Source: Flavobacterium sp.
GTDB taxonomy: Bacteria; Bacteroidota; Bacteroidia; Flavobacteriales; Flavobacteriaceae
DNA: 64,000 nt
Assembly: GCA_024644655.1 (NCBI GenBank)
Contig: JAHEHJ010000004.1
Span: forward strand, 1 to 64,000
Direction of reading: 5' to 3'
The notes beneath the pieces were generated by a model that worked only from the letters and a program-made list of their open reading frames with translations, made no database searches and was not told the origin of the DNA. Both the position numbers and the translations under genes were made by a program. This document shows, in pieces, positions 1-64,000 of the stretch; the stretch's first letter is position 1, and every line of letters starts with the position of its first letter.

Positions 1-1319
1 GAAAAATTCCATTGTTAGCGGTATGCTATGGCGCTCAGTATTTGGCTCATTTTTCGGGTGGTGAAGTAGCGGCTTCTAATATACGTGAGTATGGAAGAGC
101 CCATTTGGAATACCTCAAAGAAGGGGAGTTGTTTTTTGAGGGTATCGGTGCCCATTCCCAAGTGTGGATGAGCCATAGTGATACCATTAAGCAATTGCCT
201 ACAGGAGGTGTGAAATTAGCCAGCACCCATGATGTGGAGAACGCGGCCTATCGTATTGAAGGGGAGACTACCTATGCGATACAATTTCATCCTGAAGTAT
301 ACCATTCTACGGATGGAAAACAATTGTTAGAGAACTTTTTAGTGAAGATAGCTCACGTAGCACAAACCTTTACTCCGAATGCCTTTGTGGATGATTGTAT
401 TAGAGATATCCGTGAAAAAGTGCAGGATGACAAGGTCGTATTGGGATTGTCGGGAGGAGTTGATTCTACGGTGGCAGCTGTATTGCTTCATCGTGCTATT
501 GGTGCCAACTTGTATTGCATATTTGTTAACAACGGGTTGTTGCGCAAGAATGAATTTCAACATGTATTGGAACAATATAAAGGTATGGGATTGAACGTAA
601 AAGGAGTTGATGCTTCCGAACGTTTTTTAAGTGAATTGGATGGAGTAGATGATCCTGAAACCAAGCGTAAAATTATAGGTCGTGTATTTATAGAAGTATT
701 TGATGATGAGTCAAAAATCATAGAAGATGTGAGTTGGTTAGCCCAAGGTACTATATACCCAGATGTGATTGAATCGGTATCGGTTAAGGGACCATCGGCA
801 ACGATTAAGTCTCACCACAATGTAGGAGGATTGCCCGATTTTATGAAATTGAAAATAGTGGAGCCTTTGCGTATGTTGTTTAAAGACGAAGTACGTCGAG
901 TAGGCCGCACCTTAGGTATTGATCCCGAATTATTGGGGCGTCATCCCTTCCCAGGGCCAGGGTTGTCGATACGCATATTAGGCGCTATTACTCCTGAGAA
1001 AGTGCGTATATTACAAGAAGTAGACGCGATATTTATTGAGGGATTGAAATCCCATGGGTTGTACGATAAGGTATGGCAAGCGGGGGCTATATTGTTGCCT
1101 GTCAACAGTGTGGGTGTGATGGGTGATGAGCGTACTTATGAGAAAGTGGTGGCGTTGCGTGCGGTAGAATCTACCGATGGAATGACAGCGGATTGGGTTC
1201 ATTTGCCCTATGATTTTTTGATGAAAATATCGAATGAAATCATCAATAAAGTAAAAGGAGTTAATCGGGTGGTGTATGATATCAGTTCGAAGCCACCTGC
1301 TACTATAGAGTGGGAATAA
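1..1319 (+). CDS. guaA: GMP synthase (glutamine-hydrolysing), 5' end missing
   Basis: Converts XMP, glutamine and ATP to GMP in purine synthesis (cytosolic, homodimeric family). The reading frame is open from base 3, so the gene starts before the window; the TTG at 12 is internal. About 438 of the usual ~510 residues are present. Visible are the glutamine-amidotransferase nucleophile in CYGAQ (Cys codon 24-26), its partner His and Glu in FHPEV (codons 288-290 and 294-296), the PP-loop SGGVDS (450-467) of the ATP-pyrophosphatase domain, and the family C-terminus KPPATIEWE. No frameshift or missing catalytic residue in the part seen. Identification is essentially certain. Confidence 0.97.
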
Positions 1320-1364
1320 GTTTCTAAATAATCGACAAACGGTTAAAAAAAATCGATTATTCGT

Positions 1365-1393
1365 TTTGAAATTAAAAAGATTTGCTAATTTTA
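1365..1393 (+). promoter_or_regulatory. Probable promoter of the LysM gene
   Basis: TTTG at 1365-1368, then 17 bases, then TAATTTTA at 1386-1393, which matches the Bacteroidota -7 consensus TAnnTTTG at 7 of 8 positions. It lies 23 bases before the ATG at 1417. An imperfectly placed inverted repeat (AATAATCGA at 1326-1334, TCGATTATT at 1353-1361) just upstream could end guaA transcription, but it has no clean T-run. Confidence 0.45.
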
Positions 1394-1416
1394 GCCGTTA
1401 AATAAAATATACATCC

Positions 1417-3516
1417 ATGAAAAATCGTATTCTTTTGTTCCTATTGCTATCCTTATTCTCGGTTGGGAATATGGCATTTGCGAAGCAAGAAAAGTACATT
1501 AAGCATACCGTAGCAAAAGGTGAAACTGTGACTACGATTGCACAGCGTTATAAAGTAACTCCCTTTGATATTTACAAGCTCAATCCCGATTCACAAAACG
1601 GATTGCAGTTGAATAGTGTGTTGATTATCCCACCAAGTACGGGTAGTGCTGCGGTGATAACGCCTACAGCTGCCCCGGTTAAAGCGGCAATGCAAGGGAA
1701 TCCACCTACTACACATTTGGTTCAGCCAAAAGAAACCTTATATAGTATATCCAAGCAATACAATGTGACTATAGACGCTTTGAAAGCAGCTAACGGCGAC
1801 TTGTTGAATAATGGATTGAAGATAGGACAAAATATTAAAATTCCGGCTAGTGAAACCAATGTACAGTCGGCTCTAGCTACTAGTATAGATGAGCCAAAGG
1901 CCGTGGTAAAAGAAACTCCTAAACCAGCGATTGTGAAAGAAGAAGTTCGAGTAGCGATAAAAGAAGAGCCCAAGAAGGCTATTACTAAAGCAGAAGGTAA
2001 TTTTCATATCATAGCCCCTAAGGAAACCAAATATGGTATTTCGAAACGGTACGGAATGACTATTGAAGAATTGGAGCAATTGAATCCACAGATATTGAAC
2101 AACTTCCCAATAGGGATGAAGTTGGTTGTGTCGGGTAATGCGCCTATAATTCCATCTAAACCTGAAGTGGTTTCGGATGTGGCTAGCAAGCCAAAACCAA
2201 TAACGACTTCATCATCAGGAAAAAAATATTTACAAGAGTATGTAGTTCGACCGAATGAAACAGTAACCTCTTTGGCCAAAGATTATGGAATGTCTGAGAG
2301 TGAGTTGTTAGAACTCAACCCCGAATTGAAGCGAGGTGTAAAACCGGGAACGATCATTCGAGTCCCAATAGTCACGAAGAAATCGGCCGCTCCTGTACCC
2401 GTGCCTAAGGCAGAACAAGGGCAAGGCAATTTAATGGATACCAACAAAAGTAATGCGAGGAAACAACTCGCATTACTTTTGCCTTTTAATATCAGTAAGA
2501 TAGAAAGCGACTCTACCCAAACAACCCAAGAGCGTTTGAAGAAAGACAAGTTTTTGAATTTGACTTTGGATTTTTACTCGGGAGCATTGATGGCGATTGA
2601 TTCGGCACGCGTATTGGGTATTAATGTGGATGTTACCATATTGGATTCTCAAGAGACCAAGAACACATCGAATGTGAATGCCTTAGTTGCTGCTAACAAT
2701 TTAGGAGCGATGGATGCTATTATAGGTCCGTTTTACCAATCCAATGTAGAGAAGTTGGCCGAATTAGTGGGAGCTACTCAAACGCCTGTAATCTCTCCTT
2801 TATCTAAAGACAGTGGGAAGAGGTATGCTAATTTATACCAATCGATGCCTAGTATAGATATTATGCGCGCCACGGTATTTAATTATATGCGCCGCAAAGG
2901 GGGTGCTATTTCGGCGGTAGTCGACCCTAAGAAAGGGCGGGTGAAGCAGTATTTTCAAGAAGGCCAAAAGGATGTGCGTTTGGTAGGGATGAGTGAGAAA
3001 GGCAGTTTTGTGGCTGATAGTTTAAAGGCTGTATTGCAAAAAGGGCGGTTGAATTATGTGGTACTCGCATCAGAGAGTACGGGAATGATATTGTCGGTTA
3101 CCAAAGCTATGTTGGCTGCTCAAAAGGAGTATCAAGTACAGTTGGTAATTATGGAGCCTAATGAGACTTTGAATTATGAAGAGATAGATTTGGATCGTTT
3201 GACTAAGTTGAAATTGCTGTATCCATCTTTGACTAGACCCAATGAAACTGTGGAGGCCAATCAATTTGATGTCAAGTATAAAAAAGTAAACAAGATTCTT
3301 CCGAATCAGTATGCGATACGCGGTTTTGATGTGACCTTTGATACCTTATTGCGTTTGGCACAAGAAAGTTCGTTTGAAGCTACTATGCAGGGGCCTGCGA
3401 CAGAACAAATAGAAAATAGATTTCAGTATGAATCGAATGAGTTGGGAGGCTATTCCAATCAAGGGATTTATATGTTGTATTACGATACCGATTTAACGAT
3501 TAAAGAAGCATTATAA
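1417..3516 (+). CDS. Four-LysM protein with C-terminal periplasmic-binding-like domain
   Basis: A 699-residue exported protein. Residues 1-22 are a signal peptide ending AFA. Four LysM domains follow, at about 27-72, 99-143, 195-239 and 273-317, separated by Pro/Lys/Val-rich linkers; LysM binds the glycan strands of peptidoglycan. Residues ~350-699 resemble the type 1 periplasmic-binding fold seen in amino-acid-binding and LpoA/YraM-like proteins, with the segment ALLLPFNISK at its start. This combination is common in Flavobacteriaceae and is usually annotated only as a LysM protein. A periplasmic role in sensing or organising the wall is inferred; no ligand can be named. The stop overlaps the next start (TAATG), so the OsmC gene is translationally coupled. 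Confidence 0.85.
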   Translation: MKNRILLFLLLSLFSVGNMAFAKQEKYIKHTVAKGETVTTIAQRYKVTPFDIYKLNPDSQNGLQLNSVLIIPPSTGSAAVITPTAAPVKAAMQGNPPTTHLVQPKETLYSISKQYNVTIDALKAANGDLLNNGLKIGQNIKIPASETNVQSALATSIDEPKAVVKETPKPAIVKEEVRVAIKEEPKKAITKAEGNFHIIAPKETKYGISKRYGMTIEELEQLNPQILNNFPIGMKLVVSGNAPIIPSKPEVVSDVASKPKPITTSSSGKKYLQEYVVRPNETVTSLAKDYGMSESELLELNPELKRGVKPGTIIRVPIVTKKSAAPVPVPKAEQGQGNLMDTNKSNARKQLALLLPFNISKIESDSTQTTQERLKKDKFLNLTLDFYSGALMAIDSARVLGINVDVTILDSQETKNTSNVNALVAANNLGAMDAIIGPFYQSNVEKLAELVGATQTPVISPLSKDSGKRYANLYQSMPSIDIMRATVFNYMRRKGGAISAVVDPKKGRVKQYFQEGQKDVRLVGMSEKGSFVADSLKAVLQKGRLNYVVLASESTGMILSVTKAMLAAQKEYQVQLVIMEPNETLNYEEIDLDRLTKLKLLYPSLTRPNETVEANQFDVKYKKVNKILPNQYAIRGFDVTFDTLLRLAQESSFEATMQGPATEQIENRFQYESNELGGYSNQGIYMLYYDTDLTIKEAL

Positions 3517-3920
3517 TGGCTACATCAAAAGTTACCTATTTGGGAGAATTACGAACATCTTCTATACATATACAATCGGGCAGTGAAATTATATCCGATG
3601 CTCCAGTAGACAACAATGGGAAAGGAGAAGCCTTTTCTCCAACCGATACGGTGGCGAATGGATTGGCCAGTTGTATGTTTACCGTAATGGGAATAAAAGC
3701 CCAAGCTTTAGGTGTAGATTTTTCGGGTTCTACGGCTGAAGTAACCAAAGTGATGGCGGCAGAACCTCGTCGTATTTCTGAGATTCACATTGTGTTTCAT
3801 ATGAAGTTAGCTGCCGATGAAAAGACAAAAACCATATTAGAACGCACGGGCATGACTTGTCCGGTTCATTATAGTTTGCACCCCGACATTAAACGCGAGA
3901 TAGTGTTTAATTGGATTTAA
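3516..3920 (+). CDS. OsmC family peroxiredoxin-like protein
   Basis: A 134-residue protein with the OsmC/Ohr fold signature: an N-terminal beta region, then the first conserved Cys in LASCMF and the second in GMTCPVH. In OsmC/Ohr proteins these two cysteines form the peroxidatic and resolving pair that reduces organic hydroperoxides. No signal peptide, so cytosolic. The length is usual for the short YhfA-like branch, whose substrate is less certain than that of Ohr. Its ATG shares the A of the preceding TAA, indicating coupling with the LysM gene, although no functional link between the two is obvious. Confidence 0.88.
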   Translation: MATSKVTYLGELRTSSIHIQSGSEIISDAPVDNNGKGEAFSPTDTVANGLASCMFTVMGIKAQALGVDFSGSTAEVTKVMAAEPRRISEIHIVFHMKLAADEKTKTILERTGMTCPVHYSLHPDIKREIVFNWI

Positions 3921-3954
3921 TTTTCTATTTTGGTTCCCTTAAAACCCATTATTT

Positions 3955-4299
3955 ATGTTTAAAAACCCTTTTTCCTTTAGCGGTCGTATTCGAAGATTAG
4001 AGTTTGGTATCAGCTATATTATTTATTTTGGTGTCCTATTTATGAGTACTATACTTAATGATTTATTTAGCACCCAATTGATGTCACTATTGATTATACC
4101 GGCGCTATGGTTTTTGTTGGCTCAAGGATCTAAACGATGCCATGATCGAGGGAACAGTGGTTTTTATCTAATCATTCCATTTTATGTTCTTTGGATGTTA
4201 TTTGCCGAGAGTGAGTTTGGTGAAAATGAATATGGTTTGAATCCTAAAGGGCAAGGCAATCAAACAGAAATTGACGAGATAGGGACTCCTGAAGTTTAA
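3955..4299 (+). CDS. DUF805 small membrane protein
   Basis: A 114-residue protein with the DUF805 opening (FSFSGRIRRLEFGIS), a conserved Arg/Glu-rich stretch before the first membrane helix, then three hydrophobic segments (about 19-37, 42-61 and 77-89) with the family's KRCHDRGNSG loop between the second and third. The family (YhaH-like) is widespread in inner membranes and has no established biochemical function. It starts 34 bases after the OsmC gene and probably shares its transcript. The family call is firm; the role is unknown. Confidence 0.85.
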   Translation: MFKNPFSFSGRIRRLEFGISYIIYFGVLFMSTILNDLFSTQLMSLLIIPALWFLLAQGSKRCHDRGNSGFYLIIPFYVLWMLFAESEFGENEYGLNPKGQGNQTEIDEIGTPEV

Positions 4300-4305
4300 T
4301 TTCAA

Positions 4306-4539
4306 GTGACACCCGAACAAAAACAGCTTATCACTTTAGCGCATACCAAAATGCCATTTGGTAAATACGAGGGCTATTATTTAATTGATTTGCCCGAATA
4401 CTATGTGGTGTGGTATAGTCAGAAAGGATTTCCCAAAGGAACTTTAGGGAGCCAAATGCAATTAGTATATGAGCTCAAATTAAACGGGTTAGAAGAAATA
4501 GTACGTACTATTAAAAAGCAATATCCGAAGCCGATTTGA
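4306..4539 (+). CDS. DUF3820 family protein
   Basis: A 77-residue cytosolic protein with the DUF3820 hallmark MPFGKYEG followed by LIDLPEYYVVWYSQKGFPKG. The family is named in Pfam as a putative quorum-sensing-regulated virulence factor, a label with little mechanistic support. The only start fitting the conserved N-terminus is GTG at 4306, six bases after the DUF805 stop, suggesting a shared mRNA. Full length for the family. Function not assignable. Confidence 0.82.
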   Translation: MTPEQKQLITLAHTKMPFGKYEGYYLIDLPEYYVVWYSQKGFPKGTLGSQMQLVYELKLNGLEEIVRTIKKQYPKPI

Positions 4540-4548
4540 GTAACTCTT

Positions 4549-6315
<1,767 letters not shown>

Positions 6316-6353
6316 TAAATAGCAACTATACAAGTTGTGTTAGCTTATAGATA

Positions 6354-8243
6354 ATGGAACAAAAGAAATTTGATTATAACTCGTTAATAGGATTTACATT
6401 AATCTTTGTAATCATCGCTTGGATGATGTACAATAACAAAGCAGAAGAGGTTAAGGCAGAAGCCAAAGCCAAAAAGGAAAAAGTAATAACGGCTAAGAAA
6501 GAACAAGCTACTGATAAAGTTGCTGCTGTACTTACTGATACTACTGTAACCGATTCGGTTAAAATAAAAAAATTGCAAGGTACTTTAGGAAGTTTTGCCT
6601 ATTCGGCTACTTTGCCTACAGCTAAAGAAGGGTATACCACCATAGAAAATGAGTTTATTACTTTGAAGGTTGCCAATAAAGGTGGTGCTATTGTAGAAGC
6701 TACGTTAAAGAATTTTGAGCGATTCAAGAAAAACTCCAAACAATTGGTGAACTTGATTAAGGATAACAATTCCAGTTTTAATTTGGAGTTGCAAACCAAA
6801 GACAATCGCGTATTACATACGAAAGATTTGTATTTTGAACCTACTTTGACTAAAGTTGGTGCCAATCAAGTATTGTCTATGAAATTAAAAGCGGGTGCGG
6901 ATTCGTATTTGGAATACAAATATGTATTGGCTCCTTCTAAATACTTAGTTGATTTTGATGTGCGTTCTCAAGGATTGAGTACGGTGTTGAATACCACTAA
7001 GCCTGTTGATTTGCAATGGGATTTAAAAACATATCGCAATGAGAAAAGCATTTCATATGAAAACCGATATACTGATATTCGGTATGAATATGAAGGCGAT
7101 AAAGACAATTATGTAGGGCAAGGAAAGGACAAAGAAGAAACACCAAGTAAAGTTTCGTTTATTGCGTTTAAGCAACATTTCTTTTCTACTATCTTGTTGA
7201 CTAAGACCCCATTTGCTACTTCTAAATTGCATTCCATTAATTTGATGAATGATGAGAAGGTAGATACGGTATTTACGAAACAATTAAAAGCAAATGTGCC
7301 ATTAGTAGCCTCTAATGGAGAATTGGATTATAAGATGAATTGGTATTTTGGACCTACAGATTATAAGACTTTAAAAGAATACGACCGTGGAATGGATAAG
7401 ATTATTCCATTAGGTTGGGGAATCTTTGGATGGATTAATAAGTTTATATTTATTCCTTTATTTGGCTTTTTGAGTTCCTTTATGGGCTTAGGAATTGCGA
7501 TTATTATCTTTACAATTTTGATTAAAATTGCGATGTCGCCTATTACCTTTAAATCGTTTTTGTCTCAGGCTAAGATGAAAGTATTGCGTCCTGAGATTAC
7601 TGAGATTGGGGAGAAATTTAGCAAAGACCCAATGAAGAAACAACAAGAGACGATGAAGTTGTACAACAAAGCGGGTGTGAACCCTATGGCGGGATGTGTA
7701 CCGGCATTGATTCAGATTCCGTTTATGTATGCGTCGTTTCAGTTTTTCCCATCGGCATTTCAGTTGCGCCAAAAGAGTTTTTTATGGGCTGATGATTTGT
7801 CTTCTTTTGACCAAATAGCAAAATTACCTTTCAATATTCCATTGTATGGTGATCATATTAGTTTGTTTCCAATATTAGCTGCCATTGCTATTTTCTTTTA
7901 TATGAAAATGACATCTGGAGATCAAGCTATGGCTCAACCCCAACAAGAAGGGATGCCAGATATGACTAAGATTATGAAAATGATGATTTATGTATCGCCA
8001 GTAATGATGTTGATTTTCTTTAATACATATGGTTCAGGATTGAGTTTGTATAACTTTATATCCAACTTGATTACGATAGGGATAATGTTGGTGATTAAAA
8101 AGTATTTCATCAATAGTGATAAGATACACGCTCAAATTCAGGAGAACAAAGCGAAACCTAAATCAGAAGGCAAGTTTCAGAAAAAAATGCGAGAAATGAT
8201 GGAACAAGCTGAAGCCCAAAAAACAGCTCAAAAGAAAAAATAA
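6354..8243 (+). CDS. yidC: Membrane protein insertase YidC
   Basis: Inserts and folds inner-membrane proteins, alone or with SecYEG. The 629-residue length is normal for Bacteroidota. There is one N-terminal membrane helix (about 11-25), a charged Lys/Ala linker, a large periplasmic beta-sandwich domain (about 75-345), then the conserved hydrophobic core with helices near 355-395 (including the GWGIFGWINKF entry), 440-470, 495-520 and 545-580. The core has the family segment NPMAGCVPALIQIPF. The Lys-rich C-terminal tail is typical of ribosome-contacting tails. Pairing with pyrG is common in Flavobacteria. A good terminator follows. Confidence 0.97.
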   Translation: MEQKKFDYNSLIGFTLIFVIIAWMMYNNKAEEVKAEAKAKKEKVITAKKEQATDKVAAVLTDTTVTDSVKIKKLQGTLGSFAYSATLPTAKEGYTTIENEFITLKVANKGGAIVEATLKNFERFKKNSKQLVNLIKDNNSSFNLELQTKDNRVLHTKDLYFEPTLTKVGANQVLSMKLKAGADSYLEYKYVLAPSKYLVDFDVRSQGLSTVLNTTKPVDLQWDLKTYRNEKSISYENRYTDIRYEYEGDKDNYVGQGKDKEETPSKVSFIAFKQHFFSTILLTKTPFATSKLHSINLMNDEKVDTVFTKQLKANVPLVASNGELDYKMNWYFGPTDYKTLKEYDRGMDKIIPLGWGIFGWINKFIFIPLFGFLSSFMGLGIAIIIFTILIKIAMSPITFKSFLSQAKMKVLRPEITEIGEKFSKDPMKKQQETMKLYNKAGVNPMAGCVPALIQIPFMYASFQFFPSAFQLRQKSFLWADDLSSFDQIAKLPFNIPLYGDHISLFPILAAIAIFFYMKMTSGDQAMAQPQQEGMPDMTKIMKMMIYVSPVMMLIFFNTYGSGLSLYNFISNLITIGIMLVIKKYFINSDKIHAQIQENKAKPKSEGKFQKKMREMMEQAEAQKTAQKKK

Positions 8244-8247
8244 TTAG

Positions 8248-8274
8248 AAAGCTGTCAGTAATGGCAGCTTTTTT
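8248..8274 (+). terminator. Terminator after yidC
   Basis: AAAGCTG at 8248-8254 pairs with CAGCTTT at 8265-8271 (extended inward by one G-U and one C-G pair) and runs into a T-stretch, five bases after the yidC stop. Standard intrinsic terminator form. Confidence 0.8.
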
Positions 8275-8333
8275 GATGTAAAGGATATACTAGTTTTCTG
8301 TTTATTGCGTTATGTATTAAAAATAAAGTCGTT

Positions 8334-9041
8334 ATGAAAAATATAGTTGTATTGTTTTTACTGAGTAGTTTGACTTGGGCTCAAGAGTTCAATAAGTTGG
8401 ATGAAAAGGGATTGAAACAAGGTGTATGGAAAGGTGTCTATGAAGAGTCCAAAAGGCCTCGTTATATAGGAACCTTTGAACACGGTCAAGAAGTGGGTTT
8501 GTTTCAGTTCTTTGATGATACTAAAGCAGGTACAGTAATTGCAACTCGTGAATTCAATTCCCAAGACCATTCTTGTTATACTATCTTTTACAATCAAAAG
8601 AAAAATAAAGTAAGTGAGGGAAAAGTAGTCCAAAAACAATTTGAGGGCGAATGGAAGTATTATCATGAAGACTCAAACGTGGTTATGACTTTAGAGTATT
8701 ATGAAGCTGGTAAATTGAATGGGGTTCGTAAAGTGTATTATGAAAGTGGAAAGCTAGCTGAAGAGACGACTTATAAATTGGGTGTAAAAGAAGGGCCCTA
8801 TAAGAGTTATGCTGAAAATGGGGTGGTTATGGAAGAGAGCTTTTTTAAAGGAGGCGAATATGAGGGTAAAGCTGTTTATAAAAATGCAGGGGATCAGGTG
8901 GTAGGAGAAGGTGTTTATAAGAATGGCAAGAAAGTGGGTATTTGGAAAGTACTTGAAAAAGATAAATTGAAAGAAGTAAATATGAATAAGAAGGGCAAGA
9001 AATTTGTTCGCCCTGTTCGGACTACTTCCGACGAAAAATAG
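8334..9041 (+). CDS. Exported MORN-like (YwqK-type) repeat protein
   Basis: A 235-residue protein with a signal peptide (1-16, cut after TWA) and repeated ~20-residue MORN-like units with the pattern G-x-W/Y-x-x-Y/F-x-x-x-G-x-x, clearest at about 20-50 and 110-220 (for example KQGVWKGVY, NGVRKVYYESGK, KEGPYKSYAENG, KVGIWKV). Pipelines often label such proteins as YwqK family antitoxins. No toxin gene is nearby and the signal peptide places it outside the cytosol, so that label is not supported. It may bind a surface or periplasmic partner. It starts 90 bases after yidC behind its terminator, and mnmA follows after 18 bases. Confidence 0.75.
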   Translation: MKNIVVLFLLSSLTWAQEFNKLDEKGLKQGVWKGVYEESKRPRYIGTFEHGQEVGLFQFFDDTKAGTVIATREFNSQDHSCYTIFYNQKKNKVSEGKVVQKQFEGEWKYYHEDSNVVMTLEYYEAGKLNGVRKVYYESGKLAEETTYKLGVKEGPYKSYAENGVVMEESFFKGGEYEGKAVYKNAGDQVVGEGVYKNGKKVGIWKVLEKDKLKEVNMNKKGKKFVRPVRTTSDEK

Positions 9042-9059
9042 CATTGTAAAGAAGTGATC

Positions 9060-10247
9060 ATGAAACGAGTTGTAGTAGGGCTTTCGGGTGGAGTTGATTC
9101 CAGTGTGGCTGCATACCTTTTGAAAGAACAAGGGTATGAGGTTATTGGGCTATTTATGAAAAATTGGCACGATGATTCTGTTACCATATCCAATGAATGT
9201 CCGTGGTTGGAAGACAGTAATGATGCATTATTGGTTGCTGATAAATTGGGTATTCCTTTTCAAACCGTTGATTTAAGTGAGCAGTATAAAGAAAAGATAG
9301 TGGACTATATGTTCCACGAATACGAACAAGGGCGTACTCCTAATCCAGATGTGTTGTGCAATAGAGAAATCAAGTTTGATGTCTTTATGAAAATAGCGTT
9401 GAGTTTGGGGGCCGATTATGTGGCTACGGGTCATTATTGCCGTAAAGGAGTGCTTGAAGTTGATGGGGTGGAGCAGTATCAATTATTGGCTGGAATAGAT
9501 GGGAATAAAGACCAGTCCTATTTTTTGTGTCAGTTGTCTCAAGAACAATTGGCGAAAGCCTTGTTTCCTATAGGAGAATTAACCAAGCCTGAAGTTCGTG
9601 AAATTGCGATGCAATTGGATTTGGTTACTGCAGAAAAGAAAGATTCACAAGGGTTATGTTTTATAGGTAAAGTGCGTTTGCCAGAATTTTTGCAACAGCA
9701 ATTGCAGCCTAAAGATGGCTTGATATATGAAATTTCTGCGGATAGTCCTTTGTATCATAGTGAAACACCAGAATTTGAAACTGTCGAGGCTCAACTTATT
9801 TATGAGTCTACTCCAATAGCCTATACTTCAGAAAGTGGTAAGGTTGTGGGTAAACATCAAGGAGCTCATTATTTCACCATTGGGCAACGCAAAGGCTTGA
9901 ATGTGGGAGGTACTAAAGAAGCTTTGTTTATTATATCTACCGATGTGCATGCTAATGCCATTTACACAGGACAAGGCGCTAGTCATCCTGGTTTATATCG
10001 AAAAGCTTTGCGCGTACAAACGGATGAGGTACACTGGGTACGACCTGCATTAGCACTTCAAAATGGAGAGCGCATGGAGGTTATGGCTCGTATTCGATAC
10101 CGTCAACCTTTGCAAAAAGCCATGTTGTATCAGTTTGAGAGCGGGTTATATGTTTCTTTTGAGGAACCCCAATCGGCTATCACAGAGGGGCAATTTGTGG
10201 CTTGGAATCTAGGGGATGAATTAGTAGGTTCGGGAGTTATTTCCTAA
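9060..10247 (+). CDS. mnmA: tRNA-specific 2-thiouridylase MnmA
   Basis: Thiolates the wobble uridine (U34) of Lys, Glu and Gln tRNAs, using ATP and sulfur relayed from a desulfurase. The protein has the PP-loop [10 protein letters not shown] near the N-terminus, the two catalytic cysteines Cys100 (LCNREIKFD) and Cys200 (GLCFIGK), the DQSYFL segment, and a C-terminal beta-barrel region that contacts tRNA. The 395-residue length is usual. The ATG at 9060 is chosen because it puts the PP-loop at the normal distance; an in-frame GTG two codons earlier is less likely. Just 18 bases separate it from the MORN-like gene, so a shared transcript is probable. Confidence 0.96.
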
Positions 10248-10274
10248 ATTAGCGTTTTCCAACAGGCGAAGACG

Positions 10275-11885
10275 ATGAAAAATACATTTCTATTTGTTTT
10301 ACTAATAGTTTCTTTTATGGGTTTTGCTCAGGAAGATGCGTGGGTTTATTTTACAGGTAAGCCTAATGCGCAAGCTTTCTATGATGAGCCATTGACGGAA
10401 CTTTCACAACGTTCTTTAGATCGAAGAGCTGCTCAAGGTATCGTGTTGGATATAACTGATGCGCCTTTGGAGGTAACTTATGTGGAGGCTATAACGGCAG
10501 CAACGGGTATCGAAGTAAAGGCTCAATCCAAGTGGTTAAATTGTCTTCATGTTCGGGGAAGTGAGTCAGATATAAATGCGTTGCTTGCATTTCCATTTGT
10601 GGATCATATTCGGTATGCCAATGTAAGTTTAAATGCCAAGACGGTTAGTGGAGGTGTTGTTGTTCCAATTCAAAAACCCATGGAAGTACAAACTTCTTTT
10701 TCTTATGGGAATTCAGGAAATCAGATTCAAATGTTAAATGCTCATTTGTTACATGAAGCTAATTACACTGGAGGTAGTAAGATAATAGCGGTATTGGATT
10801 CTGGGTTTTCGGGTGTGAATACGATTATCCCTTTCAATCGTATGTTTACAAATGGGTTGTATCTTGGAGGGTATAATTATGTAGCTCGAAATACAGATGT
10901 GTTTTCTACCCACAATCACGGAACTATGACTTTGTCTTGTATGGTGGGTTATGTAGATGGGCAATTGGTAGGAACTGCTCCAGATGCTCGTTATTATATA
11001 TTTATTACCGAAGATGTCAATTCGGAGAACCCTGTTGAAGAAAGTAATTGGGTTGAGGCCGCCGAAGAAGCTGATCGATTGGGAGTTGATGTGATTTCCA
11101 CTTCATTGGGTTATTTTGAATATGATAATCCAAATTATAGTCATACCTATTCTGAGATGACAGGCGATCATGCTTTTGCATCACAAGGTGCTAATATCGC
11201 CTATGCCAAAGGAATGATAGTGGTGGCAAGTGCGGGTAATTCGGGGTCGTCAAGCAATCCCTATATAGGAGTGCCTGCTGAAGCAACACATGTATTAGCT
11301 GTTGGTGCGGTACAGGCCAATAGACAATATGCTACATTTAGTTCGATAGGGCCTGGTTTTGATGGGAGGGTGAAGCCCAACGTCATGGCGCAAGGGCAAA
11401 ATGCCGTATTGTCGAATACTTCGGGAGTGATAGTGACGGCTAGTGGAACATCGTTTTCTTGTCCGATATTGGCAGGTGCTATTACTAGTTTTTGGCAAGC
11501 TATTCCATGGGCAACCAACCAACAAGTAATGGATTTAGTTGAACAATCGGCCGATCGATTTGGAAATCCAACAGCGCAATATGGCTATGGAATCCCAGAT
11601 TTTCAATACGCGCTAGATATGGCCTATTTGCAAGTGCCTACTCATTCTGATACTCGGTTTAGTGTGTTTCCTAATCCGGTATTGGAGGATGTTCATGTGT
11701 CATTTCCCACTTCATTTCAAGAAGCTACTATAAAAATGTATAATACCTTGGGGCAGTTGGTTGTTGATTCGTCAATTTCTAGCGAAAGCGATGTCTTTTC
11801 AGTATCGGGTTTGCCTACTGGATTGTATAGTTATATCCTAAAGTCGGGTTCTTTTGTGCAACAAGGCAAACTGTTTAAAAAATAA
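10275..11885 (+). CDS. Secreted subtilisin-like (S8) serine protease with T9SS type A sorting domain
   Basis: A 536-residue secreted endopeptidase. A signal peptide (1-18, ending GFA) and a short pro-region of about 130 residues precede the S8 catalytic domain. The catalytic triad is visible as Asp175 (VLDSGF), His215 (HGTM) and Ser393 (GTSFSCP), with the GNSG oxyanion segment between. The C-terminal ~75 residues form a type A T9SS sorting domain: VFPNPV, then MYNTLGQLV, then GLPTGLYSY and a Lys-rich end (KLFKK). In this family the C-terminal domain directs outer-membrane translocation and is removed by PorU. A 27-base gap follows mnmA, so it may be read from the same transcript. The substrate is unknown. 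Confidence 0.92.
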   Translation: MKNTFLFVLLIVSFMGFAQEDAWVYFTGKPNAQAFYDEPLTELSQRSLDRRAAQGIVLDITDAPLEVTYVEAITAATGIEVKAQSKWLNCLHVRGSESDINALLAFPFVDHIRYANVSLNAKTVSGGVVVPIQKPMEVQTSFSYGNSGNQIQMLNAHLLHEANYTGGSKIIAVLDSGFSGVNTIIPFNRMFTNGLYLGGYNYVARNTDVFSTHNHGTMTLSCMVGYVDGQLVGTAPDARYYIFITEDVNSENPVEESNWVEAAEEADRLGVDVISTSLGYFEYDNPNYSHTYSEMTGDHAFASQGANIAYAKGMIVVASAGNSGSSSNPYIGVPAEATHVLAVGAVQANRQYATFSSIGPGFDGRVKPNVMAQGQNAVLSNTSGVIVTASGTSFSCPILAGAITSFWQAIPWATNQQVMDLVEQSADRFGNPTAQYGYGIPDFQYALDMAYLQVPTHSDTRFSVFPNPVLEDVHVSFPTSFQEATIKMYNTLGQLVVDSSISSESDVFSVSGLPTGLYSYILKSGSFVQQGKLFKK

Positions 11886-11905
11886 TATACTATACCGAAA
11901 ATGAT

Positions 11906-12850
11906 ATGAATGCAATTACCCAATTATTCAAGATACAATATCCTATAATTCAAGGAGGAATGATATGGAACAGTGGTTATAAATTGGCCAGCGCAGTTAG
12001 TAATGCAGGTGGATTAGGATTAATTGGAGCTGGGTCTATGTATCCAGATGTATTGCGGGAGCATATTCAAAAGTGTCAACAAGCTACTTCTAAGCCTTTT
12101 GGAGTGAATGTGCCTATGTTGTATCCTAATATAGAGGAGATTATACAGATTATTATAGAAGAGGGTGTAAAGATTGTTTTTACTTCTGCTGGAAATCCCA
12201 AAACTTGGACAACTTATTTAAAAGAGCATGGGATTACTGTAGTGCATGTAGTGAGTAGTTCTAAATTTGCCTTAAAGGCCCAAGAAGCCGGTGTGGATGC
12301 AGTGGTGGCAGAAGGGTTTGAAGCAGGTGGGCATAATGGAAGAGAAGAGACTACGACTTTAACATTGATACCTATGGTTAAGGAGAAAATAGCCATACCA
12401 TTAATTGCGGCAGGAGGTATTGCTACTGGGCGTGGGATGTTGGCGGCAATGGTTTTAGGGGCGGATGGTGTGCAAATGGGAAGTCGTTTTGTGGCCTCAT
12501 TTGAGAGTTCGGCACATGCGAATTTCAAGCAAACTGTGATTGAGACAGGAGAAGGGGATACCCAGCTTACTTTGAAAGAATTGGCGCCCGTTCGTTTGAT
12601 TAAGAATAAGTTTTATAACGATTTACAAGAGCTTTATCAGAACTGTCCCAAAAAGGAAGATTTAGAATTGCTTTTGGGTAAGCGGCGTGCCAAGCGTGGT
12701 ATGTTTGAAGGCGATTTGATAGAAGGCGAGTTAGAAATAGGTCAAATAGCGGGTCTTATTCATGAAGTTAAATCAGTTCAAGATATTATTGATGAGGTTG
12801 TGTTGGAATTTAGGAATGCATCCCAAGAAATCAAAGGGATTGTCTTGTAA
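11906..12850 (+). CDS. Nitronate monooxygenase-like flavoprotein (NPD/FabK-type)
   Basis: A 314-residue cytosolic TIM-barrel FMN protein. Conserved segments are IQGGMIW at the N-terminus, SNAGGLGLIGAG, the AEGFEAGGHNG loop that carries the active-site His in nitronate monooxygenases, and the FMN-phosphate site AAGGIATGRGM with GADGVQMGSRF. Class members oxidise alkyl nitronates, while the related FabK reduces enoyl-ACP. Sequence alone does not separate them with certainty, but the HNG motif and absence of a nearby fab cluster favour the nitronate-monooxygenase side. It follows the protease gene by 20 bases. The start at ATG 11906 places IQGGM at the family position. Confidence 0.85.
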   Translation: MNAITQLFKIQYPIIQGGMIWNSGYKLASAVSNAGGLGLIGAGSMYPDVLREHIQKCQQATSKPFGVNVPMLYPNIEEIIQIIIEEGVKIVFTSAGNPKTWTTYLKEHGITVVHVVSSSKFALKAQEAGVDAVVAEGFEAGGHNGREETTTLTLIPMVKEKIAIPLIAAGGIATGRGMLAAMVLGADGVQMGSRFVASFESSAHANFKQTVIETGEGDTQLTLKELAPVRLIKNKFYNDLQELYQNCPKKEDLELLLGKRRAKRGMFEGDLIEGELEIGQIAGLIHEVKSVQDIIDEVVLEFRNASQEIKGIVL

Positions 12851-13211
12851 TTCCTTTAGGTGACTTTTTTAATCTACAGTAAACTGCATTTCAAAGAATA
12901 GTTATTAACAATTTGGTAGATAATCGTTGTAAGGATAATTCTTAATAACTTCATTTTTCCATTATTTATTTTTATAAAATACTTGTATTCAGCTGAATAA
13001 TTTTTGGTTGGGTGGGGTTTCTATTGTTGATAATGTTGATTAATTTGTTAGTAACATTTTAATAACTCAAAATGGCGCGAGGTTATTATGAGTAATATAG
13101 TGGTGGCATTTTTACTTTGGAGAGTACTATATATACGGCAAAAAAGAAGCTTCTTTTTTCGGTGTTACTAAGAAATTTGAGTAGTGAAAAAATGTTTAAA
13201 TTGAATTGCTT
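12851..13211 (+). other. 361-base intergenic region upstream of the giant adhesin gene
   Basis: A+T-rich, with no credible ORF and no hairpin-plus-T terminator after the monooxygenase gene. Two weak -7-like sites match TAnnTTTG at 7 of 8 positions (TTAATTTG at 13040-13047, TTACTTTG at 13112-13119), each without a well-spaced -33 element. A perfect palindrome lies at 13140-13159. Regulation of the adhesin is probably encoded here, but no exact promoter can be assigned. Confidence 0.5.
13140..13159. repeat. Perfect 20-base palindrome upstream of the adhesin gene
   Basis: Six A, then GAAGCTTC, then six T: self-complementary over 20 bases, centred about 62 bases before the ATG at 13212. It could be a dyad operator, or a short hairpin with its own T-run that attenuates transcription into the adhesin gene. 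Confidence 0.6.
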
Positions 13212-16200
13212 ATGAGAATTAATACTCTTGTTAAAAAATATTTTTTTTACTTGTTATTAGTCAATTGTTTAATTGGCTTATCGAATGTGGTATATGCTCA
13301 GTGTCCTACTGTAGTTGAAACTCATCAAACTTTTTGTGACACTCAATCGCCAACAGTTGGAAGTTTAGTGGCCACCGATACAGGTGGTGGAATTAAATGG
13401 TATACTACTGCGGTAGGTGGAACTGCTTTATCCAATTCTATTTCGTTGATTGATGGATCGACATATTATGTTGATGATACTACAGGTTCTTGTGGGACAA
13501 GAGTTTCTGTTTTGGTTACTATCTATTCTAAACCGACGGCAGTATTAGGTTCGATTCAGTTTTGTCAAGCTTCAACGGTTGCTGATTTAGCGCCCTACGT
13601 TATTGGGAATCAAATTAAATGGTATGCCACTCCCACAGGAGGAGCAGTGTTGGCTTCCTCAACACCTTTGGTTAATGGAACCACTTATTATGCCAGTCAA
13701 ACCAATCCCAATACAGGTTGTGAGACCTCGCGTAAAGGGTTTTCGGTAAATATTACCATTGTGCCAACTCCTACGGGTACTAGTAATCCGTTGTTTTGTG
13801 CCAATCCACTTCCTCTGGTAGCTGATTTGAATGCTAATGGTACCAATTTGTTATGGTATTCCACTCCAACCTCAGGTATTGAATTAGATAGTTTAATACC
13901 ATTAGTAGATGGGCAAACCTATTATGCAGAGTCTAATATTGGGAATTGTCCTAGTCCAACACGGTTGTCTGTTACGGTGAGTATCTCACAGCCTAATAAT
14001 GCTGGAACTTCAGGAACGATGTCGGTTTGTGAAGAAGCTATTTCAACAACAGTGCCTTTTGATTTATTTGGACAATTGGGTGGTACTCCTGATACAACTG
14101 GAGTATGGACTGGACCAATTGGAACAAGTAATGGATACCAAGGAACTGTAGATATAACATCCTTAAATTTGGCAGGAAGTCCATATGTTTTTACGTATAC
14201 GGTTACTACAGCTACTGCCTGTCCACCTGATTTCTCTACTGTAACTTTAACTATTATTCAGACTCCAACAGCTAGTGTGAGCTTTGATCAAACTACAATA
14301 TGTGCTAATGATAGCGCGGCCTTAATTTTTACCGGAACACCCAATGCTACGGTTACCTATACCATTAATGGAGGTTCCAATTTAACAATAGTGCTAGACG
14401 CTACGGGAACTGCTACAGTAGTAGGTGCTTATACCATAGATACGACAGTAACTTTAGTTAGTGTGACTACAGCAGGATTGCCTAGTTGTACTAAGGTGTT
14501 GAACCAAACGATTACGTTAACAGTACTTGATCCAACAGCTAGTGCCAGTTTTGACCAAACTACGATTTGTGCGAACGACAGTGCCACACTAACCTTTACC
14601 GGAACGCCTAATGCTACTGTAACATATACCATTAATGGCGGTGCTAACCAAACGATAGTATTAGATGCTGCAGGGACGGCTACTTTAGTAGGTACGTATA
14701 CTACAGATACCACAGTGGTTTTAGTAAGTGTGACTACGGCAGGATTGCCTAGTTGTACTAAAATACTAAACCAAACCATTACATTAACGGTACTAGATCC
14801 AACAGCAAGTGTAAGCTTTGACCAAACTACGATATGTGCGAATGACAGTGCTACGCTAACCTTTACAGGGACACCCAATGCTACAGTAACGTATACCATT
14901 AATGGTGGAGCTAACCAAACTATAGTATTAGATGCTACCGGCACGGCTACAGTAGTAGGTACGTATACCACAGATACCACAGTAGTTTTGGTAAGTGTGA
15001 CTACGGCAGGATTGCCTAGTTGTACTAAAATATTAAACCAAACGATTACGTTAACGATACTTGACCCAACAGCTAGTGCAAGCTTTGATCAAACTACAAT
15101 ATGTGCGAATGACAGTGCTACGCTAACCTTTACAGGGACACCCAATGCTACTGTAACGTATACCATTAATGGCGGTGCAAATCAAACGATAGTATTAGAT
15201 GCTACCGGTACGGCTACTTTAGTAGGTACGTATACCACAGATACCACAGTGGTTTTGGTGAGTGTGACTACATCAGGATTGCCTAGTTGTACTAAAATAC
15301 TAAACCAAACCATTACATTAACGGTACTTGACCCAACAGCTAGTGCCAGCTTTGACCAAACTACGATTTGTGCGAATGACAGTGCTACGCTTACTTTTAC
15401 CGGAACGCCTAATGCTACTGTAACATATACCATTAATGGCGGTGCTAACCAAACGATAGTATTAGATGCTGCAGGGACGGCTACTTTAGTAGGTACGTAT
15501 ACTACAGATACCACAGTGGTTTTAGTAAGTGTGACTACGGCAGGATTGCCTAGTTGTACTAAAATACTAAACCAAACCATTACATTAACGGTACTTGACC
15601 CAACTGCTAGTGCGAGTTTTGACCAAACAACGATATGTGCAAATGATAGTGCGGCCTTGATTTTTACCGGTACGCCCAACGCTACAGTAACGTATTCCAT
15701 AAATGGAGGTTCCAATTTAACAATAGTGCTAGACGCTACGGGAACTGCTACAGTAGTAGGTGCTTATACCGTAGATACGACTGTAACTTTAGTGAGTGTG
15801 ACTACAGCGGGATTGCCAAGTTGTACTAAAATATTAAACCAAAGCATTACTTTAACTATACTAGACCCAACTGCGAGTGCCAGCTTTGATCAAACTACGA
15901 TATGTGCGAATGACAGTGCTACGCTAACCTTTATAGGTACGCCCAATGCTACAGTAACGTATACCATTAATGGAGGCGCTAACCAAACGATAGTATTAGA
16001 TGCTACGGGAACTGCTACAGTAGTAGGTACGTATACCGTAGATACGACAGTAACTTTAGTTAGTGTGACTACAGCTGGATTACCAAGTTGTACTAAGGTA
16101 TTGAACCAAACCATTACGTTAACGGTACTAGACCCAACAGCTAGTGCCAGCTTTGACCAAACTTCGATATGTGCGAATGACAGTGCTACGCTTACTTTCA

Positions 16201-19200
16201 CTGGAACTCCAAATGCTACTGTAACGTATACCATTAATGGCGGTGCAAATCAAACGATAGTATTAGATGCTGCAGGGACAGCTACTTTAATAGGTACGTA
16301 TACTACAGATACCACAGTGGTTTTGGTGAGTGTAACTACGGCAGGATTGCCAAGTTGTACTAAGTTATTAAACCAAACCATTACGTTAACGGTACTTGAC
16401 CCAACAGCTAGTGTGAGCTTTGATCAAACTACAATATGTGCTAATGATAGTGCGGCCTTAATTTTTACCGGAACACCCAACGCTACGGTTACTTATACCA
16501 TAAATGGAGGTTCCAATTTAACAATAGTGCTAGACGCTACGGGAACTGCTACAGTAGTAGGTGCTTATACCATAGATACGACAGTAACTTTAGTTAGTGT
16601 GACAACAGCAGGATTGCCTAGTTGTACTAAAATATTAAACCAAACGATTACGTTAACAGTACTAGACCCAACAGCTAGTGCCAGCTTTGATCAAACTACA
16701 ATATGTGCGAATGACAGTGCTACGCTAACCTTTATAGGTACGCCCAATGCTACAGTAACGTATACCATTAATGGCGGTGCAAATCAAACGATAGTATTAG
16801 ATGCTACCGGTACGGCTACTTTAGTAGGCACATATACGACAGATACCACAGTGGTTATAGTAAGTGTGACTACGGCAGGATTACCTAGTTGTACTAAAAT
16901 ACTAAACCAAACCATTACATTAACGGTACTAGACCCAACAGCTAGTGCCAGCTTTGACCAAACTACGATTTGTGCGAATGACAGTGCTACGCTAACCTTT
17001 ACAGGGACACCCAACGCTACGGTAACGTATACCATTAATGGTGGAGCTAATCAAACGATAGTATTAGATGCTACCGGTACGGCTACAGTAGTAGGTACGT
17101 ATACCTCCGATACCACAGTAACTTTAGTTAGTGTGACCACGGCAGGATTGCCTAGTTGTACTAAGATATTAAACCAAACTATTACGTTAACGGTACTTGA
17201 CCCAACAGCTAGCGCTAGTTTTGATCAAGCAACTATATGTGAAAATGACAGTGCGGCTCTAACATTCACTGGTACACCAAATGCTACTGTGACCTATACG
17301 ATTAATGGAGGGGCTAATTTAACTATACCCTTAGATGCTGCGGGAACTGCTATAGTTATCGGTGCTTATACTACTGATACGACTGTCGTTTTGGTAAGTG
17401 TAACCACTACAGGAGTACCTAGTTGTACAAAGGTGTTGAACCAAACCATTACTTTAACTGTTAATCCAAAACCTGATGCAGGTGTTAGTCCGGCACCTCA
17501 GACTGTTTGTCAATCGGGAGCTGCTTTTGATATGTTTGATTTACTAGGTCCAACTGCCCAAGTGGGAGGGACTTGGTTACCTGCTTTAGCAAGCGGTACA
17601 GGAATATTTGACCCTTCAATAGATGTTTCAAATACCTACGTATATACTGTAACGGGTATTGCTCCATGTGTGTCTGCTTCTGCTTCAGTACAAGTGCTAG
17701 TTACTCCAGTTCCAGATGCGGGAGATGATACAAATGTACCATTGTGTTCCAATCAAAATCCAGTAGATTTAAATACCTATTTAAGTGCTACAGCACAACC
17801 AGGAGGTGTATGGACAGACCCTTCAAATGCTGTAGTGTCTTCAATACTTGATCCTTCAACAGCGGCTGAAGGTGATTATACCTATACAGTAACAGGGATA
17901 GCTCCTTGTGCTGATGATACGGCAATACTAAATGTTACGATTACTCCTGGACCAGAGGCAGGACAATCAGGTACATTTTCAATATGTGTGGGAAGTGTGG
18001 CACATGATTTATTTTTAGAATTAGGGCCTAATGCGCAACCAGGAGGAACTTGGTCACCTGCCATGGCAAGTGGAACTGGTTTTTTTGATCCAGCTGTTGA
18101 TGCGGCAACGACCTATACGTATACGTTAACCGGTTTGAATCCTTGTGATAATGACCAGGCTACACTAGATGTGCAAGTACTTCCTATGCCAGATGCAGGG
18201 ACAGATGGTAATGCAGCAATATGTAGCAATAGTATTCCAATTGATTTGTTCAGTTATTTGAATGGTACGCCTCAAGCCGGTGGAGTATGGACTGATGCAG
18301 GAGGTACAGTAGTATCGGCTATGTATGATCCTACGGTACAAGCTGCAGGGGTATTTACTTATGCCGTTTCGGCAGGATTTGGTTGTTCGCCAGCTACCTC
18401 ATTGGTTACCGTTTCGCTTTTACCTACGCCAATTGCTGGTGTAGATGGAAACTTAGCCGTTTGTAGTGATAGCACAGGATTGGATTTGATTAATGGATTG
18501 GATGGTACTCAAGAAGCAGGTACATTTTCTGATGATGATGCGACAGGAGCACTTTCGGGTACTGTATTTGATCCTTCACAAGTGAGTCCAGGTATCTATC
18601 ATTTCACCTACACTGTTTCGGGAGGAGTTGCTCCATGTTTTACTGATACCGCAGTTGTTACGGTTACGGTGACTGCTTTACCAAATGCAGGTGTTTTTGT
18701 GCCAACGAGCCCATTATGTCCTTCAGTAGGAACAATAGATTTAACTACCTTATTATCGGGTCAAGATTCGGGAGGGTTGTGGTATGATACCAATACGGGT
18801 GATGAAATAGTGAATCCTGTTGATATATCGGCATTTGCACCAGGAATTTATTTATATGATTATGTGGTGAGTAATGATTGTGGAAGTAGTGATCCTACTA
18901 CAGTTATTTTTGAAGTATTACCGTTCCCACAAATGGATACAACCAATGTTTCTATAGCCCCTGTTTGTGTGGGTACAGATGTGTTGGTGTCTTTAAGTGG
19001 TATGGTAGATGCACCTTATACACTTACTTATGATTTGAGTGGTTCAACCAATCTAACCAATCAAACGGCTTTGGTGAATGTTGTTGGTGGATTGGCAGAT
19101 TTTACTATACCAGCGGCTACTTTTACAACTAGTGGCTCTACGGCCATTACCTTTACGGCTATTCAAAATAATGATACAACTTGTCAAATTGCATTAAACT

Positions 19201-22109
19201 CGGTTACTGGAGTGATAGTGATTAATCCGGCAGTTCAATTGGATTCTGCAAATCTTTCCGTAGGGACTTTGTGTTTCGGGAACGATGTTACGGTATCTAT
19301 CAATTCGGCTGTTAATTTGCCTGATGGAGTTTATCAAATGGATTATTCCTTGACAGGAGCTACTACAGCAAATGGGAATTCGGGGAGTATTACGATTACA
19401 GGAGGAGTAGGTTCCTTTACCATTCCTGCAGCTACCTTTGTTTCAGGTGGGACTACTACGGTAACGATACTTACAATTATTACAGCTACAGGATGTTCTA
19501 ATATGAATGAAGATGCAGCGGTGTCCTTTGATTTATCAACCGGACTGAATGCAGGAGTTTTTGCGCCAATAAGTCCGTTATGTGCTTCAGCTGGAACAGT
19601 TGATTTATTTGATTTACTAACTGGAGAAGATATAAATGGTGTATGGACCGACAGTGCGTCACTAGTAGTGACATCTCCAATTACGATAAGTAGTTTTGCA
19701 GCTGGAACCTATTTTTATACCTATACAGTAACAAATACTTGTGGTACACAATCACAAACTGTTCAATTCACGGTCTCATCCAATCCCGATTTAACTCCAG
19801 CTAATATCACAATTCCATCCGTTTGTATGGGGTCTGATGTTGTGGTTAATTTGACAGGAATGGCAGACGGAACATATGCATTAAATTACGATTTAACAGG
19901 TACAACTACCTTGGCAGGACAAACAGCAACGGTTACTATTGCGAGTGGAGTGGGTACTTTCTCAATACCGGCAGCTCCATTTACTAGTGTAGGTACTACA
20001 ACAATAAGTTTTACTTCTATACAAAATACCGTGACGGGATGTCAAACGGTACTTACTTCGGTTACAGGAACGATAGTAGTTAATCCCGTAGTTCAATTGG
20101 ATTCGGCTAATTTGACTATTGCATCACTTTGTTTAGGAAGTGCGGCTACCGTTACGATTGCCAATGCCACTTCTTTACCGGATGGAGATTATCAATTTAA
20201 TTATACCTTGTCAGGAGCTAATACAGGAACTGCTAATTCGGGTACTGTAACTATTACGGCAGGAGCAGGTTCTTTTGTGATTCCTTCGGCATCGATAGGA
20301 ACAATAGGAACATCTACTATAACTATCAATTCTATTATTTCTGCTACTCTTTGCTCCAATATGAATGAAGATGCGGCGACTACATTTACCGTAGTGGGCG
20401 CTCCTAATGCGGGAGTATTTACAGGTTTAGCTTCTTATTGTACTTCAGTTGGAGTTTTGGATTTAGGGTCGTTATTGACAGGAGAAGATTCGACTGGGGT
20501 ATGGACTGATAGTGCGGCCCAAGTTGTGACTTCACCGCTTACCATTTTAAGTTTTAACGCGGGTACTTATAGCTATACTTATACCGTTACCAATGCTTGT
20601 GGTACACAAGCTCAAACGATACAATTTACCATATTACCAACGCCAAAATTACTGCCTGTACAAGTGGCAGTACCATCTGTATGTGTGGGTTCAAATGCTG
20701 TAGTGAATTTGACTGGAATGACCGATGGAATTTATACCATTCATTATGATTTGGCAGGGACAAACCTTTTAGCGGGTCAACAAGCTGTTGTAGCTGTAGC
20801 GGGAGGAGTTGGAAACTTTGCTATTCCTAGTGCCTCTATTCCTTTGGTTGGTTCCACTTTGATATCGTTTACATCTATTGTTGATGCTGGAACTAACTGT
20901 TTGAGTTTATTAAATTTCAGTAGTAATTTAGTAGTAAAACCACTAGCACATATAGATGCTACAAGTGTAGCTATACCTACAGTTTGTTTAGGTACTTCTA
21001 GTGTGGTTACTCTAACGAATGCGATTGATTTACCAGATGACACTTATCAATTTAGTTATTCTATACCGGGGGCGAATCCTTCTACAGGTACTACAGGGAA
21101 TGTTGTACTAACGAGTGGTTCAGGTTCATTTACTTTACCAGCGTCCATATTTACAGTTGCAGGTAATTATACGATGACAATCACTGCTATCGCTGCTACT
21201 ACGGGGTGTTCAAACTTGGCTGAGAATACAGCAGTTCCATTTAGTATTAATGCATTGCCGGATACTACAGGGGCAACAATGTCTATAGCAGCAATTTGTT
21301 TTGCAAATGATGCTACCGTTACCTTGGCTGGGGCTATTGCTTTGACCGATGGTAATTATACTCTTCAATATGCGCTTTCGGGTGCTAATACTTCGGCTTC
21401 AAATTCAGCTACAGTAACTATTGCGAGTGGGCAAGGTAGCTTTAATATACCAGCCGCTTTGCTACCTACAGCCGGTACGACTACCGTAACGATTACTTTA
21501 GTCACATCAGCTACGTCTACATGTAGTGTTGTACCTTCTACAGTTTTAGCTGCTGATGTTACTCCTACTGTGGTGGATGAGCCGACATTAATTGTCGATT
21601 ACAACTTATGTCAATTTACCAATCCAACAGTAGCCAATTTAACGATGATAGTTTCAGGAACACTACCGGTTGTTTGGTATACTTCTTTAACGGGAGGTAC
21701 AGCCTATTCCGCTACCGATGTATTAGTGCCAGGGACTACCTATTATGCGGCCTATATAGGTGCAGGTGGTTGTGAGAGTGTAACCCGTATGCCATTTGAT
21801 TATGTGTTGAATGGTTGCGAAGTAGTTATTCCAGATGGTTTTTCACCAAATGATGATGGGACCAATGATACATTTGAAATTGCCAATATCGGATTGTTGT
21901 ATCCAAAATATAAGATAGAAATCTATAATAGATATGGTAATAGGGTATATCAAGGTGATATTAATACCCCTAATTGGGCTGGAGTTACCACAGAATCGGG
22001 ATTGAAATTTGGCGATAATATTGCACCAACAGGCGTTTATTTCTATATCGTATATTTTAATGACAGCATTAAAAAACCGGTACAAGGCAGTGTTTATTTA
22101 AGCAGATAA
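13212..22109 (+). CDS. Giant T9SS-secreted repeat adhesin with type B (CHU_C) sorting domain
   Basis: A 2965-residue cell-surface protein. In order: signal peptide (about 1-34, ending VYA); three Ig-like modules with WY-x-T-x-GG motifs (about 35-270); a transition module; twelve identical-length 89-residue repeats (352-1419), each with two Cys (TICAND and LPSCTK); six ~80-residue modules opening with P-x-AG (about 1420-1905, the sixth opening the superrepeat); a three-copy ~287-residue superrepeat (1824-2682); one further module; an Ig-like module; and the C-terminal gliding-motility-associated domain (about 2870-2965) beginning EVVIPDGFSPNDDG. That domain is the type B T9SS signal found on SprB-like adhesins. 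Asp, Thr and Val dominate, with no catalytic motif seen. The next genes (PorP/SprF and OmpA types) fit secretion and anchoring. The start is ATG 13212, not the TTG two codons before it. Confidence 0.92.
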   Translation: MRINTLVKKYFFYLLLVNCLIGLSNVVYAQCPTVVETHQTFCDTQSPTVGSLVATDTGGGIKWYTTAVGGTALSNSISLIDGSTYYVDDTTGSCGTRVSVLVTIYSKPTAVLGSIQFCQASTVADLAPYVIGNQIKWYATPTGGAVLASSTPLVNGTTYYASQTNPNTGCETSRKGFSVNITIVPTPTGTSNPLFCANPLPLVADLNANGTNLLWYSTPTSGIELDSLIPLVDGQTYYAESNIGNCPSPTRLSVTVSISQPNNAGTSGTMSVCEEAISTTVPFDLFGQLGGTPDTTGVWTGPIGTSNGYQGTVDITSLNLAGSPYVFTYTVTTATACPPDFSTVTLTIIQTPTASVSFDQTTICANDSAALIFTGTPNATVTYTINGGSNLTIVLDATGTATVVGAYTIDTTVTLVSVTTAGLPSCTKVLNQTITLTVLDPTASASFDQTTICANDSATLTFTGTPNATVTYTINGGANQTIVLDAAGTATLVGTYTTDTTVVLVSVTTAGLPSCTKILNQTITLTVLDPTASVSFDQTTICANDSATLTFTGTPNATVTYTINGGANQTIVLDATGTATVVGTYTTDTTVVLVSVTTAGLPSCTKILNQTITLTILDPTASASFDQTTICANDSATLTFTGTPNATVTYTINGGANQTIVLDATGTATLVGTYTTDTTVVLVSVTTSGLPSCTKILNQTITLTVLDPTASASFDQTTICANDSATLTFTGTPNATVTYTINGGANQTIVLDAAGTATLVGTYTTDTTVVLVSVTTAGLPSCTKILNQTITLTVLDPTASASFDQTTICANDSAALIFTGTPNATVTYSINGGSNLTIVLDATGTATVVGAYTVDTTVTLVSVTTAGLPSCTKILNQSITLTILDPTASASFDQTTICANDSATLTFIGTPNATVTYTINGGANQTIVLDATGTATVVGTYTVDTTVTLVSVTTAGLPSCTKVLNQTITLTVLDPTASASFDQTSICANDSATLTFTGTPNATVTYTINGGANQTIVLDAAGTATLIGTYTTDTTVVLVSVTTAGLPSCTKLLNQTITLTVLDPTASVSFDQTTICANDSAALIFTGTPNATVTYTINGGSNLTIVLDATGTATVVGAYTIDTTVTLVSVTTAGLPSCTKILNQTITLTVLDPTASASFDQTTICANDSATLTFIGTPNATVTYTINGGANQTIVLDATGTATLVGTYTTDTTVVIVSVTTAGLPSCTKILNQTITLTVLDPTASASFDQTTICANDSATLTFTGTPNATVTYTINGGANQTIVLDATGTATVVGTYTSDTTVTLVSVTTAGLPSCTKILNQTITLTVLDPTASASFDQATICENDSAALTFTGTPNATVTYTINGGANLTIPLDAAGTAIVIGAYTTDTTVVLVSVTTTGVPSCTKVLNQTITLTVNPKPDAGVSPAPQTVCQSGAAFDMFDLLGPTAQVGGTWLPALASGTGIFDPSIDVSNTYVYTVTGIAPCVSASASVQVLVTPVPDAGDDTNVPLCSNQNPVDLNTYLSATAQPGGVWTDPSNAVVSSILDPSTAAEGDYTYTVTGIAPCADDTAILNVTITPGPEAGQSGTFSICVGSVAHDLFLELGPNAQPGGTWSPAMASGTGFFDPAVDAATTYTYTLTGLNPCDNDQATLDVQVLPMPDAGTDGNAAICSNSIPIDLFSYLNGTPQAGGVWTDAGGTVVSAMYDPTVQAAGVFTYAVSAGFGCSPATSLVTVSLLPTPIAGVDGNLAVCSDSTGLDLINGLDGTQEAGTFSDDDATGALSGTVFDPSQVSPGIYHFTYTVSGGVAPCFTDTAVVTVTVTALPNAGVFVPTSPLCPSVGTIDLTTLLSGQDSGGLWYDTNTGDEIVNPVDISAFAPGIYLYDYVVSNDCGSSDPTTVIFEVLPFPQMDTTNVSIAPVCVGTDVLVSLSGMVDAPYTLTYDLSGSTNLTNQTALVNVVGGLADFTIPAATFTTSGSTAITFTAIQNNDTTCQIALNSVTGVIVINPAVQLDSANLSVGTLCFGNDVTVSINSAVNLPDGVYQMDYSLTGATTANGNSGSITITGGVGSFTIPAATFVSGGTTTVTILTIITATGCSNMNEDAAVSFDLSTGLNAGVFAPISPLCASAGTVDLFDLLTGEDINGVWTDSASLVVTSPITISSFAAGTYFYTYTVTNTCGTQSQTVQFTVSSNPDLTPANITIPSVCMGSDVVVNLTGMADGTYALNYDLTGTTTLAGQTATVTIASGVGTFSIPAAPFTSVGTTTISFTSIQNTVTGCQTVLTSVTGTIVVNPVVQLDSANLTIASLCLGSAATVTIANATSLPDGDYQFNYTLSGANTGTANSGTVTITAGAGSFVIPSASIGTIGTSTITINSIISATLCSNMNEDAATTFTVVGAPNAGVFTGLASYCTSVGVLDLGSLLTGEDSTGVWTDSAAQVVTSPLTILSFNAGTYSYTYTVTNACGTQAQTIQFTILPTPKLLPVQVAVPSVCVGSNAVVNLTGMTDGIYTIHYDLAGTNLLAGQQAVVAVAGGVGNFAIPSASIPLVGSTLISFTSIVDAGTNCLSLLNFSSNLVVKPLAHIDATSVAIPTVCLGTSSVVTLTNAIDLPDDTYQFSYSIPGANPSTGTTGNVVLTSGSGSFTLPASIFTVAGNYTMTITAIAATTGCSNLAENTAVPFSINALPDTTGATMSIAAICFANDATVTLAGAIALTDGNYTLQYALSGANTSASNSATVTIASGQGSFNIPAALLPTAGTTTVTITLVTSATSTCSVVPSTVLAADVTPTVVDEPTLIVDYNLCQFTNPTVANLTMIVSGTLPVVWYTSLTGGTAYSATDVLVPGTTYYAAYIGAGGCESVTRMPFDYVLNGCEVVIPDGFSPNDDGTNDTFEIANIGLLYPKYKIEIYNRYGNRVYQGDINTPNWAGVTTESGLKFGDNIAPTGVYFYIVYFNDSIKKPVQGSVYLSR
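14265..17468 (+). repeat. Twelve tandem 267-base repeats coding 89 residues each
   Basis: The unit begins PTAS-x-SFDQ-x-x-IC and recurs without any insertion or deletion twelve times (12 x 267 = 3204 bases). Copies differ largely by synonymous changes. Copies 1, 6 and 9 share a variant (SAALIFTG, GGSNLTIVLD, VVGAYT) and copies 2 and 5 code identical protein, so unit exchange has not been limited to neighbours. Copy 12 is the most divergent, as expected at an array edge. Confidence 0.97.
18681..21257 (+). repeat. Three-copy superrepeat of about 287 residues
   Basis: Copies start at 18681, 19545 and 20403 (periods of 864, 858 and 855 bases). Each consists of an NAGVF module (~81 residues) and two related ~100-residue modules, the last with the motif LPD-x-x-YQ. 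The copies are far more diverged than the 267-base array, so this is an older duplication. Confidence 0.85.
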
Positions 22110-23080
22110 TGAGAATTACTATGAAACAAAAATCGATACTTTATATTACTTTACTTCTGGGGTGTTTTTGCATTTCCAAGATGACAGCACAGCAAGATCC
22201 TGAGTATACTCACTATATGAATAATATGAGTGTAATCAATCCGGCTTATGCTACTGCCAATCCAGGTGTGATTAATATGGGTGGATTGTATAGAGCACAA
22301 TGGGTTGGAATCAAAGGAGCCCCAACTACTCAGTCCTTTTTTGCACACAAACCAATTAGTAAAAAAGTAGAATTGGGATTATCGATAGTACACGATGAAA
22401 TTGGAAATGTAGTCAAAGAGAATAATATCTATGCGGACTTTGCCTATGTGTTGGATTTGTCTGAGCAAACCAAATTGTCTTTGGGGATTAAAGGAGGAGT
22501 AACCTTATTTAATACCGATTTCAATGGTTTTGTATTTACAGATTCAGCGATAGACCATGCTTTTGAAAATAACATCAGTAAAACGATGCCCAACGTAGGT
22601 GCGGGAACGTACTTGTTTGGTTCAAATTATTATATAGGATTGTCGGCGCCCAATTTATTAACTACAAAACATTTAGAAAGTCAAAATGGAATTTCAACTA
22701 CTGGTGTAGAAGCGATACATTATTTTATGACAGGAGGGTATGTGTTTACGTTTAACGGAAACGATAATTTAAAATTAAAACCTGCTTTCATGGCTAAAGG
22801 GGTTGCAGGAGCACCATTGTCATTAGATGTGACTGCCAATGTGTTAATCAATAATAAGTTTGAGGGAGGTATTGGTTACCGTTTAGGAGATTCAGTGAGT
22901 GGATTAGCTAGTTTTTATGTAACTCCTACCTTGAGAATAGGCTATTCTTATGATTATACATTGACTAACTTGAGAAATTTTAATACAGGTTCACACGAGG
23001 TATATGTGCTTTTTGAATTGGGTTCCAGTTCAGATAAAAATTCAGGAAAAGGGTATGACAAATCACCTCGTTTCTTTTAA
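22109..23080 (+). CDS. PorP/SprF family T9SS outer-membrane protein
   Basis: A 323-residue predicted outer-membrane beta-barrel with signal peptide (ending MTAQ) and the family opening QDPEYTHYMNNMSVINPAYA. It shows alternating barrel strands and a C-terminal strand region ending in a charged tail. Established for the family: SprF is needed to place the adhesin SprB on the Flavobacterium surface, and SprF-like genes commonly sit directly after type B CTD proteins. The first ATG (22109) overlaps the adhesin stop (TAATG); a second ATG at 22121 gives a tidier signal peptide and is an equal alternative. Inferred role: secretion partner of the giant adhesin. Confidence 0.92.
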   Translation: MRITMKQKSILYITLLLGCFCISKMTAQQDPEYTHYMNNMSVINPAYATANPGVINMGGLYRAQWVGIKGAPTTQSFFAHKPISKKVELGLSIVHDEIGNVVKENNIYADFAYVLDLSEQTKLSLGIKGGVTLFNTDFNGFVFTDSAIDHAFENNISKTMPNVGAGTYLFGSNYYIGLSAPNLLTTKHLESQNGISTTGVEAIHYFMTGGYVFTFNGNDNLKLKPAFMAKGVAGAPLSLDVTANVLINNKFEGGIGYRLGDSVSGLASFYVTPTLRIGYSYDYTLTNLRNFNTGSHEVYVLFELGSSSDKNSGKGYDKSPRFF

Positions 23081-23087
23081 AATTACT

Positions 23088-24971
23088 ATGATGAGAAAAA
23101 GATATTTTATTTTTTTTGTAGTGTGTTGCCTCACTACGGTAACGGCACAAAAAAAGGCTACCGCTAAAGATGGTGATGATTTGTTTCGCCAAAAAGCTTT
23201 TGTAAAGGCGGCTGCATTGTATGAGCAAGTAGAGCCAAGTAAAACCGTATTGCAAAATTTGGGGGATTGTTATTTCTATAATTTCCAAATGGATAAAGCT
23301 GTTAAAGCGTATAAGCAGTTGTTTTCGACTTATAAAGATAGTGTTCAAAAGGAAGTGTATTTTAGATATGCGAATGCGTTAAAAGGTATTACCAATTTAG
23401 AAAAAGGGGATTCGATTATGCAAGCCTATACCGGTGAGGCCCAAAATACGGTGAAGTTTATGAAGAATGTATCCCGTAATTCGGCTTCAAGTTATAAGTT
23501 GCAAATGATATCAAGTGAACCCAATACAGGAGATTTTGGTATTTCATTTTTGGGGAGCAAAGTTGTATTTGCTTCAGCTCGAAGTGGCGGTGGTAAATCC
23601 TATGGTTGGAATGAAAAGCCCTATTTAGATTTGTTTGAAGGAACTGTTACGGAAACAGGCCAGATGACCGATGTGGTTCCTTTTTCTAGTGATATTAATA
23701 CGAAGGCTCACGAAAGTTCGGCCATATTTAGTGCCGATGGAAAGACCCTATATTTTAATCGGTCTGGAGAGAAACAGAATAAAGTAGGGGAGGAATTGGT
23801 AGCTACAATTAAAATTTACAAAGCTATTTTTGAAGGTGGTAAATGGTCACATGTGACTATGGTTCCTTTTTCTAGTGATTCCTATTCTGTAGAGCATCCT
23901 TTTTTGACCGCAGATGGAAAGCAATTGTATTTTTCAAGTGATATGCCGGGTACTATAGGCTCAATGGATTTGTATGTAGTTGATGTGCATGAAGATGGGA
24001 CCTATGGAGTGCCACAAAATTTAGGCGCGACAATCAATACATTACACCGTGAACAATTCCCTTTTGTGTCAACAGATGGAACTTTGTATTTTGCTTCGGA
24101 TGGTCATCAAGGTAATGGGAATTTAGATATTTTCATGTGTAAAAAAATTAGTGATACCGAATTTGATCAACCAGTCAATTTGGGGTCGTCTATTAATAGT
24201 GAGATGGATGATTTTAATTACATCTTAGATGAAGCTAAGAGTAAAGGCTATTTTTCTTCCAATCGAAATGGCAGCGACAATTTGTACACGTTTGTTAAAG
24301 AACCAAATAAATTACAGTATTTGGTTGAAGGTGAAGTGCGAGATAAAAAGACTTCTGAATTATTGCCTGGAGCCACTGTGAAATTGTATGATGATAAGGG
24401 TGTGTTCCTTGAGGCTATAACCGTTGGCAAAGCGGGTGATTTCATGTTCAATACGGAGCCGAATAAAAAATACAAAATCATGGCGTTCAAGGATTTTTAT
24501 ATTCCTGCAGAGGCTGATTTTACGACGAGCAAAGATGGTAAGGTCTATTTGGATTTACAGATGAAAGTAGAGTCTTATTATGATGCAGAAGATATCATTA
24601 ACAAGAAAGAAGATGGAACCGTATTGATTGAATTGGAGAATATTTATTTTGATTTGGATAAATGGGAAATCAAACCTCAAGCGTCTCAAGTCTTAGATGT
24701 TTTAGTTGGCTTGTTGAAAAAATACCCATATATGGAAATTCAAATAGGTTCACATACCGATTCCCGTGCTTCGTCTGGGTATAATTTGAGATTGTCTAAT
24801 AAAAGAGCGGCTTCTGCATTAGAGTATCTTGTGAATAATGGTATTGAGCGAAATCGATTGTCTTCTGTAGGGTATGGTGAGACCAAGCCACTTATAATTT
24901 GTCCGAAAAACGATTGTACAGAAGAAGAGCACGCTACCAATCGTAGATGTACTTTTATGATTATTAAATAA
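23088..24971 (+). CDS. OmpA family protein with TPR-like, PD40 propeller and CarboxypepD-like domains
   Basis: A ~627-residue envelope protein. Domain order: signal peptide (ending VTAQ), TPR-like helices (about 30-140), WD40-like PD40 beta-propeller blades (about 170-410, for example IFSADGKTLYFNR and LTADGKQLYFSSD), a CarboxypepD_reg-like beta domain (about 415-510), then an OmpA peptidoglycan-binding domain (about 515-627) with IYFDLDKWEI, GSHTDSR, N-x-x-LS-x-x-RA and GYGETKP. This architecture is standard next to PorP/SprF genes and is thought to tie the outer-membrane machinery to the wall. Start: the ATG pair at 23088/23091 lies 7 bases after the PorP stop and gives a signal peptide; a longer frame to 23004 would bury the signal peptide and overlap the previous gene. 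Confidence 0.9.
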   Translation: MMRKRYFIFFVVCCLTTVTAQKKATAKDGDDLFRQKAFVKAAALYEQVEPSKTVLQNLGDCYFYNFQMDKAVKAYKQLFSTYKDSVQKEVYFRYANALKGITNLEKGDSIMQAYTGEAQNTVKFMKNVSRNSASSYKLQMISSEPNTGDFGISFLGSKVVFASARSGGGKSYGWNEKPYLDLFEGTVTETGQMTDVVPFSSDINTKAHESSAIFSADGKTLYFNRSGEKQNKVGEELVATIKIYKAIFEGGKWSHVTMVPFSSDSYSVEHPFLTADGKQLYFSSDMPGTIGSMDLYVVDVHEDGTYGVPQNLGATINTLHREQFPFVSTDGTLYFASDGHQGNGNLDIFMCKKISDTEFDQPVNLGSSINSEMDDFNYILDEAKSKGYFSSNRNGSDNLYTFVKEPNKLQYLVEGEVRDKKTSELLPGATVKLYDDKGVFLEAITVGKAGDFMFNTEPNKKYKIMAFKDFYIPAEADFTTSKDGKVYLDLQMKVESYYDAEDIINKKEDGTVLIELENIYFDLDKWEIKPQASQVLDVLVGLLKKYPYMEIQIGSHTDSRASSGYNLRLSNKRAASALEYLVNNGIERNRLSSVGYGETKPLIICPKNDCTEEEHATNRRCTFMIIK

Positions 24972-25020
24972 GTTTATTTATCATGTTGTTCAAATAAAAA
25001 AAAAATTGAGACTTTTTTCA

Positions 25021-25051
25021 AATGCACACTTCAAAGTGTGCATTTGTTTTT
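25021..25051 (+). terminator. Terminator after the adhesin operon
   Basis: AATGCACACTT (25021-25031) and AAGTGTGCATT (25034-25044) form an exact 11-base inverted repeat followed by TGTTTTT. Ends the adhesin-PorP-OmpA transcript. Confidence 0.9.
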
Positions 25052-25081
25052 GTGGGTATAGCCAAGTATTGTCTATTTTTG
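25049..25081 (+). promoter_or_regulatory. Promoter of the PafA-type phosphatase gene
   Basis: TTTG at 25049-25052, 21 bases, then TATTTTTG at 25074-25081, an exact TAnnTTTG match 16 bases before the ATG at 25098. The -33 element lies within the T-tail of the preceding terminator. Confidence 0.75.
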
Positions 25082-25097
25082 TGAAAAATAAAACGCA

Positions 25098-26711
25098 ATG
25101 AAAAAAGGATTGTTATGTAGTTTGTTGTTAGCTGTGTTCATTTCATATGCACAACAACGGCCTAAATTGGTTGTGGGTATAGTAGTAGACCAAATGAAAA
25201 TGGAATACTTGTATCGGTTTCAAAATGATTTTTCATCCACAGGATTCAAACGGATGATGCATGATGGTTTTGTGTATCAAAATATGCAATACAATTATAT
25301 GCCAACTTATACCGCTCCAGGACATGCCTCAATATATACAGGTACTACACCTGCTACTCATGGTATAGTGGGGAATGAATGGTTTAGCAGAAAATTGGGA
25401 AAAGATATGTACTGTACTGATGATGCCTCAGTTCAAACCTTGGGTGACGGTACCAAAGAAGAGGGAGCCATGTCGCCTAAGAATTTATTGTCTACTACCA
25501 TTACAGATGAGTTGCGATTGGCTACTAATTTTAAAGGAAAGGTGATAGGCGTTAGTTTAAAAGACAGGGGAGCTATTTTACCTGCAGGGCATTTTGCCAA
25601 TTGGGCATTTTGGTACAGTAAAACGGGTGCCTTTATTTCGAGTACTTTTTATGGAGCTACTTTGCCTACTTGGGTAACCGAATTCAATGCCGAGAAAAAC
25701 TACATGAACTACATCAACCAAGGATGGAATTTACTTAAACCAATTGGTACATACAATGAGAGTTTGGCAGATGATAATGCCTATGAAGGGAAATTGAATG
25801 GTGCTAATCCTGTGTTTCCGTATGATTTAAAAAGTATGTATGCAGCAAAAAACGATGCGGGCATATTGCGTGCTACTCCTTTTGGAAATGACTTGTTGGC
25901 TGATTTTGCCAAAAAAGCCATAGAGAAAGAAGGCTTAGGTCAAGATGAAATTACTGATTTCTTGACGGTTAGTTTTTCTTCAACAGATTATGTGGGGCAC
26001 ACCTTAGGGCCACGCTCCATGGAATTGCAAGATACCTATTTGCGTTTGGACCAAACCCTATCCGATTTTTTAGCTTATTTGGATAAAACGGTAGGAAAAG
26101 GAAATTACCTGTTGTTTTTAACGGCAGATCATGCGGGTGCTGAGAATGCTAAATTCCTTAACGATACTAAATATAATGTGATCAATGTTGAGACTAAGGA
26201 TATTGTAAAAGGATTAAAGAAATTCTCTGTAGATACTTTTGGAGAGGATTTGGTGCTTAATTATTCCAATTTCAATTTGTTTTTTGATAAGGTTAAAATT
26301 GCAGCCAAAGGGTTGGAGCTGTCTAAATTGACTCAATCTTTTAGCGCTTATTTGATGACACAAGACCAAGTGAAACGAACCTATACAGAAGCCGAAATAC
26401 TAACTAATGGCGGTAATGATTATTATTTAAACTGTATTGCCAAAGGATATGATGCCACCCAAGACGGCGATTTAGTGCTATTGGATAAGCCTGGTTATAT
26501 TGAATATGGACCTAAAGGAACTTCCCATGGCACGCCTTATAGTTATGATACCCATGTGCCATTGATTTTCTTTGGATGGAATGTTAAGGCAGGGGAGAGT
26601 CACGACCGAAAAGTCATTACCCAAATTGCACCTACGATAGCTCAAAAAATACAAACCGCTTTTCCGAATGGAACTGAAGCACAAGTGCTTTTAGAGGTAT
26701 TTACTCCTTAA
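25098..26711 (+). CDS. PafA-type alkaline phosphatase superfamily enzyme
   Basis: A 537-residue secreted or periplasmic phosphomonoesterase with signal peptide (ending SYAQ). Alkaline-phosphatase fold residues are visible: metal ligand Asp31 (VVDQM), nucleophile Thr72 (YTAPGHAS), then DYVGH and DHAGA zinc-ligand segments, and a late His in GTSHGTP. Asn93 (GNEWF), Lys155 and Arg157 (SLKDRG) correspond to the substrate-phosphate contacts of the characterised Elizabethkingia PafA. These residues favour a phosphate-irrepressible monoesterase over a nucleotide pyrophosphatase/phosphodiesterase. It has its own promoter and terminator, so it is monocistronic. Strong family call; the physiological substrate is not shown. 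Confidence 0.9.
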   Translation: MKKGLLCSLLLAVFISYAQQRPKLVVGIVVDQMKMEYLYRFQNDFSSTGFKRMMHDGFVYQNMQYNYMPTYTAPGHASIYTGTTPATHGIVGNEWFSRKLGKDMYCTDDASVQTLGDGTKEEGAMSPKNLLSTTITDELRLATNFKGKVIGVSLKDRGAILPAGHFANWAFWYSKTGAFISSTFYGATLPTWVTEFNAEKNYMNYINQGWNLLKPIGTYNESLADDNAYEGKLNGANPVFPYDLKSMYAAKNDAGILRATPFGNDLLADFAKKAIEKEGLGQDEITDFLTVSFSSTDYVGHTLGPRSMELQDTYLRLDQTLSDFLAYLDKTVGKGNYLLFLTADHAGAENAKFLNDTKYNVINVETKDIVKGLKKFSVDTFGEDLVLNYSNFNLFFDKVKIAAKGLELSKLTQSFSAYLMTQDQVKRTYTEAEILTNGGNDYYLNCIAKGYDATQDGDLVLLDKPGYIEYGPKGTSHGTPYSYDTHVPLIFFGWNVKAGESHDRKVITQIAPTIAQKIQTAFPNGTEAQVLLEVFTP

Positions 26712-26713
26712 AC

Positions 26714-26740
26714 AAAAAAGGTTTTATGAACCTTTTTTTT
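26714..26740. terminator. Terminator after the phosphatase gene
   Basis: AAAAAAGGTT (26714-26723) pairs with AACCTTTTTT (26729-26738) across a 5-base loop, followed by T. The A/T-symmetric form can also work on the opposite strand against the converging lysA transcript. Confidence 0.8.
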
Positions 26741-26798
26741 CCTACAAAATATAGTGCCAAGTGTGGTGTTAAAAATCATGCGGATAGAGGCTCCAAAT

Positions 26799-26881
26799 CG
26801 TCCTGACGACTTTTTTCGTTGGTCAGGACGGAACTCACGCTCCGTCAGGACGAATAGAAAGTTCCGTCAGGTGCTTTCTGA
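26799..26881. repeat. G+C-richer inverted and direct repeat element between convergent genes
   Basis: CGTCCTGAC (26799-26807) is complementary to GTCAGGACG at 26822-26830 and again at 26844-26852; GTCAGG recurs at 26876-26881. GACGGAAC (26827-26834) pairs with GTTCCGTC (26871-26878), and GACGGA pairs with TCCGTC (26841-26846), so several hairpins compete. The stretch is clearly richer in G and C than its surroundings. It lies after the phosphatase terminator and beyond the lysA 3' end. It resembles a small extragenic palindromic element or relic; no coding sense is credible. Confidence 0.6.
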
Positions 26882-26964
26882 GGCTTTGTATTTACTGGGG
26901 CTCCCAAAGGTTTTTATGCTGAATTTATTACTTGGGGATGCCGAAATTTGTAAGAAAATAAAAA

Positions 26965-28170
26965 TTACAAATCCACTATAATTTGATTTTGCAGCAAGTC
27001 ATCCAATGATTCTCGCTCCCGAATTAAATGACCTTTGCCATTTTTCCAAAGAACTTCTGCTGGTTTAAAGCGCGAGTTGTAATTGGATGCCATAGAGAAG
27101 CAATAGGCTCCTGCATTTCTAAAACATAATAGGTCACCTTCGTGGATTTCGGCTATGCGTCGGTTGTTGGCAAAGGTATCGGTTTCACAAATGTACCCCA
27201 CTACGGTATAGAAACGCTCTTTTCCTTTTGGGTTTGAGATGTTTTCAATGGTGTGTTGGGATCCATAAAACATAGGACGGATTAAGTGGTTGAACCCACT
27301 ATCGATACCCGCAAAAACGGTAGAAGTGGTTTGTTTGACTACATTTACTTTGGCTATAAAATAGCCAGCTTCGCTCACTAAAAATTTACCCGGTTCAAAA
27401 GCCAAAGTGAGTGGACTACCATATTCTTTTTCAAAAGCCAAGAAACGTTTACTTAGTTTTTTGCCCAGTTCTTCGATATTGGTTTCGATATCCCCTTTTT
27501 TATACGGGACTTTGAATCCAGAGCCAAAATCTAGGAATTGTAGATTTTTGAATTGTTTGGCGGCGTCAAATAGAATTTCGGAGGCATAGAGGAATACTTC
27601 GATGTCTAAAATGTCGGAACCCGTATGCATATGAATACCGTTGATGTTCATTTTGGTATTTTCTACGATACGCAACACATGAGGGATTTGGTAAATCGAG
27701 ATTCCGAATTTGCTATCGATATGGCCTACGGAAATGTTTTCATTACCTCCTGCCATTACATGAGGATTGATGCGAATACAAACGGGTGTTTTGGGATATT
27801 TGGTGCCAAAATGTTCAAGTACGGATAAATTGTCGATATTGATTTGAACACCCATTTTGGCTACTTCTTCAATTTCTTCAAACGAAACACCGTTGGGCGT
27901 AAAGATAATTTTATCGGGTGTAAAACCGGCATGCAATCCCAAGAGGACTTCTTGAATTGAAACGGTATCCAATCCAGAGCCTAAGTTTTTTAGGAGCTTT
28001 AAAATCGATACATTCGAAAGAGCCTTCATGGCATAGTTAATGCGAAGGCTTTCTACTTTGGCAAAAGCATGGCTTAAGCGGTTGTATTGAAATTCGATTT
28101 TTTCGGCATCATATACATATAGCGGATTGCCATATTCTTGTGCCAAGGCTACTAATTCGGAAGATTGCAT
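26965..28170 (-). CDS. lysA: Diaminopimelate decarboxylase
   Basis: A PLP enzyme that decarboxylates meso-diaminopimelate to L-lysine, the last step of lysine synthesis; cytosolic dimer. The 401-residue fold-III decarboxylase has PLP lysine Lys49 in NYAMKALSN, the glycine-rich phosphate-binding segment FLDFGSGF, EPGKFLVSEAG, and the second-subunit catalytic Cys in ICETDTFA. It is transcribed alone on the minus strand, converging with the phosphatase gene. A well-formed promoter precedes it (28193-28224). Length and motifs favour lysA over ornithine/arginine or carboxynorspermidine decarboxylase relatives. Confidence 0.95.
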   Translation of the reverse strand: MQSSELVALAQEYGNPLYVYDAEKIEFQYNRLSHAFAKVESLRINYAMKALSNVSILKLLKNLGSGLDTVSIQEVLLGLHAGFTPDKIIFTPNGVSFEEIEEVAKMGVQINIDNLSVLEHFGTKYPKTPVCIRINPHVMAGGNENISVGHIDSKFGISIYQIPHVLRIVENTKMNINGIHMHTGSDILDIEVFLYASEILFDAAKQFKNLQFLDFGSGFKVPYKKGDIETNIEELGKKLSKRFLAFEKEYGSPLTLAFEPGKFLVSEAGYFIAKVNVVKQTTSTVFAGIDSGFNHLIRPMFYGSQHTIENISNPKGKERFYTVVGYICETDTFANNRRIAEIHEGDLLCFRNAGAYCFSMASNYNSRFKPAEVLWKNGKGHLIRERESLDDLLQNQIIVDL

Positions 28171-28192
28171 AATTGAATATTGAGGTTTGAAG

Positions 28193-28224
28193 CAAAGCTA
28201 GGGTGTTAGCTTATGAATTCCAAA
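28193..28224 (-). promoter_or_regulatory. lysA promoter
   Basis: On the minus strand, TTTG (plus-strand 28221-28224), 20 bases, then TAGCTTTG (plus-strand 28193-28200), an exact TAnnTTTG match 22 bases before the lysA ATG. One of the best two-part promoters in the window. Confidence 0.8.
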
Positions 28225-28257
28225 GAAAAAAATTGTGGAATTCGTGCTTTTTGATAG

Positions 28258-28671
28258 TTAATGTATCAGAGTAACGGTATACCCATCGGCAATAGCTTGG
28301 TCTAAGATCAGACTTTCGTTTGTGACTGTGAAGCAATTATAAAGGTTTCCATTAATTTCTATACTTTCTTCACAGGGTGAGGAGTCAGTATTATTGACAA
28401 AATGGTAGTCGTATACTCCTGTTGGTAAAACCGATTGCAAATTTGGATTGGTGTTATTGTTGACTACCGTAACAGTATGGTTGGTAGCGTTGAAAGTCCA
28501 TGTAATCAACCCGGGGTTGAAAGAGTCGTGTATGCCTGCAAAAGAACCTTCTACATGGGTCAATTTCCATTGTCCTTGTACGGCATCAGTAGAGTTTGAA
28601 CCAGAGTTGCTACTGCAGCTCATTTGCATTAGTGATAGTATTATGACTAAAGAAAGGATAGTTTTTTTCAT
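28258..28671 (-). CDS. Small lipoprotein, lipocalin-like
   Basis: A 137-residue protein with a lipoprotein signal peptide and lipobox ending at Cys19 (MQMSC), followed by a Ser/Asn-rich tether. The remainder (QGQWKLTHVEG, then alternating hydrophobic strands such as ITWTF and HTVTVV, and YDYHFV) has the look of the small lipocalin-like DUF beta-barrels common in Flavobacteria. Two Cys in the second half (PCEES, NCFTV) could form a disulfide. No acidic export tetrad follows the lipobox, so facing the periplasm is as likely as surface exposure. It starts 12 bases after the upstream lipoprotein gene, so they form an operon. Function unknown. Confidence 0.72.
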   Translation of the reverse strand: MKKTILSLVIILSLMQMSCSSNSGSNSTDAVQGQWKLTHVEGSFAGIHDSFNPGLITWTFNATNHTVTVVNNNTNPNLQSVLPTGVYDYHFVNNTDSSPCEESIEINGNLYNCFTVTNESLILDQAIADGYTVTLIH

Positions 28672-28683
28672 GGTTTTTATTTG

Positions 28684-29142
28684 TTAGGGATGTGGCACAC
28701 ATACATTTGCTTTAGCTGTATAGGACCAATTGTATATTTGTGGTGTACTTACTACATTCAATATTTTATCGGGTTGCTGTAAATACGTACAGTCGGCAGT
28801 TGCCATAGGATTTTGTTCAAAATCATATTTATCTTTACTAATGATGGCGTAAGAACCTATTGGTAAATCCAACAAATAATCTCCATTGGCATCCGTGGTA
28901 AATGAGGTGATTATTTGGGTGTATGGGGCGTAATTAGCTGCATTTCGTACATAAAAAAGCTGATTGGCAGACGGATTGTAAACCGCTAAGGCATCTAAAA
29001 TTTCCTGAGGTGGTGGGGCCCCACCATTATACTCGCTGTTATTATTAATTTTGCCTTCTATTGTTATATTTACATTAGAAGTAGAACTAGTGCAAGAACT
29101 TAGTATAAGTGCTATTAAGATATAAGGTGCTATTTTTTTCAT
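28684..29142 (-). CDS. Small lipoprotein with beta-sandwich-like carrier domain
   Basis: A 152-residue protein with lipobox ending at Cys17 (ILSSC) and a Ser/Thr-rich tether. A segment near residues 90-110 (TTDANGDYLLDLPIGSYAI) has the pattern of carboxypeptidase-regulatory/SpaA-like beta domains, which are structural rather than catalytic. Cys residues at ADCTYL and ANVCVP could pair. It is the first gene of a two-gene minus-strand unit with the following lipoprotein, and no -7 consensus was found before it. Not recognised beyond this; possibly lineage-restricted. Confidence 0.65.
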   Translation of the reverse strand: MKKIAPYILIALILSSCTSSTSNVNITIEGKINNNSEYNGGAPPPQEILDALAVYNPSANQLFYVRNAANYAPYTQIITSFTTDANGDYLLDLPIGSYAIISKDKYDFEQNPMATADCTYLQQPDKILNVVSTPQIYNWSYTAKANVCVPHP

Positions 29143-29278
29143 GTTTTATAGTGTAAAAGGGAACTTAGTATGTGGTAGTTTTTGATTAGAAAAGATTAGG
29201 TTCCGACTACTAAATTAATTAAAATCAAGAAATATACTAAATTGGTATACATTTCTTTTAGGATTGATTCTAATTAAT

Positions 29279-29286
29279 TACTTTTG
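29279..29286 (+). promoter_or_regulatory. sucC -7 promoter element
   Basis: TACTTTTG, an exact TAnnTTTG match, 52 bases before the ATG at 29339. Its position rules against the longer frame from 29264, which would start upstream of the promoter. Confidence 0.6.
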
Positions 29287-29338
29287 TGGCACATTTTACC
29301 GAATTTGTTTCGGTTGTATACAAACCAACTCTTTTATT

Positions 29339-30532
29339 ATGAATATACACGAATATCAAGGAAAAGAAATTTTAGCAAGCTACGGCGTACGTGTTCAACG
29401 TGGAATCGTTGCAAATAGTCCTGTGGAAGCGGTTGCTGCTGCAAAACAATTGACAGCAGAAACGGGTACAAGCTGGTATGTAATTAAAGCGCAAATTCAT
29501 GCGGGTGGAAGAGGAAAAGGAGGAGGAGTTAAGTTGGCTAAAAACTTAGATCAAGTTACTGAAATTTCAGAACAAATCATCGGAATGCAATTGGTTACAC
29601 CACAAACGCCACCTGAAGGAAAGCGTGTACATAAAGTTTTAGTTGCTGAAGATGTTTATTATCCAGGAGAAAGTGAAACCTCTGAGTTTTATATGTCGGT
29701 TTTATTGAACCGTGCTAGAGGTAGAAATATGATTATGTATTCTACTGAAGGAGGAATGGATATAGAGGAAGTGGCAGAGCACACACCTCATTTAATTTTC
29801 ACAGAAGAAATAGATCCTACTGTAGGATTACAAGCCTTTCAAGCGCGTAGAATAGCTTTTAATTTAGGGCTTTCTGGTAATGCGTTTAAAGAAATGGTGA
29901 AGTTTGTAGATGCGTTGTACAATGCGTATATCGGATCGGATGCTTCTATGTTTGAAATTAATCCAGTGTTAAAAACATCGGATAACAAAATATTAGCTGT
30001 AGATGCTAAAGTAAATGTGGATGACAATGCATTATACCGTCAAACTAAGATTGCGGATATGCGTGACATTCGTGAGGAGAATCCAATTGAGGTGGAAGCT
30101 AAAGAAGTTGGATTGAATTATGTAGATCTTGACGGAACTGTAGGTTGTATGGTAAACGGAGCTGGATTGGCTATGGCTACTATGGATTTGATTAAATATG
30201 CAGGTTTTGAACCCGCTAATTTCTTGGACGTAGGAGGTACAGCAGATGCGAAACGTGTTGAAACAGCATTCCGTATCATTTTAAAAGATCCAAATGTAAA
30301 AGCAATTTTGATTAATATTTTTGGAGGTATTGTACGTTGTGACCGTGTGGCACAAGGAGTTGTAGATGCTTATAAAAACATGGGAGACGCGATTAAAGTG
30401 CCAATCATTGTGCGTTTGCAAGGGACTAATGCAGAGATTGCTAAAGAATTGATTGATAATTCAGGTATGCCTATCTTATCAGCAGTTCAATTCCAAGAAG
30501 CTGCAGACCAAGTTAAAGCCGCTTTGTCATAA
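29339..30532 (+). CDS. sucC: Succinyl-CoA synthetase (ADP-forming) beta subunit
   Basis: Beta subunit of the citric-acid-cycle enzyme interconverting succinyl-CoA and succinate with ATP or GTP. The 397-residue protein opens MNIHEYQGKEIL, the conserved family start. An ATP-grasp domain (about 1-240) contains HAGGRGKGGGV, and the C-terminal ligase domain has the NIFGGIVRCDRVAQG motif. The alpha subunit gene sucD is not adjacent, a common arrangement in Flavobacteria. Start chosen at 29339 from family alignment and from the -7 element at 29279. It has its own terminator. Confidence 0.96.
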   Translation: MNIHEYQGKEILASYGVRVQRGIVANSPVEAVAAAKQLTAETGTSWYVIKAQIHAGGRGKGGGVKLAKNLDQVTEISEQIIGMQLVTPQTPPEGKRVHKVLVAEDVYYPGESETSEFYMSVLLNRARGRNMIMYSTEGGMDIEEVAEHTPHLIFTEEIDPTVGLQAFQARRIAFNLGLSGNAFKEMVKFVDALYNAYIGSDASMFEINPVLKTSDNKILAVDAKVNVDDNALYRQTKIADMRDIREENPIEVEAKEVGLNYVDLDGTVGCMVNGAGLAMATMDLIKYAGFEPANFLDVGGTADAKRVETAFRIILKDPNVKAILINIFGGIVRCDRVAQGVVDAYKNMGDAIKVPIIVRLQGTNAEIAKELIDNSGMPILSAVQFQEAADQVKAALS

Positions 30533-30555
30533 GAATATAAGTATTCAATATATAG

Positions 30556-30584
30556 AATCCCGGGTGAAAGCTCGGGATTTTTTT
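30556..30584 (+). terminator. Terminator after sucC
   Basis: AATCCCG (30556-30562) pairs with CGGGATT (30573-30579), lengthened by one wobble and one G-C pair around a 6-base loop, then a run of T. Confidence 0.88.
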
Positions 30585-30706
30585 GTGGTAGGAACTAGAA
30601 AATTAAGCTAAGAGTAGTTGTTGGGTGTATACCTACTTTGCAAGTTTTAGTATTAAATTAACAATAACGATGATATAAATCATTTTTTATTTCATTTCTA
30701 ATTCGC

Positions 30707-30714
30707 TAAATTTG
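30707..30714 (+). promoter_or_regulatory. gltA -7 promoter element
   Basis: TAAATTTG, exact match to TAnnTTTG, 42 bases before the gltA ATG. No clear -33 partner. Confidence 0.55.
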
Positions 30715-30756
30715 TTAAATTATTAATATATTAGATTTAATCCCCTTATTTATATC

Positions 30757-32040
30757 ATGTCTAAAACAGCAATATTAGAAATTGATGGCCAAAAATATGA
30801 GTTCCCAATGATTGTTGGAAGCGAAAATGAACCAGCCATTGATATAGACAAATTACGTGCCCTAACGGGTGCTATTACATTGGATCCTGGTTATAAAAAT
30901 TCAGGTTCCTGTAAAAGTGAAATTACATTCCTTGATGGAGAAGAAGGAATCCTTCGGTATAGAGGGTATTCTATAGAGGACTTGGCTGAAAAAGCAGGTT
31001 TTCTTGAAGTAGCCTATTTGGTTATTTTTGGCGAATTGCCAACAAAAGCTGTGTTAGAACAGTTTGAAAACGATATCCGCAAGTATACGTTGGTGAATGA
31101 AGAAATGAAAAACATCATTGATGGATTTCCGAAAACAGCACACCCAATGGGCGTGTTATCTTCATTGACAAGTGCATTAACTGCGTTTAACCCTAAAGTG
31201 GTTAATGTAGAAAATGAGAAAGAGATGTATGAGGCGGTATGTAAGACTATGGGTAAATTCTTGGTGATTGCCACATGGACTTATAGAAAAATGATGGGCT
31301 TCCCATTGAACTATTATGATAATACCAAAGAATATGTAGAGAACTTTTTGCATTTAATGTTTGAGTTGCCTACAGGTCCATATAACACAAATCCAATAGT
31401 GGTGAATGCCTTGGATAAATTATTTATTTTGCATGCCGATCATGAGCAAAACTGTTCGACTTCTACCGTTCGAATTGTAGGTTCTTCACATGCTGGATTA
31501 TTTGCTTCAATTTCTGCAGGGGTTTCTGCTTTATGGGGGCCATTGCATGGAGGAGCGAATCAAGCGGTATTAGAAATGTTAGAAGCTATCCAAAAAGATG
31601 GTGGCGATGCCGATAAATATTTGGCTAAAGCAAAAGACAAAGACGATCCATTCCGTTTGATGGGATTTGGTCATAGAGTATATAAAAACTTTGATCCAAG
31701 AGCTAAAATTATTAAAAAGGCTGCTGATGAAGTATTGAACACTTTAGGGGTAAATGATCCTATTTTAGATATCGCAAAAAAACTAGAAGCTGCTGCTTTA
31801 GTAGATGATTACTTTGTATCTCGTAAATTATATCCTAATGTAGATTTTTACTCGGGTATTATCTATAGAGCTCTAGGAATTCCAACAGAAATGTTCACTG
31901 TAATGTTTGCTATTGGAAGATTACCTGGATGGATAGCGCAATGGAAAGAAATGCGTATTAACAAAGAGCCAATAGGGCGTCCTAGACAAATATATACAGG
32001 TTATCCATTGCGAGAATTTAAAGCAATGTCTGAGCGATAA
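30757..32040 (+). CDS. gltA: Citrate synthase
   Basis: Condenses acetyl-CoA and oxaloacetate to citrate, the entry step of the citric acid cycle. The 427-residue hexameric type II enzyme has catalytic residues His264 (GPLHGGAN), His306 (GFGHRVYK) and Asp363 (VDFYSGI), essentially at the E. coli numbering. The N-terminal small beta domain typical of type II enzymes is present (residues 1-60), and the C-terminus ends REFKAMSER. It has a separate promoter and a strong terminator. Its nearness to sucC places two citric-acid-cycle genes side by side but in separate units. Confidence 0.97.
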   Translation: MSKTAILEIDGQKYEFPMIVGSENEPAIDIDKLRALTGAITLDPGYKNSGSCKSEITFLDGEEGILRYRGYSIEDLAEKAGFLEVAYLVIFGELPTKAVLEQFENDIRKYTLVNEEMKNIIDGFPKTAHPMGVLSSLTSALTAFNPKVVNVENEKEMYEAVCKTMGKFLVIATWTYRKMMGFPLNYYDNTKEYVENFLHLMFELPTGPYNTNPIVVNALDKLFILHADHEQNCSTSTVRIVGSSHAGLFASISAGVSALWGPLHGGANQAVLEMLEAIQKDGGDADKYLAKAKDKDDPFRLMGFGHRVYKNFDPRAKIIKKAADEVLNTLGVNDPILDIAKKLEAAALVDDYFVSRKLYPNVDFYSGIIYRALGIPTEMFTVMFAIGRLPGWIAQWKEMRINKEPIGRPRQIYTGYPLREFKAMSER

Positions 32041-32061
32041 TACGTATCGAAACTATTCTAT

Positions 32062-32099
32062 AAAAAATACCCCTTGTAATCGCAAGGGGTATTTTTTTT
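32062..32099 (+). terminator. Strong terminator after gltA
   Basis: A 15-base exact stem, AAAAAATACCCCTTG (32062-32076) with its complement at 32083-32097, loop of six, continuing into T. Confidence 0.93.
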
Positions 32100-32435
32100 A
32101 CTAAAAGCGCACTTGTAAAGGACTTCTTGTTATTGCGTATAATTCTATGCTATTAAGGCAAATTGAATAGGGTTTTTAGAGCATCAATTGTTTTCATTAA
32201 ACGCCTACAGTATAGCTTTAGACTCTTCCTAGTTTGTTTCTTATAGCGTTTCTATAAAATATAAGAAAAATACCTTCCCAAATGTTAAAAAGATGTAATT
32301 CATCGATTAAATAAGTATTTAATGGATTATTTAAATATTGTAGATTATATTTGAACAACAAATTACCCTTTGGTTTTCCCCGCCTGAACCATAAAAGAGT
32401 TTTAATTAATTTATTAATGTTTAAATTGTTGAATT
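32100..32435 (+). promoter_or_regulatory. Intergenic region with a -7 element at 32346-32353
   Basis: 336 bases without a credible gene. The only recognisable signal is TATATTTG at 32346-32353, an exact TAnnTTTG match, leaving a leader of roughly 75-80 bases before the ATG at 32436. A CCCTTTGGTTTTCCCC patch in this leader stands out from the A+T-rich background. No -33 element and no terminator-like hairpin were found. Confidence 0.5.
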
Positions 32436-34394
32436 ATGAAAAAGAAAATTACTTTTTTGTTTAGAACAGCTCTTATTATAGGAGTGAGTTTTAGTGTTAA
32501 TGGTCAAATTGATAATACCATTATGGGAGAAGGAGCGGGTACAAATAATACAGGAAGTTATAATTCTGGATTTGGTAAATATGCATTAATGAATAATTCC
32601 AACCACAGTAACTGTGCGTTTGGAATTTTGTCTTTAAAAAACAATGCAGGAGGATTCAATGTCGCTTTTGGAAATGAAACTTTAACAACTAATACTACAG
32701 GGACCTTGAATTGTGCCATAGGGACACGAGCTATGTTGCGCAACAATACAGGATCCTACAATGTTGCAGTAGGCCATCGAAATTTAGAAGCCAATATTTC
32801 TGGGAATTACAATACTTCTATTGGGTATCAATCCCTTTTGCAAAGTGTTGGTAATGGTAATGTGGCCTTAGGGTTTTTTACACCTAGAAATTTAAAATCA
32901 GGAGACAACAATACATTTATAGGAACTGAAACTGGCGTTAATTTAATTAATGGTAGTTATAATACGTTTTTAGGTAAAGTTGCTGTTGAGCCTTCCCCTT
33001 CAACAACTATTTTATCTGGGAATGATGCGATTGGAACATTAGTTTTTGCGGATGGAAGAGGAAACCAACGATTATTTATTAGTAAATATGGCAATATTGG
33101 AGTTGGGTTAGGCAATAATGTGATTCCTAATAATAAAATGGATATTAGTGGAGGAGTTGTAATTGGAAAAAATTATGTGTCTAAATCGTTGCCTTCACCA
33201 ACTATGGGATTTGTAGCACCTACAAATGGATTGTTAGTGGAAGGGAAAGTTGGGATTGGGAATACTTCTCCAAACAGTAAATTAGAAATAACTGATGGTA
33301 CACCAGGGAGATCGGGACTTCGTTTTACGAATTTGACAAGTGCTTATGTACCTACTACTTCAGTAGCAACAGGTAAATGTTTGAGTGTAAACGCAGTTGG
33401 AGACGTGGTTTTACAAAATTTACCAAATTCGGTTACCACACATCAAATAAATTCGGCTGTCAATACAATGACAAGTAATGTGAATTCAGTAGTGTCTACA
33501 GCATCTATCGTGAATTCAATTTCTAATTCAGTTACAGCATCCAATCAATTAGTGACTACGGTAAATGGAGTGTCAAGTGCACCTATTAATTTACCTGTAT
33601 TTGCTGAGACAGATGGCAGTACGACTAATGAATTGCAAACCCTAACACAAGTGGGTAATACTATTACTTTATCAAATGGTGGTGGTTCAGTTGTTATTCC
33701 AGCTGATACGGATAATCAATCGTTATCCCTTGTGGGTAACAATTTAACCATTTCTAATGGAAATTCAATAGTGCTTCCAAGCACCAATGTGGTAGCTGGG
33801 ACAAATGTAAGCGTTGTAGGAAATGGTTCAGTTTCTTCTCCATTTCAAATCAGTTCATTAGATAAAAGTATTTATGCTGATAATGGTAGTATCAATTTAG
33901 CTACTACAATTAATGGGAATAGAGTTGTTGATTTAAACAATAGTAACATTTGGTTTAATTCGATTAACAGTGAATCTAATGGTAAAATTTACATAGGAGG
34001 AACTGCTACTTATCCTTCTAATACGGGAAATTATAGACTGTATGTGGAAGGTGGTATCATGACAGAAAAAGTTAAAGTTGCCTTGAGAAATAGCGCCAAT
34101 TGGGCTGATTATGTATTTGCTTCTGACTATAAATTAATGCCTTTAAAAGAAGTTGAGCAATATGTTTCAGAAAACAAACATTTGCCAGGTATTGACTCAG
34201 CAAAAGACTTAGCTGAAAAAGGGATTGATGTTGTTGAAATGCAATCCAAACAAATGGAGAAAATAGAAGAATTGACTTTGTATATTATCGAGCAAGATAA
34301 AAAAATTGCCAATCAAAATAAAGCGATAGAGCAAAACACTAAAGATATTGAAGAATTGAAAGCTCAATTGCAAGCATTAATTCAAAAAAAATAA
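32436..34394 (+). CDS. Exported protein with YadA-head-like repeats and C-terminal coiled coil
   Basis: A 652-residue protein with signal peptide (ending VNGQ). Residues ~25-190 carry repeats of the YadA-head/trimeric-adhesin kind, N-x-A-x-G-x-x-x-L-x-x-N-x-x-G (for example CAIGTRAMLRNNTGSYN). Residues ~340-520 are Ser/Thr/Asn/Val rich, stalk-like. The last ~100 residues hold VEQYVSENKHLPGI and a heptad coiled coil ending at the C-terminus, a module widespread in Bacteroidota cell-surface and tail-fibre-like proteins. No membrane-anchor barrel and no T9SS sorting domain are seen, so it is not a classical trimeric autotransporter. A trimeric fibrous protein is inferred. The next gene follows after 6 bases. 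Confidence 0.72.
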   Translation: MKKKITFLFRTALIIGVSFSVNGQIDNTIMGEGAGTNNTGSYNSGFGKYALMNNSNHSNCAFGILSLKNNAGGFNVAFGNETLTTNTTGTLNCAIGTRAMLRNNTGSYNVAVGHRNLEANISGNYNTSIGYQSLLQSVGNGNVALGFFTPRNLKSGDNNTFIGTETGVNLINGSYNTFLGKVAVEPSPSTTILSGNDAIGTLVFADGRGNQRLFISKYGNIGVGLGNNVIPNNKMDISGGVVIGKNYVSKSLPSPTMGFVAPTNGLLVEGKVGIGNTSPNSKLEITDGTPGRSGLRFTNLTSAYVPTTSVATGKCLSVNAVGDVVLQNLPNSVTTHQINSAVNTMTSNVNSVVSTASIVNSISNSVTASNQLVTTVNGVSSAPINLPVFAETDGSTTNELQTLTQVGNTITLSNGGGSVVIPADTDNQSLSLVGNNLTISNGNSIVLPSTNVVAGTNVSVVGNGSVSSPFQISSLDKSIYADNGSINLATTINGNRVVDLNNSNIWFNSINSESNGKIYIGGTATYPSNTGNYRLYVEGGIMTEKVKVALRNSANWADYVFASDYKLMPLKEVEQYVSENKHLPGIDSAKDLAEKGIDVVEMQSKQMEKIEELTLYIIEQDKKIANQNKAIEQNTKDIEELKAQLQALIQKK

Positions 34395-34400
34395 GGAGCT

Positions 34401-36380
34401 ATGAATAAGATATTTAAAATATTTCTTATTTGTTGTGTTTGCTTTAATTCTCCCCAAGTCTTAGCTCAAATCAATGAATATATAGCGTCCGAAACCAGTA
34501 GAATTGATGCTGCTGAACGGACAGAGGTTGAGATTCAGAACTTCATCCATGCTAATTTTAATAAGTATAAATTATCGGATGAGATGAATGTTCAAGTGAT
34601 TCAACATTTAAAAAACGAGGATGCCTTTACGGATGCAGAATTAGAAAATGCATTGATTGAGGCTAAAAAACATGAGTTGCGAAAATTGTTTTTTGTTGAG
34701 AATCCAGAAACAAAAAGTAATTATGTGGCTAAGCCAATTCCGGTTTCAATTATGCAGCAATGTGTTAATGGGGATTTTGAAAATGGCACAGCGGGATATT
34801 CTTTTTGGACAGATTCACATGCTCAACCATCCTCAGGTACGGCCTTCTTTTTGTCATGTGCAACACCAACGGCTTTAACGGCTACAAATGTAGTAACCCC
34901 TGCGACCAATAATTTTAATGCTAGTATCACCAAAATTGATAATACAAGTCCGGGCTATCAGCAATTTGATCCAGCTTTAGCTAGTTTTGGAGTAAATATA
35001 CCAACCTTGCCTTCAAATGGCGGAAATAAATGTATTAAGTTGAACAATGCCGGTGGAATGGGGTCTTCAGATTTATCTACTGTTTCCCGATATTTCCCTA
35101 ATATCAATCAATCCACCATTGATTTCAATTTTTCGTTAATCATGGATAATAAACCAGCACACGGACAAGAAATACAACCCTATTTTAGAGTACGTGTATT
35201 GGATCAATTCAATAATGTAGTAGATGAAATTTGTATCATTGCGAATCCCGATAATTGTTTGTTTAATCGGATAGATGTCGCTCCTGATAGACGAATTTTA
35301 TATACTGGATGGATATGTGCTCGTTTAAATGTGGAAGACATACTAAATCAGCCTGGAACTATAGAGTTTAGTGTGAGTGATTGTCAGCCGTCTAAACACT
35401 TTGGAACTGTCTATATTGATAACATTTGTGGAACAATTTGTGCAACACCTCAATTAGGGGCATTGAGTTTAGATCCAACTAATTTGAATTGTCCCGATAC
35501 AGTGGGTAATACACCATTTCAAGTATGTGGAACCTATCAACCACCTGTGAGTGCTACTTTGAATACTATTTCGTTAGATATAACTCAAAATGGAGTTGTG
35601 ATAGGAACAATAAATGCGCCAACTCAAATAACTGCTAACACATTTTGCTTCACAGTATTACCTTCTATTTTTGGTGCTGATCCATCTGGAGATTATGAGT
35701 TTGATATTCATGCTACGTTTAATGTGAATTGTCCTCCAGGTACATTTATATATGATATTTATGACCATTCAGCCAATTTGGGACCCGATGTTACATTTGA
35801 TAATTGTTGTCAAGCTACATTAATATTGACTTCTCCAAATGATGATCATAATAATTTAGCAGTTCCTAGTGTTAAAATCAGGGAGCGCTCTAATTGGATT
35901 AAAGCGGCCAATGTGATACAGGTTGGTAATACAACTATAGGAAATGGTGTTGTCTATCATGCAGAGAATTATGTAGAATTAATTCCAGGGTTTGAAGCAT
36001 TATCAGGAGCTCAATTTGCTGCGTATCCGGAAGGTTGTTCGGGAACATCTTTGTATAAAAATCAAGATGGAAGTAAGACTTTGAAAGAGATTATCAATTT
36101 GGCTCCACAAGAAGACGATTCAGTAAAATTAGTTAAAACAACACTTGGATTTGCTATTGTGCCTAATCCTTCAATTAGTGTAATTGAAATTTCGATGAAG
36201 CATTCAGAATTTAATAGAGTTACGATTACCACAATTGACGGAAAAATTGTGTCAGAGCATCAAATGGAATGGACCAATGCAGCTCAACTAGATGTTAGCC
36301 GATTTGCTCATGGTGTATACATAGTTTCTATTGTCACTAATGATGGCCAATTATTAACTGAAAAATTGATTAAGAATTAA
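34401..36380 (+). CDS. T9SS type A sorted surface protein of unknown function
   Basis: A 659-residue secreted protein with signal peptide (ending VLAQ). A charged helical region (about 25-110) is rich in Glu/Lys, then a beta-rich, Cys-containing middle (about 115-340) is reminiscent of secreted jelly-roll domains (CVNGDFENG near its start). A region follows with a triple-hairpin motif around residues 495-550 (ERSNWIKAANVIQVG, LIPGFEALSGAQF) often seen just before T9SS domains. The final ~75 residues are a type A sorting domain (IVPNPS, ITTIDGKIV, AHGVYIVSIV, KLIKN). Operon with the preceding YadA-head-like gene suggests both act at the surface. No enzymatic motif recognised. Confidence 0.78.
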   Translation: MNKIFKIFLICCVCFNSPQVLAQINEYIASETSRIDAAERTEVEIQNFIHANFNKYKLSDEMNVQVIQHLKNEDAFTDAELENALIEAKKHELRKLFFVENPETKSNYVAKPIPVSIMQQCVNGDFENGTAGYSFWTDSHAQPSSGTAFFLSCATPTALTATNVVTPATNNFNASITKIDNTSPGYQQFDPALASFGVNIPTLPSNGGNKCIKLNNAGGMGSSDLSTVSRYFPNINQSTIDFNFSLIMDNKPAHGQEIQPYFRVRVLDQFNNVVDEICIIANPDNCLFNRIDVAPDRRILYTGWICARLNVEDILNQPGTIEFSVSDCQPSKHFGTVYIDNICGTICATPQLGALSLDPTNLNCPDTVGNTPFQVCGTYQPPVSATLNTISLDITQNGVVIGTINAPTQITANTFCFTVLPSIFGADPSGDYEFDIHATFNVNCPPGTFIYDIYDHSANLGPDVTFDNCCQATLILTSPNDDHNNLAVPSVKIRERSNWIKAANVIQVGNTTIGNGVVYHAENYVELIPGFEALSGAQFAAYPEGCSGTSLYKNQDGSKTLKEIINLAPQEDDSVKLVKTTLGFAIVPNPSISVIEISMKHSEFNRVTITTIDGKIVSEHQMEWTNAAQLDVSRFAHGVYIVSIVTNDGQLLTEKLIKN

Positions 36381-36403
36381 AATAAAAAAGAATACTTATA
36401 AAC

Positions 36404-36432
36404 AAAGCTTCTCCTAATCGAGAAGCTTTTTT
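36404..36432 (+). terminator. Terminator after the surface-protein pair
   Basis: AAAGCTTCTC (36404-36413) and GAGAAGCTTT (36420-36429), 10-base perfect stem with 6-base loop and following T. Confidence 0.9.
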
Positions 36433-36439
36433 ATATTTG
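36432..36439 (+). promoter_or_regulatory. -7 element for the guanidino-hydrolase operon
   Basis: TATATTTG, exact TAnnTTTG match, directly after the terminator and 42 bases before the ATG at 36482. Confidence 0.55.
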
Positions 36440-36481
36440 TCCAGAGTCAACTATTGACTATAAAAAGCCAAAAGCTAAATT

Positions 36482-37396
36482 ATGTTACCATTACACGTTA
36501 CAAATGAAACTTCCCGTTTAAGAGCAGTTGTCCTAGGGTCAGCTATTAATAATGGACCAACGCCAACTCAAGAAGAGGCCTATGATCCAAAATCATTAGA
36601 GCATATACTGGCAGGGACCTATCCTGTAGAGGAAGATATGGTCCGAGAAATGGAAGCATTTCATCAGGTATTTCAAAAATATGATGTGAAAGTTTATCGT
36701 CCTGAGCTAATCGAAAATTACAATCAAATTTTTACTCGAGATATTGGTTTTGTGATTGACGATGTTTTTATTAAGGCTAATATTTTGCCTGATAGGGAAC
36801 GAGAGTTAGATGCTATTCAATATGTCATAGATCAAATAAATCCCGCCAAAGTAGTTCGCCCTCCAGAGGAAGTGCATATTGAAGGAGGTGATGTGATGTT
36901 GTGGAATGATTATATTTTTATAGGTACCTATAAAGGGTCTGATTATAAAGATTATATCACTGCTAGGACAAATTTGCAGGGTGTAAATTATATAAAGGAA
37001 TTGTTTCCTCATAAAATTGTCAAAGAGTTTGATTTAGTTAAGTCTAAGTTAGAGGCTAGAGATAATGCTTTACATTTAGATTGTTGTTTTCAACCTATAG
37101 GTAAAAACAAAGGGATAATTTATAAAAGTGGTTTCCGTCAAGAATCTGATTATGTGTATTTGGTGAAGCTTTTTGGTAAAGAAAATCTTTTTCATATTAC
37201 TCGAGATGAGATGTATCATATGAATTCAAATGTATTTTCAATAGATGAGAATGTGGTGGTTTCTGAACAAAAATTTACTAGATTAAATAAATGGCTGCGT
37301 GATCATGACTTCACTGTAGAAGAAATACCCTATGCCGAAATTGCTAAACAAGAGGGATTGTTGCGATGTTCAACTTTGCCATTAATAAGAGACTAA
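36482..37396 (+). CDS. Amidinotransferase/DDAH-type guanidino-modifying hydrolase
   Basis: A 304-residue protein of the pentein (alpha/beta propeller) superfamily that includes arginine deiminase, dimethylarginine dimethylaminohydrolase and amidinotransferases. Visible are FTRDIGFVI (substrate-binding Asp), HIEGGDV with conserved Glu and Asp, LHLDCCFQP with the catalytic His, and the nucleophile Cys296 in LLRCSTL near the C-terminus. The exact reaction (arginine or methylarginine hydrolysis, or amidino transfer) cannot be fixed from motifs. The next gene, ctlX, begins 1 base after the stop, so the two probably act in arginine/citrulline breakdown. Confidence 0.85.
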   Translation: MLPLHVTNETSRLRAVVLGSAINNGPTPTQEEAYDPKSLEHILAGTYPVEEDMVREMEAFHQVFQKYDVKVYRPELIENYNQIFTRDIGFVIDDVFIKANILPDRERELDAIQYVIDQINPAKVVRPPEEVHIEGGDVMLWNDYIFIGTYKGSDYKDYITARTNLQGVNYIKELFPHKIVKEFDLVKSKLEARDNALHLDCCFQPIGKNKGIIYKSGFRQESDYVYLVKLFGKENLFHITRDEMYHMNSNVFSIDENVVVSEQKFTRLNKWLRDHDFTVEEIPYAEIAKQEGLLRCSTLPLIRD

Positions 37397-37397
37397 A

Positions 37398-38333
37398 ATG
37401 AAACAAACTACCAATTCTATTTTGATGATTCGCCCAGTGGCGTTTCGTATGAACGAACAAACCGCGGTGAATAATTACTATCAAAAAGTATTAGATGGTC
37501 TTTTGCCAGAAACGGTAAATGCAAAAGCACAAGCTGAATTTGATGCATTTGTGTCAAAATTGAGAAAGGCCGGAGTCAATGTTACTGTAGTAGAAGATAC
37601 GATTGAACCCAATACTCCGGATAGTATATTTCCGAATAATTGGATTTCATTTCATGAAAGTGGTGATGTTGTTTTATACCCAATGTTTGCCGAAAACAGA
37701 CGGGCAGAACGAAGAGAAGACATTCTAGATGTTTTAGAAGATGATGGTTTTCAAATCAATGAAATAATGGATTACACATTAGCGGAAGAAGATAATGTGT
37801 TTTTGGAAGGTACAGGTAGTTTACTTTTAGATAGAGAAAACGGTAAAGCCTACTGTGCTCTATCACCAAGAGCTGATGAAGAATTGATGATAGAGTTTTG
37901 TGAGGATTTTGAATATACTCCAGTAATCTTTGAAGCCTTTCAAACGGTAAATGGAGAGCGAAAATTAATCTATCACACCAATGTAATGATGTGTTTAGGA
38001 GATACTTTTGCTGTTATTTGTGCGGATTGTATCGATGATAAAAAAGAACGTAAAATGGTTTTAGATAGCCTTCGGGGTGATGATAAAGAAATTATATTAA
38101 TCACAGAAGAGCAAGTCAATAATTTTGCCGGGAACATGTTGGAAGTAAAGGGAAAAAATGATGAGCGATTCCTAGTGATGAGTGAATCAGCTTATAAAAG
38201 TTTGACAAAAAAACAGATTGCCCAATTAGAGGCGCATGTTTCTATTATTCATTCGAGTTTAGATACCATTGAAGCTTGTGGCGGGGGTAGTGCCCGATGT
38301 ATGATGGCAGAAATATTTTTGCCACGAGAATAA
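37398..38333 (+). CDS. ctlX: Citrulline hydrolase-type protein CtlX
   Basis: A 311-residue pentein-fold hydrolase matching the CtlX family, first characterised as a citrulline ureidase in Francisella. Signatures: MIRPVAFRMNEQTAVNN at the N-terminus, NTPDSIFPNNWISFH, EGTGSLLLDR, and the C-terminal nucleophile Cys301 in GGGSARCMMAEIF. Tandem arrangement with the guanidino hydrolase upstream suggests a path arginine to citrulline to ornithine, an inference from pairing. The shared transcript ends at a strong bidirectional terminator. Confidence 0.88.
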   Translation: MKQTTNSILMIRPVAFRMNEQTAVNNYYQKVLDGLLPETVNAKAQAEFDAFVSKLRKAGVNVTVVEDTIEPNTPDSIFPNNWISFHESGDVVLYPMFAENRRAERREDILDVLEDDGFQINEIMDYTLAEEDNVFLEGTGSLLLDRENGKAYCALSPRADEELMIEFCEDFEYTPVIFEAFQTVNGERKLIYHTNVMMCLGDTFAVICADCIDDKKERKMVLDSLRGDDKEIILITEEQVNNFAGNMLEVKGKNDERFLVMSESAYKSLTKKQIAQLEAHVSIIHSSLDTIEACGGGSARCMMAEIFLPRE

Positions 38334-38341
38334 AGAACTAT

Positions 38342-38376
38342 AAAAAAAGTCCCAAATTTGATTTGGGACTTTTTTT
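38342..38376. terminator. Bidirectional terminator between ctlX and marC
   Basis: A perfect 16-base stem (38342-38357 with 38361-38376), A-tract on the left and T-tract on the right, placed between converging genes so it can serve both strands. Confidence 0.93.
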
Positions 38377-38395
38377 ATGATTTTACAAAAATGAA

Positions 38396-39019
38396 TTATA
38401 TTCCTCTGACTATACTTAATACAGAGCTAATGATATATTGAATACCAATGGATATGGTTAAGAATCCTATAATTCTAGACACTGCTACAATTCCGGATGC
38501 ACCTAAAAATTTTGCAATATAATCAGCACTTCTTAAAATTATAAATATAACAAAGCTAACCACAAGAATGGCTAGCGATGAATATATGATATCATTTACA
38601 CTATTGTGTTCTTGATAAAAAGCAATTAAAAGTGAAATGGACCCAGGTCCAGCTAGCATTGGCATGGCTAAAGGAGTTAAAGCAATTTCGTTTCTACTTT
38701 GGATATCTTCTTCTACTTTTTTATTGATACCTCGATTCTTGTTGAATTTACCATTTAATAATGAAAAGCCTGAGCTAGCAATAATAATTCCTCCTGCGAT
38801 TCGTAAAGCAGTGATTGTAATTCCAAAAAAAGTTAAGACATACTGCCCTACAAAAAAAGAAATGATAAGGATGATGAAAACATTCATTGCCGTTAGCAAT
38901 GAAACTTTTGAACGTTCTTTTTTGGAATAATCTTGGGTTAACCCTACAAATATAGGGACGGTACCAATTGGATTTAGTACTGAAAATAGTGCTGCAAATA
39001 GAAAAATAAAAAGCTCCAT
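38396..39019 (-). CDS. MarC family integral membrane protein
   Basis: A 207-residue inner-membrane protein with about six hydrophobic helices. The family N-terminus (LFIFLFAALFSVLNPIGTVPIF) and the central PLAMPMLAGPGSISLLI motif are present. MarC was named for the E. coli mar locus but is not needed for multiple antibiotic resistance there; its activity remains unknown. Single gene on the minus strand with a -7 element 11 bases before its ATG. Confidence 0.88.
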   Translation of the reverse strand: MELFIFLFAALFSVLNPIGTVPIFVGLTQDYSKKERSKVSLLTAMNVFIILIISFFVGQYVLTFFGITITALRIAGGIIIASSGFSLLNGKFNKNRGINKKVEEDIQSRNEIALTPLAMPMLAGPGSISLLIAFYQEHNSVNDIIYSSLAILVVSFVIFIILRSADYIAKFLGASGIVAVSRIIGFLTISIGIQYIISSVLSIVRGI

Positions 39020-39030
39020 AGTTTTTTTGG

Positions 39031-39038
39031 CAAAGATA
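39031..39038 (-). promoter_or_regulatory. marC -7 promoter element
   Basis: On the minus strand reads TATCTTTG, an exact TAnnTTTG match, with a very short leader to the marC ATG at 39019. Confidence 0.6.
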
Positions 39039-39084
39039 ATTCTTGAAATGCACTTGGCGTATTAATTAGACGTTAAAAAAAAGG

Positions 39085-39113
39085 TTGGCATTATAAAGTT
39101 AGCATTATCTTTG
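39085..39113 (+). promoter_or_regulatory. Promoter of the CoA-binding protein gene
   Basis: TTG at 39085-39087, 18 bases, then TATCTTTG at 39106-39113 (exact TAnnTTTG), 19 bases before the ATG at 39133. Divergent from the marC promoter ~70 bases away, which uses the same -7 octamer. Confidence 0.72.
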
Positions 39114-39132
39114 AGCGATTGAAAATAAAGCC

Positions 39133-39498
39133 ATGAAAAATAAAAAGACGGTGGTGCTTGGTGCATCTACCAAACCAGAACGATATGCCTTTAAAGCGAT
39201 TACTATGTTGGTTGAAAAAGGACATAGTGTATTGGCTATAGGGCAAAATAAAGGAGAAATAGCCGGTGTTTCTATATATACCAAGAACATTCCTCTTAAA
39301 AATATAGATACGATTAGTTTGTATTTGAATCCTATTCGACAACGGGAGTATTATAATTACATTATCGAAACCAAACCCAAACGAGTGGTTTTTAATCCAG
39401 GGACTGAAAATCCAGAATTTTACCAATTGTTAAAAGCCAATGGTATCAAGGTGGAAGAGGCTTGTACCTTGGTGTTGTTAACTACCAATCAATACTAA
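39133..39498 (+). CDS. CoA-binding domain (YccU-like) protein
   Basis: A 121-residue cytosolic Rossmann-fold protein with VVLGASTKPERYAF near the N-terminus, GQNKGEIAGV in the middle and FNPGTENPEF towards the end. These are features of the short CoA-binding family related to succinyl-CoA synthetase alpha N-terminal domains. Family members bind CoA; no reaction is established. Its stop overlaps the stop of the converging symporter gene (39495-39498). Confidence 0.85.
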   Translation: MKNKKTVVLGASTKPERYAFKAITMLVEKGHSVLAIGQNKGEIAGVSIYTKNIPLKNIDTISLYLNPIRQREYYNYIIETKPKRVVFNPGTENPEFYQLLKANGIKVEEACTLVLLTTNQY

Positions 39499-40991
39499 TA
39501 GCGCGTATTTTGTGTAGCGGGTTTGCTTATCAATATTAATCCGATGAAAGTGATGAGTCCATTCACGATGATGAGTTCGTTGTCAAATGTATAGTCACCA
39601 AAAAGCGCTATGGAGTATTTGCTGATAAAAAAACAAATGGTTGGCGATAGTAAACAGATAAAAGGGACAAGCTTATCGTGAACTGATTTGGATTTCATGA
39701 ATATTCCAAACGCATATAGGCCTAATAGTGGGCCATAGGTATAGGAGGCTATTTTGAAAATCATTTTCACCACGGAGGCGTCATTTACTGCGTTGAAAAT
39801 GACAATTACTAAAAACATTAGAAAGGAAAACCCGATATGAACCCAATGACGTGTTCGTACAATATTTGGTTTGTTTTGATTTTCGGCTTTGTCCATTCCT
39901 AAAAAATCCACACAAAAAGAAGTTGTTAATGCAGTTAATGCGGAGTCGGTTGTCGCAAAAGTTGCTGCAGTTAATCCCAGTAAAAAAACAATTGCAGGAA
40001 CAAGTCCTAACGATTTTAAAGCAATTTCAGGGAATAAAAAATCTGTGCGAGCTACCCCGTCAACCATAGGAATTGCTATTCCATTTTTTTCTGCAAACAG
40101 GTATAACAAGGCTCCTACACTTAAGAAGAAAAGGTTAATTATCACAAAAATGCCTGTAAAAGTGAACATGTTTTTTTGGGCTTCACCAATGTTTGCACAA
40201 CTTAAATTCTTTTGCATTAAATCTTGATCAAGTCCAACCATAGCAATGGTAACAAAGATTCCTCCAAGAATTTGTTTCCAAAAATAATTGCCTTTTAAAT
40301 AATCTTCAAAGAAGAATATTTTAGAGTAATTGCTTTCTTTTATAGTCTCAAAAGCTTGTAATGCTGTCATATCTAGACTTTTGCAAATGAAAATAATGGT
40401 TAAAAATACCGAAGTAACTAAGAAAAATGTTTGTAAAGTGTCGGTAATAATAATGGTTTTTAAACCTCCACGATATGTGTAAGCAAATATTAATCCGAGT
40501 GAAATTAAAACGGTTAAAGCAAAAGGTATATGAAAAGAATCGAATACATAACGTTGTAAAACGATTACCACTAAATACAAGCGAAATGCGGAACCAATAG
40601 TTCTGCTTATTAAAAATATAGTAGCTGCCGTTTTGTAACTTATGGTACCAAGTCTTTGCTCGATATAGCTGTATATAGAGGTTAGGTTCATCCGGTAATA
40701 AAGTGGCAATAAAACTTTAGCAATAATTAAAAAGCCAATAGCATTTCCGAGTACAAATTGGAAATATTTAAACTGTAAGTCGGGATTGCCAACTTCGCCA
40801 GGAACCGAAATAAAGGTCACACCCGAAAGTGCAGTTCCAATCATGCCGAAAGCTACTAAATACCATTTTGAATTTTTGTTGGCTTTGAAGAAAGTGTCGT
40901 TATCACTACTTTTTTTACTTACCCAATTGGAAATTAAAATTAGTAAACCGAAATAAATAATTATGATAATTAGAATGGTTGTTGGTGACAT
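39495..40991 (-). CDS. Sodium/solute symporter (SSS/SLC5 family)
   Basis: A ~498-residue inner-membrane transporter with about 13 hydrophobic helices and the family segments GTALSGVTFISVPG near helix 2, RTIGSAFRLYLV, and ATFATTDSALTALTTSFCVDF, the conserved SSS signature region containing Na+-site residues. The substrate cannot be inferred; relatives move sugars, proline, pantothenate, iodide or sialic acid. The start is ATG 40991, since it gives the normal short N-terminus; a TTG frame reaches 41015. No terminator lies between it and the converging CoA-binding gene. Confidence 0.9.
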   Translation of the reverse strand: MSPTTILIIIIIYFGLLILISNWVSKKSSDNDTFFKANKNSKWYLVAFGMIGTALSGVTFISVPGEVGNPDLQFKYFQFVLGNAIGFLIIAKVLLPLYYRMNLTSIYSYIEQRLGTISYKTAATIFLISRTIGSAFRLYLVVIVLQRYVFDSFHIPFALTVLISLGLIFAYTYRGGLKTIIITDTLQTFFLVTSVFLTIIFICKSLDMTALQAFETIKESNYSKIFFFEDYLKGNYFWKQILGGIFVTIAMVGLDQDLMQKNLSCANIGEAQKNMFTFTGIFVIINLFFLSVGALLYLFAEKNGIAIPMVDGVARTDFLFPEIALKSLGLVPAIVFLLGLTAATFATTDSALTALTTSFCVDFLGMDKAENQNKPNIVRTRHWVHIGFSFLMFLVIVIFNAVNDASVVKMIFKIASYTYGPLLGLYAFGIFMKSKSVHDKLVPFICLLSPTICFFISKYSIALFGDYTFDNELIIVNGLITFIGLILISKPATQNTRY

Positions 40992-41065
40992 AAACGTGTT
41001 TTTATAAAAAGCCAAAATACATAAATTATTCTCAAAAATTAAAATAATCTAAATTTCAAATCACC

Positions 41066-41073
41066 TATTTTTG
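41066..41073 (+). promoter_or_regulatory. recR -7 promoter element, possible leaderless start
   Basis: TATTTTTG, exact TAnnTTTG match, ending only 4 bases before the recR ATG at 41078. Since transcription in this group starts a few bases after the element, the mRNA may begin at or next to the start codon. Confidence 0.6.
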
Positions 41074-41077
41074 CGGT

Positions 41078-41698
41078 ATGGAATTTTCGTCAAAATTATT
41101 AGAAAAAGCAGTGAACGAAATGGCTCAATTGCCAGGTATAGGTAAGCGAACTGCTTTGCGATTGGTGTTGCATTTGCTGAAGCAGCCTTTAGAACAAACC
41201 CAATTTTTAGCAGAAACCTTGCAGACGATGCGAAGCGAAATTAAATTTTGTGTTTCCTGTCATAATATTTCTGATGTTGAGGTGTGTGAAATTTGCAATA
41301 ACCCGAAACGAAATCATAAGATTATTTGTGTTGTAGAAGATGTAAGGGATGTAATGGCAATTGAAAACACCAATCAATTTAAAGGGATTTACCATGTGTT
41401 GGGTGGTAAGATTTCACCCATTGATGGAATTGGACCAAGTCAGTTGCATATCAATTCATTAGTTGATAAAGTAAAAACAGAAGAAATTGAGGAATTAATT
41501 TTCGCACTCAGTTCAACGATGGAAGGGGATACCACAAATTTTTATATATTCAAATTAATAAAAGATTTTCAAGTTAAAACGTCTACAATAGCGAGAGGTA
41601 TTGCTGTGGGTGATGAATTAGAATATGCTGATGAGGTAACGCTAGGAAGGAGTATTTTAAATAGAGTTCCTTTCGAAAATTCCCTTAAAAACATATAA
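41078..41698 (+). CDS. recR: Recombination protein RecR
   Basis: Works with RecO (and RecF) to load RecA at gaps during recombinational repair. The 206-residue length is standard. Order: helix-hairpin-helix [12 protein letters not shown], a four-Cys zinc finger (CVSC and CEIC pairs), a Toprim domain beginning [15 protein letters not shown], and a C-terminal Walker-B-like region. All features intact. It is followed by the capsule locus promoter after 21 bases; no clear terminator lies between, so some read-through is possible. Confidence 0.96.
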
Positions 41699-41719
41699 TA
41701 AAATATCGTTACCTACATT

Positions 41720-41749
41720 TTTGTAATTAGAATTGAAAAACTATCTTTG
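41720..41749 (+). promoter_or_regulatory. Promoter of the capsule/polysaccharide locus
   Basis: TTTG at 41720-41723, an 18-base spacer and TATCTTTG at 41742-41749 (exact TAnnTTTG), 22 bases before the wza ATG. A strong two-part match, likely driving the first seven genes of the locus. Confidence 0.8.
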
Positions 41750-41771
41750 TTTGCTAATTTTTTAATACTCA

Positions 41772-42560
41772 ATGAACAAATCTAGTATATATCTTTTTGT
41801 TTTATTTTGTTTGCTATTAACTTCATGTGTTTCTACAAACGACATGATTTATTTGCAAAATAAAAACGAAACTACCTCTGAGTCCATTTTGCCTTCAAAC
41901 AATAAGCCATATAGACTTCAAACTAATGATATTTTGAATGTTACTATTAAAGCTATAGATTCAAAGTTGGTTGAGATATTTAATGTGGCTAATACTCAAA
42001 ACAACACTAATATTAGTGAGCCTTCCAATTATTTTAATGGGTATGTAGTAGATGATCATGGTTCAATTCGATTGCCTTTATTAGGTGAAATAAATGTGCT
42101 AGGATATACAGTAGAAGAGGTTCGGGTTAAAATAGAAACTCAACTTAATGAGCAATATTTTAAAAAAGAGGCCGGTATATTTGTAATTGTAAAGCTTTCA
42201 GGATTTAGATATACCATTAATGGAGAGGTTTTAAATACAGGAACTAAAATTTTATATCAAGATAAAGTAAATATCATGGAGGCCATTGCGAATAGTGGTG
42301 ATATTACAGTGACAGGAAATCGAAAAGATGTAAAAGTAATACGAAGATATGCTCAAGGAACTGAAACTTTTAGTATTGATTTGACTAATAGTAATGCGGT
42401 AAATTCGCCTTGTTTTTATTTGCAGCCTAATGATTATATTTATGTTAAGCCCCTTAAACAAAAATCTTGGGGAACTGGAAAGACAGGTGTTGAATCTTTA
42501 ACTACCATTATTTCAATATTGTCATTGGCTACTACCACCTATTTATTACTTAAAAATTAA
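41772..42560 (+). CDS. wza: Outer-membrane polysaccharide export lipoprotein (Wza-type)
   Basis: A 262-residue OPX-family protein that forms the outer-membrane exit for capsule or exopolysaccharide. Lipoprotein signal peptide with lipobox Cys19 (LLTSC); Poly_export domain (about 45-150) with YRLQTNDILNVTIKA and GYVVDDHGSIRLPLLGEI; then a SLBB domain (about 155-230) with FRYTINGEVLNTG. A hydrophobic C-terminal segment (SLTTIISILSLATTTYLLL) replaces the amphipathic helix of E. coli Wza, as in many Bacteroidota proteins. wzc follows after 11 bases, the usual partner. Confidence 0.92.
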   Translation: MNKSSIYLFVLFCLLLTSCVSTNDMIYLQNKNETTSESILPSNNKPYRLQTNDILNVTIKAIDSKLVEIFNVANTQNNTNISEPSNYFNGYVVDDHGSIRLPLLGEINVLGYTVEEVRVKIETQLNEQYFKKEAGIFVIVKLSGFRYTINGEVLNTGTKILYQDKVNIMEAIANSGDITVTGNRKDVKVIRRYAQGTETFSIDLTNSNAVNSPCFYLQPNDYIYVKPLKQKSWGTGKTGVESLTTIISILSLATTTYLLLKN

Positions 42561-42571
42561 TATTCTAATCC

Positions 42572-45046
42572 ATGCTTGATATAAAAGATTTTTCTTTTTT
42601 TGATACCAAAAACAATAGCTTTGATTTCAAAGGTTTTTTGATAAAAACTACAAGTTATTGGAAGTGGTTTTTAGTTGGATTAATTATTACTTTTTCAATA
42701 GCACATCAGGTTAATGTTAGAAAGCAAAAAATATATGGAATTGAAACAACTATTGCAGTAAAAGAAGAGAATAATCCATTTTTTACTTCTAATACTAGTT
42801 TGGTGTTTAATTGGGGTGGTACTTCTGATAAAGTGCAAATGATTTCGACTACTTTAAAGTCGAGGTCGCACAATGAAATTGTGGTTGATCAATTGCAGTT
42901 TTATATTGATTATTACAAACAAACGGAGTATTTCTTGCAGGATGTTTATGGTTCAGTTCCTTTTAAGATACTATTAGATAAGAATCAGCCTCAATTGTAT
43001 GATCATTTTATTAAAGTTAAAATGCTATCTTACAATACCTATCAGCTTACTATTCCATTTCAAAATATAAATCAAAGTGTTGTAACATATTCCAATAACC
43101 GTATTTCACCAGTAGTTGTTCCAAATAAAGATTTTGTAAAAAGATATAAAGTTGGGCAAAATGTAAATTTGCCTTTTTTACATTGGAAACTTGTTTTAGA
43201 AGACTTGTCAAAATTTAAGTTGAATGAAGAAATATTAATTCGATTTAATTCTTTTGATGAAACAGTAAGTAAATGCCAAGGAATAAAAGTGGTCATTGAC
43301 GAAAAAGCTGGGTCAATTCTTAAACTTGGAATGGAAGGAACCAATAAAGCTAGGATGGTTGATTTTCTGAATGCAACGGTTGAATGTTTGATAAAAAGAC
43401 AGTTAGATAACAAAAATAAGTTTGCTGAAAATACAATTGATTTTATTGATAAAACTTTATCTTCTATGGAAAAGCAATTAGAAGATTCGGGTAATGATTT
43501 AAAGGATTTTAGTAGAAATAATAGCATACTTGATTTAGAAGATAAAGGGGCTAATTTTAAAGAACAATTACTTGGTTTAGATAGCAAGAAGGATGAAGTA
43601 GAACGTAAAATATCTTATTTAAGTTCGTTAAAAGCCTATTTGAAAAATAGTGTGGATTTTTCTAAATTACCCGCTCCTACGGTAGCTGGTATTGATGACC
43701 CCAATATTGTTTTAAATGTTTCGAAATTAATTTCTTTGTCTATTGAACGGTCTGAAATGTTATATTCAACAAAGGGTCAGGTCTTTTATGAAAGAAAAGA
43801 CAATGAAATCGGTGCAGTGAAAAAAGTACTATTAGAAAACAGCGGTTCTTTGAAAGAGGTATTAACTAATGATTTAAATGCCGTTAATACTAAATTACAA
43901 TCGATTGAAAATGAAATTAAAAAGATGCCTGAAACCAATCAGGCTTATATTAATATCTCTAGGAAATATAATTTAAGTAGCAGTATATATGATACTTTTT
44001 TACAAAAGCGCAGTGAAGCTTCAATTGTTAAAGCAGCGAATTTATCAGATATACAGTTTATAGATCCCGCAAAAGATGTGGGTGGTGGATTATTAGGTCC
44101 TAAGACAACAGTTAACTATGTATTGGCATTCTTTATTGGATTGTTAGTACCTCTTATTTTAGTTTTTTTATTATTCTTTATTAATAATACAATACAAAAT
44201 ATTGTTGATATTTCTAGTTTGACACAACTTCCACTTATTGGAATTGTTGGCTATAAATATTCAGATTCTAATTTAGCTGTATTTGAAAGGCCTAAATCAG
44301 CTTTGTCTGAATCCTTTAGAGCGATTCGTTCTTCGTTGCAGTTCATCTATAAGAAGCAAAGTTTAGAGGGTACTAAGACTCTTATGTTGACGTCTTCAAT
44401 AAGTGGAGAGGGTAAAACATTTTGTTCCATTAATATAGCCACTGTTTTTGCATTAAGTGAAAAGAAAACCATCATACTAGGTTTGGATTTAAGAAAACCA
44501 AAAATATTTGATGATTTTAATATTAAAAATGATATTGGTGCTGTTAACTATTTAATTGGTCAAAAAACATTAGATGAAGTCATTCAACATACACATGTAC
44601 CTTATTTAGATGTTATTACTTCTGGGCCCATACCTCCTAATCCATCTGAGTTGATTTTAGGGGATACAATGAAAGAAATGATTTTGGAGTTGAAAAACAG
44701 ATATGATTATATTATATTAGATACACCTCCAGTAGGATTAGTATCTGATGCCATGGAATTAGCTCAGTTTTGTGATGTTACATTATATGTGGTTCGACAA
44801 AATTTCACTAAAAAAGAAATGCTTACATTATTAAATAATCGAGCTAAAAGAGGTGAATTAAATAATATCAGTATCATCTTTAATGGGTATGAGAATAAAG
44901 CTAAATACGGTGTAGGCTATGGTTATGGTTATGGCTATGGTTATAGTTATGGTTATGGTAATGGAAGTGGGTATCATGAAGAGGATGAGCCTAGGGGACT
45001 GTTTGCAAAATTGTATTTTAAATTGTTCAAGAGAAAACAAGAATAA
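42572..45046 (+). CDS. wzc: Polysaccharide co-polymerase and BY-type tyrosine autokinase (Wzc)
   Basis: An 824-residue inner-membrane protein controlling polysaccharide assembly and export. The N-terminal Wzz domain begins with a membrane helix (about 33-50), then a long periplasmic region with coiled-coil segments (about 270-480), and a second helix (about 512-535). The cytosolic kinase (about 560-770) has Walker A SGEGKT (Lys615), Walker A' LGLDLRKPK and Walker B DYIILDTPP. The C-tail (779-801) has nine Tyr in 23 residues in Tyr-Gly steps, the autophosphorylation cluster typical of the family but unusually regular. The stop overlaps the next start (TAATG). Confidence 0.95.
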   Translation: MLDIKDFSFFDTKNNSFDFKGFLIKTTSYWKWFLVGLIITFSIAHQVNVRKQKIYGIETTIAVKEENNPFFTSNTSLVFNWGGTSDKVQMISTTLKSRSHNEIVVDQLQFYIDYYKQTEYFLQDVYGSVPFKILLDKNQPQLYDHFIKVKMLSYNTYQLTIPFQNINQSVVTYSNNRISPVVVPNKDFVKRYKVGQNVNLPFLHWKLVLEDLSKFKLNEEILIRFNSFDETVSKCQGIKVVIDEKAGSILKLGMEGTNKARMVDFLNATVECLIKRQLDNKNKFAENTIDFIDKTLSSMEKQLEDSGNDLKDFSRNNSILDLEDKGANFKEQLLGLDSKKDEVERKISYLSSLKAYLKNSVDFSKLPAPTVAGIDDPNIVLNVSKLISLSIERSEMLYSTKGQVFYERKDNEIGAVKKVLLENSGSLKEVLTNDLNAVNTKLQSIENEIKKMPETNQAYINISRKYNLSSSIYDTFLQKRSEASIVKAANLSDIQFIDPAKDVGGGLLGPKTTVNYVLAFFIGLLVPLILVFLLFFINNTIQNIVDISSLTQLPLIGIVGYKYSDSNLAVFERPKSALSESFRAIRSSLQFIYKKQSLEGTKTLMLTSSISGEGKTFCSINIATVFALSEKKTIILGLDLRKPKIFDDFNIKNDIGAVNYLIGQKTLDEVIQHTHVPYLDVITSGPIPPNPSELILGDTMKEMILELKNRYDYIILDTPPVGLVSDAMELAQFCDVTLYVVRQNFTKKEMLTLLNNRAKRGELNNISIIFNGYENKAKYGVGYGYGYGYGYSYGYGNGSGYHEEDEPRGLFAKLYFKLFKRKQE
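44915..44956 (+). repeat. Hexanucleotide repeat coding the Wzc tyrosine tail
   Basis: Seven consecutive six-base units of the form GGYTAT (one unit AGTTAT) coding Gly-Tyr or Ser-Tyr. Slippage by whole units would change the number of phosphorylatable Tyr without shifting frame. Confidence 0.8.
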
Positions 45047-46020
45047 TGGATTTGAAATCGATACTTATTACAGGAGGAGCAGGCTTTATTGGATCTAACC
45101 TATGTGAATATTTTTTATATAAAGGATATAGAGTGGTATGTTTGGATAATTTTTCAACAGGTCATAGGTATAATATTGAATCTTTTTTAGATCATTCTAA
45201 TTTCAGATTAATAGAAGGAGATATTAGGGAAATTGAAACTTGTGAACAAGCTGCCCAAAATATTGATTATGTCTTACATCAGGCGGCTTTAGGGTCTGTT
45301 CCTCGATCTATTAATGATCCAATTACCACTAATGAAGTTAATGTGACGGGGTTTTTAAATATGTTGACTGCTTCTAGAGATGCTGGAGTAAAAAGATTTG
45401 TATATGCAGCTAGTTCTTCTACATATGGTGATTCTGAGAGCTTGCCAAAGATAGAGGAGCAAATAGGTAAGCCACTTTCTCCCTATGCCATTACCAAGTA
45501 TGTAAATGAATTGTATGCTGAGATATTTGGAAAAACTTATGGAATGGAGACTATAGGTTTGCGGTATTTTAATGTATTTGGGAAAAGGCAAGATCCCAAT
45601 GGAGCTTATGCTGCAGTAATTCCTAAATTTGTGATGCAATTAATAAATCATGATAGCCCAGTTATTAATGGGACAGGGGATTATTCACGAGATTTTACAT
45701 ATATAAAAAATGTAATTCAAATGAATGAGTTAGCAATGTTAACCTCTAATCCATTAGCCATAAATACTGTATTTAATACTGCATTTGGAGATAGAACTAC
45801 TTTGAATGATATGGTAAATAATTTGAAGTTATATCTTTCGGAATTTGATTCGAAAATTGCGGATGTAAAGATTGTTTATGGCCCAAATAGAATTGGTGAT
45901 ATTCCCCATTCGTTGGCAAGTATAGAAAAAGCAAAAAAAGAACTTAATTATAATCCTGAATATTCATTTGAATTGGGCTTAAAAGAAGCTGTAGAATGGT
46001 ATTGGGAAAATTTGAAATAA
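45046..46020 (+). CDS. UDP-GlcNAc 4-epimerase, WbpP/TviC-type
   Basis: A 324-residue extended short-chain dehydrogenase with the NAD-binding motif GGAGFIGSN, catalytic Ser-Ser-Ser-x-Tyr (ASSSTYGD) and Y-x-x-x-K (YAITK). The [15 protein letters not shown] segment is characteristic of WbpP/TviC enzymes that interconvert UDP-GlcNAc/GalNAc or their uronic acids rather than UDP-Glc/Gal. The TviB/WbpO-like dehydrogenase two genes downstream strengthens this: together they would give UDP-GalNAcA. The start overlaps the wzc stop. Confidence 0.85.
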
Positions 46021-46027
46021 TAATAAA

Positions 46028-47422
46028 ATGAAGATTACAAATATTTGTTGTATTGGAGCAGGTTATGTAGGAGGTCCTACTATGGCTGTTATTGCTGAAA
46101 AATGTCCGCATATTAAAGTTACAGTTGTTGATTTGAATGAAAAAAGGATAGCGGATTGGAATGATTCCGATATCAATAACATACCTATTTACGAACCAGG
46201 TTTACATGAGATAGTTTCAAAGGCAAGAGGTAAAAACCTTTTTTTCTCTACAGATGTTGATAAAGCCATTGATGAGGCAGATTTAATATTTATTTCTGTT
46301 AATACTCCAACTAAAACCTATGGAACTGGTAAGGGTATGGCGGCTGACTTAAAACACATTGAATTATGTGCTCGTCAAATTGCAAAGATTGCTAAAAACG
46401 ACAAAATTATTGTTGAAAAATCAACACTTCCTGTGCGTACCGCAGAGGCACTTAAATCTATATTAGAAAATACAGGTAATGGTGTTCGTTTCCAAATTTT
46501 ATCAAATCCCGAGTTTTTGGCTGAGGGTACTGCTGTAGCTGATTTGTTAAATCCGGATCGAGTATTGATAGGTGGAGAGACAAATAGTGAAGGACAAAAA
46601 GCAATAGAAGCATTAGTTGAAGTGTATTCTAATTGGGTACCTAAAGAACGTATATTAAAAACAAATGTATGGTCATCTGAATTGTCCAAATTAACAGCCA
46701 ATGCTTTCTTGGCTCAACGTGTTTCCTCTATAAATGCAATTTCTGAATTGTGTGAAAAAACAGAAGCTAATGTAAATGAAGTTGCTAAAGCAATTGGAAT
46801 GGATAGTCGTATTGGTTCTAAATTTTTAAAAGCGAGTGTTGGATTTGGAGGGTCATGTTTTCAGAAAGACATTTTGAATCTTGTTTATATTTCTAAAGCT
46901 TTTGGATTGAATGAGGTAGCCGATTATTGGGAGCAAGTTATTATTATGAATGACCATCAAAAGAGACGATTTTCTAAAAACATTGTTCAAACATTATACA
47001 ATACCGTTTCAGGAAAAAAAATCACTTTTTTAGGTTGGGCTTTCAAGAAAGACACAAATGATACAAGAGAATCAGCGGCAATTTATATAGCAGATGATTT
47101 GATTAATGAGCAGGCAAATATTGCGCTTTATGATCCTAAAGTATCTCGAAAACAAGTCCTAATGGATTTGGATTATTTGGCTACACGAAATCCGGAGTTA
47201 AATGAAAAACAGACTGAAAGTTTTGAAGACCCATATAAAGCATGTCATCAAGCACATGCCATTGCTCTTTTAACGGAATGGGATGAATTTAAAACTTACG
47301 ATTGGCAAAAAATATACGATGGTATGTTAAAGCCTGCTTTTATATTTGATGGAAGAAATATTTTGGATGGTGATGCAATGAGAGCGATTGGTTTTGTATA
47401 CCAATCGATAGGCTCTAAATAA
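46028..47422 (+). CDS. ugd: UDP-glucose 6-dehydrogenase, eukaryotic-like type
   Basis: Oxidises UDP-glucose to UDP-glucuronic acid with two NAD+. The 464-residue protein opens [18 protein letters not shown], and the IPIYEPGL and VNTPTKTYG segments are of the longer animal-like group of UGDHs. The catalytic Cys277 in [10 protein letters not shown] sits almost exactly at the human position (276), and [16 protein letters not shown] in the C-terminal UDP-binding domain agrees. It supplies glucuronic acid for the polysaccharide. The gene follows the epimerase by 7 bases. Confidence 0.93.
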
Positions 47423-47453
47423 TTAAAGACAAAAATATTTTTTGAAATATACT

Positions 47454-48731
47454 ATGGCTTCAAAAATAGCAATAATAGGATTGGGATATGTGGGGTTGCC
47501 TTTAGCAAGATTATTTGCTACAAAATATTCCGTAATTGGGTTTGATATTAATAAAAAAAGAATTGATGATTTAAATCTAGGGCACGATTACACCCTTGAA
47601 ATAGATGAAAATCAATTGAAATCGGTATTGGTTTCTAATTCAGAATCAGATAAAGGATTGTATTGTACAAATAATATTGAAACGATTGCTTCTTGTAATG
47701 TGTATATCGTTACCGTTCCTACCCCTGTTGATAAAAATAACAAGCCTGATTTAACACCTTTATATAAATCAAGTGAAACTGTAGGTAAAGTTTTGAAAAA
47801 AGGAGATGTTGTCATTTATGAATCTACAGTGTATCCGGGTGTCACTGAAGAAGAGTGTGTGCCAGTCTTAGAGAAAATAAGTGGATTAAAATTCAATATC
47901 GATTTTTTTGCAGGATATTCACCGGAACGAATTAATCCAGGAGATAAAGAACATACGGTTGAGAAAATTTTAAAAGTTACTTCAGGTTCAACACCTGAAA
48001 TTGGGATTTTTGTTAATGAGTTATATAAATCGGTTATTGTTGCGGGTACTCATTTAGCGCCTAGTATAAAAGTGGCAGAAGCTGCAAAAGTTATTGAAAA
48101 TTCTCAGCGGGATATAAATATTGCCTTTGTTAATGAATTATCTAAAATATTTAATTTGTTAGAAATAGATACTCATGATGTCTTAAAAGCGGCTGGAACT
48201 AAATGGAATTTTCTTCCTTTTAAACCAGGATTAGTTGGTGGACATTGTATTGGGGTTGATCCGTATTATTTAGCTCAAAAAGCCCAAGAGAAGGGGTATC
48301 ATCCTGAAATTATATTAGCTGGAAGAAGATTAAATGATAGTATGGGTGAATATGTAGCTTCACAAGTTGTCAAATTGATGATTAAAAAAGGCATTGCAAT
48401 ACATGGTGCTCATTTATTGATGTTAGGATTTACATTTAAAGAAAATTGTCCAGATGTTAGAAATACAAAAATAGTTGATGTAGTATCAGCATTGAAAGAT
48501 TATGGAATTCAGGTTTCCATTTATGATCCATGGGCTAAAACAGATGAAGTGTGGCATGAATATCAATTAAAAACTGTAAATAAAGTACCTGAAAATACTT
48601 TTGATGCTATAGTTTTAGGTGTGGCTCATCAAGAGTTTTTCGATTTAGATTTTTCAAAATTAAGAAATGAGAATTCTATAATATTTGATGTAAAAGGAGT
48701 TTTAACAATTCAAGTAGATGGTAAACTTTAA
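47454..48731 (+). CDS. UDP-HexNAc 6-dehydrogenase (TviB/WbpO-type)
   Basis: A 425-residue nucleotide-sugar dehydrogenase with N-terminal [23 protein letters not shown], the Vi-type [14 protein letters not shown] motif and catalytic Cys265 in [13 protein letters not shown]. TviB acts on UDP-GlcNAc and WbpO on UDP-GalNAc; the presence of a WbpP/TviC-like epimerase makes a UDP-GalNAc-uronic-acid product likely in either order. The ATG at 47454 is the start ([11 protein letters not shown]); an in-frame TTG at 47442 is less plausible. Confidence 0.88.
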
Positions 48732-48752
48732 TTAATTATTTAATTGTTATTT

Positions 48753-49808
48753 ATGATAAAACCACTTACATCTCTTCGTTTTGTTTTTGCATTAATGGTT
48801 TTTTCAAGTCATTTGATTAACTTTTTAAAAGGAAATGAAATATACAATTCATATTTTTTAGAAGGAAAATTTGGGGTTAGTTTTTTTTTTATTTTAAGTG
48901 GTTTTATTTTATCATTCAATTATAAAAATAAGTTTTTAGAAAAAAAGGATTTCAAGAAGTTTTATATATCAAGAATAGCAAGAATATATCCTGTTCATAT
49001 TTTAACTTTAATAATTGCTTTACCATTATCTTTAGGCGGTTTTTTTTTAAAACCTTTTGTTTGGTTTATTAAGTTTCTTTTAAATCTTCTATTATTACAT
49101 TCATTTATTCCAATAAAGAATTTTTATTTTTCTTTTAATGGACCTAGTTGGAGTATTTCAGATGAAATGTTTTTTTATCTATTATTTCCTTTCTTTATTT
49201 TAATGTTCAATAAAATAAAGTTATCTAAATTCTATAGCTTTGTATTCATATTACTCATATCCTTATCTATTCAATTTTTCCCTGATACAATTGTTAATGG
49301 ATATTTCTATGTTAATCCCTTTTTTAGAATAACAGATTTTATAATAGGCATTCTTATATTTTATATATATGATTCTAAAAAAGTTGAAGCGTATATAAAG
49401 TATAAAAATACCTTTACATTTATAGAAATTGGTTCAATTATACTGTTTTTTATTTTCTTTACTTTTCATAAATATATTCCCTTTGGTTATAGATTATTTG
49501 GATATTATTGGATTCCAATGTCTTTATTGATTTTAATCTTTTCCTATCAATCTGGATATATTTCAAAATTATTATCTGGAAAGATGATGATTGTTTTAGG
49601 AGAAATAAGTTTTAGTTTTTATTTAATTCATCAATTAATAATAAAATTTATTTATGCTCTTAATAAAAAAATGCATTGGACAGAAAATGGAATCTTATTA
49701 ATATTAGTTGTATTTTTTATTTCATTAATTTTAAGTTACTTAATGTATAATTTTATTGAATTACCATCAAATCGATATTTAAAAAATAAATTAATAAAAA
49801 AAGATTAA
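48753..49808 (+). CDS. Membrane acyltransferase (Acyltransferase_3 family)
   Basis: A ~351-residue inner-membrane protein with about ten hydrophobic helices. N-terminal KPLTSLRFVFALMVFSSHL contains the catalytic-type Arg and His of the acyltransferase-3 family, followed by GVSFFFILSGF and GPSWSISDEMFFYLLFP. Such enzymes O-acetylate (or otherwise acylate) surface sugars. The codons and composition are extremely A+T rich compared with the neighbouring sugar genes. The start ATG 48753 is preferred over TTG 48744. Confidence 0.88.
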   Translation: MIKPLTSLRFVFALMVFSSHLINFLKGNEIYNSYFLEGKFGVSFFFILSGFILSFNYKNKFLEKKDFKKFYISRIARIYPVHILTLIIALPLSLGGFFLKPFVWFIKFLLNLLLLHSFIPIKNFYFSFNGPSWSISDEMFFYLLFPFFILMFNKIKLSKFYSFVFILLISLSIQFFPDTIVNGYFYVNPFFRITDFIIGILIFYIYDSKKVEAYIKYKNTFTFIEIGSIILFFIFFTFHKYIPFGYRLFGYYWIPMSLLILIFSYQSGYISKLLSGKMMIVLGEISFSFYLIHQLIIKFIYALNKKMHWTENGILLILVVFFISLILSYLMYNFIELPSNRYLKNKLIKKD

Positions 49809-49828
49809 TTCTAATTATTTTCAAACAT

Positions 49829-50875
49829 ATGAAAAAGTTACTTATTACCGGTGGAGCAGGCTTTATAGGTTCCCATGTAGTTAGACGTTTTGTGACGAAA
49901 TATCCTAATTATAAAATATTTAATTTAGACGCATTAACTTATGCTGGAAATTTGCAAAATATATCAGATATTGAAAATGCTCCAAATTATACTTTTATAA
50001 AAGGCGATATTACAGTTGAAAAATTTATTGATCAGCTATTTTTTAAACATCAATTTGATGGAGTATTGCATTTAGCTGCAGAATCTCATGTAGATCGTTC
50101 AATATCGGACCCTTTGGCTTTTGTGAAAACAAATGTTATTGGAACTATGAATTTGTTGAATGCGTCTAATGCTATTTGGAAAGGGAATAATGAAGGAAAA
50201 CGTTTTTATCACATTAGTACTGATGAAGTTTATGGGAGTTTAGGCTCTTCTGGATTGTTTACTGAATCAACTCCTTATGACCCAAATTCGCCTTATTCTG
50301 CATCAAAAGCAAGTTCGGATCATTTTGTTAGAGCCTATGGAGAAACATATGGATTACCTTATGTAATTACAAATTGTTCTAATAATTATGGTCCTAATCA
50401 TTTTCCAGAGAAATTAATTCCCTTATTTATAAATAATATTATTAATGAAAAACCATTACCTGTATATGGAGATGGTAAATACACTAGAGATTGGCTTTAT
50501 GTAGAAGATCATGCTGTTGCTATTGATTTAGTTTTTCATGAAGGTAGAAATAATGAGACCTATAATATTGGAGGTTTTAATGAATGGAAGAATATAGATT
50601 TAGTAAAATTGCTTTGCCATCAGATGGATAATAAGTTGGGGAGAAATGTAGGGGATTCTGAAAAATTAATTACTTATGTAAAGGATAGACCAGGTCATGA
50701 TTTGAGATATGCAATTGACGCAACAAAAATAAATAAAGAGTTGGGATGGAAGCCTTCAGTTACATTTGAACAAGGATTGGAAAAAACAATAGATTGGTAC
50801 TTATCAAATGAGGATTGGTTAAAAAATGTAACATCAGGGGATTATTTGAAATATTATGAAAGTCAATATTTGTAA
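49829..50875 (+). CDS. rfbB: dTDP-glucose 4,6-dehydratase
   Basis: Converts dTDP-glucose to dTDP-4-keto-6-deoxyglucose. The 348-residue protein has [12 protein letters not shown], the LHLAAESHVDRS segment specific to RmlB, STDEVYG with the catalytic Asp-Glu dyad, YSASK, and NCSNNYGPNHFPEK. The partner genes rmlA, rmlC and rmlD are not in this window, so the downstream sugar is not determined. It is the last gene before a 201-base gap with a new promoter. Confidence 0.93.
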   Translation: MKKLLITGGAGFIGSHVVRRFVTKYPNYKIFNLDALTYAGNLQNISDIENAPNYTFIKGDITVEKFIDQLFFKHQFDGVLHLAAESHVDRSISDPLAFVKTNVIGTMNLLNASNAIWKGNNEGKRFYHISTDEVYGSLGSSGLFTESTPYDPNSPYSASKASSDHFVRAYGETYGLPYVITNCSNNYGPNHFPEKLIPLFINNIINEKPLPVYGDGKYTRDWLYVEDHAVAIDLVFHEGRNNETYNIGGFNEWKNIDLVKLLCHQMDNKLGRNVGDSEKLITYVKDRPGHDLRYAIDATKINKELGWKPSVTFEQGLEKTIDWYLSNEDWLKNVTSGDYLKYYESQYL

Positions 50876-51023
50876 TTCAAAAAATTCTTGAGTTACAGTC
50901 GATGTGAAATGATTTAAATAATATGTTTAAGGATTATTTTGTAATAAAAACCGTTTATTTTTAGCTAGCAAATTTCTTTTTATATTTTTATATTCTTATT
51001 TTCTTATATTATTATAACTTCTT

Positions 51024-51064
51024 TTTGGTTATCTTGATTAAACGAGTACTTTTGTTACTCGTTT
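51024..51064 (+). promoter_or_regulatory. Promoter with an embedded palindromic operator or attenuator
   Basis: TTTG at 51024-51027, 19 bases, then TACTTTTG at 51047-51054 (exact TAnnTTTG). Overlapping it, AAACGAGTA (51040-51048) is the exact complement of TACTCGTTT (51056-51064), so the -7 element sits in the middle of a 9-base dyad. A T-rich stretch (51061-51074) follows, so an RNA terminator form is also possible for transcripts arriving from upstream. The regulator ATG is at 51077. Confidence 0.75.
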
Positions 51065-51076
51065 TCTTTTTTTATT

Positions 51077-51577
51077 ATGCTTGAATCACTTATAACCTCT
51101 AAAACTCGTCTTCGTATTTTGATAAAGTTCTTTATCAATGTTACAAATAATGGTCATTTAAGAGGGTTGGCTGATGAAATGCATGAATCAACTAATGCTA
51201 TTCGTAAAGAATTGAATAATCTTACTGAAGCTGGTTATTTAGAAAAAGAAACAATTCAAAATAGGGTGAATTATAAAGCGAATACCAAACATCCTTTATT
51301 TAATACTTTACAAAAAATCATACATCAACATATAGGTTTAGATTCAATTGTAACTACAATTTTGACTCGTATGGGATCAATTAAAAAAATAGTTGTAATT
51401 GGAGATTATGCTAATGGAAATGATACTGGTGAAATTGAAGTAGTTTTAGTTGGAGATAATATTAATACAGAATATATTAAAAATATAACTTTAAAGATTG
51501 AAAATAAAATTAAAAGAAAAGTTATTTTTATTGTTTTATCAAGTTTTGATGGTGCGGGACTAATTATATTTGAATAA
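51077..51577 (+). CDS. Winged-helix regulator with degenerate nucleotidyltransferase-like domain
   Basis: A 166-residue cytosolic protein. Residues ~1-75 form an ArsR-like winged helix (SKTRLRILIKFF, then LADEMHESTNAIRKELNNL as recognition region). Residues ~95-166 resemble a MNT-type nucleotidyltransferase fold (IKKIVVIGDYANG, then EIEVVLVGD). The catalytic Gly-Ser and Asp-x-Asp residues are replaced by Gly-Asp and Glu-x-Glu, so it is unlikely to be an active transferase. Proteins of this kind are frequent in Bacteroidota polysaccharide loci. The palindrome in its own promoter makes autoregulation and control of the downstream export/glycosyltransferase genes likely; that is inference. Confidence 0.78.
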   Translation: MLESLITSKTRLRILIKFFINVTNNGHLRGLADEMHESTNAIRKELNNLTEAGYLEKETIQNRVNYKANTKHPLFNTLQKIIHQHIGLDSIVTTILTRMGSIKKIVVIGDYANGNDTGEIEVVLVGDNINTEYIKNITLKIENKIKRKVIFIVLSSFDGAGLIIFE

Positions 51578-51607
51578 TTTTTATATACAATTTAATTTAT
51601 TTATTAA

Positions 51608-52459
51608 ATGGATTCTAAATCACAAAAATGGACTGAAGAAATTCAAGCAGAAAATTCTTTAATGTCCATCAATTTATTAGAAGTATGGAATTATAGGGAC
51701 TTGCTGTTAATGCTTGTGAAAAGGGATTTTATAACTTTTTATAAGCAAACAATTTTGGGCCCTATTTGGTTTTTTGTACAGCCAATTTTTACAACTATTA
51801 TATATGTAATTTTATTTGGACAAGTTGCTAAATTATCTACTGATGGACTTCCACAGATGCCATTTTATTTAGCTGGTATTACTATTTGGAATTACTTTTC
51901 AGATTCATTATCAAAGACATCAACAGTCTTTAAGGATAATGCTAGTGTTTTTGGTAAAGTATATTTTCCAAGGTTAATTATGCCTTTATCAATTGTTGTA
52001 TCTAATTTAATGAAATTTGCAATTCAATTCGGATTATTTATATCAGTTGTACTTTATTTTACTTTTGTTCAAAAAAATATTCATCCTAATATTTGGATAC
52101 TTGCAACTCCATATTTAATCCTTTTGATGGCTGGATTTGCAATGGGTTTAGGTATGATTTTTTCTTCATTGACAACAAAATATAAAGATTTAGTTTTTTT
52201 GTTGTCTTTTGGTATCCAATTGTTTATGTATGCAACACCGGTAATATATTCTATTTCTTCTATCCCTTTGAAATATAAATGGGTAGTTAATGTTAATCCA
52301 TTAACTGGAATATTTGAATGTTTTAGATATGCTTATTTAGGATCTGGTGAATTCAACCCTTTTAGTTTATTGACAAGTACATTTACTATAATAGTATTAC
52401 TTTTTTTAGGTGTAATTGTTTTTAATAAAGTTGAAAAAAGCTTTATGGACACAGTATAA
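51608..52459 (+). CDS. wzm: ABC polysaccharide exporter, permease subunit (Wzm-type)
   Basis: A 283-residue inner-membrane protein of the ABC-2 permease family with an N-terminal amphipathic stretch (LWNYRDLLLMLVKRDF type motif VWNYRDLLLML), GPIWFFVQPIFTTIIYVILFG and six hydrophobic helices. With the adjacent ATPase it exports complete, lipid-linked glycans across the inner membrane. The family N-terminal motif supports this rather than a generic ABC-2 permease. It begins 30 bases after the regulator gene. Confidence 0.92.
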   Translation: MDSKSQKWTEEIQAENSLMSINLLEVWNYRDLLLMLVKRDFITFYKQTILGPIWFFVQPIFTTIIYVILFGQVAKLSTDGLPQMPFYLAGITIWNYFSDSLSKTSTVFKDNASVFGKVYFPRLIMPLSIVVSNLMKFAIQFGLFISVVLYFTFVQKNIHPNIWILATPYLILLMAGFAMGLGMIFSSLTTKYKDLVFLLSFGIQLFMYATPVIYSISSIPLKYKWVVNVNPLTGIFECFRYAYLGSGEFNPFSLLTSTFTIIVLLFLGVIVFNKVEKSFMDTV

Positions 52460-52486
52460 AATATTTAATATTTTTAATGAATTATA

Positions 52487-53764
52487 ATGAGAAATTTAGT
52501 TATAAAGGCTGAAAATATATCCAAACAATATCGTTTAGGGGAAGTAGGTACGGGTACATTAAGCCATGATTTAAATAGATTTTGGTATAAAATTAGAGGA
52601 AAGGATGATCCATATATTAAAATAGGTGAGGCCAATGATCGAAGTAAAAAAGGTCAAAGTGATTATGTGTGGTCTCTTAGAGATGTTGATTTTGAAATAA
52701 ATCAAGGCGATGCAGTTGGTATTATAGGTAGAAATGGTGCCGGTAAAAGTACGTTGTTAAAACTTTTAAGTAAAGTGACAAAGCCAACAACAGGAAGTTT
52801 TAAAATTAATGGAAGAATAGCTTCACTTTTAGAAGTAGGGACAGGATTTAATCCAGAAATGACTGGTCGTGAAAATGTTTTTCTCAATGGTGCCATATTA
52901 GGTATGAGTCGAAGTGAAATCACTAGGAAATTAGATGAAATAATAGACTTTAGTGGAGTTGAAAGATATATTGATACCCCTGTAAAAAGGTATAGTAGTG
53001 GGATGTATGTTAGATTAGCTTTTGCTGTTGCTGCTCATTTAGAAAGTGAAATACTCATAGTTGATGAAGTATTAGCTGTAGGTGATGCTGAATTTCAAAA
53101 GAAGTGCCTAGGTAAAATGGGAGATGTTAGTAAAGGTGAGGGTAGAACAGTATTATTTGTAAGCCATAATCTAGCTTCTGTTCAAAACTTATGTAATAAA
53201 GGTTTTTTATTGGAAAAAGGAAATTTGATTGCAAATGATAGAATAGAGAATGTTTTACAACAATATCAATTGTCTAATCAAGATACAAATAAAAATATAT
53301 TAGATTTTGATAGAAAAGGCACTGGTTTAATTCGGCTTTCAGAAATAAATTTGATTTCAAAAGAAAATGATTTTGAAAAAGGCACATTTTTCCTAGGTGA
53401 AAAATTCTATATAAAGTTGAAGTTAAATAAAATTCAAAAGGGAAGTGTTAATAATGTTAGAATTATTATTGGTATCTATAATTTAATGGATGAAGGATAT
53501 TTAAGATTTGATAGTAAAACATTAAATACTCAATATACAATTGAAGAAGACGAGACATTTATTATCTGTGATATTGAAGAGCATCTGAATATAAAGCCGG
53601 ATAAATATTATATAAATGTAGCAATATTAAGTCATGATGTTTTAATAGATCATATTACCAATGTTAAAGGATTTTATATTGATAACTCAGACTATTATAA
53701 GACAGGTAGAAATATTGATGATTCTCATTTAGCAAAAGTGTATTATAAACATAAATGGTTATAA
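52487..53764 (+). CDS. wzt: ABC polysaccharide exporter, ATPase with C-terminal glycan-binding-type domain (Wzt-type)
   Basis: A 425-residue protein. The N-terminal nucleotide-binding domain (about 1-250) has Walker A GRNGAGKST (Lys87), the signature YSSGMYVRLAFA and Walker B ILIVDEVLAVGD. Residues ~275-425 are an extra beta-rich domain of the Wzt C-terminal type. In E. coli O8/O9a this domain recognises the modified non-reducing end of the chain and couples termination with export. Its presence predicts a chain end with a specific cap, and the next gene encodes a candidate capping enzyme 9 bases downstream. Confidence 0.93.
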   Translation: MRNLVIKAENISKQYRLGEVGTGTLSHDLNRFWYKIRGKDDPYIKIGEANDRSKKGQSDYVWSLRDVDFEINQGDAVGIIGRNGAGKSTLLKLLSKVTKPTTGSFKINGRIASLLEVGTGFNPEMTGRENVFLNGAILGMSRSEITRKLDEIIDFSGVERYIDTPVKRYSSGMYVRLAFAVAAHLESEILIVDEVLAVGDAEFQKKCLGKMGDVSKGEGRTVLFVSHNLASVQNLCNKGFLLEKGNLIANDRIENVLQQYQLSNQDTNKNILDFDRKGTGLIRLSEINLISKENDFEKGTFFLGEKFYIKLKLNKIQKGSVNNVRIIIGIYNLMDEGYLRFDSKTLNTQYTIEEDETFIICDIEEHLNIKPDKYYINVAILSHDVLIDHITNVKGFYIDNSDYYKTGRNIDDSHLAKVYYKHKWL

Positions 53765-53773
53765 ATAAATACT

Positions 53774-55237
53774 ATGAAAAAAATTGAAAATGTTATTTTT
53801 TCACACAAATCAATGGTTGATGATTTTGGACGAGTTTTCTTTTATGAAGATCGTGTTTTTCGATTAATAAATAATGAAAAAAAAGAATATTGTATTGAAT
53901 TATTAAATTCTGATTTATTCAAAATTCTAATAGAAGAAAAATACATACCGTTTACTAAAATTTCCGAAGAATTTAGTACAGAAGAAAGATTAATTTTAGA
54001 GCATAAAAAAGTATTGGAAACAGTACAGCATGAATGGTCTTTTTTAATGTATAAGGAGGCAGCTCTAAAAGTTTTTGAATTAAATGAATTATGTAATAAA
54101 TATGGCTATGAATTAAAAGATGCACATACATTAAATGTGTTGTTTAATAACGTTACTCCATTATATATCGACTTTGGTAGTATTTCGAAAAAAAACAATA
54201 AAAAAAGAGATTGGTTTGCATATATTGAATATTTAAATTCATTTTATCTCCCATTATTGTTTTGGAGCCAAAATAAACATTTCATAGTTAGAAAGCTTCT
54301 TGAAAGTAATTTTTATAAATTGTATACAATTCCAGATCAGTCAATTGAAGAGACGGGTTTGCTGAAAATTGTAGGTGTTAATTATAAAAAATACAGTTAT
54401 AAATTTAGAAATTTTAAATTATTTGAAGCTAATGAAAAGGTCTCTGTTTTAACTTTTATTTCTAAATCAATAAATTATTTATATAAAATTATTTTTAAAA
54501 GAAAGAGTTGTGTTTTAGGATATAATACAAATACGTTGAAAGATTATTTTTCTCAAAATAGACTAAAAGATAATTTATTAAAATTAAACTCGCCTAATTT
54601 AGCAAGTCAATGGGAAGGATATCACAATAATTTTTATAATTCAATTGATGAAGTTAATTACTCATTTAGGTTTAAAAGATTATTAGAGATAATAAATCAA
54701 TATAGTGATATTAAATCAATCATTGATTTAGCAGGGAATGAAGGATATTTTTCTATTTTATTGTCTAATAATATAAAATTAGAAAGAATTATATTAGCTG
54801 ATTATGATGAAAACGCAATCGATAAAGCATTTTATAATATTAAAAAATTAGAGATTCAAAATATCACTCCAATATTGTTGAACTTTATGTTCACGTTAGA
54901 TCAACTCGGAACAGCAAAAAGATTGAAGTCTGATTTAGTTGTTTCTTTAGCAGTTACGCATCATTTAATTCTTACGGGTAATTATTCATTAGCTACAATC
55001 TTTGAAAGACTATCCCTTTTCTCAAATAAATATGTTATGGTTGAATTCATGCCTTTAGGGCTTTGGAGTCTTGACCATAAAATTGAACATGAATTACCCA
55101 AATGGTATACATTAGAATGGTTTAGAGATGAATTTGAGAATTATTTTGAATTAATTTTAGAGGAAAAGTTAGAAGAAAATAGAATAGTATTTTTTGGTAA
55201 ATTAAAACAAAATGTTAATAATGAAAAGTCTAATTAA
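53774..55237 (+). CDS. Protein with N-terminal kinase-like motifs and C-terminal SAM methyltransferase domain
   Basis: A 487-residue cytosolic protein. The C-terminal part (about 270-480) is a class I methyltransferase: SIIDLAGNEGYFS (Asp318 and Gly-rich SAM loop), ILADYDENAIDKA, and LVVSLAVTHHL. The N-terminal part resembles NoeA-like proteins and contains KDAHTLNVLF (Asp116, Asn121) followed by YIDFGS (Asp133). The spacing matches the catalytic D-x-x-x-x-N and DFG motifs of kinase-fold phosphotransferases. Whether the kinase part is active is not known. Location right after a Wzt with a glycan-binding-type domain suggests it modifies the chain end, like the methyltransferase-kinase WbdD but with the domain order reversed. 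It overlaps the next gene by 17-26 bases. Confidence 0.72.
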   Translation: MKKIENVIFSHKSMVDDFGRVFFYEDRVFRLINNEKKEYCIELLNSDLFKILIEEKYIPFTKISEEFSTEERLILEHKKVLETVQHEWSFLMYKEAALKVFELNELCNKYGYELKDAHTLNVLFNNVTPLYIDFGSISKKNNKKRDWFAYIEYLNSFYLPLLFWSQNKHFIVRKLLESNFYKLYTIPDQSIEETGLLKIVGVNYKKYSYKFRNFKLFEANEKVSVLTFISKSINYLYKIIFKRKSCVLGYNTNTLKDYFSQNRLKDNLLKLNSPNLASQWEGYHNNFYNSIDEVNYSFRFKRLLEIINQYSDIKSIIDLAGNEGYFSILLSNNIKLERIILADYDENAIDKAFYNIKKLEIQNITPILLNFMFTLDQLGTAKRLKSDLVVSLAVTHHLILTGNYSLATIFERLSLFSNKYVMVEFMPLGLWSLDHKIEHELPKWYTLEWFRDEFENYFELILEEKLEENRIVFFGKLKQNVNNEKSN

Positions 55238-55859
55238 AAATAAAATTAGAAATTTTATTTTAAGACTATTTCCTGAAATTAGGAATTTTCATAGTATAGT
55301 AAATCACAATACTATTCTTGGAAATAATACTAAGATATATCCAAAGGCTTATTTAAGCAATTCAGAAATTGGTAATTATACTTATGTTTCTGAAAATTCT
55401 ATTATAAAAAACACAACAATTGGAAAGTTTTGTTCTATAGGACCAAATTTGTTATGTGGATGGGGTTTACATCCAACAAATGGAATATCAACACATCCTA
55501 TGTTTTATTCTTCTAAAAAGCAAAATGGGATGACATTATCTAATACTGATAAAATTGAGGAATGGAAACAAATTGTAATAGGTAATGATGTATTTATTGG
55601 GATGAATGTTACTATAATTGATGGTGTGAAAATTGGTGATGGAGCAATAATTGGTGCAGGTGCAATAGTATCAAAAGATATACCGCCATATTCAATTGCA
55701 GTTGGGAGTCCAATTCAGATAATAGGATCAAGATTTGATGATGATATAATAAATCAGCTTTTAACCATTAAATGGTGGGATTTTCAAGAAGATAAATTAC
55801 AATTAATTGAAAAATATTTTTTTGATATTGAAAGGGCAATTGACGTTTTTAAAAATTAA
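55221..55859 (+). CDS. Hexapeptide-repeat acetyltransferase (CatB/XAT-type)
   Basis: A ~212-residue left-handed beta-helix acyltransferase. Hexapeptide repeats run from about 30 to 175 (GNNTKIYPKAYLSNSEIGNY, then IVIGNDVFIGMNVTIIDGVKIGDG), with the XAT-type loop containing GWGLHPT and STHPMFY between coils, and the closing DIPPYSIAVGSP. Family members acetylate sugars, antibiotics or other small acceptors; in this locus a sugar O- or N-acetyl transfer is the natural reading. ATG at 55212 or 55221 are both possible, and both overlap the preceding stop at 55237. Confidence 0.87.
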   Translation: MKSLIKNKIRNFILRLFPEIRNFHSIVNHNTILGNNTKIYPKAYLSNSEIGNYTYVSENSIIKNTTIGKFCSIGPNLLCGWGLHPTNGISTHPMFYSSKKQNGMTLSNTDKIEEWKQIVIGNDVFIGMNVTIIDGVKIGDGAIIGAGAIVSKDIPPYSIAVGSPIQIIGSRFDDDIINQLLTIKWWDFQEDKLQLIEKYFFDIERAIDVFKN

Positions 55860-55861
55860 TC

Positions 55862-56782
55862 ATGGAAAAACATTCAAAAATATTTATAGCGGGTCATAAT
55901 GGTATGGTAGGTAGTTCTATTCACCGAGAGCTACTTCGAATTGGATTTACGAATCTTGTTTTTAAATCTTCTAAAGAACTTGATCTCAGAAATAGTTTTG
56001 GTGTTCAATCTTTTTTTGAAACCGAACGTCCAGATTATGTGATTCTTGCAGCTGCAAAAGTTGGAGGTATAGTTGCAAACAATACTTATAAAGCTGATTT
56101 TTTGTATGATAATTTAATGATACAAAATAATGTTATTCATAATTCTTATTTAACTGGGGTTAAGAAATTATTGTTTTTAGGGTCAAGTTGTATATATCCA
56201 AAATATGCTCCACAACCCTTAAAGGAGGAATATTTATTGACAGGAATATTGGAACCTACAAATGAACCCTATGCAATTGCGAAAATAGCAGGAATTAAAT
56301 TGTGTGATGCCTATCGTAGTCAATATGGTTGTAATTTTATTTCTGCTATGCCTACAAATCTTTATGGTTTGAATGATAATTATGATTTAAACAATTCTCA
56401 TGTTTTACCTGCGATGTTACGTAAATTTCATGAAGCAAAAATTGAAAATAAAAGTGAAGTTTTATTGTGGGGAGATGGAAGTGCTCTACGTGAGTTTTTG
56501 CATGTTGATGATTTGGCAAAAGCTTGTTTGTCATTAATTGAAGGTTATGATGGAACAGGGCCAATTAATATAGGTACTGGATCCGATATTAGTATTCGTG
56601 ATCTAGCAGAAATGATTAAATCAATTGTTGGTTTTGATGGAGAAATTTGTTGGGATACATCTAAACCGAATGGAACACCAAGAAAATTATTAGATGTATC
56701 TAAAATACATGAATTGGGTTGGAAGCATCAAATTGATTTACAAGAAGGAATAAAAAGTGTTTATAAAGAAAAGTTTATATAA
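55862..56782 (+). CDS. fcl: GDP-L-fucose synthase
   Basis: Epimerises and reduces GDP-4-keto-6-deoxymannose to GDP-L-fucose with NADPH. The 306-residue protein has [20 protein letters not shown], the GSSCIYPK catalytic Ser/Tyr region, [10 protein letters not shown] with the Y-x-x-x-K pair, and [10 protein letters not shown]. It precedes gmd, whose start overlaps its stop (TAATG); most operons have gmd first. It shows that L-fucose (or a derivative) is a component of the glycan. Confidence 0.95.
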
Positions 56783-57843
56783 TGAAAAAAGCTCTTATTA
56801 CTGGAATTACAGGTCAAGATGGATCTTATTTAGCGGAATTATTACTTAGTAAAGGTTATGAAGTTCATGGTGTTAAACGAAGAGCATCTTCTTTTAATAC
56901 TCAAAGAATCGATCATTTATATGTTGATTTACATGAGAAAAATGTTCAGTTTAAGTTACATTATGGTGATTTAACAGATTCTACAAATATCATACGAATT
57001 ATTCAAGAAGTTCAACCTGATGAAATATATAATTTGGGAGCTATGTCTCATGTTAAAGTGAGTTTTGATTCACCTGAATATGTAGCAAATGTAGACGGAA
57101 TCGGGACACTTAGAATATTAGAAGCGGTGCGTATTTTAGGTTTAATAAAAAAAACACGTATTTATCAAGCATCTACTTCAGAATTGTATGGTTTAGTTCA
57201 AGAAGTTCCACAATCTGAAACGACTCCTTTTTATCCAAGATCTCCTTATGGGGTTGCTAAAATATATGGTTTTTGGATAACGAAAAATTATAGAGAAGCA
57301 TATGGTATGTATGCGTGTAATGGAATATTGTTTAATCATGAATCTCCTCGTAGAGGTGAAACTTTTGTGACAAGAAAAATAACAATGGCAATTGCTCGTA
57401 TCGTTAAGAATATGCAAGACTGTTTGTATTTAGGGAATTTAAATGCACAAAGAGACTGGGGGCATGCAAAAGATTATGTAGAAGCAATGTGGCTAATGTT
57501 ACAACAAGATGAGCCAGAAGATTTTGTAATTGCAACAGGTGTTACTACAACAGTGCGCGATTTTGTAATAATGGCATTTTTAGAATTTGGAATTGATTTA
57601 AAATTTATTGGGTCATTTGAAGAAGAATATGCCGTTGTTTTACAATGTAATAATCCGGAATATCAATTAGAAATTGGAAGTGTTGTTGTGCGAGTTGATC
57701 CAAAATATTTCAGACCAACTGAAGTTGATTTGTTAATTGGAAATCCAAAAAAAGCAAATGAAAAATTAAAATGGATTCCAAAATATAATTTAAAAGCATT
57801 GGTGAAAGAAATGGTAGAAAATGATATTGAATTGTTAAAATAA
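56782..57843 (+). CDS. gmd: GDP-mannose 4,6-dehydratase
   Basis: Dehydrates GDP-mannose to GDP-4-keto-6-deoxymannose, feeding the fucose synthase coded just upstream. The 353-residue protein has [51 protein letters not shown] (catalytic Thr/Ser-Glu), [10 protein letters not shown] (Y-x-x-x-K), [18 protein letters not shown] and [10 protein letters not shown]. All characteristic residues are intact. Translationally coupled to fcl. Confidence 0.96.
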
Positions 57844-57875
57844 TAACTTGTTACAAAACCATCTATAAAGATAAA

Positions 57876-58643
57876 ATGAATCTTTTTTTCTCTATCATTA
57901 TTCCAACGTATAATTCCAATGCAACAATTTCAATTGCGTTGAATAGTATTATAACTCAAACATTTCAAAATTTCGAAATAATAATTGTTGACGGATTATC
58001 AAATGATAATACAATTTCGACAATTCGTGAATTTCAAGATGATAGAATTAAAATATACAGCGAAAAAGATAAAGGAGTATATGATGCTATGAATAAAGGT
58101 ATCAATTATTCAAAAGGAAAGTGGATTTATTTCATGGGAAGTGATGATTATTTTTATGACAATACAACTCTTTTTTTTATTTCTAATAAATTGAAATGGA
58201 CTACTAAAAATGTATTATATGGTAATGTATTAATTAAAGGGGATACTGGTTGGGCAAAAGATGGTAAAATATATAATGGTAAATTTTCTTTACAAAAATT
58301 ATTAAGAGGAAACATATGCCATCAAAGCATGTTTTATAAAAGAAAATTTATTGTTAAAAATAAATTGGAATATAATTTAAGATATGTTGTTTCTGCAGAT
58401 TGGGATTATAATATACGATGTAGGTTAATCACTTCATTTATGTATGTAAATAAGATAATAGCTGTTTTTAATGCAGGAGGTCTTTCAACTGGTAAGAATA
58501 GTAACGAATACAATACAAATGAAATTATTGATAAGTATAAATATTTATATAAGTCAGATTTAAAGAATTCAATTAAAAGCCGTTTAAAAAGAGGTTTAAT
58601 TTTTATCACAGATAAAATTAAATTCAAAAGCAATACTAATTAA
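57876..58643 (+). CDS. Glycosyltransferase family 2 (WcaA-like)
   Basis: A 255-residue cytosolic GT-A enzyme: FSIIIPTYNSNATI opening, Asp39-Gly40 nucleotide-sugar site, DKGVYDAMNKGI, and a metal-binding GSDDYF at 88-93. The DKGVYDAMNKGI segment is typical of colanic-acid WcaA-type and related transferases. It adds one sugar residue to the repeat or chain; donor and acceptor cannot be predicted. It starts 32 bases after gmd. Confidence 0.88.
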   Translation: MNLFFSIIIPTYNSNATISIALNSIITQTFQNFEIIIVDGLSNDNTISTIREFQDDRIKIYSEKDKGVYDAMNKGINYSKGKWIYFMGSDDYFYDNTTLFFISNKLKWTTKNVLYGNVLIKGDTGWAKDGKIYNGKFSLQKLLRGNICHQSMFYKRKFIVKNKLEYNLRYVVSADWDYNIRCRLITSFMYVNKIIAVFNAGGLSTGKNSNEYNTNEIIDKYKYLYKSDLKNSIKSRLKRGLIFITDKIKFKSNTN

Positions 58644-58657
58644 GAAATATAATAAGC

Positions 58658-59647
58658 ATGAAAACAGTTGTTTTTACCCTTTGTTCCAATAATTACCTTG
58701 CACATGCAAAAACATTAGGGGATTCAATTATTGAAAAGAATCCAAATGTTATATTTATTATAGGATTGGTAGATAAAAAAAATCCTGAAATTGATTATAG
58801 CTTATTTAGTGCATTCGATATAATTGAATATGATGAAATAAAATGTGTTGATTTTCCTAACATGCTTTCATCTTATACGATTGTAGAATTTAATACTGCC
58901 GTAAAACCATTTTATATTGAAATGTTATGGGAAAGGTATGGGAAAGAATGTTTTATTTATTATATAGACCCTGATATCGTTTTTTACTCGCCCATAGAAG
59001 AATTGAATACATACTTGAATACAAATGATATTATTATCACTCCACATTTAATTAAAGCACAAATACCTATAAATTCAGTAGAAACTAATTTGTTAAAAAC
59101 TGGCATTTTTAATTTAGGTTTTATTGGATTAAAATTTTCTGAAAATACAGTTGAATTCATTAAATGGTGGCAAGAGCGATTGAAAGTATATTGTTATATG
59201 GATAAAAAGGAAACTTTTTATGTAGATCAAATTTGGGTAAATTTTGTTCCTGCACTTTTTGATAAGGTTTTTATTTTAAGAGAACCAATTTATAATATGG
59301 CATGGTGGAATTTATCTGAAAGAAAATTATTAGAACTTAATGGCGAATATTATGTAAATAATAATTTGCATAAATTAATGTTTTTTCATTTTAGTGGTTA
59401 CAAGCCAGGAAGTAATAAAATGATAGGAAGAATTGATAATGATGACTATAGTTTTGAAAAAAGGCCTGATTTAGAAAAGATATTTCTCGAATATGAGCAT
59501 TCATTACTAAAAAATAATCTAAAATCATTATCTAAAACAAAGCCTTTGATCAAATTTAAAGATAAAAAGGTTTCAACAAGACAAAGAATAGGCATGTCAT
59601 TGAGATATAGGTTTGATTTAGTTTTAAAAAAGGTTTTTAATATTTGA
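58658..59647 (+). CDS. Probable GT-A glycosyltransferase (GT8-like)
   Basis: A 329-residue protein. The N-terminus (VVFTLCSNNYLAHAKTLGDSI) resembles GT8/GlcNAc-transferase-like nucleotide-sugar folds and a D-x-D motif is clear at Asp104-Pro-Asp106 (YYIDPDIVF). Downstream FYVDQIWVN and HFSGYKPG match conserved positions of the GT8-like group. The C-terminal ~50 residues are Lys-rich and may touch the membrane. It is less typical than its neighbours; donor and linkage unknown. Confidence 0.75.
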   Translation: MKTVVFTLCSNNYLAHAKTLGDSIIEKNPNVIFIIGLVDKKNPEIDYSLFSAFDIIEYDEIKCVDFPNMLSSYTIVEFNTAVKPFYIEMLWERYGKECFIYYIDPDIVFYSPIEELNTYLNTNDIIITPHLIKAQIPINSVETNLLKTGIFNLGFIGLKFSENTVEFIKWWQERLKVYCYMDKKETFYVDQIWVNFVPALFDKVFILREPIYNMAWWNLSERKLLELNGEYYVNNNLHKLMFFHFSGYKPGSNKMIGRIDNDDYSFEKRPDLEKIFLEYEHSLLKNNLKSLSKTKPLIKFKDKKVSTRQRIGMSLRYRFDLVLKKVFNI

Positions 59648-59657
59648 AATTAGTATT

Positions 59658-60821
59658 TTGAATAACATATTATTTATTAGTTTTTCAGGTCCTCTTCCAA
59701 ATACGGATGGTAAGAGGCAACGAACTAATGCTATATTAGATGCATTATCTTCAAAATATAGAGTTGATTTTCTAATTGTGGATAATTTAAATGAATTTCA
59801 AATTGCTTCCAAGGCTTTTCAATCTAGAAATATTAATTTTTTGTATTTTACAACAAATAGAGATTCATGGGTTTATAAAGTTAAAAAGAAAATAGGGTAT
59901 TCATTTATAGGAGATAAAGGATTGAATACTTTTATTAAAGAGCTTAATGAAAAGAATCAATATAGTTTTGTTTTTTCTAGATATATTAATCCAGTTTCAT
60001 CAATACCAAACAATCTTAAAATAATTTGTGATATTGATGATGATTTTTTTGAACTATTTCACTCAAAAAAAATACTTGAAAATAATTTAGTATCTAAATT
60101 AATCCTCCAATTTAGATATCTAATTAATTTGAATAAATATAAGCATTTGATTTCAAAAATAGATCTTGCTTTTTTTGTAAAAAATGAAAAAAACAAACTT
60201 TGTTATAATGAGATTTTACCAAATTTACCATTTCAATTATTGACAAATAGTAATTTGGACTTTACAAGTTGTGATTCAATAAATTTATTGTTTGTTGGTA
60301 AATTAAGTTATAAACCAAATCTTGATGGGATAAAATGGTTTTTACAAGAAATTTGGCCCTATTTAAATGAAAATATAAAAAAAATTGAGATGACAATTGT
60401 ATCAAGTGTACCATTCTATAGTGAAGAAATGAATTCAATTATTTCATCTTATTCAAATATACAAGTATTATATAATGTTGATTCAATACAAGAAGTTTAT
60501 AAAAAGAACAGTGTTGTTATAGCTCCTGTATTTCAAGGAGGTGGGAGTAGTATAAAGATTGTAGAATCACTAATGATGGGGAGGCCAGTTATTACTAGTG
60601 AATTTGGCTGTAGAGGATTTGAAAATGCTGTTAATGAGGGGTTTATTATTCCTTGTTTTACCAAATTTGATTATTTAAATGGCATTAATTCAATCTTTAC
60701 TTCTAATTTAGAGATTGAAAAGTTTCAAAATGAAATCTATTTATGGTCAAAAAATGAATATAATTTAAAGGATTGGAGACTTAATTTGCTAAAATCTGTA
60801 AAAGTAATTCATGAAAAATAA
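59658..60821 (+). CDS. Glycosyltransferase, GT-B fold (GT4/GT1-like)
   Basis: A 387-residue protein. N-terminal acceptor domain opens ILFISFSGPLPNTDGKRQR; the C-terminal nucleotide-sugar domain has LLFVGKLSYKPNLDGI and APVFQGGGSSIKIVESLMMGRPVITS, with the conserved Glu pair. The best start is TTG at 59658, because no ATG or GTG in frame lies between the preceding stop and the conserved opening. It overlaps the following gene by 11 bases. Sugar specificity not predictable. Confidence 0.85.
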   Translation: MNNILFISFSGPLPNTDGKRQRTNAILDALSSKYRVDFLIVDNLNEFQIASKAFQSRNINFLYFTTNRDSWVYKVKKKIGYSFIGDKGLNTFIKELNEKNQYSFVFSRYINPVSSIPNNLKIICDIDDDFFELFHSKKILENNLVSKLILQFRYLINLNKYKHLISKIDLAFFVKNEKNKLCYNEILPNLPFQLLTNSNLDFTSCDSINLLFVGKLSYKPNLDGIKWFLQEIWPYLNENIKKIEMTIVSSVPFYSEEMNSIISSYSNIQVLYNVDSIQEVYKKNSVVIAPVFQGGGSSIKIVESLMMGRPVITSEFGCRGFENAVNEGFIIPCFTKFDYLNGINSIFTSNLEIEKFQNEIYLWSKNEYNLKDWRLNLLKSVKVIHEK

Positions 60822-61620
60822 TAGCACCCCCTTTTTTTCAGTAATAGTACCTACATTTAATCGGGCTTTTATAATAGAAAGATGTATAAATTCTATTTTA
60901 GCTCAAGAATATTTTAATTTTGAATTGATTGTAGTAGATGATGGAAGTACAGATAATACTAAAGATGTTTTAGATAAATATAAAGATTCTAGGATACGTT
61001 ATTTCTTTCAAGAAAATAGTGGTGTAAGTGTTGCTAGAAATCAAGGAAGTAAATTAGCCCACGGCGAATTTCTTGTTTTTTTAGATAGCGATGATTATGT
61101 AAATGATATTTGGTTAAAAGATTTTTTTTTAATACTACAACACGACAAAACCGATGTTGTTCTTTGCAAGAGTAAACTAACTGAGGATTTTAAAAATGAT
61201 TCAAGTTCATTTTTAGCAGGCACATTTGCAATAAATAAAAATATTTTTTTTGAAATTGGAATGTATGATGAGAATTTGAAGTTTGGTGAAAATACAGAAT
61301 TAAATTGGAGAATTAATTTTAATAATTGCCGAATTGATACTATTGAAAATAGTAATATAACATATGATATTACTTATAGTGAAGGAGGAGCGAACAGGCA
61401 GAATAAAATTGATTTTTTTTATTATGTAATTGAAAAGCATAAAGGTATTATTGATAAAAAACGAAAATGGTCTCAATTACTATATCAAATTGCTGGAGTA
61501 AATTGTTTTTATCTTGGTAGAAAAAAAGAAGGAAAAAAATTAATATGGATAGGGTATTTTAAAAAGCCCCTAAATTTAAAGTCATTGGGAAGAGCGTTTT
61601 ATTATTCTTTTAAAAAATAA
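60811..61620 (+). CDS. Glycosyltransferase family 2
   Basis: A 269-residue GT-A enzyme: FSVIVPTFNRAFIIERC opening, VVDDGSTDNT, NSGVSVARNQGS and FLDSDDY metal-binding motif. It is full length for the short GT2 class. Its ATG lies inside the end of the previous gene, so the two are coupled. Donor unknown. Confidence 0.88.
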   Translation: MKNNSTPFFSVIVPTFNRAFIIERCINSILAQEYFNFELIVVDDGSTDNTKDVLDKYKDSRIRYFFQENSGVSVARNQGSKLAHGEFLVFLDSDDYVNDIWLKDFFLILQHDKTDVVLCKSKLTEDFKNDSSSFLAGTFAINKNIFFEIGMYDENLKFGENTELNWRINFNNCRIDTIENSNITYDITYSEGGANRQNKIDFFYYVIEKHKGIIDKKRKWSQLLYQIAGVNCFYLGRKKEGKKLIWIGYFKKPLNLKSLGRAFYYSFKK

Positions 61621-61645
61621 TATCTCAAAATTAATTTATATAAAT

Positions 61646-62527
61646 ATGTTAAATAATTATAAGATTTCAGTAGTCGTTGTTACATTTAATAGATGTGATG
61701 AACTCGTGAAAACGATTAGTGCAATCCAAAAACAAGGTGTTTTAGATAATGATATTATAATTATTAATAACAATAGTACTGATAGCACTAAACAAATACT
61801 TGATTCTAATTACGAAGACATATTGTCAGTACATTTAAATGAAAATATTGCTTCTGCTGGTGGATTTTCAAAAGGAATGCAACTTGCATTTGAGAGAGGG
61901 TATGATTGGGTATGGTTATTTAATGATGATTCAAGACCTGTTGATGGCTCATTACAGTCAATGCTTGAGTATCTTGATACAGAAAAAAGTCAAGTTGGTT
62001 TGTTGAAAATAGCAAATAAGGATGAAAATAATAAAGCGGTTCTTTTATATTGGAATGGAGTTAGAAAGCCTGTTTATATTGATGTGAGTAATGATATCAT
62101 TAAAACTGATTTAATCACTTTTGATGGTTGTATTATTTCTAAAAAAACAATTGAAAAAATTGGATATTGTGACCCTTTATATTTTATGGGGACTTATGAA
62201 TTTGATTACTGTTTAAAAGCAAAAGATGCTGGTATAGGGGTGTATACCTTACCCAATGGTCTTATTGAAGATGGTAAATTGGGGGGGAAAGATGGGACTC
62301 CTCCTTGGAGACAATATTATAATACTCGAAATCATTTATGGCTTGCAATAGATAGAAAGTCTATTATTATATTTAAGGGTTGGTTAATACGAGAATTAAA
62401 ATATACTTTAAGTATAATTTTAAGTGGTGATAAAAAAGGTACTCGATTAATTTTTAAATTAAGAGCAATTCGGGATGCTATTTTAAATAAAAGAGGAAAG
62501 AGATACGATCCTATACATTATAAATAA
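61646..62527 (+). CDS. Glycosyltransferase family 2 (GlfT/RfbF-like)
   Basis: A 293-residue GT-A enzyme with VVVVTFNRCDELVKTI, IIINNNSTDST, NIASAGGFSKGM and the acidic WLFNDDSRP. The N-GG-x-x-x-G and W-x-x-x-DD motifs are those of the GT2 branch with rhamnosyl- and galactofuranosyl-transferases. The C-terminal part (RQYYNTRNHLWL) is a known acceptor-side motif of that branch. Whether it transfers a furanose or deoxy sugar is not determinable. Confidence 0.86.
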   Translation: MLNNYKISVVVVTFNRCDELVKTISAIQKQGVLDNDIIIINNNSTDSTKQILDSNYEDILSVHLNENIASAGGFSKGMQLAFERGYDWVWLFNDDSRPVDGSLQSMLEYLDTEKSQVGLLKIANKDENNKAVLLYWNGVRKPVYIDVSNDIIKTDLITFDGCIISKKTIEKIGYCDPLYFMGTYEFDYCLKAKDAGIGVYTLPNGLIEDGKLGGKDGTPPWRQYYNTRNHLWLAIDRKSIIIFKGWLIRELKYTLSIILSGDKKGTRLIFKLRAIRDAILNKRGKRYDPIHYK

Positions 62528-62544
62528 TATATTAATTTGGTGTC

Positions 62545-63180
62545 ATGAGAATATATAAATATTTAGATTATATCGCAGAATTAATTTTTAGAAAACTGAT
62601 GCGATTTCGATTAAAAAATAAAAAATTTTCTATAATTTCAAATGATTGTTGGGGCGGAAGTGTTTATTTAGATTTAGGTATTCCATATACTTCACCCACG
62701 GTTAATTTGTTTATCTATTCATCATGTTATATTAAGTTTGTTAAAGAATTAGAAAAATATTTATCGTTAGATTTAGTATTTGTTGATGAATCTAAATATG
62801 AAGTGTCAAATACACATAGAAAGAATAAAAATAAATATTATCCAATTGGAATATTGGGGGATATAGAAATTCATTTTTTGCATTCCAAAGACAATATTGA
62901 TGCTCAATTAAAATGGAATCAGAGAAAGGAACGTATTGATTTTAATAATTTATTTTTTAAGTTTTCAGATTCTCACATGATAGATTCAAAAGATCTTATA
63001 GAATTTGAAAAATTTCCATTTAAAAATAAAGTCATTTTTGTTTCAAAAAAGTATGATGGATTAAAGAAATTTGTTTTATTGAATTTTTTTAAAAAAAATG
63101 GAGAAGTTTCAGATCCTTTTAAATATGCTTGGGTATACAGAATGAATTTTGATTTTGTGAAGTGGATAAATAAAGGATAG
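62545..63180 (+). CDS. DUF1919 exopolysaccharide-associated protein
   Basis: A 211-residue protein with the DUF1919 signature: FSIISNDCWGGSVYLDLG near residue 28, PYTSPTVNLFI, then YPIGILGDIEIHFLH and NQRKERIDFNNLFFKF. Members sit in capsule and exopolysaccharide clusters (CpsH-type names) and are suspected phospho- or glyco-transfer enzymes without proof. It is typical in length and lies between GT2 genes. Function inferred only from context. Confidence 0.8.
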   Translation: MRIYKYLDYIAELIFRKLMRFRLKNKKFSIISNDCWGGSVYLDLGIPYTSPTVNLFIYSSCYIKFVKELEKYLSLDLVFVDESKYEVSNTHRKNKNKYYPIGILGDIEIHFLHSKDNIDAQLKWNQRKERIDFNNLFFKFSDSHMIDSKDLIEFEKFPFKNKVIFVSKKYDGLKKFVLLNFFKKNGEVSDPFKYAWVYRMNFDFVKWINKG

Positions 63181-63242
63181 AAGTTATCAAAAAGTTAAGT
63201 TAGATAAATTCAAGTAAAAATTAATATACAATAAACTATTTT

Positions 63243-64000
63243 ATGGATATTCAAATTGCCAATAAATTAGATTTTAAAGTTTCCGTAATTATACCTGTGT
63301 ATAATGCTGAATTATATATCGAACAAGCAATTGAATCAGCTGTGAATTTGATTGAAGTAGGGGAGATAATTTTGATTGAAGATGGTTCAAAGGACAATTC
63401 ACTATCCATGTGCAAAAAGTTAGAAGAACGATTCGAAAAAATAAAATTATTAACCCATGAGAATAATATAAATAGGGGAGCTTCGGAGAGTAGAAATTTA
63501 GGGATACAAAATGCAATATATCCATATATCTCATTTTTAGATGCTGATGATGTATATTGTAATTCAAGATTTAGAGTTGATAAATCAATTTTCACTTCTA
63601 ATAATTCTATAGATGGAGTATATTCGGCAGTTGGATATTTAGATGAAGAAGATGGTAAAATGTTTTATTTACGAAAAGTAATTTCACCTGAAGAATTATT
63701 TCATTTTTTATTGATTGGAACCTATGGCCATTTTCATACCAATGGTATTACTTTGAGAAAATCTGTTTTTGATGATGTAGGATATTTTTCATCCAAGTTA
63801 ATTCTTCATCAAGATAGTGAAATGTGGCTAAGAATTGCATTAAAAAAGAAATTAATAAATGGAGATTTAAAAAACCCTGTGGCATTGATTAGAAGGCATG
63901 AAGGGAATAGGATATGGAAAGGTCAAAACTATAACACAAAATATTTATTATATGTAACATTTTATAATTGGGTATTAAATGAAAATATTTCAAAATATGA
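63243..64000 (+). CDS. Glycosyltransferase family 2, 3' end beyond the window
   Basis: An open frame from ATG 63243 to the last base (252 codons so far, no stop). It reads VSVIIPVYNAELYIEQAIES, ILIEDGSKDNS, NRGASESRNLGI and FLDADDVY, the standard GT-A GT2 motifs. The closing part seen contains HQDSEMWLRIAL, the family's late acidic motif. The 62-base spacer before it holds no clear promoter, so it belongs to the same operon. Only the C-terminus is missing. Confidence 0.88.
   Translation, partial: MDIQIANKLDFKVSVIIPVYNAELYIEQAIESAVNLIEVGEIILIEDGSKDNSLSMCKKLEERFEKIKLLTHENNINRGASESRNLGIQNAIYPYISFLDADDVYCNSRFRVDKSIFTSNNSIDGVYSAVGYLDEEDGKMFYLRKVISPEELFHFLLIGTYGHFHTNGITLRKSVFDDVGYFSSKLILHQDSEMWLRIALKKKLINGDLKNPVALIRRHEGNRIWKGQNYNTKYLLYVTFYNWVLNENISKY

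Follow-up and report, generated by a model that had tools for sequence, protein, structure and literature searches.

The 64,000-nucleotide stretch of Flavobacterium sp. DNA analysed here, referred to as the window, contains a large glycan locus that includes an ORF at 53774-55237 on the + strand, which begins with ATG and encodes a product of 487 aa. This ORF and its neighbours, with the basis on which each feature was assigned, are as follows.

51608..52459, + strand: Wzm, an ABC-2 permease (Pfam ABC2_membrane, E 1.2e-21)
52487..53764, + strand: Wzt, an ABC ATPase with a C-terminal carbohydrate-binding-type domain, 425 aa (Pfam ABC_tran and Wzt_C; nearest solved chain 8dku)
53276..53761, + strand: C-terminal domain of Wzt, residues 264-425 (Pfam Wzt_C; Aquifex aeolicus Wzt chains in the PDB)
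53774..55237, + strand: kinase-methyltransferase fusion of the NoeA/Lani_1194 family, Wzt-linked clade, 487 aa (homology, model, tree, neighbourhoods)
53774..54540, + strand: kinase-like domain, about residues 1-255 (approximate boundary), with R30, D116, N121 and D133 (AlphaFold2 model, Foldseek, VIA-align, invariant residues)
54600..55213, + strand: class I SAM methyltransferase domain, about residues 276-480, with D318-L-A-G-N-E-G, D343-Y-D345, H396-H397 and E424-F-M-P-L-G-L (profile match to 3jwi/3jwg; weak Pfam)
55212..55859, + strand: hexapeptide-repeat acyltransferase (Pfam Hexapep, E 4.7e-20)

The end of Wzt is separated from the start of the kinase-methyltransferase by 9 bases, and the acyltransferase ORF overlaps the end of the kinase-methyltransferase ORF by 26 bases. 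An earlier note on this DNA had claimed an upstream ABC ATPase with a C-terminal domain at this distance, and the claim holds, as Wzt continues for about 160 residues beyond its ATPase. The genome to which the window belongs (3.07 Mb, 180 contigs, 93% complete, 8% contamination) carries a single copy of the kinase-methyltransferase. Upstream in the window, 41772-42560 and 42572-45046 presumably encode a Wza-like exporter and a Wzc-like co-polymerase. Two further proteins are also encoded here: one of 166 residues with a weak helix-turn-helix match ahead of Wzm (51077-51577), and one of 329 residues in the glycan locus without a Pfam match at E<=1 (58658-59647). An Rfam scan of 50500-56500 gave no match at the gathering score.

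The earlier note had also described kinase-like motifs in the N-terminal half, namely D116-x4-N121 and a DFG at D133. In the translated ORF, D116 and N121 are found at these positions, and D133 lies in the sequence I-D133-F-G-S. However, the F is not a feature of the family: it follows D133 in only 2 of the 10 members of the window clade, and T takes its place in 39 of 53 members of the other clade. R30, D116, N121 and D133 are identical in 63/63 aligned family members; these residue counts and the tree described below use 63 rows, with the partial member L094 left out of the 64 homologues. Because these presumed catalytic residues are identical throughout, a chance motif match is rejected.

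Searches by sequence (Pfam, NCBIfam and PDB) matched no kinase family in the window protein. Structural comparison was based on an AlphaFold2 model built from 5 sequences, whose mean pLDDT is 57; averaged by block, it reaches about 80 over most of residues 21-110 and 63-72 over residues 111-140, which include the catalytic residues. Every one of the 24 PDB matches that Foldseek gave with this model at E<=0.001 is a protein kinase, with CDK1, IRAK4, Aurora A and PKA as examples; the model is of moderate quality, and the TM-scores are low (about 0.2 of the whole query). VIA-align reaches a Z of 10.7, with an rmsd of 3.7 over 185 residues. The N-terminal half is consequently predicted to adopt a protein-kinase fold, in agreement with what its motifs had suggested.

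The SAM loop that had been noticed in the C-terminal half is present as I-D318-L-A-G-N-E-G. No PDB chain was returned at E<=10 by phmmer with the window protein. With the profile of the clade (10 members), 6 PDB sequences came up at E<=10; the name WbdD does not occur among them, and they include the methyltransferases 3jwi (E 4.2e-5) and 3jwg (E 4.9e-5). Matches to Pfam and NCBIfam methyltransferase families are weak, the best with Pfam being E 0.0026 for the window protein and 7.2e-6 within the clade. Position 318 is D in 8/10 and E in 2/10 members of the window clade. Across the family, H396 is kept in 63/63 members, H397 in 62/63, and D343 and D345 in 58/63 each, while the EFMPLGL motif and H118 are present in 10/10 window-clade members. 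The AlphaFold2 model is weak in this half, where the pLDDT averaged by block is about 30-60 between residues 281 and 400, and the domain ends near residue 480 of 487.

Kinase-methyltransferases typified by Sinorhizobium NoeA and Legionella Lani_1194 were described in 2022 as a functionally uncharacterised family of about two thousand homologues, 94% of which carry a methyltransferase (PMC9758233). The window protein shares with them the N-terminal kinase, the C-terminal methyltransferase and the catalytic D-N-D. When hhalign compares the profile of the window clade with one built from ten canonical members, the match extends over 423 columns at a probability of 100 and an E of 5.8e-64, and phmmer scores the window protein against a canonical member at 85 bits. 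By sequence homology, the window protein is therefore a member of the NoeA/Lani_1194 family, and the kinase-methyltransferase architecture is not new, since that family is already published (PMC9758233).

The search for homologues covered overlapping sets of 150, 395, 398 and 395 genomes, of which 7, 14, 27 and 23 matched; two contigs and two plasmids (2 of 60 plasmid records) were added, and the fragment G678 C26 was left out. A scan of genome contigs yielded only 4 relatives. With regard to a viral or mobile origin, viral contigs searched with the window protein gave no relative. The sister-clade profile, for its part, matched canonical NoeA-type relatives on 4 contigs classed as viral (L095-L098).

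The 64 proteins were sorted by whether they score higher to the window protein or to the canonical member, which gave 10 window-type and 54 canonical proteins. In the 63-row tree, which was built by a quick method with no bootstrap, a branch with an SH-aLRT of 100 divides the 10 window-type proteins from the rest. The window clade thus stands apart from canonical NoeA/Lani_1194 proteins on the tree, is marked by the EFMPLGL motif and H118, and has an extended Wzt as its partner instead of NoeB.

This exchange of partners was followed in a survey of neighbouring genes, where Wzt was counted at phmmer >=100 bits within 9.5 kb and NoeB by an iterated profile. Wzt is found near 8/10 window-type proteins and 0/54 canonical ones, and Wzm near 7/10 and 0/54, respectively. 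Conversely, NoeB accompanies 0/10 window-type and 46/54 canonical proteins, and a Wzx flippase 0/10 and 18/54. Less than 4 kb of flank on one side is available for 12 canonical proteins and 1 window-type protein; without these cases, the counts are 7/9 against 0/42 for Wzt and 0/9 against 38/42 for NoeB (window-type against canonical). The Fisher p for the Wzt link is 1e-8, a value that overstates the evidence because the members are related and the clade probably represents few independent events. In 7/10 window-type cases, Wzt lies directly upstream (<100 bases), and these 7 Wzt proteins are extended, with 423-431 residues; a Wzt so placed is found in 0/54 members of the sister clade. The co-occurrence with extended Wzt that the earlier note had put forward as a check is therefore a property of this clade and not of the whole family. 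The order Wzm-Wzt-kinase/methyltransferase-acyltransferase is shared by 5 loci from two bacterial families (the window, L013, L014, L091 and L154), and a hexapeptide acyltransferase lies directly downstream of the kinase-methyltransferase in 5/10 clade members. The relative Flavobacterium anhuiense (L034) shows this gene order.

In the published survey, NoeB occurs in 38% of NoeA/Lani_1194 neighbourhoods, so that it is a frequent but not a defining neighbour (PMC9758233). Within Flavobacterium, the canonical NoeA-type enzymes (L015-L018, L037 and L075-L089) are adjoined by NoeB in 20/20 cases and by a Wzx-type flippase in 17/20. The text available from PMC9758233 reports a Wzt neighbour for Lcin_0519 and not for Lani_1194: of the neighbourhoods of Lcin_0519 kinase-methyltransferases, 27% contain Wzt and a glycosyltransferase homologue, and 17% also a Wzm homologue. 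Lcin_0519 is described in that paper as a family separate from Lani_1194. In the sources and excerpts on WbdD, Wzt, NoeA, Flavobacterium O-antigen and methyl phosphate that were consulted (PMC6120980 included), no paper on a Wzt-linked clade was found.

The C-terminal domain of the window Wzt matches Wzt_C over residues 275-398 with an E of 5.8e-6 and 26.8 bits, just below the Pfam cut-off of 30.4 bits. Among the relatives, L013, L091, L035 and L154 reach 36.9-50.6 bits and L156 25.5 bits, L014 being outside the scan. The nearest solved relative of the window Wzt is that of A. aeolicus (8dku), and the best four PDB sequence matches of the C-terminal domain are A. aeolicus Wzt chains, at E 0.009-0.03. 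The model of this domain is mostly beta and of low confidence (pLDDT 47.5); a fold search with it returned 0 matches at E<=0.001 and placed the A. aeolicus Wzt domain at rank 9, weakly. A profile of the domain has matches in 44/299 Flavobacterium genomes. Scores are 265-281 bits in the 4 genomes that carry the kinase-methyltransferase and at most 66.2 bits in the other 295, a difference that is partly built in because those four include rows of the profile.

The profile matches also made it possible to consider which gene usually follows an extended Wzt in this genus. The test covered 24 of 26 other loci (L103-L128), L110 and L126 being dropped for want of a clear full-length Wzt ORF, and it leaves out the 14 weakest of the 44 profile matches. 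The first gene after the extended Wzt encodes a methyltransferase in 16/24 loci. Nine of the 16 are recognised by Pfam at E<=0.05, as four Methyltransf_31, two FkbM and three Methyltransf_24 (two of the three below the Pfam cut-off), and the remaining 7 are blastp homologues of the Methyltransf_24 group. The other 8/24 loci have a pyruvyl transferase, four glycosyltransferases, an acyltransferase, an MptE-like protein and an epimerase in this position. One gene further on, a methyltransferase model matches in at most 1/23 cases (E 0.022) and Glycos_transf_2 in 13/23, although most of these sequences end at the locus edge, which can hide matches. In view of 16/24 against at most 1/23, the window enzyme occupies the usual methyltransferase slot of the genus. 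No kinase family was matched in the slot genes of the 24 loci. The slot methyltransferases are of three kinds, one of which is a family of about 240 residues that is mostly unrecognised by Pfam. The slot behind an extended Wzt could serve as a simple predictor of chain-end chemistry across Flavobacterium.

The ending of surface sugar chains and the signal that this gives to the exporter are known in detail for only a few systems. WbdD of E. coli O9a adds a phosphate to the terminal mannose and a methyl group to that phosphate (PMC3482155). The window protein resembles WbdD of E. coli O9a and Klebsiella O3 in joining a kinase and a methyltransferase in one protein within an ABC-exported glycan pathway, where the cap made by WbdD is read by the C-terminal domain of Wzt (PMC3482155, PMC11231755). 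However, WbdD is arranged as methyltransferase-kinase-coiled coil, and the window protein as kinase-methyltransferase, with no coiled coil found. The earlier note had proposed that the two domains stand in reverse order relative to WbdD, and the description in PMC3482155 bears this out. A crude heptad scan for a coiled-coil ruler in the window protein found none, giving 0.75 against a shuffle mean of 0.79 and 1.27 for the Wzc-like control. Plain membership in the WbdD family is rejected on account of the reversed domain arrangement and of the scan, which revealed no coiled coil. WbdD is not among the best 50 Foldseek and best 50 VIA-align matches listed, which is no proof of its absence. Since no coiled-coil ruler was found and Wzc-like and Wza-like proteins are encoded upstream, chain length may be set otherwise in this locus.

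A second known terminator, ORF6 of Klebsiella O7, is a methyltransferase-kinase that makes a methyl-phosphate cap like that of WbdD with a different kinase (PMC11231755). ORF6 is fused to family-2 glycosyltransferases, a feature shared by the relative L036. It differs from the window protein in its opposite domain order, its coiled-coil ruler and its kinase, for which DALI gave AmiN as the closest match (PMC11231755). According to the same source, the coiled coil is a characteristic marker of the chain-terminated strategy in the Klebsiella systems discussed there, serotype O1 excepted. A third point of reference is A. aeolicus, in which the C-terminal domain of Wzt binds a 3-O-methyl cap (PMC9445017). 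This cap is a methyl group without phosphate, and the domain that binds it matches that of the window weakly (E about 0.01).

Taken together, these comparisons point to the kinase-methyltransferase as a chain-end capping enzyme, whose (methyl-)phosphate cap would be read by the C-terminal domain of Wzt before export of the chain by Wzm/Wzt; a probability of roughly 60% is assigned to this reading. In such a mechanism, both domains would act in the cytoplasm on a surface polysaccharide still linked to its lipid: the kinase domain would phosphorylate the non-reducing end of the chain, and the methyltransferase domain would methylate that end, with the phosphate as the simplest target. Recognition of the cap by the C-terminal domain of the neighbouring Wzt would then admit the finished chain to the Wzm/Wzt exporter. 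The capping role is considered the most likely because of the analogy with WbdD, ORF6 and the Aquifex Wzt. The step from gene location to chemistry is one that we infer, as are the glycan substrate, the chain-end position, the methyl-phosphate product, the recognition by Wzt and the stop of elongation.

Two loci of the clade depart from the common arrangement. In L036, Wzt is short (246 aa), lies about 4 kb upstream and has no Wzt_C match; consequently, no Wzt-fused domain can read a cap there. In this locus, one ORF of at least 1010 residues (L036:9956-12987), which reaches the contig end, joins the kinase-methyltransferase to a family-2 glycosyltransferase and to another methyltransferase. 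L155 contains two clade members on opposite strands (L155:6661-8082 and L155:11738-13174), with no Wzt in the 19.5 kb around them (at least about 6 kb to each side); a Wzt is located on another contig of the genome. In addition, no Wzm was found in the neighbourhood of L035. The idea of the earlier note that the locus follows the logic of WbdD can thus be kept in part. The predicted kinase fold, the co-occurrence with Wzt and the reverse domain order are consistent with it, but the absence of a detected coiled coil, the short Wzt of L036 and the lack of a nearby Wzt in L155 argue against a simple WbdD equivalent.

The case of L155 would be easier to understand if the enzyme decorated the glycan with phosphate and methyl, in the chain or on a side residue, with no part in termination or export, and if its adjacency to Wzt came only from a shared glycan locus. 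The sister clade lends weight to such a role, as its members stand beside NoeB (46/54) and in part Wzx (18/54), with Wzt in 0/54, so that the family can work without ABC export; PMC9758233 itself proposes decoration of secreted factors for the NoeA/Lani_1194 family. Nevertheless, an extended Wzt directly adjoins 7/10 clade members, and the slot that it defines favours a methyltransferase in 16/24 loci against at most 1/23 one gene on. Decoration alone is therefore regarded as fairly unlikely.

It could also be argued that the methyltransferase alone makes the cap, the kinase-like domain being a non-catalytic scaffold. Methyl-only caps do exist, in A. aeolicus (PMC9445017) and Klebsiella O5 (PMC11231755), and the 16/24 slots are filled by stand-alone methyltransferases, none of the 24 slot genes having matched a kinase family. 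However, all 63 members share the same catalytic residues in the kinase, and the L155:6661 copy keeps its kinase residues while its methyltransferase motif is altered, which makes a purely methyl cap improbable for this clade. Action on a precursor (nucleotide sugar or lipid carrier) or on a protein, a choice that fold and residues do not reveal and that the protein kinases among the structural matches might favour, is more improbable still, given that the conserved partners are an exporter and, in 5/10, an acyltransferase and that the extended-Wzt link would be left unexplained.

If the capping reading is true, Bacteroidota would possess a solution with another domain arrangement, which would suggest that caps can be made without a fused ruler. 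A wider proposal, rated at somewhat less than an even chance, is that the clade adds a third family to the kinase-methyltransferase terminators represented so far by WbdD and Klebsiella O7 ORF6. This family would have reversed domain order and no built-in ruler, and would have arisen within the NoeA family by exchanging NoeB for a Wzt that reads caps; it would follow that NoeA-type proteins in general, NoeA included, add (methyl-)phosphate to glycan ends. Should both clades act on chain ends, NoeA, a host-range nodulation gene of unexplained chemistry, would gain a testable activity. In Nod factors, the non-reducing end is the site on which NodL acts. This acetyltransferase is encoded, together with NoeB, in the noeA operon of Sinorhizobium (PMC9758233). 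In L012, a weak match to the hexapeptide acyltransferase of the window (38 bits) lies upstream of NoeA.
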